This document shows positions 1 to 33,084 of a DNA stretch of 33,084 nucleotides, piece after piece. The DNA comes from a virus, in the IMG/VR virus record IMGVR_UViG_3300021171_000123, positions 1-33,084 of that record. The stretch is one strand, 5' to 3'. The first letter of the stretch is position 1. Every line of letters begins with the position of its first letter. Under the pieces are notes generated by a model. It searched no databases. It saw only the letters and a program-made list of their open reading frames with translations, and was not told the origin of the DNA. Made by a program: the position numbers and the translations under genes.

Positions 1-1541
1 TTGCCGCCCTCGAAATTTATGTCCGACCCGCCTTGGATATTGACGCCGTTCGCTGTGCTGCCTCCGACGCAAGCCCCGCCGTATCTTCCGGCAAATCTCA
101 CCCAAGAACCAGAAGAGTAGAATCGTACTGGATTGTTGCTCAGCGACGAGTCGAATAAAATACAGTCCCCACCGGGGCAACTATCGAATGTAATCTCGCC
201 GGGGAAAATAGCGCCTGGCGTGCCTCCGTAGGTTCCGCCGCCGACACCCCATCCATTTCCAGCCGCGAGTGCCCCAATTTGATTGGTTTGCTGAACGACC
301 ATCGAATGCAGGCCGCCCTCGAAGGTTCCCGTGCCACCCATGAACAATCCGCCGACGTTGTAATCAACAATCAAGCCCACGGCGTTTACGTCGCCCACGC
401 CAGCGGGAGCGGCGCTATACCACTCGAAATTTGTCAGGTAAACATCTTGAGCATGGTCGAGCGCGATGCCGAAAGAGCCGCTGCCAGCGGTGCCGTCGAT
501 TAAGTAATTCGAGGCTCTAAAGCCTAGCGTGTGCGTCGAGCTTCCGTCGCCAGTCACCCAAATTCCGCCGTGGAATCCATTGATGTGAAAGCGATTCATC
601 ACAAATTGGCTTGCGTAGGCGACCTTGACGGCTATGCTGGTGGTACTTGTCGATGTTTTCAGGAAGCAGCCATCCAAGCCACCAGATTGATTTACAGGAG
701 AGAACGTCAGCATCACGCCAGTTGCAGGCGTCCAAGTGATGACTGTGCCATCGGGACCGCTGGGGCAGGAAATGGAAAGTGGGCGTGTAATAGTCGCTGC
801 CGTCGCATCATTGTACGTTCCCGGCGCAATTTGAATTGCTCCGCAGTTGATGGACGCGCACACGGCGGGATTCGAGTTAATGGAGTTTATCCAGCCGCCG
901 ATGTCTGTCCCTGCCCAACCTTGCGGATTCGATGGCGAGATACACGCCACAGCGTTGACGATGGTGCAGTTGATTATCCCAATAAACGTAGGCGAACCAC
1001 TAAACGTTCCTGTAATCGCTCCCGGTCCGGCGAGATTTGTAGCTGTTCCAGCCGTTCCTGCATTAAGATTCGGAACAAGTGTCGTACTTGCAATAATCAA
1101 TGGTGGTGTTCCTGTCGGAACCGTTGATTGAAGCTGCGTTGCTGATGCAATATCGCCAGTGTTAGTAAGTCCGACGGGAAGGTCGTAGGTTATAAGTTTT
1201 CCAGTCGCACCGACGCTAGTAATAGAAACAGCGTACCTTCCTGGAGGAAGCCAAAAACCGTAGTTACCACGAGTATCTGCGTTTGTTGGATTTGACTGAT
1301 TACATGTTACGTCAGTTGAACTTGAACACAGTCCGGCGATAGGAGTATTACAAGGAGTTCCTGTTCCGGTGGCGGAACAAACAGTAATAACCGCTCCTGG
1401 AACAGACTGCAAAAATCTTACGGTCCCTGCACTTGTTTGTTGAGTAACCTCCAACATCGCAACATCGTCCTTACGGACGTTCTGCGCGCAAAGCGGGGAG
1501 GCTATTGTTAACAAAATTAACGAAAGTAGTTTCTTTTTCAT
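1..1541 (-). CDS. Secreted beta-helix-like protein, tail-spike or exported (3' part cut by window edge)
   Basis: About 513 codons are readable before the left edge and no stop is reached. The start ATG at 1541 gives a clear Sec signal peptide (MKKKLLSLILLTIASPLCAQ, cleavage probably after CA). The mature part begins with a small domain rich in paired cysteines (residues about 45-75), followed by short strand/turn units rich in G, N, S, T and V and segments such as FHINGFHGGIW and DNFGG-like turns. This is typical of right-handed parallel beta-helix proteins such as tail spikes and pectate-lyase folds. It lies directly after the tail fibre gene, in the same direction. A GGGGAA purine run lies about 9 nt upstream of the start. 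Enzymatic residues cannot be assigned. It is either a receptor-binding or depolymerase spike, or a protein exported by the infected cell; the signal peptide favours export. Confidence 0.6.
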   Translation of the reverse strand, partial: MKKKLLSLILLTIASPLCAQNVRKDDVAMLEVTQQTSAGTVRFLQSVPGAVITVCSATGTGTPCNTPIAGLCSSSTDVTCNQSNPTNADTRGNYGFWLPPGRYAVSITSVGATGKLITYDLPVGLTNTGDIASATQLQSTVPTGTPPLIIASTTLVPNLNAGTAGTATNLAGPGAITGTFSGSPTFIGIINCTIVNAVACISPSNPQGWAGTDIGGWINSINSNPAVCASINCGAIQIAPGTYNDATAATITRPLSISCPSGPDGTVITWTPATGVMLTFSPVNQSGGLDGCFLKTSTSTTSIAVKVAYASQFVMNRFHINGFHGGIWVTGDGSSTHTLGFRASNYLIDGTAGSGSFGIALDHAQDVYLTNFEWYSAAPAGVGDVNAVGLIVDYNVGGLFMGGTGTFEGGLHSMVVQQTNQIGALAAGNGWGVGGGTYGGTPGAIFPGEITFDSCPGGDCILFDSSLSNNPVRFYSSGSWVRFAGRYGGACVGGSTANGVNIQGGSDINFEGG

Positions 1542-1590
1542 CAGTTTGGATTCCCCGTCACAACGTAATTCACCGCCAGTGAGTTGCGCA
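1542..1590 (-). other. Relic of a tail-fibre C-terminus between two genes
   Basis: Read in the minus direction directly after the fibre stop, this segment encodes RNSLAVNYVVTGNPN and then a stop, closely resembling the genuine fibre end (VQITGAPN, stop). Both copies finish with the same bases CCAAACTGATG, where TGATG joins the stop to a following ATG. This looks like the old 3' end of a fibre gene left behind after the current one was exchanged in. Confidence 0.5.
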
Positions 1591-3969
1591 TCAGTTTGGT
1601 GCTCCGGTTATCTGCACCAGCATTACCGCCGTGTCGCCCGCTACTGAGCTAGTAACTACGGCGCTCGATAAGCCCGGCACGCACTTCACGAAGCCGGTCA
1701 GCGCCCCTGTCCCGTTCCAAGTAGCTTGGCAATTCGGCGCTGCTACGTAAGAGCCTGTACCCGTGTAGGTGTAGGTGCAGGTTCCTGCAACCATCGTGCA
1801 GGTTCCGTTCTGCGGTGTCTTGCCACGGCAGGAGTTGACGAGCGATGACGATGACAAGATATTCCCGGCGTGGTCTAGTTCATATTTACCCGTGCGAGAC
1901 TCAGCGGCGCTTAGAATCGTGCAACCGTTTCGCTGGTCTACGATATTGTTTGTCCCGCCGCTAGTCTGAATGCTCCTAATAATCGTATCTACGTTGATGT
2001 CTAGCGCATTACTTAGGAGAACGCCGGTCGTGGCAGTTCCAGAAACGCCGTCTATTTCTGTCCCGTTTGCTCCAAGCGGAGGTCTCGCACAAGGCGTTGC
2101 TACAGGGCACGAAGTATTAGTGCCGACACACACACCATTCGTCACGGTTTCCAAATCCAGATGGATAAGATGATTATTTCCACCGTTGACAAATATCCCA
2201 CAGGTAGGAGTTGACCCGCCGCCCTTGCTTATCGAAACACCTTCCCAGCCGAATTGTGTGGTCCCATTATTCGCAACGACGAGTGGGATAGAAGCCGCAG
2301 TACCGCCAGAACCGGGATTCGATAACACGCGCTTACTTACGCCAGAGTTTTGTACGCCTGAGGATTCCCACTGAATGCCAATGCCGGAGTAATTGATAGC
2401 GGAAACGCCCTCCAGGTAATCCCCCTGCTGCCCGAAGAAGTTTTGCCACGGAACGCAAGTAGCTATATTACTGCAATCTCCGGTCACTTTCAAAATTGAC
2501 TGGCCGAACTGAGCACCTGAAGGAGACCCATCGCCAGAAGGGTGTGGGCTGCAATCAATGACGTAAGCACTGCCGCCCGGAGCGCCCGTACCATTGTTAG
2601 CACCCCAAGCCAACGTCAGGCTGCCCGTAGCTGTGATTCCTCCTTGAGCAATAAATCCATACGTGCTGTTCGCTGGCGTGGGCTGCGTACCGGGAGAAAA
2701 GAACGCACACCCGGCAGCGGGGTCAAAACCAGAATGCGTCACGAAGTTGTCATGCCAGTTCGTGCCTGAGCCAGTGATGACTTCATTCGCGCCGGGAGTA
2801 CCCATCGTCACCGTGCCCGTTGTGCATACTGTTCCGGTTGCGCAGGCGAATAGAGGCCCAGCAGCGATGACAGTTCCTTTACCTGTGCCAGCCCCGTCAA
2901 CTAACCCTTCTGTGCTCCAGCCGTTCGGCGGCACGTTCGGGCCATACAAAGCAATGAGCTTGCCCCCAGGTAGCAGGACTCTGCCGGTTGTAGGGACAAG
3001 CGATGCAGCGGCGTAATAGTTCTGCGACAACTGGAGGTTCGTTAGCTTCCTCCCATCGCATATCCCCGCTTGAGGATTGATAGCTTTGGCCGCGATTTGG
3101 CAGTTCTGTAGCCGGATGGAGTCGTCTGCGCCGGAGAAGCAGGAAGCGTCGAGAGTAGTGGAGATGTTGTTTGGCAAACACGTAAACGTTCCAGAAATCA
3201 AAGAGCCAGGACCAGCTACAAGAGAAGAACCAGCTCCCACGCCGAGTATCGGAGCGGGCGGCGTCAAAGTTAAGGATACTGGAGACGATACCGAGATAGT
3301 AACGAGTTGACTAAAACACGGCCCTCCTGCATTGAAGCACACGTTAAAGAGCCAATGTGTGTTTTGCGGAGCTATGTTTGAATTCGCAGGTATAGAAATG
3401 GTCGCCGTCCCCGCTGAGAGCGTCCCACTTTGAGTCGCTAACGAACCCCCTCCAGAGAGTAAGACTGGAACAGGAGGAGGAACAATTCCTGAAGGTGGGA
3501 GGATAGACACAGTCCAAGGACCAGTCCAAAGAGTTGAATTTGTATCTTGAACTGTCAGATTTACAGTAGTCTGAGCTTGCGCTCCGGCTCCGAGCAAAGC
3601 GAAAAGAAGTCCGATGATGAAAAGACGTAAGACTGCACTTGCAACCGTCGCGCGGAGTGTAATCTGCGTCTTGGTCGCGGCTACTGAACCTGTGTACACA
3701 TCAACAGCCCTGTCCTTGTAAAGTATCCAGTATCCCACGGGAAGTCTCCCAAGGTTGTGAGTTATTGTAAAATCTGTGTTCGGAGCAGCCGGAGCAACGA
3801 CATTTGCCCAGACTCCGTCAATGTTATCCGCCTTGACACCGTCTCCAAAACCAAGGTGACTGTTTATCAAGGTCGTTAGATTGCGCCACGACTTTTGAAG
3901 CATCGTCGCGAAGCCCCAGAGTTCTTTCGGCTTCGGCGGTATAAAATCGAGACTAGGCGTAGCTTGCAT
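1591..3969 (-). CDS. Chimeric tail fibre / receptor-binding protein
   Basis: 792 aa from the ATG at 3969, one base after the stop of the upstream tail gene; an in-frame TTG at 4044 would add 25 residues but overlaps that gene. Residues about 50-115 form a domain containing THNLGRLPVGY, a pattern seen near the N-terminus of many podoviral fibres. It runs without a break into a hydrophobic stretch (about 112-130) ending in GAGAQAQ, which looks like a signal peptide inside the protein. The rest is a long G/T/N/S-rich beta structure with many closely spaced cysteine pairs, as in spike or beta-helix proteins. The last residues are QITGAPN. I infer attachment to the virion by the N-terminal part and host binding by the remainder. 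The internal signal-like segment and the nearby C-terminal relic point to recombination. Confidence 0.65.
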   Translation of the reverse strand: MQATPSLDFIPPKPKELWGFATMLQKSWRNLTTLINSHLGFGDGVKADNIDGVWANVVAPAAPNTDFTITHNLGRLPVGYWILYKDRAVDVYTGSVAATKTQITLRATVASAVLRLFIIGLLFALLGAGAQAQTTVNLTVQDTNSTLWTGPWTVSILPPSGIVPPPVPVLLSGGGSLATQSGTLSAGTATISIPANSNIAPQNTHWLFNVCFNAGGPCFSQLVTISVSSPVSLTLTPPAPILGVGAGSSLVAGPGSLISGTFTCLPNNISTTLDASCFSGADDSIRLQNCQIAAKAINPQAGICDGRKLTNLQLSQNYYAAASLVPTTGRVLLPGGKLIALYGPNVPPNGWSTEGLVDGAGTGKGTVIAAGPLFACATGTVCTTGTVTMGTPGANEVITGSGTNWHDNFVTHSGFDPAAGCAFFSPGTQPTPANSTYGFIAQGGITATGSLTLAWGANNGTGAPGGSAYVIDCSPHPSGDGSPSGAQFGQSILKVTGDCSNIATCVPWQNFFGQQGDYLEGVSAINYSGIGIQWESSGVQNSGVSKRVLSNPGSGGTAASIPLVVANNGTTQFGWEGVSISKGGGSTPTCGIFVNGGNNHLIHLDLETVTNGVCVGTNTSCPVATPCARPPLGANGTEIDGVSGTATTGVLLSNALDINVDTIIRSIQTSGGTNNIVDQRNGCTILSAAESRTGKYELDHAGNILSSSSLVNSCRGKTPQNGTCTMVAGTCTYTYTGTGSYVAAPNCQATWNGTGALTGFVKCVPGLSSAVVTSSVAGDTAVMLVQITGAPN

Positions 3970-3970
3970 T

Positions 3971-5581
3971 TCAGTTGTTATCCACTGTCCCGCCACGCTG
4001 TTCGCCTGCAATGTCGAATATCGGTGAAAGTTCAACAATGTCAAATAACGAACCCGCCGGAGCGGTCAGTGTGTATTGAATACGAAGGCCCGGAATCGGT
4101 ACGCTAAAGATATACGTCAAATCGTCGTTGCTTCCAGTTCCTAGCGTGATGGTCTGCTGAACGTTCTGTCCCGCCTCGTTTATCAACGTCAGCGTCCAAG
4201 TGACACTACCAAGGTCCGTAAACACCAAACGAAACTTCTTATTTGTGTGTCGATGACGACGGTCTTTGAATATCAGCTTGCCTGACTTTACGGAGTATGA
4301 AACCTCGGAGCCAGCTTGACTAAAGTCAATATAACCGACGGTTCCGTCAACAAACGAAATGCCAATCTTGTCACCTTGGTCTGGGACGAACGTGTTTGTT
4401 TGAAGAGAAAAATCGCCCAAAGCGACAGGAACTTTGTTGAAAATCCAACGAGTCCAATTTTCCTCGTCGAAGTTGTAGACCCACAAAGGACATTGAGTTG
4501 GGTCGCCTACGTTCTTGACACACAAGAGATAGTATGCCATGAATGGCGACGCTCCAGGCGAGTGCGTCCTGTGGCTGCGCGTGTTCCCTAAAGGACCACT
4601 AATCTTCAAATCAGCCATAATCCTCTGACGAGCGCCAAGCCAACGCCTCTGTCCGATAGGAGCAGCGCCTATCGAGGAAAGCACCGTTTGATTAAATGTG
4701 TAGACGTTGTCCGGGCCGGCGAAGATCCCATTGTCGTAACCGCCGATATTGAGCTTCTGCAACGAGAATAACGCAGTCGGCCCAACATCGCCGCCCATGA
4801 TTGGAACAAAAGCGAAGGGAGCAGCGCCTGTTCCTGTAGAGATTATCTGCAAGATGCCGTTTGGGTGGAACCCAAAGCCGTATTGCCCAAGCTTCAACAA
4901 ACCATATCCAGGACCGAGGTCAACAAGCTCGTCGTTAATCCCGGCGCTGAAGCTCGTCCAGTCGGTTGGGTCGCCAGCCCCACTCCATTGATAGCGTTGC
5001 GGCTTCAATCCCGTCCCGATGACGTTGACGTCAACAGTCATTAAATGAACACCAATCTCCGCGATAGCAAAAGGCTCTTGAGAGTTCGCGCTCGATAGTG
5101 TGTAAACACCGGGAGCGGCTTGTGGGTCATAGAGATAGACTTGGTCGGAGTTGAATGGACCGCCGTTTGCAAAGCAAAGCTTCTGATTCAACACCGACCA
5201 TGTGAATGGAATTGACCCATTGGTCAAAGGACCAAGAGCCGGTCCCGTCAACAGCGTCCAGGCGACGCCGCTCCAATCGTAGACGTGCCCCACATTGGTG
5301 AATGCAACCTGCCGTCGTAGACCAAGGGAGTCCCAAAAAGCTGCGAATGTCGTGATGTACTCACCAAAGATAAGACCGGGAGGCGCAGGAAGCGTCGTGT
5401 AGGTCGGTCTGTTCTGAGCCGTACCGAAACGGAAGGCGAGGTTTTGACAGTCGGCGAAGCCGTAATCTTCGATAAGCGAGATGGGAAGCTCTGACTGGAT
5501 TCCACCGAAAGGTCCAGTCAGAGGACTCTCCTTCATTTCCTCCGTACCTAGCTGCTGACGGTCTGGACTGCTCGGACTCAA
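3971..5581 (-). CDS. Beta-propeller-like tail (nozzle/stabilisation) protein
   Basis: 536 aa. The start is TTG at 5581, overlapping the upstream stop (TTGA), with GAGGGAG about 9 nt before it. The ATG 15 codons later has its purine run only 2 nt away and is less likely. The protein has no signal peptide and is made of repeated beta units with aromatic turns (TNVGHVYDWSG, QKLCFANGG, QVYLYDP, NVYTFNQ, LWVYNFDEENWTRW). This suggests a beta-propeller like the tail tubular/nozzle or packaged-DNA-stabilising proteins of podoviruses (T7 gp12 or P22 gp10 type). It sits between the lysis/ATP-grasp genes and the tail fibre. Family assignment rests on fold style and position, not on a diagnostic motif. 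Confidence 0.55.
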   Translation of the reverse strand: MSPSSPDRQQLGTEEMKESPLTGPFGGIQSELPISLIEDYGFADCQNLAFRFGTAQNRPTYTTLPAPPGLIFGEYITTFAAFWDSLGLRRQVAFTNVGHVYDWSGVAWTLLTGPALGPLTNGSIPFTWSVLNQKLCFANGGPFNSDQVYLYDPQAAPGVYTLSSANSQEPFAIAEIGVHLMTVDVNVIGTGLKPQRYQWSGAGDPTDWTSFSAGINDELVDLGPGYGLLKLGQYGFGFHPNGILQIISTGTGAAPFAFVPIMGGDVGPTALFSLQKLNIGGYDNGIFAGPDNVYTFNQTVLSSIGAAPIGQRRWLGARQRIMADLKISGPLGNTRSHRTHSPGASPFMAYYLLCVKNVGDPTQCPLWVYNFDEENWTRWIFNKVPVALGDFSLQTNTFVPDQGDKIGISFVDGTVGYIDFSQAGSEVSYSVKSGKLIFKDRRHRHTNKKFRLVFTDLGSVTWTLTLINEAGQNVQQTITLGTGSNDDLTYIFSVPIPGLRIQYTLTAPAGSLFDIVELSPIFDIAGEQRGGTVDNN

Positions 5582-7167
5582 GCGTTTACTCCCTCGTTTG
5601 CGACGATCTGCACTACTCTATCATCGTAGAGCTTCAACATGCGAAAGTCCTTCTTGTTCGTCACTTCCAAAGGCTCCCCGATGTTGTCGCTGACCCAGTC
5701 GTGGATTTTGACAAGTTGCTTCATGTTTTCGTTAAACGACTCGGCCGTCCCACGAGCGGTCAAGATACGTACCTCTTTACCATCAGCAAGCCAGCGTTTC
5801 ACGCGCTGAATCATCTTGGGGATAGGCTCGCCAATATCGTTGCTCCAGTTCGAGTAAGACGCGAGCGTCCCATCAAGATCGACCCCGATCCAGCCCTCGT
5901 CGTCGGAGTCAAGAGCTTTTAGTGTTCGATAGTCCTGAAGCATCGCTTCGCAAAGGTCCGTTCTAAACTGCAAGTCTGGGGCACGTAGTCGTGAGACTAT
6001 CTCGTACGCACGAGCGAAAGCTTCGCCAATAGTGTCGCCACGACCGTTGACTGTTCCGACGATTCCAACCCCGTGCGAGCTTTGTATCTCGCCGTCCTCC
6101 AACATCACTCCGAAGGGGTAGAACCACTCCTTGTCCGCTTCGGTGAAACCTTGAATGCGCACGCCGCCTTCGTGCTTGAACTGCTCAGAGGGCCACGGTG
6201 GTAGACTCAGCCTAACGCCCCCAACAAAGCCCAGACTAAGAGTTTCGCTACTATCATCGCCACTAGCCAAATCGCTAACAAAACCACCGAAGTCAAAATC
6301 ACAAAGACCATAAAGAAGCGAAGGAAACGCGTCGTAGCCGAATCTTGGGGTGAATTCAAGGGCATAGACACCTTCTTTATTCACAACAGCGTTGACGTCG
6401 ATAGGCCCGACGTAAAGGTGTTTTCGCAACGTATCCGTTAACTTTAGTAATAGTTGCTTCACCAACGGGTCGTTGGCTGAGCAGGCCCAAACGACGTTGC
6501 CGGTGCAGCCCCCTGACGGTCCATGATCGCCGTTCAGGAACTGCTTTCGTTCGAGGGTGTGGTTAAACATTCCCTCGATCCACTCCTTACCGTTGAACCA
6601 ACCTTCGGTGGAGATGGCAACACCTTCGACAAACTCTTGAATCGTGATGTCGATATCGCCAGAGCTATGCTCCTTCTCGAACTGTTTCAAAAACGAAAGT
6701 GCGTCCTCCGCGTCGTGCGCAACATAAGAAGGAACGACGCCGCTCAGCGAGCCTTCAGGCTTAATGACGACTTTCTCACCGTCACCAACCTTCTCAACTA
6801 GCTTCTCAGCGTCGCTCCAGCTTGCTGCATGTTCTGACTTTGGGATTTTTACGCCACTACTACCAAACACCTCCTCCGCGAGCTTACGGTCCTTCTCTAG
6901 CTTGTCAGCAAAACTGCTGCCAGAGAAAGTGCGAACGCCAGACTCTCGGAACTTGTCAAGAATCTGGCCGAATCCTGTTACGTCAGCGATAACCGTTTGA
7001 CCGAAGGAATACTCGCTTGCAGGGTCGACAAGCCCCTGGCCTTGATGCTCGAAGGCGTCGTTAAATATCTTGATCTTGACTTCGTGACCCTCGGCTTTTA
7101 GCCGAAGCGCCAAGCCGACGCCATCGCCGCATTCGCTCAGTATGAGAAAGTTGCCCACTTTTTTCAC
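5578..7167 (-). CDS. ATP-grasp ligase fused to HAD-type phosphatase
   Basis: 529 aa; GTG start overlapping the endolysin stop (GTGA). Residues 1-400 resemble ATP-grasp carboxylate-amine ligases of the PurD (GARS) type: an N-terminal Rossmann-like part (SECGDGVGLALRL), nucleotide-binding strands VVIKPEGS (K136) and IQEFVEGVA (E178), and a metal-binding region with DVNAVV and LEFTPRFG (E271, R275). Residues 425-525 are a HAD phosphatase: GVDLDGTL (D430, D432), ILTAR (T470) and LYDDRVV (D515, D516). Stand-alone HAD proteins of this kind are common in phages; fusion to an ATP-grasp module is unusual. The substrate cannot be told: purine precursor, peptide or modified nucleotide are all possible. 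Position between endolysin and tail genes suggests late expression. Catalytic residues of both halves look intact. Confidence 0.75.
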   Translation of the reverse strand: MKKVGNFLILSECGDGVGLALRLKAEGHEVKIKIFNDAFEHQGQGLVDPASEYSFGQTVIADVTGFGQILDKFRESGVRTFSGSSFADKLEKDRKLAEEVFGSSGVKIPKSEHAASWSDAEKLVEKVGDGEKVVIKPEGSLSGVVPSYVAHDAEDALSFLKQFEKEHSSGDIDITIQEFVEGVAISTEGWFNGKEWIEGMFNHTLERKQFLNGDHGPSGGCTGNVVWACSANDPLVKQLLLKLTDTLRKHLYVGPIDVNAVVNKEGVYALEFTPRFGYDAFPSLLYGLCDFDFGGFVSDLASGDDSSETLSLGFVGGVRLSLPPWPSEQFKHEGGVRIQGFTEADKEWFYPFGVMLEDGEIQSSHGVGIVGTVNGRGDTIGEAFARAYEIVSRLRAPDLQFRTDLCEAMLQDYRTLKALDSDDEGWIGVDLDGTLASYSNWSNDIGEPIPKMIQRVKRWLADGKEVRILTARGTAESFNENMKQLVKIHDWVSDNIGEPLEVTNKKDFRMLKLYDDRVVQIVANEGVNA

Positions 7168-7583
7168 GTCGTACTCGTCATATCCTCAGGAGTCGAGGTT
7201 GGAAGCTGAGTCTTGAAGTTGTCCTGAAAGTGACTAGGGTCAGGATGCTCAGTCCAACGCCCTCCCCACTCCAAGCCAAGAGTCTCGCCTATCGGACCTA
7301 TCTTTTGCCAATCGGGATGACCTGGGTCCCACGACGGCTTATGCTCTCCAAGGATGGAGAGCGGAACGATGTCGATAGCCTTCGACTTACCTTCGGGGGG
7401 TTGAGGTAGATGCATCGAACGCTTCGTCCACGAAACTCCGTCCTTAATTTTTTGAAGCTGTTGTGGCTCTGTACGGATGATGTCGACAATCCTGCAAGGC
7501 ACGCCAGCTTTTGCGCAGTTCAGCAAAAGCTGCTCAAAGAGAGGGCGTGCATGGCTGTCGGCGTCGTCAAACGAGTTTGTCAT
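7164..7583 (-). CDS. Endolysin, M15-family (VanY/L-Ala-D-Glu type) peptidase
   Basis: 139 aa, the usual size for single-domain phage M15 peptidases. Likely zinc ligands are H58 (in TKRSMHLP), D71 (KAIDIVP) and H118 (DPSHFQ), matching the H...D...H arrangement of D,D- or L-alanyl-D-glutamate peptidases; R37 in the strand before them fits the conserved arginine. There is no signal peptide, so release would need a holin; candidates are the membrane proteins at 8801-9001 or 17823-19039. The stop overlaps the start of the ATP-grasp gene, so the two are probably coupled. It would cut peptidoglycan stem peptides at the end of infection. Confidence 0.8.
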   Translation of the reverse strand: MTNSFDDADSHARPLFEQLLLNCAKAGVPCRIVDIIRTEPQQLQKIKDGVSWTKRSMHLPQPPEGKSKAIDIVPLSILGEHKPSWDPGHPDWQKIGPIGETLGLEWGGRWTEHPDPSHFQDNFKTQLPTSTPEDMTSTT

Positions 7584-7611
7584 TAGTTAAGCTCTTGACA
7601 TTGCTGAAACA

Positions 7612-8004
7612 CTACTGAGCCGTCGCTACCAAACCAGACGGTGCATTTGGTAGCGTGAATGTGTCCGCGTAGGTCACGCTCGTAACCAGTGCTGTGTTGA
7701 TTTTGATATACGGACCACCGCTCACAGACCCACGATAGACGTTGTATCCAGCGATAGCCGAGCCGCCGGTAGGAACCGTAGGCGGCGTCCAAGTCATATT
7801 AGCGATGTGTTGAGCTTGATTGAACGTCGCCGTCGCTTGGTTCGAGAATACGGACTCGAATCCATTCACATCTACGGCTGTCACGACGTAATAGTACACA
7901 GGTCCCGCAACCGCTGCCGTCGCGTAAATCAGTAACGATAACGCAAGAGTTGCCGATAGAACAAAGTATTTGAGCAAGTTCCGCTGCTTTTGCAAGAGGG
8001 TCAT
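7612..8004 (-). CDS. Exported single FN3-domain protein
   Basis: 130 aa. ATG at 8004 is preceded by AGGAG with good spacing. The N-terminus is basic, followed by a long hydrophobic core and ATAAVAG, a Sec signal peptide or membrane anchor. The rest is one fibronectin type III domain (strands YYYVVTAVDVNG, GYNVYRGSVSGGPY and VTYADTF). It ends in PNAPSGLVATAQ, which is how a following FN3 domain would begin, so the protein looks shortened from a multi-domain ancestor. FN3 domains of this style are common in exported acidobacterial proteins. Position upstream of the endolysin fits a lysis or surface role, but binding partners are unknown. Confidence 0.65.
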   Translation of the reverse strand: MTLLQKQRNLLKYFVLSATLALSLLIYATAAVAGPVYYYVVTAVDVNGFESVFSNQATATFNQAQHIANMTWTPPTVPTGGSAIAGYNVYRGSVSGGPYIKINTALVTSVTYADTFTLPNAPSGLVATAQ

Positions 8005-8022
8005 TATGAGGAACTCCTTTTT

Positions 8023-8499
8023 TCATACTTTTTGACTTGACAAGAAAGCTTTAAGCTGCTCTTCCTGAGCAGCAGTTATTCCCAAAACAGATTGAAGAGT
8101 CTCCTCAACAGGAGAATATTGTGGACCTCGAATAGGCTTTCCAGCTTTGATGCTCAAGTGCTTCTTGATTGCATTTTGAATCTGCATGGAACGACGAGAT
8201 CCCATCAAAGGAAGGATTCTTTGTAGGACGTCAAGAGCCCTCGACCCACAAGCAAACCAAGTAAGACAATGAGTAGATGGAGAGAAACACAAACTCCCTC
8301 CAAACATTCTGTGAAGTTTCAAAAGAGGGTCTATTGAATGAGCCTGGCTTGCATGAGTAAGCAAAGCTCCTCGATTGTCGCACTGAAAGGCTCCTTCACC
8401 TTCAAGAAAGCCGGCAGCCCAAGCGATATCACAATCCATAGGTTGAATTACTGCATCGTCTGTTTTCTTCTTTTGAGCTGGGCTAAAACCTTTTGACAT
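8023..8499 (-). CDS. LAGLIDADG-family homing endonuclease (third copy)
   Basis: 158 aa with one LAGLIDADG-like motif, WAAGFLEGEGAF (about residues 28-39), followed by a DNA-binding region with TWFACGSRALDVLQRI, as in single-motif free-standing enzymes that act as dimers. GAGGAAT lies 2-8 nt before the ATG. It sits between small virion genes rather than inside an intron or intein. It is clearly different from the two other LAGLIDADG genes here (no PQW lead-in and no DFV.VK segment). It probably mobilises itself into related phages lacking it. Activity is unproven, but the acidic motif residue is present. Confidence 0.8.
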   Translation of the reverse strand: MSKGFSPAQKKKTDDAVIQPMDCDIAWAAGFLEGEGAFQCDNRGALLTHASQAHSIDPLLKLHRMFGGSLCFSPSTHCLTWFACGSRALDVLQRILPLMGSRRSMQIQNAIKKHLSIKAGKPIRGPQYSPVEETLQSVLGITAAQEEQLKAFLSSQKV

Positions 8500-8505
8500 G
8501 ATTCC

Positions 8506-8799
8506 TCACTTTACATGGATTCTGAGGGTTGTGTTTGCTGCAAGAGAGGCTACTATGAGGCCTTCAAAATAATTCTCTAGGTTGTAGGTTTGAATCTCAC
8601 CCGGACCTACAGTCTGGAATTGAGCTAGAACGATGGACTTGTTGTTTCGGTCGCGGATATCGGCCATCAAAGCGCCGATTACAGAAGCGCCGGCTCCGGC
8701 TACTACCTCGATGAATTTGATGAACTCTTGATAGGGGTAAATAACCCCCGCCCCTGCTGTATCAATAAACCAAGGTCGTGCGCTGATGTCGTTGGCCAT
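8506..8799 (-). CDS. Small virion-associated protein, unknown
   Basis: 97 aa, ATG with a strong GGGAGG six bases upstream. It contains a hydrophobic stretch (FIEVVAGAGASVIGAL) and then beta-type sequence ending in TLRIHVK. There are no catalytic motifs or cysteines. It lies two bases from the coiled-coil/membrane gene upstream and next to a homing endonuclease downstream. Compact beta proteins of this kind next to capsid genes are often decoration or fibre-base proteins, but I do not recognise the family. Confidence 0.55.
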   Translation of the reverse strand: MANDISARPWFIDTAGAGVIYPYQEFIKFIEVVAGAGASVIGALMADIRDRNNKSIVLAQFQTVGPGEIQTYNLENYFEGLIVASLAANTTLRIHVK

Positions 8800-8800
8800 A

Positions 8801-9001
8801 CTACCTCCCGTGAAGCGCGGCCCAAATAGCGATTAGGATTGCGCCGACAGCGAGAATCGAACTCCAAGTGCTGTGAGCTTGAGCCTTTGCTGCAACAGCC
8901 GTGGCTGCTCTCAAAGCCTCTGCAAGCGAAAGTGCCTTGTCAGCCGCCTTGACTTGCTCCTGCAAGCGAGCAATCTCGACTTTGAGGTCGCAATCTTCCA
9001 C
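8801..9001 (-). CDS. Coiled-coil protein with C-terminal membrane segment (holin- or spanin-like)
   Basis: 66 aa; GTG start with GAGG about 7 nt upstream. Residues 4-40 form an amphipathic, probably coiled-coil helix (EIARLQEQVKAADKAL), followed by one transmembrane helix (SSILAVGAILIAIWAAL) and a short basic tail. This architecture is seen in phage holin-like and i-spanin-like proteins, usually with the reverse order in spanins. It lies about 1.2 kb before the endolysin in the same operon, which makes a lysis role reasonable, but it could also be a membrane-attached virion protein. Confidence 0.55.
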   Translation of the reverse strand: MEDCDLKVEIARLQEQVKAADKALSLAEALRAATAVAAKAQAHSTWSSILAVGAILIAIWAALHGR

Positions 9002-9010
9002 GAAGCTACC

Positions 9011-9679
9011 TCAGTTATAGTTGAACTCCAAATACATCTCAAAGCCCCAGAAGGTTACAGTTGTCGTAGCCGCGCCCGTGATAACATCCTCAATCCAAAG
9101 GTCGGCATCGTTGAGGTTTCGATAAATTTGCTGCGCTGCGGGAAGCGCGACGTTCGTGACGTAAGGGTTTGCTGCAAAAGCTGTCTGGAGGCCGTTCGCG
9201 GCGGAGGCAAGAACAGGAGTCGTTACCAAAGCGAGACCGTTGCCAAACACAGTTTGGTCAACACGAGTAGTATGAGCAGTTGCGTTTGCTACTCCGAGGG
9301 AGTAAATAACGTCATAGCTGTTGAGCTTAAAACCCTTGACTTTGAACGCCGTTCTGGGAGTAATAGGCTGCCCAGTCGCCATGCTTGCAAGTGCATCGGG
9401 ACGTCCTTGATACTCCGCCGAGCCTGCAATACCGGCTCCGCCAAACTGCTCCTGCAAATCCTCACCGAAGCCCAAACGCCGCATGAGCATCTGCGTTACA
9501 TTAACCGCAAACGTATTCGCTTGCGCGGCTGGAGTAGCGAGAACTATTCCCCACTGTCCAGCAGCGACACGAGTCACCGCAAGCGTTGCTCCTGTAAAGA
9601 TGAGATCTCCGGCATTCGCACGAATACGACCGTCGGGGAACCCCATGTCTTGCTGATAACGAGATTTTGTGTGTGGCAT
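9011..9679 (-). CDS. Virion structural protein, unknown fold
   Basis: 222 aa. It has no signal peptide and no cysteine, and is rich in A, T, N and V, as in phage coat-associated proteins. It starts MPHTKSRYQQDMGFPDG and ends in aromatic strands (TFWGFEMYLEFNYN). The SD (GGGAGG) lies inside a small perfect hairpin directly before the ATG and the whole upstream gap is a structured RNA, so translation may be controlled. Neighbours are the FN3/ice-binding-like protein and small virion genes. It could be a head-fibre or minor capsid protein; I cannot name it. Confidence 0.55.
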   Translation of the reverse strand: MPHTKSRYQQDMGFPDGRIRANAGDLIFTGATLAVTRVAAGQWGIVLATPAAQANTFAVNVTQMLMRRLGFGEDLQEQFGGAGIAGSAEYQGRPDALASMATGQPITPRTAFKVKGFKLNSYDVIYSLGVANATAHTTRVDQTVFGNGLALVTTPVLASAANGLQTAFAANPYVTNVALPAAQQIYRNLNDADLWIEDVITGAATTTVTFWGFEMYLEFNYN

Positions 9680-9685
9680 ATTCGT

Positions 9686-9817
9686 AAGCCTCCCGGCTTG
9701 AGTCTGTCTAGCGACAGCTAACTAATCGAGTAAAACTTTAAGGTGCCTCGGATGGAGGTCCGACCTCCCTAGCGAGCAGCCCCTACTCGACAAAGGAGTA
9801 AAACGAGGCACCTTTAA
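9686..9817 (-). ncRNA. Structured RNA leader (branched, multi-hairpin)
   Basis: In the 160-nt gap between two virion genes, an 11-bp outer stem (9740-9750 with 9804-9814) encloses two hairpins: 9754-9768 (GGAGGT/ACCTCC, 3-nt loop) and 9773-9789 (7 bp, 3-nt loop). The second contains a G-U pair only if read as minus-strand RNA; the plus strand would have an A-C mismatch, so the minus strand is the likely functional one. Two more perfect hairpins follow, 9704-9717 and 9686-9699; the last holds the SD of the next gene. TCGAGT (9726-9731) can alternatively pair with ACTCGA (9785-9790), which would break the second hairpin and suggests a switch. A 9-nt direct repeat (9728-9736 and 9796-9804) brackets the structure. 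Confidence 0.5.
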
Positions 9818-9839
9818 GCTCAATTAACAAACAGCGAAG

Positions 9840-11024
9840 CTACGACTCCGAAACGATAACCAACCCTGTCGGAGCCGCAGGAGCCACAGGCGGTGGTACG
9901 GGCTGCGACGGAGGCAGACCCAACGGCGAGCCGACTGGCGGGTCGAGTGTTTGCCAAGTCACGGAGCCGTCTTGTGTAGTTCCACCGATGGTCTGGTTGT
10001 AGGCGACGGTGTCCAATGATGTAACATCACCAACGATGGCTTCCTGATACGTCCCTGTCACGCAGTCGAAGAAGACGTCTCCAATGTCAATAGCCTTCCC
10101 ACGACCGTTGATGATGAGGATGATTGGGATGAACATCGCAACATCGTTGGTGTCCATCGTGATGGCGCCTGTGAGTGCAAACAACTGACCGTCAATAGCC
10201 GCTCCAGTAACGAGTGTGATTGACGTTTTTGCAATCAAGACTCCGCTAAACGCAGAGCCGGTTCCAATCGTCGCGGCGCTTCCAACAAACCAATAGACAT
10301 TGGCTGCTTGAGCGCCACCACGAAGTACGATAGCTCCCGCCATCGTCAATGCTGTTCCAATCTGAAGAATGAACACGGCGTCGGCGTTCCCACCTGCGTC
10401 GAGGATGACGTTGCCTGTGATGCCCAAGGAGTCTGGCGCGAAGTAGACACCCGGCTTGAGTGTCATACCACCGATGTTGACAGCCGTGCCGAGGTTCGTG
10501 ACTGAACCATCAGGGTTCTTCGCCGCCATGCCTTTGTTGAAAGCCGCCAAAGCGTCAGCTTGAGCAGCGAGCGCGATGAAGTCGTTGATGTGTTCGGAGC
10601 CTGTGAAAAAGCCAGGTCCGCCAGGAATGTCGAAGCCGACAATCGAAGTGCCGGGAGCGACGCCGATATCGCCACGTACCTCCGACGGGCCGGTGTTGGT
10701 GAGCGTTGTCGCTGCCAAGGCGCCGAAGCCAGAGGCTCGACCGAGTGAGATTTTCGCCGCACCAGCAGGGAACGGGACGAAGACTGTCTCTACTTCGTTC
10801 GAGAACGGACTTTCCAAACCGCCAACGAAAGCTGCGACTCGATAGAAATACCGAGAGCCTGGAAGCACCGTCGTGTCTGTATACGACGGTTTGACGCCAG
10901 GAGCAAAAACGAGGGACGACGCGAGCGGAAGCGGCCCTTCACTGTTCGAAGAGGCCCCTCTGAACACGTCATAGGAAACATTTAGTTCTGTGTTTTCATT
11001 CCAATTCAGTGTGACTTGAGACAT
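9840..11024 (-). CDS. FN3 plus ice-binding-like (DUF3494) protein
   Basis: 394 aa; ATG with AAAGG upstream; no signal peptide. Residues 1-85 are an FN3 domain (YDVFRGASS, YFYRVAAFVGG, SPFSNEVE). Residues about 90-300 match the DUF3494 ice-binding family: ASGFGALAATTLTNTG, VRGDIGVAPGT, LKPGVYFAP, NADAVFILQIGTAL, ANVYWFVGSAATIG and SAFSGVLIAKTSITL are the usual signature blocks of this beta-solenoid. The C-terminal part has a virion-type element (DGSVTWQTLDPP), a proline linker and PAAPTGLVIVSES, the beginning of another FN3 domain that is cut short. It lies among head genes, so it may decorate the virion and bind ice or, more likely, a surface polymer. Ice binding itself is unproven. Confidence 0.75.
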   Translation of the reverse strand: MSQVTLNWNENTELNVSYDVFRGASSNSEGPLPLASSLVFAPGVKPSYTDTTVLPGSRYFYRVAAFVGGLESPFSNEVETVFVPFPAGAAKISLGRASGFGALAATTLTNTGPSEVRGDIGVAPGTSIVGFDIPGGPGFFTGSEHINDFIALAAQADALAAFNKGMAAKNPDGSVTNLGTAVNIGGMTLKPGVYFAPDSLGITGNVILDAGGNADAVFILQIGTALTMAGAIVLRGGAQAANVYWFVGSAATIGTGSAFSGVLIAKTSITLVTGAAIDGQLFALTGAITMDTNDVAMFIPIILIINGRGKAIDIGDVFFDCVTGTYQEAIVGDVTSLDTVAYNQTIGGTTQDGSVTWQTLDPPVGSPLGLPPSQPVPPPVAPAAPTGLVIVSES

Positions 11025-11029
11025 GTGTT

Positions 11030-11293
11030 TTACCTTTCATCGTCCGATGTGTTTACTGGCTCTTTCAAGATATCCGCCACTTGCATTTCAGTATCAGCCG
11101 ACTGGCTTAAAGTCTCTTGAATCAAATAATCTCGATTGAAGCTAAGTGGGTTGTCCCAACACTTCGGGCAGACTAGCAACCCACGACGTAGGCCGGGCTG
11201 ACGCCGGAGTTGGGAGACCCTGTAGTCCCATGAGCAGATATCGCATCTGTGCCACGGATCCCCCCTCACCCCAGAGTGTGCTTGATTTGGCAT
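11030..11293 (-). CDS. Small zinc-ribbon protein
   Basis: 87 aa. Two CxxC pairs (CDIC and CPKC, about residues 17-20 and 42-45) separated by a basic stretch (SQLRRQPGLRRG) make a typical zinc ribbon. The C-terminus is acidic and polar. The ATG follows the stop of the upstream exported protein directly, so it is probably coupled. Such proteins are common between head and tail genes of siphoviruses and podoviruses; the role is unknown. Confidence 0.6.
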   Translation of the reverse strand: MPNQAHSGVRGDPWHRCDICSWDYRVSQLRRQPGLRRGLLVCPKCWDNPLSFNRDYLIQETLSQSADTEMQVADILKEPVNTSDDER

Positions 11294-12271
11294 TTACGGC
11301 AACGTCATCGCTGTCCACGTAGTCGTCACGCACGTATACGGAGTCGAAGCCGCTCCTGTAAGCAGGAACAACCCCATAGGAGCCGCACACGCACTCGTCG
11401 GAGCGGCTGGTCCCCAGTAGTACGGCAAGACGTAAGGAAGTAGAACTTCCGTAAACGTCGTAACCGCAGTCCCGTTCGACGGCTCGGTGTACGTTGCTAG
11501 GTTGAGTGCTGAGTAAGTATTCGCCGTAGCGTAGGGTACAGCATACGTCCCTGACGCTGCGGTGCATGTAATTGTCTGCCCGACGTTGGCAAGAGCGACG
11601 ACGGTTGCGCCTGTCTGTAAGTTGAAGGTGCAAGCAGTAGGAACGGTTCCCGTTGTAGTCCACTGAATAATGTGGGAAAGATACAACGAGTTTTCGAAGA
11701 ACGGAACGTTCAGTGCTACCGCAGGAGACAGAAGCGCAAACGCAGTCGGAGCAGTTCCGGCCGAGAATGTCTGCGAAGTAAAGACCGCAGGACTGTTCAA
11801 AGAACAGCTCGCAGTCGCGCTTGAACTAAGCGCGCAGATAGCCGCTGTCGGAGTTTGCAACCCTTCAAGCCCCGCAGCGCCAGTCGTAGCACCAATCCAC
11901 GGACGCCATCCAACGATGTTACCACCGCCTGCGGCTGCTACCGGAGGGAAGATTGTAAGCGTCGAGGTCGCGCCTGTAAGGGTGACTACAGCCGTAGCTG
12001 CGGTGTCAACCGAGCAGGGTGACTCCGTGCTCGTCGCCGAAAAGAACGTAACGCAAATACGGTACGTCCCTGCCGCGAGGGAGCCTCCAGTAGATGACGA
12101 TATTGCGCCGGTCGCCGTGGCAGTCGAGTTGCCATTACCTACGACCACCGCAGGAGGAGCAGCTACAGCGAATACTGTAAAGCTCTGTGCGGCTCCGACG
12201 CTGGCCTGTCCGAACGCTGATGGGGCGACGAGTAGAGCGATAACTGCGAACAAAGTGAGTAGCTTTTTCAT
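11294..12271 (-). CDS. Exported, disulfide-type protein of the head module
   Basis: 325 aa from the ATG at 12271, preceded by GAGGAG about 10 nt away; an upstream in-frame start exists but would bury the signal peptide. The N-terminus MKKLLTLFAVIALLVAPSAFGQ is a textbook Sec signal with cleavage near FG-Q. The mature part is low in charge, rich in A, T, S and V, and has cysteines in close pairs (ICV...SPC, ICAL...ASC, ACTF...ITC, SACA...YTC), as expected of a protein oxidised outside the cytoplasm. It follows the major capsid gene, an unusual place for an exported protein. No enzyme motif is visible. It could be released, surface-bound, or used to alter the infected cell's envelope. Confidence 0.65.
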   Translation of the reverse strand: MKKLLTLFAVIALLVAPSAFGQASVGAAQSFTVFAVAAPPAVVVGNGNSTATATGAISSSTGGSLAAGTYRICVTFFSATSTESPCSVDTAATAVVTLTGATSTLTIFPPVAAAGGGNIVGWRPWIGATTGAAGLEGLQTPTAAICALSSSATASCSLNSPAVFTSQTFSAGTAPTAFALLSPAVALNVPFFENSLYLSHIIQWTTTGTVPTACTFNLQTGATVVALANVGQTITCTAASGTYAVPYATANTYSALNLATYTEPSNGTAVTTFTEVLLPYVLPYYWGPAAPTSACAAPMGLFLLTGAASTPYTCVTTTWTAMTLP

Positions 12272-12287
12272 GTTCGTCTTTTCTCCT

Positions 12288-13241
12288 CTACGGTCCGTTT
12301 GAGCCAAAAGTTCCCTCCCACACCGTAGCCCCGACGGAGATACGCATGAAGGAAACTTGTTTGATTGAACGTGTGTCAAAGTCATCGGCGAAGTCCTCGT
12401 CAAGTTCGTGGCGCACGAAATACTTTAGTCGGTGCGCCATCTTGTCAGCAAGCACGAACCAAGCTGACTGACTCGTCAAGTAGTGGCAGACGAAGTATTG
12501 CAAGTCCTCTGCCAATACAGCGTTGATTTCGTTGTCAGCCGTATATGGCTTGTGGGGAGAGCCAAGTATTTCACGGGCTATCCACTTGAGTTCGGGCGGA
12601 ATCACAACCGTGCGAGGCTTGATTGTAATCGGCAAGCCTTGCGAGTCGGGAAGGCGTTCGAAGAAGTTGACCATTAGCTGAATGGCGGTGAAGCTGAGGT
12701 CAACATCTACGAGCGGTCTGTTCGGATAAGTCCCGGCAGAGGCAATAATGTTTCCGATGCCTGGAGCCACTGACGTTGCAGCAGGTCCACCAAGTAGAGG
12801 GTGGGATGTATTGAAGAGCGACAAGCCGTCAGTAGTTGTAACTGTCGTAAAACCAAGGTTGAACACATTGAAGGACTGTTGTTCCTTGACAAAGTGTGCG
12901 CTCCTTGCCAGTGCCTTTGGCACTTGGTTGATGACGTTGTACTGGTCGTCCTCGTACAGCTCGAACGAGCATCGCACGCCAAGACCGTAGGTCAAGTGGA
13001 GATAGCGCTTCGAGCCGCCCTGAATAGCATCCGAGTACGAAATGGCTTCGCCCTCTGGCTTCTCCACCAACGGCGGTAAGCCGGCGAACTCAACTTCGTC
13101 CTCGTAGGCCATCTTCGAGGTCTCAACGTGGAAAATGTGTGAGTACTCCTCATCGCGTTGAAGGAGGTCCACCCAATGAAGGAATTCGTCGTGAAGGCCG
13201 GGCGCCATCAACTGCGCAAACTGCCCTCTAACCATTGTCAT
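12288..13241 (-). CDS. Major capsid protein (HK97-fold, Mu gpT-like style)
   Basis: 317 aa. Order and size (portal, scaffold-like, decoration-like, then this) fit the major capsid protein. The sequence has the N-terminal helix region (LMAPGLHDEFLHWVDLL), a segment SDAIQGGSKRYLHLTYGLGV like the E-loop region of gpT-type coat proteins, the typical SLFNTSHPLLGG, and a C-terminal KYFVRHELDEDFADDFDTRS followed by final strands. The start is ATG immediately after the decoration gene stop; a second ATG two codons later is an alternative. It forms the icosahedral shell. Confidence 0.75.
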   Translation of the reverse strand: MTMVRGQFAQLMAPGLHDEFLHWVDLLQRDEEYSHIFHVETSKMAYEDEVEFAGLPPLVEKPEGEAISYSDAIQGGSKRYLHLTYGLGVRCSFELYEDDQYNVINQVPKALARSAHFVKEQQSFNVFNLGFTTVTTTDGLSLFNTSHPLLGGPAATSVAPGIGNIIASAGTYPNRPLVDVDLSFTAIQLMVNFFERLPDSQGLPITIKPRTVVIPPELKWIAREILGSPHKPYTADNEINAVLAEDLQYFVCHYLTSQSAWFVLADKMAHRLKYFVRHELDEDFADDFDTRSIKQVSFMRISVGATVWEGTFGSNGP

Positions 13242-13242
13242 C

Positions 13243-13824
13243 TTAGGCCACCAGTTGAGCTGCGGCGGGCAGCACGATAAAGTAAACGCCTCGGTTAACA
13301 GGGTTTTGGTCGTTTGGGTCGATTCGGGTTATTTCAACAACAGCCGAAGCGCCAGTTTTGGTCTTGTCAACGTACCAGTGTCCATCCGCATCCAGCGTCA
13401 AGCCGTATTGCTTCGTAACGTCCGAAGCAAGAGCTTGCTGAGCCGGTCCGACTTGGCCGAGGAAAACGGTGTCAGCTACGCTAACTTCGAATCCTTGACG
13501 ACCGTCACGGTACAACGGACGCGAGATGGAAACCGCCGCAGGCTGAAAGGGAACGGCCTGTCCGGTCGAGGGTTGTGGAGAGGGGTTCACAGCCGCGGTC
13601 GGTGTGACACCAAGCGCGGCTAGATTATTCCCAAACTCCTTGGAGAATCCTGCAATACCAAACGCCACCGTGACACCATCCCATGCCTTTACGCCCCCGT
13701 CTGCGGCAGCGAGTTGCACGGGAGTACCAGGGAGAAACGTCTGGCCAGCTTCTTCCGGTAGACGGCGGATGCGTGGTTGATTACCGCTTACCGTTTGAAT
13801 ACTGTGTATCTCTGCTGAAGCCAC
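13243..13824 (-). CDS. Head decoration-like protein
   Basis: 193 aa, GTG start with AAAGGAG seven bases upstream. It is a small beta-rich protein with a proline/glycine region (PTAAVNPSPQPSTGQ) and a strand-rich end (GVYFIVLPAAAQLVA), lying directly before the major capsid gene as decoration or head-stabilising proteins commonly do. The fragments FLPGTPVQLAAADGGVKAW and TVAFGIAGF resemble capsid-associated proteins of other phages. No signal peptide. Confidence 0.55.
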   Translation of the reverse strand: MASAEIHSIQTVSGNQPRIRRLPEEAGQTFLPGTPVQLAAADGGVKAWDGVTVAFGIAGFSKEFGNNLAALGVTPTAAVNPSPQPSTGQAVPFQPAAVSISRPLYRDGRQGFEVSVADTVFLGQVGPAQQALASDVTKQYGLTLDADGHWYVDKTKTGASAVVEITRIDPNDQNPVNRGVYFIVLPAAAQLVA

Positions 13825-13857
13825 TAGGTACTCCTTTCTGTTAACTTTCGTAACAAT

Positions 13858-13877
13858 AACGACGGGGGCACGTCGTT
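13858..13877 (-). other. Perfect hairpin between scaffold-side and decoration genes
   Basis: AACGACG and CGTCGTT form a 7-bp stem around a 6-nt loop in the 62-nt gap. It lacks a run of T after it, so it is a poor intrinsic terminator; an mRNA-processing or stabilising hairpin that raises capsid expression is a fair guess. Confidence 0.35.
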
Positions 13878-13886
13878 AAACTTGTT

Positions 13887-14516
13887 TTACTTCTCGGCCA
13901 GATTCACCGGACCTGAGTTGTCCGCGGTCTTGGAATCAACTTCGGCTAGAGCCGGAACGTAGCTCTTGATTTTGCCTTTCAAACGAGCGTTGTTCTCCAG
14001 GTCCGCAAGAGTGTTCTGCGGCTGGATACGACCGTCAGAACCTTGAGTGTCGCCTTCGATAGAGACACCCGGCCTTTTAACTCGAAGGCGAGCGTTCTGT
14101 TCATTCCACTTCAACGCACCGACGTAGTCCTCTCGTGGTATCTTGAGCAGAATGAGGTCGCCATACATGATACGACCGTCCCTGACAATCGACGGAGGAC
14201 AAGGAAGCGCCGGTTTACCGTCCATCGGAATGGTTTCTACCTCTTCTGGCTTCGCCGGGATAAAACCCATCGCAATGAGTTGGTCGTAGCGTAGTCCTGA
14301 TTCTTTCTCACCGACAGCGCGATTACCTAAGTAGATAGACATGTTTGGGTTTTTGTGTCTCAAGTTGACGAAGCTCGGCGCGCGAAGAGGCTTTGCCTCA
14401 ATCTGGCTATAAGGCAACGCCACTTCGACCGAAGCTGGAGGCCTCGGCGGAAGTCCGGAGGGGTGCTGCGTCGGGGGTAGGTTCTTGGACGTAATTGTTG
14501 GATTAGGCGTTGACAT
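13887..14516 (-). CDS. Head-associated hypothetical protein
   Basis: 209 aa from the ATG at 14516, which overlaps the scaffold-like gene by 14 nt; an earlier in-frame start at 14561 is possible but lies deeper in that gene. The N-terminal 50 residues are proline-rich and disordered (TSKNLPPTQHPSGLPPRPP). The middle has LRHKNPNMSIYLGNRAVGEKESGLRYDQLIAMGF, and the C-terminus is polar. There are no catalytic motifs. Position between scaffold and decoration genes suggests a head-assembly function. Confidence 0.55.
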   Translation of the reverse strand: MSTPNPTITSKNLPPTQHPSGLPPRPPASVEVALPYSQIEAKPLRAPSFVNLRHKNPNMSIYLGNRAVGEKESGLRYDQLIAMGFIPAKPEEVETIPMDGKPALPCPPSIVRDGRIMYGDLILLKIPREDYVGALKWNEQNARLRVKRPGVSIEGDTQGSDGRIQPQNTLADLENNARLKGKIKSYVPALAEVDSKTADNSGPVNLAEK

Positions 14517-15243
14517 ATTGCATAGTCTTCTTTCTTTTGAGGTAGTTTTCGTAACTGACACCCATCTTGTCAGCTACGTGCTTTTCTTGATCCGTGAGTT
14601 GGTCAAGAGCCGGCTTGTCCTTGTTGTCGGTCGTGTTAACCGACGAAGCAACCGGCTCCATGAAGTTGTACTTCTTCTTTCGAATCTCGGGGTCACGAAG
14701 CTCATCAGCATGGATGCCTTTGAGGTAGTAGAAGATGCCAAGCCAAGCGTTGACGTTGCCAAGCTGAATCGTTTGGTACTTCTTGGCTTCGCCGTCGATT
14801 TCGCTGGTCCAGGCTTGAAACAATCGTCCGTCCATCGTTTTGTTACCGGACGACATATCCATGTTGTTGAGCTGCTGCTGCGCGAGCATACGCGCCGTCA
14901 TAGCCGCGGTTTGGAGTGCGATGTTCGCGACAGGAGCTACGCGCTGACCGAAGGCTTTGTCAGGCTCTTCAACGAAGTTGGCAAGCTCTTCGTTGTTTTC
15001 CTTCCTCGGAGGAGTAACGTTCGCCTCCGCAGCAGCGAGCTTGGACTTCACTTCCTCAAACTTCGTTTTGATGTCCGTGACTTGCGACTCGCGCTCAGCG
15101 TCTTTGGCTTTGAGTGCTTCGACTTCCTTCGTAGCCTTGTCCGCGTCGTCCATCATCTTCAAGATATCGTCCTCGTTCTTGTCCTTGAAGCGGTCTGGAA
15201 CCTTGTCTTTCTTCTTAGCGTTAATACTATCGAGCCAGCCCAA
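14503..15243 (-). CDS. Scaffold-like coiled-coil protein
   Basis: 246 aa; TTG start with AAGGTGG six bases upstream. Residues 25-75 are a highly charged, probably coiled-coil helix (DADKATKEVEALKAKDAERE), followed by a hydrophobic helix with QTAAMTARMLAQQQL. The C-terminus is a basic helical hook (LTDQEKHVADKMGVSYENYL). Charged helical proteins with such a C-terminal helix-turn-helix, coded between portal and capsid, are usually scaffolding proteins that bind the coat through the tail. It is longer than minimal scaffolds and might also be retained in the virion. Confidence 0.6.
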   Translation of the reverse strand: MGWLDSINAKKKDKVPDRFKDKNEDDILKMMDDADKATKEVEALKAKDAERESQVTDIKTKFEEVKSKLAAAEANVTPPRKENNEELANFVEEPDKAFGQRVAPVANIALQTAAMTARMLAQQQLNNMDMSSGNKTMDGRLFQAWTSEIDGEAKKYQTIQLGNVNAWLGIFYYLKGIHADELRDPEIRKKKYNFMEPVASSVNTTDNKDKPALDQLTDQEKHVADKMGVSYENYLKRKKTMQYVNA

Positions 15244-15535
15244 CTGACACCACCTTTTCAGCAGGAGTTTCTTTAATTGGTTGGCACCTTCCGGCGATTA
15301 CATCCTGCTCGTACCGCCGTAGGTCTTCTTTGATTCTCATCAAAACGTCGAGGATGCCAACACTCCCCTGCGCCCTGAATACGTCGATTTCCTTTTCACT
15401 ATCCTTGAGCCTTCGTGTTTCCCTTGAGTGCAACTCCAAGAGCCAGCTACTGAACAGTCGACCCGCCGGCTCCTCCAACCATCTCAGAACCTCCGCCGAG
15501 TGTTCCAGTAGATGGTCCTTGGGGCTTAGTACCAT
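15227..15535 (-). CDS. Small helical protein after the portal, unknown
   Basis: 102 aa, ATG with a strong AAAGGAGG seven bases upstream. It is charged and helical (EIDVFRAQGSVGILDVLMRI) with no cysteines. Its first 89 nt overlap the 3' end of the homing endonuclease gene in another frame, so its SD lies inside the endonuclease coding region. It overlaps the scaffold-like gene by 17 nt. Probably a head-assembly accessory protein, unrecognised. Confidence 0.6.
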   Translation of the reverse strand: MVLSPKDHLLEHSAEVLRWLEEPAGRLFSSWLLELHSRETRRLKDSEKEIDVFRAQGSVGILDVLMRIKEDLRRYEQDVIAGRCQPIKETPAEKVVSVGLAR

Positions 15536-15986
15536 TCGAACCTCCTTTATTCAAGATACGGATTTGCTCAGAAAGATACTCTCTTCTTTTGACAGAATCG
15601 GCCGACAAAAGTCTGGTGCTCTCCGAAATAAGCCGACAAAACTCAATAGCATATTCTACTTCTTGTTGCTTTACAATAACGAAATCTCTTATAGCCTCTA
15701 GAAAAGGAAGCGCAGCTCTTCCATGCCAAACGATAGTAAAGCACGGATTCTTTGTCTTGCTTACTTGATGAGGTCCGCAACATCCAGGAAATCTAAGTGC
15801 GACGAGAGTCAAAAGAACTTGGTCACACTGACTTAGATAAACGTGTAAACTCCTCGCCCCACTAGTAGATTCACAAGCAGAAGTAGATACACACCCTTCG
15901 CCGTCAAAGAATCCAGCAACCCATTGCGGAGTAATTCTTCCTAAAGTTTTGGTAATTCCGTCCACACCTTCATAATTGCTTTTCAT
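15447..15986 (-). CDS. LAGLIDADG homing endonuclease with read-through tail (second copy)
   Basis: 179 aa; ATG overlaps the portal stop (ATGA) and has GGGAG nearby. The motif ITPQWVAGFFDGEGCV (about residues 18-33) is the single LAGLIDADG helix; ALPFLEAIRDFVIVKQQEVE is shared with the first copy beside the terminase, so the two are clear relatives. The last 30 or so residues are a glycine-rich tail (TLGGGSEMVGGAGG) produced by reading over the downstream gene in a different frame. This suggests insertion in a way that kept the neighbour's SD. It is free-standing, not in an intron. Confidence 0.8.
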   Translation of the reverse strand: MKSNYEGVDGITKTLGRITPQWVAGFFDGEGCVSTSACESTSGARSLHVYLSQCDQVLLTLVALRFPGCCGPHQVSKTKNPCFTIVWHGRAALPFLEAIRDFVIVKQQEVEYAIEFCRLISESTRLLSADSVKRREYLSEQIRILNKGGSNGTKPQGPSTGTLGGGSEMVGGAGGSTVQ

Positions 15987-17830
15987 TGAACGACTCCCGA
16001 CGAAGGCTGTTCTTGAGGAAGCTGAGGTTGAAGTGGTTGTTTTCCCTGGTCTTTCATTGGATCAGGGACCAAACGATCTACCTCTTCATGTCCAAAATTC
16101 TTCAAGATTTTTTTCATGAGCAGATTGGACGCGACCACAACCTGAGCGAAGTACTCTTTGACTTGTGGCGGCGTCATCGCATTCTGCATCGCGCCGAGTA
16201 GCGTCGCTACTGTCTGATAGTGCCGGCCCATTATCTGACTAAGCATTACGTCGTTTTGTTTTTCTACCTCTTTGTTTACCGACGCAGTCGAGGAGTAGCA
16301 AGGTAGGCCGATTTCCTTCCTCGATATCATCTTGAGCGCTTCTGCGATGAGTAGGGCTTTGGCTCCGAAGAGCTTCATTCGAGCCTCTTGGAATTTGCTA
16401 TCCGCTCCAAAGATGCCATATTGGTACGAGACAAGACGCATCAACCTGACGTGCGAATCGCGCATGTCGGAGACGTTGAGGTCTTTACGCGAGTTGCCTT
16501 CTTGCATGAGCGACAGCGTGCCCATCGCAGAGTAGATACCGCGCTTGGTCTGCGCGCCAGCACCCATTCCTTGCTGCGGTGGACTCACGCCGCTACGCCG
16601 TTCCGCGAGGTCCAGAAGCAAACGTAGTTCGTCGAGGTTGATTTGACTAACATCACCATGGGCAAGAGCTTCAATCTCTCCTTCATCGGCCGGCAGCATG
16701 GCTGAGGGGTAGATTCGATAGCCTTGGTGGAGCTTCGAGTCAGGGTGAACTCGCCACACTCGCGTATTGGCGATGGTTTGATTGTCTCGATAGCCGTTAT
16801 AGGTTTCCGAGGCGCCTTCTTGAAACATCCAGAGAGTCTCAGCGAAGCCATAGCCAGGATACATATCATCGCGATGAGCCATACGAGCGCCAACGAACCA
16901 TTCCTTCTCGAAATTGTCATAGACGACTCGTAAGAGCTTGTCGCTCTTTTCATGATACGTAGCTATCATACGAGGCGCGAACGTCTCGTCGCTGTAGCGC
17001 CAAGTGATATAGCACTCCCAAATGTCCCACTCTTTATGACCATACGAACCTGTCGTCTTGGCACCGAGGGTATCTTCCTTCTCTGTTTGCTCGTTCGTCG
17101 GGGAGGTTCGGTCAGGAAACTTCAAGACTTCCTCGACGGCAGTACGATCGTAGAGGTCCGCGAACTTGCGTTCCTCAATCTCATGCTCCTGCATGATACG
17201 CTTGTGACATTTAATATCCATGTCCTCCAAACGCTTCGCCATGATTGGGAAGTAAAAGCCGCTGAACGGAAGTTTCTCAGGCCGTGGGCCTTCGTAGATG
17301 GTCTTGTTGAGGAAATCGCGGGAGGAGCCTGTGCCGTCACCGCCTGGGATGAGGAAGTCGCGGGTCTTGTTCTCCCAAGGACACTTGTACGTGACCATCC
17401 CGTACTTAATGCACTCGTTAATACCCTCGCCGTAGATACGATAGAGGTCGAGTTCCTCTGGCTCCAAGCAGACATACTGCATATACTCTTCGTAGGCTTC
17501 CTTGAGCTTGTCTGACTCCGTCCCGAAGTCGCCTAAGACCTTGGCGTAGACGATAGGGTCGGTCTTAAATATCGCCGCCATGAGCTGTGCTGTGAGGGTG
17601 TCGGTGTGGATGGCGATAAGCGGGATGATAAGATTGGAAGCGTTCTGGAAGGGAAACTGACGAGTCTCTTCGCGCGGGCGCGACTCGTAAGCCGCCCGCC
17701 ATTTCACTACTTTTTCCTCGTAGAGTTCCTTCATCGAACTCTTGAGTTCCAAGACGCGCTTCTTCAAATACGTACAGAGAGCAGTTTGCTTCTCTGCGGA
17801 CAGCTTGGCGACGATGAGTTGTTCAGCCAT
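15983..17830 (-). CDS. Portal protein
   Basis: 615 aa, within the range of podovirus portals. It carries a characteristic portal block FPFQNASNLIIPLIAIHTDT at about residues 59-78 (early wing region), then TDPIVYAKV, the membrane/stem-like middle with ITWRYSDETFAPRMIATYHE, and a C-terminal helical part (YFAQVVVASNLLMKKILKNF) with a Q/P-rich tail. It follows the large terminase and a cluster of microgenes and precedes the scaffold-like gene, as in many phage head operons. ATG at 17830 overlaps the preceding 26-aa microgene by eight bases. It forms the dodecameric vertex for DNA entry. Confidence 0.85.
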   Translation of the reverse strand: MAEQLIVAKLSAEKQTALCTYLKKRVLELKSSMKELYEEKVVKWRAAYESRPREETRQFPFQNASNLIIPLIAIHTDTLTAQLMAAIFKTDPIVYAKVLGDFGTESDKLKEAYEEYMQYVCLEPEELDLYRIYGEGINECIKYGMVTYKCPWENKTRDFLIPGGDGTGSSRDFLNKTIYEGPRPEKLPFSGFYFPIMAKRLEDMDIKCHKRIMQEHEIEERKFADLYDRTAVEEVLKFPDRTSPTNEQTEKEDTLGAKTTGSYGHKEWDIWECYITWRYSDETFAPRMIATYHEKSDKLLRVVYDNFEKEWFVGARMAHRDDMYPGYGFAETLWMFQEGASETYNGYRDNQTIANTRVWRVHPDSKLHQGYRIYPSAMLPADEGEIEALAHGDVSQINLDELRLLLDLAERRSGVSPPQQGMGAGAQTKRGIYSAMGTLSLMQEGNSRKDLNVSDMRDSHVRLMRLVSYQYGIFGADSKFQEARMKLFGAKALLIAEALKMISRKEIGLPCYSSTASVNKEVEKQNDVMLSQIMGRHYQTVATLLGAMQNAMTPPQVKEYFAQVVVASNLLMKKILKNFGHEEVDRLVPDPMKDQGKQPLQPQLPQEQPSSGVVQ

Positions 17831-17903
17831 TCTTCGGTTTCTTCGGCGTTGCGAGCCATCCTATAAAAAGAAGGACGGCTACAAGTACAAGACCGCGAAT
17901 CAC
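17823..17903 (-). CDS. 26-aa single-pass membrane microprotein
   Basis: Starts GTG (overlapping the preceding stop, GTGA) and ends eight bases into the portal gene. The product MIRGLVLVAVLLFIGWLATP continues with a lysine-rich end (KKPKNG): one transmembrane helix with a basic C-terminal tail. The exact overlaps at both ends argue for a real coupled gene rather than chance. Role unknown; membrane microproteins of this size occur near holins. Confidence 0.55.
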   Translation of the reverse strand: MIRGLVLVAVLLFIGWLATPKKPKNG

Positions 17904-18055
17904 TTGTGGTGCTTCAAAGCTACAATACCCTGAATCGTGGCGATACTACCAGCAGCCGCGACGTTGAAAGGGAAGGGCAGGTACGGACTGGACGCCAAAG
18001 CAACCTGCCCCACTACACAAACTCCGTGAAACACACCATGCCAGAATCGAGACAC
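17900..18055 (-). CDS. 51-aa hydrophobic microprotein
   Basis: Begins at GTG 18055 with GAGG five bases upstream (an in-frame GTG two codons earlier, at 18061, follows the previous stop directly). The product starts MSRFWHGVFHGVCVVGQVA and has two hydrophobic segments separated by SSPYLPFPFN, ending in LKHHK. It is probably a two-segment membrane protein. It fills the gap between the barrel-like protein and the 26-aa microgene, with a GTGA overlap to the latter. Unrecognised; holin-like in look. Confidence 0.5.
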   Translation of the reverse strand: MSRFWHGVFHGVCVVGQVALASSPYLPFPFNVAAAGSIATIQGIVALKHHK

Positions 18056-18062
18056 AGACACC

Positions 18063-18596
18063 TCAAAACGTGAAGTTAATACCGACCGAGGGAATCTTCA
18101 CGGTGCTGGTTCCCACTCCGTGAAGAAAGCGATAGCCGCACGTCAGTTGCATGTTGTTCGCGACCGGACGGCTAATGTAGATGCCAGCACCTTCGGCTAC
18201 GCGGTTCACGCCAGGAGCCGTCACCTTGCCGCCGCTTGCTTGAAACGTCACGAGGTAGTTCGTAGTGTCGAAAGTCAACTTGGCTTTCAACGACGCCGGC
18301 AAGAACGAAGCAACTTCGCGCGTGTAGTTGAAATCGCCAAGATTGTACCTCGGCTGCGTCGAGTCCGTCGGGTTACTAATGCTTCCATACGACACCGAGA
18401 TATTCGACGTAAGCTGAAAGCCCGCTCCCACAATCATGACCGCCTGCGTCCCACTCCCCGGTCCACCGTATCCCGCCGCGTTCGCCGAGATGACAAAATG
18501 CTGCGTCGGAGGAGTCGACGGCGCTGGAGTCGTCTGACCCATAACCAGAAAAGGCAACAGCAAGCTGAACAGCAACATCGCAAGACGTTTTCTCAT
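18063..18596 (-). CDS. Outer-membrane beta-barrel-like exported protein
   Basis: 177 aa. Signal peptide MRKRLAMLLFSLLLPFLVMG, cleavage before QTT. The mature part alternates polar and apolar residues in about eight strand-like segments (TSNISVSYGSI, AKLTFDTTNYLVTFQASG, NMQLTCGYRFLHG) and ends with GINFTF; a terminal phenylalanine is the signal for outer-membrane barrel assembly. In a phage late operon this is unusual. Possible roles are changing the infected cell's surface (superinfection exclusion) or assisting lysis of the outer membrane. There is one cysteine and no enzyme motif. Confidence 0.6.
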   Translation of the reverse strand: MRKRLAMLLFSLLLPFLVMGQTTPAPSTPPTQHFVISANAAGYGGPGSGTQAVMIVGAGFQLTSNISVSYGSISNPTDSTQPRYNLGDFNYTREVASFLPASLKAKLTFDTTNYLVTFQASGGKVTAPGVNRVAEGAGIYISRPVANNMQLTCGYRFLHGVGTSTVKIPSVGINFTF

Positions 18597-18842
18597 TTAC
18601 TTCTCCTTTTTGATTTTGACCTCAACGTGTTCACAACCGACGAGTTTCGTAAGCTTCAATCCTGTACAATGCATGACGTTCTCGCCAGCTTCGTAACGAC
18701 ACTCGCTTTTGGGCGTCAACTCGATTTCCGTCATACACTCACGAGCTACAACCAATTCTCCCCTCGCGACTTTGATGCGTTTGTGAGCCGGGCCACAACT
18801 GCAACAGAGTAGAGCGAGGAGAATCGAACAGCGAAGCCTCAA
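18597..18842 (-). CDS. Small lipoprotein-like protein (possible o-spanin)
   Basis: 81 aa from a TTG overlapping the upstream stop (TTGA). The product begins MRLRCSILLALLCCSCGPAH: a short basic start, a hydrophobic core and a cysteine-rich end of the signal that could be a lipobox, though an imperfect one (cysteine rather than leucine at -3). The mature part is charged and holds more cysteines (ECM, ECRY, MHCT, GCEH). A longer reading starting inside the upstream gene at 19019 would bury the signal and is less convincing. A small membrane protein followed by an overlapping lipoprotein recalls the Rz/Rz1 spanin pair, but this is position-based inference. Confidence 0.5.
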   Translation of the reverse strand: MRLRCSILLALLCCSCGPAHKRIKVARGELVVARECMTEIELTPKSECRYEAGENVMHCTGLKLTKLVGCEHVEVKIKKEK

Positions 18843-19039
18843 GGTGTCGTTTTGGCTCCTTGTGACGCAGCAACCGGACTCGGCAAAAGGTGCGACAGAA
18901 CTACGACCGCAGCCGCGATGAAGGTCGAGAGCTTCGGATGCGACGCTACCGCAGTCTGAATCTGAACACCGAAGGTAGCCCACAGCGCCGTGATAGCCGC
19001 TAGGATTGAAGGCCACCATTTTGTCAAGAAAGCAATCAT
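18839..19039 (-). CDS. Holin-like small membrane protein
   Basis: 66 aa with AAAGGAG before the ATG. Two hydrophobic helices, around residues 8-30 (WWPSILAAITALWATFGVQI) and 39-55 (STFIAAAVVVLSHLLP), are joined by a short polar turn; the C-terminus is polar. This is a class II holin topology. It lies between the microprotein behind the large terminase and the lipoprotein-like gene, overlapping both (ATGA and TTGA). Holin function is inferred from topology and position; the endolysin is far downstream in the same operon. Confidence 0.55.
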   Translation of the reverse strand: MIAFLTKWWPSILAAITALWATFGVQIQTAVASHPKLSTFIAAAVVVLSHLLPSPVAASQGAKTTP

Positions 19040-19161
19040 GACTTCTCCTTTTTGTGAGGTTTTAGTCCCGTACTGCTAACGCATATCGCCCAGGGGTTAA
19101 TCCTCTTACCTTGCTTCTTCGCTTTGACCTTTCGTACGCAGTCGACTAATTTCTTTGGCAC
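19036..19161 (-). CDS. 41-aa NPWAIC microprotein
   Basis: GTG start directly follows the large-terminase stop; GGTGA lies just before it. The product is basic and starts MPKKLVDCVRKVKAKKQGKR, then INPWAICVSSTGLKP and a lysine-rich end. The spacing of the two cysteines (CVRKVK and NPWAIC) resembles a small protein pattern seen in many phages, often close to head or packaging genes; its function is unknown to me. The stop overlaps the ATG of the holin-like gene (ATGA). Confidence 0.6.
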   Translation of the reverse strand: MPKKLVDCVRKVKAKKQGKRINPWAICVSSTGLKPHKKEKS

Positions 19162-20868
19162 TCAATTCACCGGACTACTATAAGGCTGATTGACTCGATG
19201 CGCGCCTCGTTGATTTGCGAGAAGCGACTGGACGTAGTGCTCGTAACGCTGCGGAGTCTTAATCAACTGAGGCATGTACGCCAAGGCGTCGAGCAAGTCA
19301 ACGAACCGTCCCTTTGGAAACGTCGTGTATTCTCCCAAGAATTCTTGATGTTTCCTCTGAGAGAAGAAGTGCCCACCCTCAAAGATAGGAGCCAAAACAT
19401 TACGAATGCGCCATTCCTTCTTACGAGTCAGCTCGCCGTCTGGACCCTCGACTTCGCCTTTGAGTTCGAGGATAGTCAATGACTGACCCCTTGTTCTCGA
19501 CATAGCTTGAATGTGATGTCCGATATAGCGTTGAGCCGCAATGGTTTCAAGCCCCATCTTCCTCAAACCCCACGTCCCTGCAAGCTCGAAGATTTTGCCA
19601 TAAAACTCGTCGTAGCCGCTGGCTTTCAGGAAGTAATCGAGTAAGTAGTAATCACCGTCGGCCGAAAGTCCTACGACCGGGATGGCATGTCGACATCGCC
19701 CCATCCCCTGATTCCCAGAGTGATTAGGGTCAGCAGTCATTCCCAGTCGCAAATGCGCGACTGGGAAGTCCTTGCGGACTATTCCATCTTTGGCTTCGTG
19801 ACGGATCATCCGCTTGAAGCCGTTCTTCTCGCTAGGTTCTTCGATAGTGAAGTGGTTAAGCCACTGCTCTTTGAAGTCGGCATTCTCAGGAGCGGCAGGG
19901 TTGTTTAGGAATTGGCAGGAGAAGTGGTAGGAGCCAAGACGACGACGCCAACGTTCAAGTTTTTCAAAGCCGAATTCTTCTGGAAATATCGGCGTGTCGG
20001 AAGGATGCTCTGGACAGCAACCGCCCAAAGCAGAGTGAGTCAACACCGTAAACTCGGGTTCATGCTCTCGAACGTGAGAGTTAAGGTCCGTATAGCCCCA
20101 ACGATTTCCAACAACGAACTCGTCATTCTCAGAGTCGGCGGCTTTCTTCGAACCTCGGTCAGGCTCTTGCTCTTCAAAAGCACCTACAAGCAGACGGTGA
20201 TAATCGACCGTCTTTTCCATCACGCTTATCGATTCGATAGCCTTACGACCGACAAGGTCGTCTTGCAGAATAAGACCGTCATAGTGCCTTGATTGAAGTG
20301 CTCCACCGACTCCTAAAAAGTCAAACGTCCCTTCACCATGAGAAGCCGCGCCAGGAGACCGTTTGTGACACAGCGAATAATTCGACCACGTACAGGAGGA
20401 ATCGGGAAGAATCTCAGGAAAGAGAACCCTGAATATCGCGTTGGAACCGTAATGCCCACTGATACGAGTCCCCAACTTCGCAGCGTTGGTGATATTCTCG
20501 CAAACAAGAAGACTTCTTGAGTCGCGCTTGTGAACACGCTTCATGAACCGAATGAACTCGTCACCGTAACCTAACTGTCTAAACCTATCCTCGTCACGAC
20601 TATCAAACGGAAGAGCACGCCACATAGGGAAGCCTTCCGAGCAAATCGTCGATTTGAAGTGGTCACGAGGGAGTTCGTAGACATCTTTTAAATGCTCTCG
20701 TTCCAAACTGATACACCACGGCTTGTGGAGTGTATCAGTAAGACGTCTACGACGCAACGTCGTTTTGATAAAGTAATAGAGCGATCCAAGAGAGTTTACT
20801 CTCATCTTAGCTAAACGGTCGGCGTGAGAGTCCGACTTTGGAATGTCAACTGGAGTAAATCGTTGCAT
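19162..20868 (-). CDS. terL: Terminase large subunit
   Basis: 568 aa, full-length. The N-terminal ATPase has a Walker-A-like LPRDHFKST (about residues 66-74, the deviant phage form) and Walker B GLILQDD (D203, D204). The C-terminal RNase-H-like nuclease has GMTADPNHSG (D380), a middle acidic position near E441 (GLET) and VDLLDALAY (D524, D527). It packages DNA into the prohead and cuts it. The ATG follows the homing endonuclease stop immediately (TAAATG). All expected acidic residues are present. Confidence 0.9.
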   Translation of the reverse strand: MQRFTPVDIPKSDSHADRLAKMRVNSLGSLYYFIKTTLRRRRLTDTLHKPWCISLEREHLKDVYELPRDHFKSTICSEGFPMWRALPFDSRDEDRFRQLGYGDEFIRFMKRVHKRDSRSLLVCENITNAAKLGTRISGHYGSNAIFRVLFPEILPDSSCTWSNYSLCHKRSPGAASHGEGTFDFLGVGGALQSRHYDGLILQDDLVGRKAIESISVMEKTVDYHRLLVGAFEEQEPDRGSKKAADSENDEFVVGNRWGYTDLNSHVREHEPEFTVLTHSALGGCCPEHPSDTPIFPEEFGFEKLERWRRRLGSYHFSCQFLNNPAAPENADFKEQWLNHFTIEEPSEKNGFKRMIRHEAKDGIVRKDFPVAHLRLGMTADPNHSGNQGMGRCRHAIPVVGLSADGDYYLLDYFLKASGYDEFYGKIFELAGTWGLRKMGLETIAAQRYIGHHIQAMSRTRGQSLTILELKGEVEGPDGELTRKKEWRIRNVLAPIFEGGHFFSQRKHQEFLGEYTTFPKGRFVDLLDALAYMPQLIKTPQRYEHYVQSLLANQRGAHRVNQPYSSPVN

Positions 20869-21321
20869 TTAGTCTAGATTATTCAGACGCGATAGCTCCT
20901 GAATAATCTCCAACCTTCTTGTCATAACGTCTCTTGAAACCATCTGTCCAAATCTTCCTTGCGTAAGAGATATGTACTCGATGCCAAGTTCCACTACAGT
21001 CCTTTTTACAAGGACAAAGTCTTTGATGAATTCCAGTACAGGAAGTCCTTGAGCGTTACTCCAAATAAGTTGATGACGCTCACGTCCCTCGGTAGTAGTA
21101 CAGTAGATTTTTGCAGGGAACTTCAAAGAGACTATCACTAAAGGAAGTGGGTTCTTCTGAGCAAGAGTCACACTAAGTTGAGGATAAATGTTGTGGGTAA
21201 TATGACCGCAAACACACCCCTCACCATCGAAGAATCCACCTAGCCATTGAGGAGAGAAACGCGCAACGGATTCGAGGAACTTATCCGATTCGAGAGCCGG
21301 TAGTTTGTCTAATTCATGCAA
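20869..21321 (-). CDS. LAGLIDADG homing endonuclease (first copy)
   Basis: 150 aa with one motif, FSPQWLGGFFDGEGCV, around residues 22-37; the later segments KNPLPLVIVSLKFP and PVLEFIKDFVLVKRTVVELG are shared with the portal-linked copy, so both probably descend from one element. It sits directly before the large terminase. No obvious SD lies before the ATG. It is free-standing and most likely promotes its own spread to terminase loci of related phages. Confidence 0.8.
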   Translation of the reverse strand: MHELDKLPALESDKFLESVARFSPQWLGGFFDGEGCVCGHITHNIYPQLSVTLAQKNPLPLVIVSLKFPAKIYCTTTEGRERHQLIWSNAQGLPVLEFIKDFVLVKRTVVELGIEYISLTQGRFGQMVSRDVMTRRLEIIQELSRLNNLD

Positions 21322-21342
21322 GCTGTGTCAACGGGGGCTAAC

Positions 21343-21684
21343 CTACTTGCGCTGAGTTCCTCCTGAGCCATGCGAGTTTGCGCTTCGACCCTTCTCGCCA
21401 CTTCCTAGAACCTTTCCAGCCTCACGTATTTCGCCAGGACTGCGCTGCGCGAGGCGGCCGGCGGGAGGCTTGGCGGGGCAGGAGCAGAAGGCATGTTTGT
21501 TGTTCGTTTTGGCGCGCCGAGAGGCGAAGGTTGGAATGGTGTCGGCAGCGAAGCTGTTGGTAATGGGATAGTCGCGTGGCTGCGCCGACAGGCCGGTCGC
21601 GTCCTCGTCGGTGCGCTTGGGACGGTTGGCTTTGCCGAGCTTCATCTTCGAGCCTGCGTTTGGAGAGGTAAAGGAGCCGGCCAT
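21343..21684 (-). CDS. Basic, low-complexity hypothetical protein
   Basis: 113 aa. The start overlaps the terminase-small-like stop (TAATG), which supports its being real. It is rich in K, R, S, G and P with no clear fold (AQRSPGEIREAGKVLGSGEK) and two close cysteines (FCSCP). It is likely disordered and nucleic-acid-binding; function unknown. Lower confidence because the composition is GC-richer than its neighbours. Confidence 0.45.
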   Translation of the reverse strand: MAGSFTSPNAGSKMKLGKANRPKRTDEDATGLSAQPRDYPITNSFAADTIPTFASRRAKTNNKHAFCSCPAKPPAGRLAQRSPGEIREAGKVLGSGEKGRSANSHGSGGTQRK

Positions 21685-22172
21685 TAGTTCACCTTCGTTC
21701 CCTGTCCGTCGTAGTTTTTGGCGATAGCGTTGCCTTCGGCTGCGGCGGCTTCAATAACCTCGGCAGGGATGCCAGGAGCGACAGCTTCGTCGCTTGTCGA
21801 AGTGACAAGAGTACGATCGGGGTCACGGTCGAGTATCTCCTTTGCAGCCTGCATCGCAGCTTTCAAGTCACGTCGTTGAGTCACGGTATCCACCAGACAG
21901 CGCAAAGCGGCAGGAACGGCCTGTCGCATTGACTGATGTATTGCTTCAACTTTCCCCGCGAGGGCACGGTCCATTGCCGACAGGTGCCCATTCAGGTACG
22001 CGGCTTCCTCTTCGATGTACTCCGGTGTTGCCAGGATTTGAGCAAGCCCGGACGACGACATGCCGAGCATCTTCTGAATCTTAACGTCGCTGATTCCCGC
22101 CACCCTCCAACGAACAATCTGAGGAATCTTGATGTTCGTCTTGGCGTACGCTGTTGGTTTGAGGCCGGGCAT
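21684..22172 (-). CDS. Terminase small subunit-like protein
   Basis: 162 aa; ATG overlaps the stop of the small upstream gene (TAATG). Residues about 15-50 look like a helix-turn-helix (IVRWRVAGISDVKIQKMLGM, then SSSGLAQIL), followed by an alpha-helical oligomerisation region with RALAGKVEAIHQSMRQAVPA. It lies two genes before the large terminase. Small subunits recognise the packaging site; the call rests on HTH, size and position. Confidence 0.65.
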   Translation of the reverse strand: MPGLKPTAYAKTNIKIPQIVRWRVAGISDVKIQKMLGMSSSGLAQILATPEYIEEEAAYLNGHLSAMDRALAGKVEAIHQSMRQAVPAALRCLVDTVTQRRDLKAAMQAAKEILDRDPDRTLVTSTSDEAVAPGIPAEVIEAAAAEGNAIAKNYDGQGTKVN

Positions 22173-22339
22173 TAGCGATTGACCTTCTCCCTGTTAATAC
22201 GAAGCTGCTTATCTTCAAGCTCGCAGTTGTAGAGGTAATTCTGTAACTGCTTCAGCAAATTCTGTCTGGCCTTGGGCGGTAATAACGCAAGCGACCGAAT
22301 CGGTCGATAGATAACGTAGTTAGGAACCGACCTGCGCAT
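22172..22339 (-). CDS. Small basic protein, unknown
   Basis: 55 aa from the ATG at 22339, which has GGAGAGG five bases upstream; the ATG seven codons earlier has no SD. The product is helical and basic (LLPPKARQNLLKQLQNYLYN). Its stop overlaps the next ATG (TAATG). Unrecognised. Confidence 0.5.
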   Translation of the reverse strand: MRRSVPNYVIYRPIRSLALLPPKARQNLLKQLQNYLYNCELEDKQLRINREKVNR

Positions 22340-22422
22340 GCCGCCTCTCCACAAACCCATCGAGGCCCAGGAAGTGCTTGAGCCAGAGCCACCCTCGAAA
22401 GATGCGTCGCTCGACCACGAAG

Positions 22423-22623
22423 TTACGTCTTTGCCGTCGCCTTCAACCCGCCCTGAGCCGCGGCGGGGACGGCCACGGGGCCGGGGGCGGGGGTCTTCGA
22501 CGCCTTAAACGCCGCGATGTCCGCCTGCGAGTGCGAATCGCAGAACACCTCGACTTTGCCCTGCCAGTCGTCCCGGTGCGAGCCTTGACCGCAGAGGGCA
22601 CACCTTATCAAGTCGTTTGCCAT
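22423..22623 (-). CDS. Small zinc-finger-like first gene of the late operon
   Basis: 66 aa, GGAG seven to eight bases before the ATG, about 38 nt from the predicted transcription start. CALCGQGSHRDDW and VEVFCDSHSQAD provide C-x2-C and C-x2-H pairs, a compact zinc knuckle. The C-terminal half is Ala/Pro-rich and disordered. Function unknown. Confidence 0.55.
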   Translation of the reverse strand: MANDLIRCALCGQGSHRDDWQGKVEVFCDSHSQADIAAFKASKTPAPGPVAVPAAAQGGLKATAKT

Positions 22624-22660
22624 TTGTCACTCCAGAGAAACGATACACTTCTGGTACGAC

Positions 22661-22696
22661 GGTAACAATATTACCACAAGCCGCCCCGTTTGTCAA
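22661..22696 (-). promoter_or_regulatory. Strong sigma70-type promoter of the late operon with overlapping operator
   Basis: On the minus strand, TTGACA (22691-22696), 17 nt, then TAATAT (22668-22673). The -10 lies inside GGTAACAATATTACC (22661-22675), an inverted repeat with 5-bp arms that could be a repressor site. The start would be near 22661, about 38 nt before the first gene. Confidence 0.7.
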
Positions 22697-22744
22697 GAGT
22701 CGTTAAAAATGTTGTAAAGCCTTTATAAACAGTAACTTACGGAC

Positions 22745-22773
22745 TTGCGTTCTGAAAATTTTTATGCTAGGCT
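22745..22773 (+). promoter_or_regulatory. Promoter-like element for the first HNH gene, probably leaderless
   Basis: TTGCGT, 17 nt, TAGGCT preceded by TGC. Only 7 nt separate the -10 from the ATG at 22781 and there is no SD. The element resembles the one at 24679-24707. Spacing is good, but base matches are modest. Confidence 0.4.
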
Positions 22774-22780
22774 ATACTCT

Positions 22781-23233
22781 ATGCTTATACTCAAAGACAC
22801 TTACCAAGTCAGAAGACTCAAAGCCATCGAGAACCTCGGCGGCGCGTGTGTTGTTTGCGGTGAGTGTTGTGAGATGGTTCTTGAATTCGATCACAAAAAC
22901 GACGATGGTCATTTAGACAAAGAGACCAATTCATATCTTATTGTATCGAAACTTGCCTTCGGCGATGGCCTCGACAGATTTCAACTACTCTGCGCAAATT
23001 GTCATAGAATCAAAACGAAGCTTCATAGAATTTTCAAGTCTTTTATATCTATCGAGAGAATCAGGGAAGTAAGAGCACGCTTCGTAAACAAATTGATGAA
23101 AGGACCACTCTGCCAAGTTGCGACGAAAAATAATTTTAGCAACGTCTTACTCCACCCAGACGGAACTCCAGCCACTCCTGAAGATCCAGTCATCATCGAC
23201 GTCGACTTTACTACACCACGTCGTAACCGTTAA
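22781..23233 (+). CDS. HNH endonuclease-like protein
   Basis: 150 aa from ATG 22781; an upstream TTG at 22745 lies in the promoter-like element and is rejected. Zinc ligands are C23/C26 (CVVC) and C71/C74 (CANCH); the active-site-like histidine is in EFDHKN (D37-H38) and H75 follows the second pair. This is the usual HNH layout C-x2-C...DH...C-x2-CH. A basic helical C-terminal part follows. It may be a mobile endonuclease or take part in packaging or restriction of competitors. It is the first plus-strand gene, opposite the late promoter. Confidence 0.7.
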   Translation: MLILKDTYQVRRLKAIENLGGACVVCGECCEMVLEFDHKNDDGHLDKETNSYLIVSKLAFGDGLDRFQLLCANCHRIKTKLHRIFKSFISIERIREVRARFVNKLMKGPLCQVATKNNFSNVLLHPDGTPATPEDPVIIDVDFTTPRRNR

Positions 23234-23331
23234 CTTTCTTAACGATAGGGACGTTGTGAAAATCCCAGAAAATTTTTCGCGGAGGTAAGACTCCTACTCG
23301 TACTCGTTCTCGTTTTGAGGCCGCCCCCTGC

Positions 23332-23582
23332 CGCCGTCCCGACTCCGACGGCGAACACTATGTATGACAGTACGTAGTAGTAGGCTTGGTGCCGTGAGCG
23401 ACTCGCTCGTGGTAGCCGATAGCAGGCGAGCACAGTAAACGTGGACTGCGTCCATGTCCTGTGAAGGATGCCCTATAACGGTGCTACAGAGTCGCTCACC
23501 ACACCAATGAGCGTAACATAGACTACGATGTGCTGTCACTAAACGCGCTATCACTTAGGCTTCGTCTGTGTCGTAGCTATGT
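23332..23582 (+). ncRNA. Highly structured non-coding region (candidate RNA)
   Basis: The 395-nt gap before the gene at 23629 contains no convincing ORF but many stems: 23332-23353 (7 bp); 23358-23377 (7 bp, one U-G); an outer stem 23394-23404 with 23489-23499 (11 bp perfect, extended by TGGTG 23387-23391 with CACCA 23502-23506), enclosing 23405-23409/23427-23431 (5 bp) and 23439-23457 (8 bp with one G-U, 3-nt loop); and 23516-23528 with 23571-23582 (12 bp, one bulge). Wobble pairs occur in the plus-strand sense, favouring plus-strand RNA. No tRNA T-loop is present. Confidence 0.5.
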
Positions 23583-23600
23583 ACTCTGTAAGTGTAGTCA

Positions 23601-23615
23601 TGGCGTAAAACGCCA
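23601..23615 (+). promoter_or_regulatory. Triloop hairpin just before a Shine-Dalgarno
   Basis: TGGCGT-AAA-ACGCCA lies directly before AGAGGAG and the ATG at 23629. A similar GCGTCAAAACGC hairpin (26820-26831) occurs in the leader of the gene at 26874. It may stabilise the leader or keep the SD open. Confidence 0.35.
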
Positions 23616-23628
23616 AGAGGAGAATGCT

Positions 23629-23982
23629 ATGTCACAAAATGGAACTACAGTGGTAGGTCTAGACGCCAAGAGTGTCGAAGCGATGGCCGACAAGCAAATC
23701 GCTGCGAAACTTGACGCGTCTGACAAAGACACGACGCATCTACTTGTCGAACTGTCGCAAGAGTCGTACGACGCAATCAAAGAAGTCGTAGACCGAGCGA
23801 CAGAACGCGGCTTGGAGTCCAGCTTCGACTACTGGCTCAAAGACGCAATCAAAAGCGGTTCGACGGGCAGGCTGCGAACGTGGAACGACCGTGACGTTGT
23901 TACGCTCTTCAAACAAGCGAGCGCTGGCAACGACAAGGCGAAAGCGAAGCTTCGTAAGATTCTCGACGGTTCTTCGAAGTAG
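23629..23982 (+). CDS. Hypothetical protein of the early region
   Basis: 117 aa; start chosen for AGAGGAG six to eight bases upstream (an upstream in-frame start at 23530 lies inside the structured RNA). The protein is charged and helical, with THLLVELSQESYDAIKEVVD and SFDYWLKDAIKSG, and the last third is lysine-rich. No recognised domain; composition suits a small DNA- or protein-binding factor. Confidence 0.55.
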   Translation: MSQNGTTVVGLDAKSVEAMADKQIAAKLDASDKDTTHLLVELSQESYDAIKEVVDRATERGLESSFDYWLKDAIKSGSTGRLRTWNDRDVVTLFKQASAGNDKAKAKLRKILDGSSK

Positions 23983-24058
23983 TTGTCACAAACGTCGCAA
24001 GACGGAACGACACTACGAACACCGACGAAGTCTAGGCGATAGCGCGTTGAGTAGCGAA

Positions 24059-24202
24059 GCTAGTGAGTGTAGGATTGTGTTACTAGCCCATTAGGGTACA
24101 TGGACCTCTCTGATTAGACAAGCGTAATATATTATTTTTCACGTCTATCAAAGAGAGGGACGTACCTACCCTATAAGCTAGCAGCACAGTTACACGCTAG
24201 CT
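24059..24202. other. Cluster of three hairpins with AT-rich core (possible origin or RNA)
   Basis: The 355-nt gap (23983-24337) has no gene. Three hairpins follow one another: GCTAGT/ACTAGC (24059-24087, 17-nt loop); a long imperfect hairpin 24092-24173 pairing TAGGGTA with TACCCTA and CCTCTCT with AGAGAGG, whose tip carries TAATATATTA and a T run; and AGCTAGC/GCTAGCT (24176-24202). An AT-rich palindrome at the tip of a long hairpin would suit a replication origin or an RNA with a terminal loop. The remainder of the gap (24203-24337) shows nothing I recognise. Confidence 0.4.
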
Positions 24203-24337
24203 ACGCTAATCGTCTACATGACGGAGCAACGTCTTTGTGTTGTCTCTGCGAAACATGGACGCGCATCCAAAGCGATACGCTCGCGAGCCGTCGTGTAAAC
24301 GCCTCAACGCGCTGTCGATGTATTCGTGTGAGGTATA

Positions 24338-24646
24338 ATGTCACATCGAGCGAATGTCTCAAGGGTCTATAAAGACCTTGAGCTTTATACTATCGACGCT
24401 GAGACGAAGCTCAACAATCCTCTTCCACCGTCGATGAAGTATGAGCCGTCTCTAGCATGGGTTGAGTTCTTACTGCAAGTTCATCCTATCTTGTCCAAAG
24501 CGAACGAGTTCATCTGTTATCACAATAAGTTCAACTGGAGACCATGTACGCAATGTCGTAGGTCTCCTCAATACGCGCAATGGTGGAAGTCTAAGTACTG
24601 GAACAAAGTGCTTGCAGTATTGAGTACACTCAACCCTCAAAAATAG
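24338..24646 (+). CDS. Hypothetical protein
   Basis: 102 aa, GAGG five bases upstream of the ATG. Helical with CTQCRRSPQYAQWWKSKYW near the C-terminus, a single CxxC with tryptophans. The ATG overlaps a TATAAT that is probably fortuitous. No known domain. Confidence 0.5.
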   Translation: MSHRANVSRVYKDLELYTIDAETKLNNPLPPSMKYEPSLAWVEFLLQVHPILSKANEFICYHNKFNWRPCTQCRRSPQYAQWWKSKYWNKVLAVLSTLNPQK

Positions 24647-24678
24647 TACTAGGTACTATTACTAGTACTAAAGTACTA
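24642..24678. promoter_or_regulatory. Tandem palindromic operator sites
   Basis: AATAGTAC-TAG-GTACTATT (24642-24660) and TAGTACT-AA-AGTACTA (24663-24678) are two near-copies of one palindrome, with TAGTACTA starts 19 bp apart (about two helical turns). The second abuts the -35-like TTGGTT at 24679. A dimeric repressor or activator binding here would control the HNH-like gene at 24714. Confidence 0.5.
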
Positions 24679-24707
24679 TTGGTTTTAGCCATAAACTGTG
24701 CTAGCCT
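24679..24707 (+). promoter_or_regulatory. Promoter-like element for the second HNH-like gene, probably leaderless
   Basis: TTGGTT, 17 nt, TAGCCT preceded by TGC; the ATG at 24714 follows six bases later without an SD. It shares TGCTAGSCT and spacing with the element at 22745-22773. Confidence 0.4.
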
Positions 24708-24713
24708 GTTCGC

Positions 24714-25088
24714 ATGGGAACCTCACAACGAGACGCGCATAAAACTGTCCATGCTGCGGTGACTTATCATCTGCTACCACGTCTATCAGAAGCACAAATA
24801 CAATGTGTTGACTGCAAAACTAAAATCGCGACGGTGTGGGAACACCGTAACTACTCGTACCCATTGTACGTTCGACCTGTTTGTGACAGCTGCAATCAAA
24901 TCGCTGGTGCAGCTGAGAGTGATTACGTATCTCCGACAGATGAAGCTCTTACTGCTTTAATGCAAATGGGACATAGAATAAGAACAGACGACGTGCTAAG
25001 AGCTTTGAGGTTGTTTGCAGACTTGAATTTTATTCCAAGCAAGTACGTAATTCCAATAATGCTGGCTGCTCTTCGGGAGAGTTTGTAA
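24714..25088 (+). CDS. HNH-like zinc protein
   Basis: 124 aa. C31/C34 (CVDC), then WEHRNYSYPLYVRPVCDSCN: this resembles the common phage HNH pattern HHxDYxxPLxVxxLCxxCH, but the first active-site position is glutamate (E43-H44) and the final histidine is asparagine (N61). It may be a weakly active nuclease or a zinc-binding descendant. A helical C-terminal half follows. Its stop overlaps the next start (TAATG). Confidence 0.6.
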   Translation: MGTSQRDAHKTVHAAVTYHLLPRLSEAQIQCVDCKTKIATVWEHRNYSYPLYVRPVCDSCNQIAGAAESDYVSPTDEALTALMQMGHRIRTDDVLRALRLFADLNFIPSKYVIPIMLAALRESL

Positions 25089-25777
25089 TGACAACACCAT
25101 CGAAGTATGTTGGCATTCCCGGTGATGAATGTCAATGCGGCCGTCGTGCTACTATACGCCATTGTCCTCTATGCGGTTCGTCGCGCGTATATGCGCGTTC
25201 GAACCGCTTGCATCAGATGCTCGACGGAACAAAGAAGTTCGTTGAAGTAGAGTTCAGATGTCAAGCGTGTGGTCATCTCTTTATCGAAGAAGAGCGTGAG
25301 TTCTGTGAAGCTCCTCCAGTATCCGCTGTTCTCGCAAAGCAAAAGATTCAGGCTATTCACGAAGCGTCAAAGACGGGTGAGTATCTAAACCCAATCGAAG
25401 CTAAAATAGCAGTAGAGATAAACAAACTGCTCAAGTCTCCTACGCATTCAGAAGAGATGCGTCAAAAACTCATAACACAGCTTCGTGGAGCTTACTCAGA
25501 CATGGTATTGACAGAGTCAGCACGGCTTAATATAACTCCGGAAGAGATAAGAAGCAAAGAGTCGATGGACTCTTTTGTCAATCGACATCTTGCAGAATTG
25601 GAACAGCAGATTGAGACACTTCATGCTCCTGTTCAAACAGATGACGAAGCTCCTGCTAACGTCATATCAGAGCAGGCCATTCGCAAAGAATGGGTATTAC
25701 TTAAGTTCAAAGGACGTATTCCATGCCCCATCGAAGAATACGTCGAACGACGCCTGAAAGGGGAGGTGTTTTCGTGA
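25088..25777 (+). CDS. Zinc-ribbon protein, helical C-terminus
   Basis: 229 aa. The first 65 residues hold CQC (15-17), CPLC (26-29) and CQAC (58-61), one or two zinc ribbons reminiscent of transcription- or DNA-processing factors. The remainder is helical and charged (LNPIEAKIAVEINKLLKSP, FVNRHLAELEQQIETL). Start overlaps the previous gene, stop overlaps the next GTG (GTGA). Function unknown. Confidence 0.6.
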   Translation: MTTPSKYVGIPGDECQCGRRATIRHCPLCGSSRVYARSNRLHQMLDGTKKFVEVEFRCQACGHLFIEEEREFCEAPPVSAVLAKQKIQAIHEASKTGEYLNPIEAKIAVEINKLLKSPTHSEEMRQKLITQLRGAYSDMVLTESARLNITPEEIRSKESMDSFVNRHLAELEQQIETLHAPVQTDDEAPANVISEQAIRKEWVLLKFKGRIPCPIEEYVERRLKGEVFS

Positions 25778-26112
25778 GTCAAAGCCTCGAAGAGCTTGCA
25801 AAGCAACATAACGTCAGTGCGGCTGAACTGGAAGTTGCGCTCGCCAAGGTCTTAGCCCAAACTCCGACCAAGGTCCAAGACTATTGGCTTATCACTGACG
25901 CAAGCGATTCATTCCAGACGGTTATAGCTGAACGTGATATTGTTAAGCCATTCGGCTCGTCTGGAAATAAAACCGACGACCTTGTCATTCAGGCATACAT
26001 TGACACGAGTCAACCTTGGTATTCTAAAATCAATCCGCAGTCTGACGTCGTGAAGCGTTGTACCGTAACGAAGTTAACTCACAACGAGTGGGTCGATTGG
26101 GTTCGTTCATGA
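25774..26112 (+). CDS. Hypothetical protein
   Basis: 112 aa from GTG 25774 with GGGGAGG upstream and a GTGA overlap; a longer frame from 25723 lies within the previous gene and has no good SD. Begins MSQSLEELAKQHNVSAAELE and contains DYWLITDASDSFQTVIAERD. Helical start, beta-rich end. Stop overlaps the following ATG (ATGA). Unrecognised. Confidence 0.55.
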   Translation: MSQSLEELAKQHNVSAAELEVALAKVLAQTPTKVQDYWLITDASDSFQTVIAERDIVKPFGSSGNKTDDLVIQAYIDTSQPWYSKINPQSDVVKRCTVTKLTHNEWVDWVRS

Positions 26113-26231
26113 AACAACTACTCGACGTCCTAATGCTATTCGACGCCATCTTCTCTATCGCATACCTAGCGACAGCTTCGCTATGCGATATTGCAGACAA
26201 CGCTAGAAAATCGAAAAGAGGAGGTTTGTAA
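26109..26231 (+). CDS. 40-aa membrane-type microprotein
   Basis: ATG overlaps the previous stop (ATGA); the stop TAA is followed at once by the next ATG. The product starts MKQLLDVLMLFDAIFSIAYL and ends in a basic RKSKRGGL; one hydrophobic helix. The tight packing at both ends supports a real gene. Its tail also encodes the SD (AGAGGAGG) of the next gene. Confidence 0.5.
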   Translation: MKQLLDVLMLFDAIFSIAYLATASLCDIADNARKSKRGGL

Positions 26232-26696
26232 ATGAATGTCGTTTTACTTGAAAAGACAAAACAACGCATACTAAGAACCCCAAAACGACTCAACATGAAG
26301 TATTGGGGAACTACAACGAAGTTTGCACGTCGAGATGGAGGCAAGCTCTTCGACCAACTCGAAGAGCCTGCTTGCCACACGCAAGCGTGCGTCGCTGGAG
26401 AGATACTTCTAGCCGCGAAGCTTGTCAAAATCGACCGTAAGAACGGTGGCATTATCGGTCTTGACGGAACCGAAGGTTGCTGCCTCGATATGAGACAGAT
26501 GGCTACAGACGCCATTGGCGTTAACTACATCAAAGCAAGAAAGCTCTTCCAATTCAAATCGTGGGGTGCGGGATTCTCGGACGGATGGCCAACTTTGTTC
26601 GAGACCATGTATCACGAAGCCAAGACTCCACAAGAACGCGCCGAAGTTACCGCGAAGCGTATCGACCATTTCATCGCCACCAACGGTGCGGAGTAG
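26232..26696 (+). CDS. Conserved-looking hypothetical protein
   Basis: 154 aa. It contains CHTQACVAGEILLAAKL (residues about 48-64) followed by GCCLDMRQMATDAIGV. The C-x-T-x-A-C-x-A-G pattern recurs in phage and bacterial proteins of unknown function. No catalytic assignment possible. Strong SD from the preceding microgene. Confidence 0.55.
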   Translation: MNVVLLEKTKQRILRTPKRLNMKYWGTTTKFARRDGGKLFDQLEEPACHTQACVAGEILLAAKLVKIDRKNGGIIGLDGTEGCCLDMRQMATDAIGVNYIKARKLFQFKSWGAGFSDGWPTLFETMYHEAKTPQERAEVTAKRIDHFIATNGAE

Positions 26697-26748
26697 CTTC
26701 GCTTTTACTTCGTACTTCGTAACTTGTTGCAAGTAAAGAACTTACGAC

Positions 26749-26778
26749 TTGACAAGCTCCACAAGACTTTGCTACCCT
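26749..26778 (+). promoter_or_regulatory. Sigma70-type promoter
   Basis: TTGACA (26749-26754), 18 nt, TACCCT preceded by TTTGC. The leader (about 26785-26873) carries CGTTACTTTCGTTAACG (26800-26816) and the GCGTCAAAACGC hairpin, then AAAGGAG before the ATG at 26874. Confidence 0.55.
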
Positions 26779-26873
26779 TACAACGTAGCAAGACACAATC
26801 GTTACTTTCGTTAACGGTTGCGTCAAAACGCCCCAAAAGGGTTCCTAGTAGTTAAACTCAAAAGGAGAATGAA

Positions 26874-27368
26874 ATGAGAGCAGACACAGCAACGAAGGTA
26901 GCCTACAGAGAAAGCCCCGACGGTGACTGGCGTATTACGTCGGAAACGGCTTTCAACGACAAGGTCACCAAGGCGACAGCCGAAAAGACCGCCCTTCCTG
27001 AACAACGGTCGAGTGGCACTTTCGGCTACAAATACGCCGAAACGGTCGACGAAGCTGTCGAGCTGAGCGGCGGACGTGGCGTTGGTGAGTACGAAGATGT
27101 CGAAGTGTTCCTCGCCGTGTTCAACTACGGCGCCGGACTGCGACAGCACGGCGCGGCCAAAGACATACTCCTAAGCGACAACTTCGAAGCTTGGGAGGGT
27201 GTCAAGGACGTCAGCTTCGCTATCGCGGAGAAGGTGGAGCGCTCCAAGATGTCGGTCGAAGAGAAGACGTTCTCGCTGCTCAAGAAAGCGGGATACAACA
27301 TTACTCCCGACCAACTCAGAGCCGCGCTTGCGTCGATTCAACAGCCGGAGCAGGCCGCTTCCGCCTAA
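26874..27368 (+). CDS. Hypothetical protein, own transcription unit
   Basis: 164 aa, AAAGGAG upstream; its own promoter upstream and a terminator downstream suggest a separately controlled, possibly abundant product. Contains GTFGYKYAETVDEAVELSGG and a helical C-terminus (TFSLLKKAGYNITPDQLRAA). No recognised domain. Confidence 0.55.
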   Translation: MRADTATKVAYRESPDGDWRITSETAFNDKVTKATAEKTALPEQRSSGTFGYKYAETVDEAVELSGGRGVGEYEDVEVFLAVFNYGAGLRQHGAAKDILLSDNFEAWEGVKDVSFAIAEKVERSKMSVEEKTFSLLKKAGYNITPDQLRAALASIQQPEQAASA

Positions 27369-27390
27369 CACGAGTTACCCCGACTATCGG

Positions 27391-27415
27391 ACTCTTAGTC
27401 TTATGAGCTGAGAGT
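27391..27415 (+). other. Hairpin downstream of the 164-aa gene
   Basis: ACTCTTAG with CTGAGAGT, 9-nt loop; one U-G pair exists only in plus-strand RNA. No T run follows, so it is not a classical terminator. Confidence 0.35.
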
Positions 27416-27510
27416 TTAGCAGGCGAATACGTAAACGCGCGTGCCGAAGGTAGTTGGGGTTCCATATTAACGCCGACGGGTGTCATAGCCACTCGTTATC
27501 TCCTTGCAAA

Positions 27511-27547
27511 GCGAGCGTATATCGGCGTTTACGCTCGCCTTTTTATT
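27511..27547 (+). terminator. Intrinsic terminator with a loop that can form a pseudoknot
   Basis: GCGAGCGTA / TACGCTCGC gives a 9-bp perfect stem followed by CTTTTTATT. The loop contains TCGGCGTT (27522-27529), exactly complementary to AACGCCGA (27470-27477) just upstream, allowing a pseudoknot or competing fold. Confidence 0.8.
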
Positions 27548-27622
27548 GAGACGCTCTCGAATCCCAACGGTCTGTACGACGGTCCAGCGATGCAGGACAA
27601 TGCTCGCTCGAAGAGCGTCTCA
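27547..27622 (+). promoter_or_regulatory. Long stem leader before the 74-aa gene
   Basis: TGAGACGCTCT (27547-27557) pairs perfectly with AGAGCGTCTCA (27612-27622), extended by a bulged CGA/TCG. Inside is a small GTCC/GGAC hairpin. It starts at the end of the terminator T run and ends just before AAGGAG and the ATG at 27639. Confidence 0.45.
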
Positions 27623-27638
27623 CTAAGGAGACAGCCCC

Positions 27639-27863
27639 ATGCCAAGAGGTGTTTACAATCGCAAGTCAGCACCAAGAAAAGAACGTGTCACCAACACAGG
27701 CCGACGTGGTCTGCGTGAACCAGAACCATCGACCAGACTCGAACGCATCAAGACCGCTCTAAGCTCGCTCGACTTCGGTTTTACGGTGTTCTTCACCGAC
27801 GAGCGTGGAGAGAGCATCAAGTATTACTCCGGCGCGGTAGTCCAAGAGGAAGCTCGGAGCTAA
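27639..27863 (+). CDS. Small basic protein (MPRGVYNRK type)
   Basis: 74 aa; AAGGAG before the ATG. A basic N-terminal tail (MPRGVYNRKSAPRKERV, then TGRRGLRE), like small phage DNA-binding proteins, followed by a mixed domain (FGFTVFFTDERGESIKYYSG). Function unknown. Confidence 0.5.
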   Translation: MPRGVYNRKSAPRKERVTNTGRRGLREPEPSTRLERIKTALSSLDFGFTVFFTDERGESIKYYSGAVVQEEARS

Positions 27864-27865
27864 AC

Positions 27866-28342
27866 GTGGCCATCAAGTGTCGTATCTGGTGGAACGAACA
27901 AGCTCAAGCCTACGCTGTCGTGAGCGGCTACTCGAAAGATGTAGTAGCCGCTCTCAAGACAGTAATACCCTCTGGCGACAGAGACTACGACCCAACGACC
28001 AAAACTTGGTTCGTTAAAGAGTCCTACGGCGAAGCCATTCGTAAGATAGCCGAGAGTGCCTTCGGTATCGGCTCCGTCTCATTCACAAGCCGCGCTGTGT
28101 CACAGCAAGCCTCACAGCGTACGTACACGTCGTCTAACACAGCGTCGATACAGCCGTCACAAGGCACTACGGAAGACGCAGTCGTCGCCTTTATGGGACT
28201 CGTACCGTACGACGCTGCGAAGCGTTCGTACCTGCTCGCTGCTCAAGCGTTGCATCCTGACAAGCCTGACGGCGATGGTGTCAAAATGGCACGACTCAAT
28301 GAGCTTTGGAAGAGAGTCGAGAAGGAGTTCTATAAGCGATGA
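27866..28342 (+). CDS. HARP-like / J-domain protein
   Basis: 158 aa, GTG start with GGAG seven bases upstream. Residues 1-65 (YDPTTKTWFVKESYGEAIRK) resemble the small HARP-like module found next to helicases. After a Ser/Gln/Thr linker, residues 112-158 look like part of a DnaJ J-domain: helix II with AAQALHPDK (HPD at 130-132) and helix III (LNELWKRVEKEF). It would engage a DnaK-type chaperone, possibly to remodel a nucleoprotein complex. J-domain spacing is shorter than usual, so call it tentative. Stop overlaps the next ATG. Confidence 0.6.
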   Translation: MAIKCRIWWNEQAQAYAVVSGYSKDVVAALKTVIPSGDRDYDPTTKTWFVKESYGEAIRKIAESAFGIGSVSFTSRAVSQQASQRTYTSSNTASIQPSQGTTEDAVVAFMGLVPYDAAKRSYLLAAQALHPDKPDGDGVKMARLNELWKRVEKEFYKR

Positions 28343-28614
28343 TTATAGAGGTTAAAATATCCTCCCCCGAAAAGTGGTGTCCGGGAGCGAAGCACGACCT
28401 CTTGAATCGTCCCGAGATGCTCTCTTTCGTCGGCAAGGGTATTAGAATTGACACAAACTCAATGCGTCTTAACGACACAGATGGCGACGGAAAGTCATTC
28501 CGTGAGTGGAAAGTCATCGACGAAGATTTACACATTCTTGAGGAACTCGCAAACGTCGAGTTCTATGACCAAATCAATCGAATTTGCGAACACCTCATCG
28601 AGATAGGAGACTAA
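28339..28614 (+). CDS. Hypothetical protein
   Basis: 91 aa, ATGA overlap with the J-domain gene. Acidic, mixed fold; contains MIIEVKISSPEKWCPGAKHD and GDGKSFREWKVIDEDLHIL. No recognised domain. It links the J-domain gene to the VWA gene in one operon. Confidence 0.55.
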   Translation: MIIEVKISSPEKWCPGAKHDLLNRPEMLSFVGKGIRIDTNSMRLNDTDGDGKSFREWKVIDEDLHILEELANVEFYDQINRICEHLIEIGD

Positions 28615-28618
28615 AGCT

Positions 28619-29374
28619 ATGAACGACAAACTCGTCAAGCCCGACGAACAGTCGGGTATCTCACTGTCGAAAGGCAAACTCACTTCGCGTGGTTCGCCCT
28701 TTCAACAGCGCGTTAACGAAGCGAAGCGTAGCGAAGTTGACCCATCAACGATGCCGAACCGCATCTGCCTCATGCTTGACAAGTCATCTTCGATGTCAAC
28801 GACAGAAACAAAGGGAGCACGTCGTATCGACCTACTCAAAGACGCGCTCTGCAACTTCGTTGGTCGATGTGACTTCAAAAACACAGCTATCGCTATCGAA
28901 ACCTTCCCCGAAGGCTTTGAGCTACCTCTGTCAAGCAACCTGTCGGTGTTGCAGACGGCGGGCTTCGGTATCGAAGCGTCAGGCAACACACCGATGCGAG
29001 CGTGCGTCGAACGAAGTCTATCGAAGATACCAATGACACGAGGGGTTATCGTCAGCGATGGGGAGGCGACGGATTGGTACTCACGTCCCTGGCATGACGA
29101 TGATGAAACGAGCGAGACTGCTGTTAAAGCAGACGAGCTTCTCAAGAAGTATAAAGAAGCAGGCATTCCAATCGACTGCGTCCACATCGCAAGCGATTCG
29201 GGCGGTGAGGCTCTCTTACGACGTATTGCCGAAGTGACAGGCGGTATCTACCTAAAGTTCACCGACGTCAGTGCGTTCGCAAACTCGTTTGGCTATCTGA
29301 CGCCCGGCTTTCGAGCCACGCTCACCGACGGTAGGGTGTCGGCAAGGGACCTTGGAGCAAGAGAGGTATTGTGA
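28619..29374 (+). CDS. VWA (von Willebrand A) domain protein
   Basis: 251 aa. A complete metal-ion-dependent adhesion site is visible: LDKSSSMS (D54, S56, S58), GNTPM (T124) and IVSDGEATD (D147). The domain covers residues about 45-235 with the expected alternation of strands and helices; there is no signal peptide or membrane helix, so it acts in the cytoplasm, like TerY- or MoxR-linked VWA proteins that mediate complex assembly. AGGAG lies nine bases before the ATG. Its stop overlaps the next GTG (GTGA), in an operon that also has the DNA translocase. Confidence 0.8.
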   Translation: MNDKLVKPDEQSGISLSKGKLTSRGSPFQQRVNEAKRSEVDPSTMPNRICLMLDKSSSMSTTETKGARRIDLLKDALCNFVGRCDFKNTAIAIETFPEGFELPLSSNLSVLQTAGFGIEASGNTPMRACVERSLSKIPMTRGVIVSDGEATDWYSRPWHDDDETSETAVKADELLKKYKEAGIPIDCVHIASDSGGEALLRRIAEVTGGIYLKFTDVSAFANSFGYLTPGFRATLTDGRVSARDLGAREVL

Positions 29375-30108
29375 CTCTACCAAAGAAGGGACAAGGACCG
29401 AAGATACCGAACTGGGCTTTCTCTATCATGGAGAGACAGCTCGCTATTCCTCGGAGCTTCGTTCAACACGCCGGCTTGTATGTCCCTCGCGACGTTGTGC
29501 CTCGTTGGACAGCTCAATACGACACGGAGCAAGACGAGCCAGAACCTCCCAAAGAGGTTCCATACGAAGTAAACATGGTCGAAGCTCTCGTCGGATGGAA
29601 GGCTTGGAACTTCGACCTAGCCGAGCAGACACTAAAAACACGCGGTTACTCTTGGCCGAAGGACGCGCCGTTTGAGGCAAAGTGTGTCGAATATCGTATG
29701 GGCAAAGAAGTTGCCCACTGTAAACTCGTTCCCACCGAGGACCACTGTTGCGGTATCTATTCGAGCACTCGCGAAGATGCCAAGGAATTCCTCGACGAGG
29801 ACGGTATTCTCGGAATGGTCTATGGTTGGGGACGTTACATTCGTGGTGACGTAGGCTGGCGTGCTCAGTTTGCGTATCCAAAGTTCTTCTTGATAAAGAA
29901 CGAACAGGCGAATCTAATAGAATGGCTTCGACTCTACCACGTTCCTATCTACATCGAACAACCAACACTGATTTATAATCCAGAGGAGGACGGTTATGAA
30001 CATCGGGGAACAGAAGAGGACTGGAATAGCGGAGCCACTGAAGAGTCCGCTTCCGCAGAAGAAGGAAGTACCAGTTACGAAGAGGGAACCGGTTCCGGTG
30101 AGGAGTAA
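29371..30108 (+). CDS. Conserved unknown with acidic tail
   Basis: 245 aa from GTG 29371. The core has VEALVGWKAWNF and EDHCCGIYSS, a pattern (W-K-A-W ... C-G-I-Y) known from uncharacterised phage and actinobacterial proteins. Cysteines (AKCVEY, AHCKL, HCCGIY) could bind metal. The last 45 residues are almost all E, S, G and T, an acidic disordered tail. Directly precedes the translocase (TAA then GTG). Function unknown. Confidence 0.55.
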   Translation: MTLPKKGQGPKIPNWAFSIMERQLAIPRSFVQHAGLYVPRDVVPRWTAQYDTEQDEPEPPKEVPYEVNMVEALVGWKAWNFDLAEQTLKTRGYSWPKDAPFEAKCVEYRMGKEVAHCKLVPTEDHCCGIYSSTREDAKEFLDEDGILGMVYGWGRYIRGDVGWRAQFAYPKFFLIKNEQANLIEWLRLYHVPIYIEQPTLIYNPEEDGYEHRGTEEDWNSGATEESASAEEGSTSYEEGTGSGEE

Positions 30109-31257
30109 GTGACAACCACGACCCAAGCCCGAACTCCCGAGCAAGACCTAGTCGTAATCTCGCTCATTCATAAAATCGCGAGTTTAGGACTGCAAGCCGA
30201 CTTTTGCGACCCCATTAGCGTCGGCCCGATTGTCTCTGTCTACCGCTTCGCCCCGAAGGGGTCTACCAAAGTCTCTCACTTAGAGTCGCTAAGTCAAGAC
30301 TTTGCTGTCGTTTTGGGAGCCGAAGATGTGATGGTAAAGAGGATGCCGGGCGAGTCCTCGGTAGGAGTCTTTGTACCAAACAAAGAACGCCAGTGGGTAA
30401 AATGGTTCAACCACTGTACACTCGACCCTACGAAGTATCACTTACCACTCGTACTCGGAATCGACCACCTCGGTCGACCCGTGGTCGAAGACCTTGCGAT
30501 GTTGCCTCACCTGCTCGTTGCAGGCTCGACGATGGGTGGCAAGTCAACGTTGTTGAAAGCTCTTATAACAACGCTCATAATCAACTACAGTCCAAGCGAC
30601 GTACAGCTCGTTCTTTGCGACATCAAAGAAGGAGTTGAGTTTACGAAGTTCCAAGGCGTTCCGCACTTGCGAAGCAACATAGCGACGTCAATAGACCTAG
30701 CTCACATTCGCTTCGACGAACTAATCGACGAAATGACACGGAGGTTAAAACTTCTTGCTCAAACCTCAACACACAACATTGCCGAGTACAACGCCGTCCG
30801 GCAGGGCGCGCCGACTCGCCTCCCTTACATTGCTGTCGTTGTGGACGAGATCGCAGATATGCTTTCTGATCGTAGAAAAATCGAAGAGGAAGAACCCTCA
30901 CCAGATGGAAAACCTCGATATGCTCTTGCTGGCAAGATTGCCTCGGGAAAGCTATCAAAGCTCGCTGCGAAGGCTAGGGCTTCGGGGATTCATATTATCG
31001 TCGCGACTCAACGGCCAAGCGCAAGACTGTTGGAGGGAGACATTAAGTCGAACTTCCCTGCGCGACTTGCTTTCCGGCTGCCGAGTCAAACAGATAGTCG
31101 TGTCGTATTGGATACGGGAGGCGCGGAGCACCTCCTCGCAAGGGGCGACATGTTATTTATCAACCCCAACAAGCCAGGTCTTTCGCGCATTCACGCTCCA
31201 CTTGCTTCGGCGCAGGATATCCAAGCGGCCCTCGAATTCGCAGCGCAAAGGAGGTAG
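30109..31257 (+). CDS. Soluble FtsK/SpoIIIE-family DNA translocase
   Basis: 382 aa; GTG start with GAGGAG upstream. Residues 35-100 resemble the FtsK alpha-beta module (VGPIVSVYRFAPKGSTKV). The motor has Walker A AGSTMGGKST (138-147), Walker B IAVVVDEIAD (241-250), the conserved SGIHIIVATQRPSA (292-305) and LPSQTDSRVVLD (324-335). There is no transmembrane part and no gamma DNA-reading domain, so it is a minimal hexameric translocase. Since the phage has its own terminase, it may move replicated or plasmid-like DNA, clear proteins, or act in conjugation-like or defence roles. The arginine-finger region appears intact. Confidence 0.85.
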   Translation: MTTTTQARTPEQDLVVISLIHKIASLGLQADFCDPISVGPIVSVYRFAPKGSTKVSHLESLSQDFAVVLGAEDVMVKRMPGESSVGVFVPNKERQWVKWFNHCTLDPTKYHLPLVLGIDHLGRPVVEDLAMLPHLLVAGSTMGGKSTLLKALITTLIINYSPSDVQLVLCDIKEGVEFTKFQGVPHLRSNIATSIDLAHIRFDELIDEMTRRLKLLAQTSTHNIAEYNAVRQGAPTRLPYIAVVVDEIADMLSDRRKIEEEEPSPDGKPRYALAGKIASGKLSKLAAKARASGIHIIVATQRPSARLLEGDIKSNFPARLAFRLPSQTDSRVVLDTGGAEHLLARGDMLFINPNKPGLSRIHAPLASAQDIQAALEFAAQRR

Positions 31258-31260
31258 TAA

Positions 31261-31482
31261 ATGAGAGTAAAAGCTGAAGTTACAGGAATCAATCTCTACG
31301 GGAAAGGAGAAGGCGAGCCAAAACGTCGTGAAGTTTCTATCGAATGGGCAGAGCCAAAAACAGAAAACGACCCCTATCCAATTCATTACAGAATTCAATT
31401 CAACGACACCGACGGTGACCTCCAGCTTGGCGACACAGTTCTTGTGTCAATCGAGCGGATGGCTCGCGTTGCGAGTATTTGA
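31261..31482 (+). CDS. Small hypothetical protein
   Basis: 73 aa, AAAGGAGG upstream, directly after the translocase. Beta-rich (IHYRIQFNDTDGDLQLGDTV). Could be a translocase accessory protein; unrecognised. Followed by a 7-bp inverted repeat (31492-31498 with 31514-31520) and a T-containing stretch that may end the operon weakly. Confidence 0.55.
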   Translation: MRVKAEVTGINLYGKGEGEPKRREVSIEWAEPKTENDPYPIHYRIQFNDTDGDLQLGDTVLVSIERMARVASI

Positions 31483-31491
31483 GTACGCAAA

Positions 31492-31520
31492 GCTAAGTCG
31501 TTGTAAACAAAGCACTTAGC
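31492..31520 (+). terminator. Possible weak terminator
   Basis: GCTAAGT / ACTTAGC with a 15-nt loop, followed by CACTTTCGCTTTTG. The T tract is interrupted, so termination would be weak. Confidence 0.3.
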
Positions 31521-31580
31521 CACTTTCGCTTTTGTTGCGCTTTTTGGCGTAACTCGTTGATAACAAAGCAAATAAATGCC

Positions 31581-31630
31581 TTGACAAAAAAGTCGTTGGC
31601 GTGGCACAATAGCCGGGTTCGATGAACCCG
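31581..31630 (+). promoter_or_regulatory. Promoter and start-codon operator of the RHH gene
   Basis: TTGACA (31581-31586), 18 nt, CACAAT (31605-31610). CGGGTTCGATGAACCCG (31614-31630) is a perfect 7-bp-arm palindrome spanning the predicted transcription start and the ATG at 31622; no SD is present, so the mRNA would be nearly leaderless. A dimeric RHH protein could bind here and shut off its own gene. Confidence 0.6.
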
Positions 31631-31771
31631 CTTTATACAACCGTCACTGTTAGCGTACGACGTGACCTAGCAGCGAAGCTCAAGCAGTTGTACCCGAAAT
31701 ACGGCGCTGTTTCGAAGTTGTTGCAGACGGTGATTCAACAGATTGTCGATGGAAGATTGAAGATAAAATGA
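31622..31771 (+). CDS. Ribbon-helix-helix regulator (Arc/CopG-like), 49 aa
   Basis: The product has the RHH plan: a beta-strand (YTTVTVSVRRDLAAKLKQLY), a first helix, the turn KYGAVSKLL and a second helix (QTVIQQIVDG), ending in GRLKIK. Full-length for a minimal Arc-like repressor. Its own promoter and palindrome lie at the start. It precedes the zinc protein gene by seven bases. It is a good candidate for the regulator of this right-hand region. Confidence 0.75.
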   Translation: MNPLYTTVTVSVRRDLAAKLKQLYPKYGAVSKLLQTVIQQIVDGRLKIK

Positions 31772-31778
31772 GGCTAAA

Positions 31779-32438
31779 ATGTCAGAACCAAACGATGGTG
31801 GACTCCCTTCGTCAGAGGACCTCGACGCCGTAGCCGAGGAACAAGCGATAGCTGACGCAACCGTTACCAAAATTAACGATAGCGTCGCTTCGTCAATCGA
31901 CTCCGCGAAGCTCTGCTCCTACTGTCACATCAACACCGCCCAACGAATCTGCTCCCACTGTGGTCAGGAGTTCTGCTCGCAGCACTACTGTCCCGTCCAT
32001 GAAATGTCCACGCAAGTTGAGCCTCTGACCGAAGAGGACGGTACTGTCCACCAAGGACGGCGCATCCGCTTGATAGGCGAAGGCTGGCCGAACGACCTTC
32101 GCTTAGTCAAAGACTACACCGACGAAGAGCTTGAGTTTCAAATCTCAGGCTTGCAGCGTTTGCTCCAAGATGCAATCAAAACCGCTGACTACGCCCGTAT
32201 CTCTATCGCAGCTAGGGAGTACGAACGCGACTACCGCAAACACAGTCGCTACGTCGCCGCGATGAAGCGTAGAGAGAAGCTCACTCAGGGAGCCGTTAGG
32301 CTGAACTCGAAAAAGCATCGAATGGATGCGTCGGCGAAGCCACTAACAATGGCTGAAACGCTTGCAAAGCAAATGAATTTGACTGTCGAACAAGCGACAG
32401 CTTTGCTCGGTGTGCTTGGAGCACAGAAAAAAGCGTGA
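31779..32438 (+). CDS. B-box/AN1-like zinc-finger protein
   Basis: 219 aa; GAGG before the ATG. Residues 46-74 give C46-x2-C49, C58-x2-C61, C66, H69, C71 and H74, a cross-braced zinc finger like B-box or AN1 types (CSYCHINTAQRICSHCGQEF), more familiar from eukaryotes. A charged helical middle follows (DEELEFQISGLQRLLQDAI) and a UBA-like helical end (LAKQMNLTVEQATALLGVLG). Role unknown; could be protein-protein or nucleic acid binding. Confidence 0.55.
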   Translation: MSEPNDGGLPSSEDLDAVAEEQAIADATVTKINDSVASSIDSAKLCSYCHINTAQRICSHCGQEFCSQHYCPVHEMSTQVEPLTEEDGTVHQGRRIRLIGEGWPNDLRLVKDYTDEELEFQISGLQRLLQDAIKTADYARISIAAREYERDYRKHSRYVAAMKRREKLTQGAVRLNSKKHRMDASAKPLTMAETLAKQMNLTVEQATALLGVLGAQKKA

Positions 32439-32519
32439 AACGGGCGAGGAAACTTTAGGAGGCTCAACGTCGCTGCCATCGAAACGTAATGCTCTACTGG
32501 AAGCCGCGGAAGGAGCGCC

Positions 32520-32888
32520 ATGACCACACCAAAGCCTGAGGGAGCGCCGCGATGCCCGCACTGTAAGGGCACGAGAGAGAACCCGATGCCACTGAGCAAT
32601 GCCGGGTCACGCTGCTTTGAGCCATTCCACGACCCTGCGCAGCCAGCGACCACAGCAGGGAAGGCGAGCCGCGAGCAATCCGCTATGAATCGAGCGCACG
32701 CAATCGTCCGCATGTGGCTGGAGCTTGATGATGGGACGGAACAGGAACAGCGCGACCGGCTCGTTGAGGACATCGCAGACGCTATCATAGAAGCCCGTGC
32801 CCCCGCAGAGCCTTCTGACAGCGCGGCGCAACTCGAACAAGCCTATGACCAAGGTCAAGCCGATGCAGCGGAAGGAGGCAAGAGGTGA
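32520..32888 (+). CDS. Small zinc-knuckle/helical protein
   Basis: 122 aa, GGAAGGAG before the ATG. CPHCKGTRE at the N-terminus is a single zinc half-site with a later lone C (SRCFEPFHD). The remainder is helical and acidic. Its stop overlaps the nuclease start (GTGA). Unrecognised. Confidence 0.5.
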   Translation: MTTPKPEGAPRCPHCKGTRENPMPLSNAGSRCFEPFHDPAQPATTAGKASREQSAMNRAHAIVRMWLELDDGTEQEQRDRLVEDIADAIIEARAPAEPSDSAAQLEQAYDQGQADAAEGGKR

Positions 32889-33084
32889 CAACAATCACAG
32901 CCCCGACAGAGCGAAAGCCATTCTCGTTCTACAAAATCTTGCCGAACGGCAAATACGAATTCTTCGTCGACGCTTCGTTGCTCAAGAGCTTCTCGCATTG
33001 CGAGCGTTATTTCTACCTCAAACACGTAAAGAACCTTCGACAGAAGGGCTACGGCGTTACGATGCCCTTCCCGATGGCTATCGG
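32885..33084 (+). CDS. PD-(D/E)XK nuclease N-terminus (cut by window edge)
   Basis: 66 codons from GTG 32885 to the window end. The sequence FVDASLLKSFSHCERYFYLK and the later PFPMAIG match the start of Cas4/RecB-like PD-(D/E)XK nucleases (S-x-L-x-x-[FY]-x-x-C-x-R-x-[FY]-x-x-x-[YH]), where a cysteine in this segment often ligates an iron-sulfur cluster. The catalytic D, E and K lie outside the window, so activity cannot be judged. Confidence 0.65.
   Translation, partial: MTTITAPTERKPFSFYKILPNGKYEFFVDASLLKSFSHCERYFYLKHVKNLRQKGYGVTMPFPMAI

Follow-up and report, generated by a model that had tools for sequence, protein, structure and literature searches.

In the early operon described here, the core appears from sequence comparison to be a pair of adjacent genes encoding a protein with HARP-like and J-domain parts (HARP-J, or simply J) and a VWA protein, while the gene of an FtsK-like motor is its usual but separable third part. 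The analysed sequence, called the window below, is a stretch of 33,084 nt (positions 1 to 33,084 of IMG/VR record IMGVR_UViG_3300021171_000123). From the anatomy of this J-VWA-FtsK operon we infer, tentatively, that HARP-J and VWA may direct host DnaK to branched phage DNA, FtsK serving as an auxiliary translocase.

Organization of the Locus

The features of the locus are as follows.

26874..27368, + strand: up164, a 164-aa conserved protein, last gene of the preceding unit
27511..27544, + strand: terminator-like hairpin, stem GCGAGCGTA/TACGCTCGC and then TTTTT; it bounds the J-VWA-FtsK operon on the upstream side
27639..27863, + strand: small basic ORF of 74 aa that opens the operon; preceded by AAGGAG and separated from J by 2 nt
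27866..28342, + strand: HARP-J protein, 158 aa; HARP/DRD-like part at about 1-75, then a disordered linker (85-98) and, at the C-terminus, a J-domain whose HPD is at 130-132
28339..28614, + strand: s91, a 91-aa accessory protein
28619..29374, + strand: VWA protein, 251 aa; complete MIDAS D54-K-S56-S-S58, T124, D147; N-terminus (about 1-23) disordered
29371..30108, + strand: acid245, a 245-aa lineage-specific protein with an acidic Ser/Glu-rich tail
30109..31257, + strand: FtsK-like dsDNA translocase motor, 382 aa; alpha and RecA-like beta domains, Walker A GSTMGGKS, Walker B VVVDE
31261..31482, + strand: 73-aa ORF, 3 nt past FtsK; lineage-specific, in 1/35 loci
31779..32438, + strand: 219-aa protein with a B-box-like zinc finger; a downstream neighbour conserved in 28/35 loci
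32885..33082, + strand: 5' part of the gene for a PD-(D/E)XK (Cas4/RecB-like) exonuclease, truncated where the window stops

By their ORF positions in the window, the genes from J to FtsK are packed as a tight operon: J and s91 overlap by 4 nt, a gap of 4 nt separates s91 from the start of VWA, VWA and acid245 again overlap by 4 nt, and the end of acid245 touches the start of FtsK with no gap. The overlapping or touching genes from 28339 to 31257 and the J gene, listed in the first-pass annotation, were all found at the positions given there. The true start of the operon is at 27639, in the 74-aa gene downstream of the hairpin, and the operon continues past FtsK into the 73-aa gene. The hairpin region gave a folding z of -5.3, and most relatives carry a terminator-like hairpin between up164 and J as well, with a T-run at the equivalent place and a different sequence; up164 itself lies upstream of J in 32/35 loci. 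No family was found in Pfam or PHROG for up164, the 74-aa ORF, s91 or acid245, the B-box-like protein gave weak zinc-finger matches only, and an Rfam search of the locus returned nothing.

The J-VWA-FtsK stretch belongs to a conserved phage replication/recombination cassette, which agrees with the DNA-processing context proposed earlier for these genes. The window itself stops within the exonuclease gene; in relatives the linked genes encode a PD-(D/E)XK exonuclease, a Sak4-type recombinase, an SSB-like protein, ParB, UDG-PolA and a primase. The exonuclease family occurs in 26/35 loci; for the homologue at L060:6023-7030, matches were obtained to PDDEXK_1 (2e-15) and to a PHROG of exonucleases (2e-26).

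Co-Occurrence of the Genes in Relatives

In 35 fetched viral contigs, J was found just upstream of VWA in 35/35, and in J-seeded searches VWA was present in 17/17 loci not cut by a contig end. Small genes in or around the same intervals come and go (s91 in 4/35, acid245 in 2/35, d73 in 1/35, u124 in 2/35, u154 in 1/35). Judged against this turnover, the J-VWA adjacency exceeds chance. FtsK follows VWA in 30/35 contigs; three others end first, and two of one lineage (L083/L084) have no FtsK. The order J-VWA-FtsK holds in these 30 contigs even where identity falls to about 26-35%, the median identity to relatives being 32% for J, about 35% for VWA and 43% for FtsK.

A working unit of four genes, as supposed in the first-pass annotation, is rejected on these data, because s91 and acid245 are sporadic and vary independently and FtsK is separable; the co-occurrence of J, VWA and FtsK, however, was supported. 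The closest s91 homologue noted, in L008, is 66% identical, and acid245 homologues were found, apart from the near-identical L002/L010, in L004/L016 only (53%). Both genes are lineage-specific cargo, and since FtsK is separable too, J-VWA is taken as the core. The separability of FtsK is seen in both directions: the phage MW202554, complete, circular and very divergent, carries J-VWA but lacks FtsK, and two contigs have FtsK without J-VWA. In addition, J and VWA of L004 and L006 are 95% and 93% identical, whereas their FtsK motor cores share only 57%.

It is possible, though rather unlikely in our opinion, that the early proteins J, VWA and FtsK act independently and form no working unit, their genes staying together in a single ancient phage lineage that preserves the gene order of its replication region. 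Their adjacency may reflect vertical descent, since synteny spans the whole cassette, colinear well past the triad through up164, the B-box-like protein, exonuclease, Sak4, SSB-like protein and ParB, and distance correlations among J, VWA and FtsK (0.83) do not exceed those between them and the rest of the cassette (0.75-0.88 for most pairs). However, J and VWA stay together while the small genes between triad members turn over freely; they are still paired in the FtsK-less L083/L084, whose cassette has them at another place (between ParB/methylase and UDG-PolA), and in MW202554.

This phage, reached via its terminase, is the sole annotated relative, and its VWA used as a query brought no additional relatives. 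By tblastn, annotated phages gave no match for J or VWA of the window, nor for the divergent L084 J and L079 VWA. Scanning of bacterial genome contigs as homes or prophage hosts found no relatives, and no VWA relative was found in plasmids.

Structure and Probable Functions of the Proteins

HARP-J is predicted to consist of a J-domain and, fused to its N-terminal side, a DNA-recognition domain of HARP/XPB-DRD-like type, with DNA binding and Hsp70 stimulation as its expected activities. Its earlier assignment as a HARP-like/J-domain protein is consistent with several comparisons. The N-terminus matched Pfam HARP at E=2e-4, which is below the cut-off, and 3/15 members of the J family matched the same profile. 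In Foldseek, the model of the protein ranked SMARCAL1 HARP (4o66) first, with a probability of 0.99 and a weak E=0.04, and XPB next; phage HepA-related proteins in BFVD resemble the same N-terminal fold. The pLDDT of the model is 81, and its pTM is only 0.47 because the two domains are flexible. A DnaJ Pfam match was obtained for 9/15 members of the J family, and the J profile matched J-domains in the PDB, those of polyomavirus T antigens being the best (E=2.6e-8), while single-sequence phmmer with J or VWA against the PDB gave nothing informative. The model contains the type III J-domain layout of helix 115-129, HPD and helix 138-154. The HPD motif is retained in 33/35 relatives, as well as in the window and MW202554, and is replaced by HSD in one lineage, L083/L084. 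No phage-encoded Hsp70 was found in 18 records, and therefore the partner of the J-domain would be host DnaK.

The MIDAS of the VWA protein, also claimed previously, is complete in alignments: DxSxS/T/D is invariant among 13 sequences, and the model (pLDDT 83), with its Rossmann-like fold, is consistent with it. The Foldseek neighbours of this model are TFIIH p44/Ssl1 and p34, Rpn10, BatB and ArnB, and the VWA profile matches ArnB 8s05 at 6e-10. The role of the protein may only be guessed from this fold class.

The third protein is a soluble alpha-beta motor of RecA/HerA type, not a MoxR-type AAA+ ATPase. Its Pfam matches were above the cut-off (FtsK_SpoIIIE, E=1e-37; FtsK_alpha, E=3e-12), its profile matched the Pseudomonas aeruginosa FtsK motor 2iuu at E=1e-95, and the Walker motifs are intact among relatives. 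The 382-aa chain has no transmembrane part and no gamma match and stops after the beta domain; the first-pass annotation had correctly described it as lacking membrane and gamma domains, the alpha domain, however, being present.

That J, VWA and FtsK make up a single stable complex, a new DNA-processing machine with VWA serving FtsK as adaptor and J acting as the assembly chaperone, seems quite improbable. Such a machine would fit the order preserved in 30 contigs and the intracellular class of the VWA protein, whose members serve as motor regulators or scaffolds (TFIIH p44, Rpn10), but J-VWA and FtsK each occur without the other, the FtsK core was exchanged where J and VWA were retained, and FtsK is not of the MoxR type. 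The analogy with VWA proteins serving AAA+ machines, drawn at first, is weak because the motor is of RecA/HerA type and J-VWA persists where FtsK is lacking. A MoxR-VWA system is ruled out, as a MoxR AAA+ ATPase was found in 0/18 records, with the control positive in 13/14 genomes.

Proposed Mechanism

In the mechanism that we tentatively favour, the J-domain would recruit host DnaK to branched or fork DNA bound by the HARP/DRD-like domain. VWA, via its MIDAS, might be a scaffold or client receptor coupling the J protein to DNA-processing enzymes, and DnaK could then remodel nucleoprotein complexes on intermediates of replication or recombination. In the lineages keeping FtsK, this motor would translocate on dsDNA and so remove bound proteins or move branches. 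We regard it as unlikely that HARP-J and VWA form an obligate complex, which would load replication forks or recombination joints with host Hsp70 and pass them to the FtsK-type motor. If true, such a complex would, as a phage counterpart, follow the same logic as T-antigen/Hsp70 replication or TFIIH, the parallel with the latter comprising a DNA-recognition domain, a VWA scaffold and a DNA motor.

Host takeover or counter-defence, in which J titrates or redirects host DnaK and VWA and FtsK target host DNA or defence complexes, is a very doubtful explanation. It has a precedent in Rki of phage RB43, acting with sigma32, and is consistent with the location of the locus in the early genome region, with the moron/host takeover category in which PHROGs places related FtsK proteins, and with the resemblance of the FtsK domain to the motor domain of the defence protein SspH. 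However, the HARP domain points to DNA forks, and the genes are conserved as a core within the replication cassette, not in a variable accessory region; for an anti-host complex, suggested in the first-pass annotation, no positive evidence was obtained. In PADLOC, the generic FtsK motor domain alone gave matches (SspH, mad8, HerA), and J, VWA, s91, acid245 and the other genes matched no family; a known anti-phage defence system was rejected on this lack of a match for J or VWA. Finally, it is extremely improbable that FtsK, although related to the motor of P. aeruginosa FtsK, serves Xer-type dimer or concatemer resolution or genome packaging with J and VWA as bystanders, since it has no gamma domain, no tyrosine recombinase/integrase was found in 19 records (control 14/14), and a separate gene for the terminase large subunit is present at 19162-20868 of the window.

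Comparison with Known Systems and Significance

Rki of phage RB43 is a functional J-protein that acts on DnaK and sigma32, and T antigens use their J-domain for viral DNA replication (PMC3486835). For Rki, rescue of an E. coli strain devoid of dnaJ, cbpA and djlA was assayed with a J-domain chimera. Rki and HARP-J are both short phage-encoded J-proteins with HPD, for which host DnaK is the partner (expected in the case of HARP-J); unlike HARP-J, Rki was described with regard to DnaK/sigma32 and not in a VWA/FtsK operon. T antigens, the best PDB matches of the phage J profile, likewise tie a J-domain to a DNA-binding function, but there the fusion partners are a helicase and an origin-binding domain, whereas the phage J-domain is C-terminal in a HARP-like fusion and FtsK, the motor, is encoded separately. 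The predicted fold of the HARP-J N-terminus resembles those of SMARCAL1 HARP, XPB DRD and phage HepA-related proteins; in SMARCAL1 and XPB this domain is fused to an SF2 motor, and in the phage protein to a J-domain.

TFIIH p44/Ssl1 and p34, Rpn10 and ArnB have the folds closest to the phage VWA model, but orthology is undetectable, and the phage VWA is a single-domain protein without zinc-finger or beta-sandwich partners in its chain. FtsK/SpoIIIE-like proteins of Bacillus, Listeria and Mycobacterium phages (PHROG 1358/3551) belong to the same motor family, mostly at 28-37% identity. Unlike the window, the FtsK loci of Optimus and Goe8, the two phages checked, have no annotated VWA or J product nearby, and the Goe8 protein is much longer than FtsK of the window.

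Viral J-proteins steering host Hsp70 are already known from a few viruses. Their fusion to a domain of the DNA-junction type, locked to a VWA protein, was not found in the searchable literature, nor was any account of a phage J-VWA-FtsK module or of joint action of the three proteins, which agrees with the earlier opinion that such a complex had not been described before.

If the complex is real, it would provide a small expressible prokaryotic system for studying the remodelling of replication and recombination complexes by Hsp70 and would allow one to ask how VWA scaffolds link chaperones to DNA motors. The J-VWA pair is a common signature marking a broad, little-known and nearly uncultivated phage lineage.

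Gene Order and Operon Boundaries

The viral record of 33,084 bases carries most of its structural genes on the minus strand, and a plus-strand early block extends up to the window end. Within this block, positions 27639–31482 form a single tight operon.

Features of the window
12288–13241, structural region, mainly minus strand: major head protein
19162–20868, structural region, mainly minus strand: terminase large subunit
From 27639, plus: 74-aa ORF, first in the operon
27866–28342, plus: J, HARP-like N-terminus with C-terminal J-domain
28339–28614, plus: s91, 91-aa accessory protein
28619–29374, plus: VWA, MIDAS protein
29371–30108, plus: acid245, 245-aa protein with acidic tail
30109–31257, plus: FtsK, soluble translocase motor
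To 31482, plus: 73-aa ORF, last in the operon

A terminator-like hairpin (27511–27544) separates the operon from the preceding gene, and since a hairpin with a T-run, differing in sequence, recurs in this gap in about 23 of 32 relatives, the 5' boundary is real. The whole intergenic region from the preceding gene, up164 (164 aa), to the operon (27369–27640, including this hairpin) folds at −108.6 kcal/mol versus −81.4 for shuffled sequence (z = −5.3) and has no match in Rfam. In the structural region, a minus-strand gene (5578–7167) encodes a protein whose C-terminal part resembles PHROGs of phosphoheptose isomerase and of polynucleotide kinase.

Conservation of the J–VWA Pair

Relatives, almost all metagenomic, were gathered by three viral-contig scans that started from VWA, J and FtsK, and by a wider scan with a 13-member VWA profile. 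VWA is carried by 35 contigs (about 28 after merging near-identical ones), and J lies directly upstream in 35/35, a figure conditional on VWA, the relatives having been fetched by sequence. Reciprocally, VWA was found in 17/17 untruncated contigs of the J-seeded set, and both J and VWA in 11/13 of the FtsK-seeded set. Compared pairwise, J proteins share a median of 32% identity, VWA proteins 35% and FtsK proteins 43%.

The first-pass annotation had treated four genes (s91, VWA, acid245 and FtsK), with J, as one unit. This grouping is not conserved, because in these intervals and close to them s91 occurs in only 4 and acid245 in 2 of the 35 contigs (d73, u124 and u154, further small genes, in 1–2), while unrelated small genes occupy them elsewhere; the conserved unit is J–VWA, usually with FtsK. 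The latter follows VWA in 30/35 contigs; three end within or just past VWA, and two of one lineage (L083/L084) lack FtsK throughout.

Four observations single out J–VWA as the tightest pair and make FtsK a usual but separable partner. In the complete circular phage genome MW202554, J and VWA overlap (37671–38959) ahead of the exonuclease and the remaining cassette, and no FtsK was found, the sole exception among 18 records (FtsK in 17). L083/L084 keep J–VWA beside UDG-PolA without FtsK, and L050 and L051 have FtsK and neither J nor VWA. Finally, L004 and L006 share 95% identity in J and 93% in VWA, whereas their FtsK proteins agree at 84% in the first part, 57% in the middle and 82% in the last, a sign that the motor core is exchanged between phages. 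The two core types of this mosaic (L004:7998–9158, L006:7908–9146) are CDIKEGVEF and SDTKGVEF.

Replication and Recombination Cassette

On one side of the triad of J, VWA and FtsK lies up164, present in 32/35 contigs, and on the other a B-box-like zinc-finger protein (window 31779–32438), present in 28/35 and with a domain unusual for phage. Beyond the latter follow, in order, a PD-(D/E)XK exonuclease (26), Sak4-like recombinase (23), SSB-like protein (18), ParB/methylase (11) and UDG-PolA (8 of 35), counts that drop with distance from the triad partly since loci are cut. In better-covered phages, Pfam and PHROG matches confirmed the exonuclease, Sak4, ParB and methylase, UDG and PolA, together with a DUF3987 primase and a GroES-like protein. 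The gene of the GroES-like (Cpn10) protein (L060:15740–16093, G010) comes after that of the primase and gives this phage a second chaperone cofactor. Among records that are mostly linear fragments, phage Hsp70 (0/18; control 12/14), MoxR (0/18; control 13/14) and tyrosine integrase (0/19; control 14/14) were not detected.

Synteny extends over the whole cassette, not the triad alone, and the triad's internal distance correlations (0.83) do not exceed those with other cassette genes. Both facts would fit independent proteins that are simply members of one old lineage, an alternative that we rate somewhat below the tentative scheme given further on.

In Mycobacterium phage Optimus (L085:3037–6236), an FtsK-like gene near genes of a Ku-like DNA-end-binding protein and an excision factor is another DNA-repair setting for phage FtsK.

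Domain Structure

In the model of J, a disordered linker connects two domains. The first is structurally closest to SMARCAL1 HARP (probability 0.99 but E=0.04), then XPB, with phage HepA-related proteins among the top viral structural matches. The second is a J-domain, whose family profile matches PDB J-domains, polyomavirus T antigens best, and HPD is retained in 33/35 relatives. In L083/L084 (J gene at L084:7766–8920), HSD replaces HPD and the N-terminus carries a long extension; J function there may be different or lost.

The VWA MIDAS is complete and invariant across a 13-sequence alignment, and the fold resembles VWAs of TFIIH p44, Rpn10 and ArnB, the last also matched by profile search. 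An in-frame TAG (L021:3152–3162, G010), either a sequencing variant or genuine, breaks one VWA gene that is intact in the near-identical L013 contig. One phage alone (L014:4370–5848, contig of L005) has a second, longer VWA (492 aa, CoxE-like, DKSGS) between FtsK and the B-box gene. FtsK consists of alpha and beta motor domains, without the gamma domain or membrane part.

Possible Mechanism and Significance

SMARCAL1 HARP acts on branched DNA, and J-domains recruit Hsp70. HARP is termed a substrate-recognition domain in a PDB title (4o66). In our tentative scheme, which we hold slightly less probable than not, the HARP-like domain of J would bind DNA and its J-domain would recruit DnaK, that of the host, since no phage Hsp70 was found; VWA would be the protein-binding partner coupling J to a DNA-processing enzyme in a putative complex, with FtsK as an optional dsDNA translocase. 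What the data establish is the gene pairing, the domain content and the cassette; DNA binding, DnaK recruitment and complex formation are predicted. RB43 Rki is a phage J-protein demonstrated to act on host DnaK, and in T antigens the J-domain serves viral DNA replication (PMC3486835).

The J–VWA–FtsK combination corresponds to no family of Pfam, PHROGs, NCBIfam or PADLOC, and the literature searched contained no paper joining phage with a VWA domain and a J-domain. The separate parts are already known, and a HARP-J fusion tied to VWA in a replication cassette appears to be undescribed. We place the J–VWA system with virus-encoded J-proteins serving the viral DNA replication/recombination apparatus.
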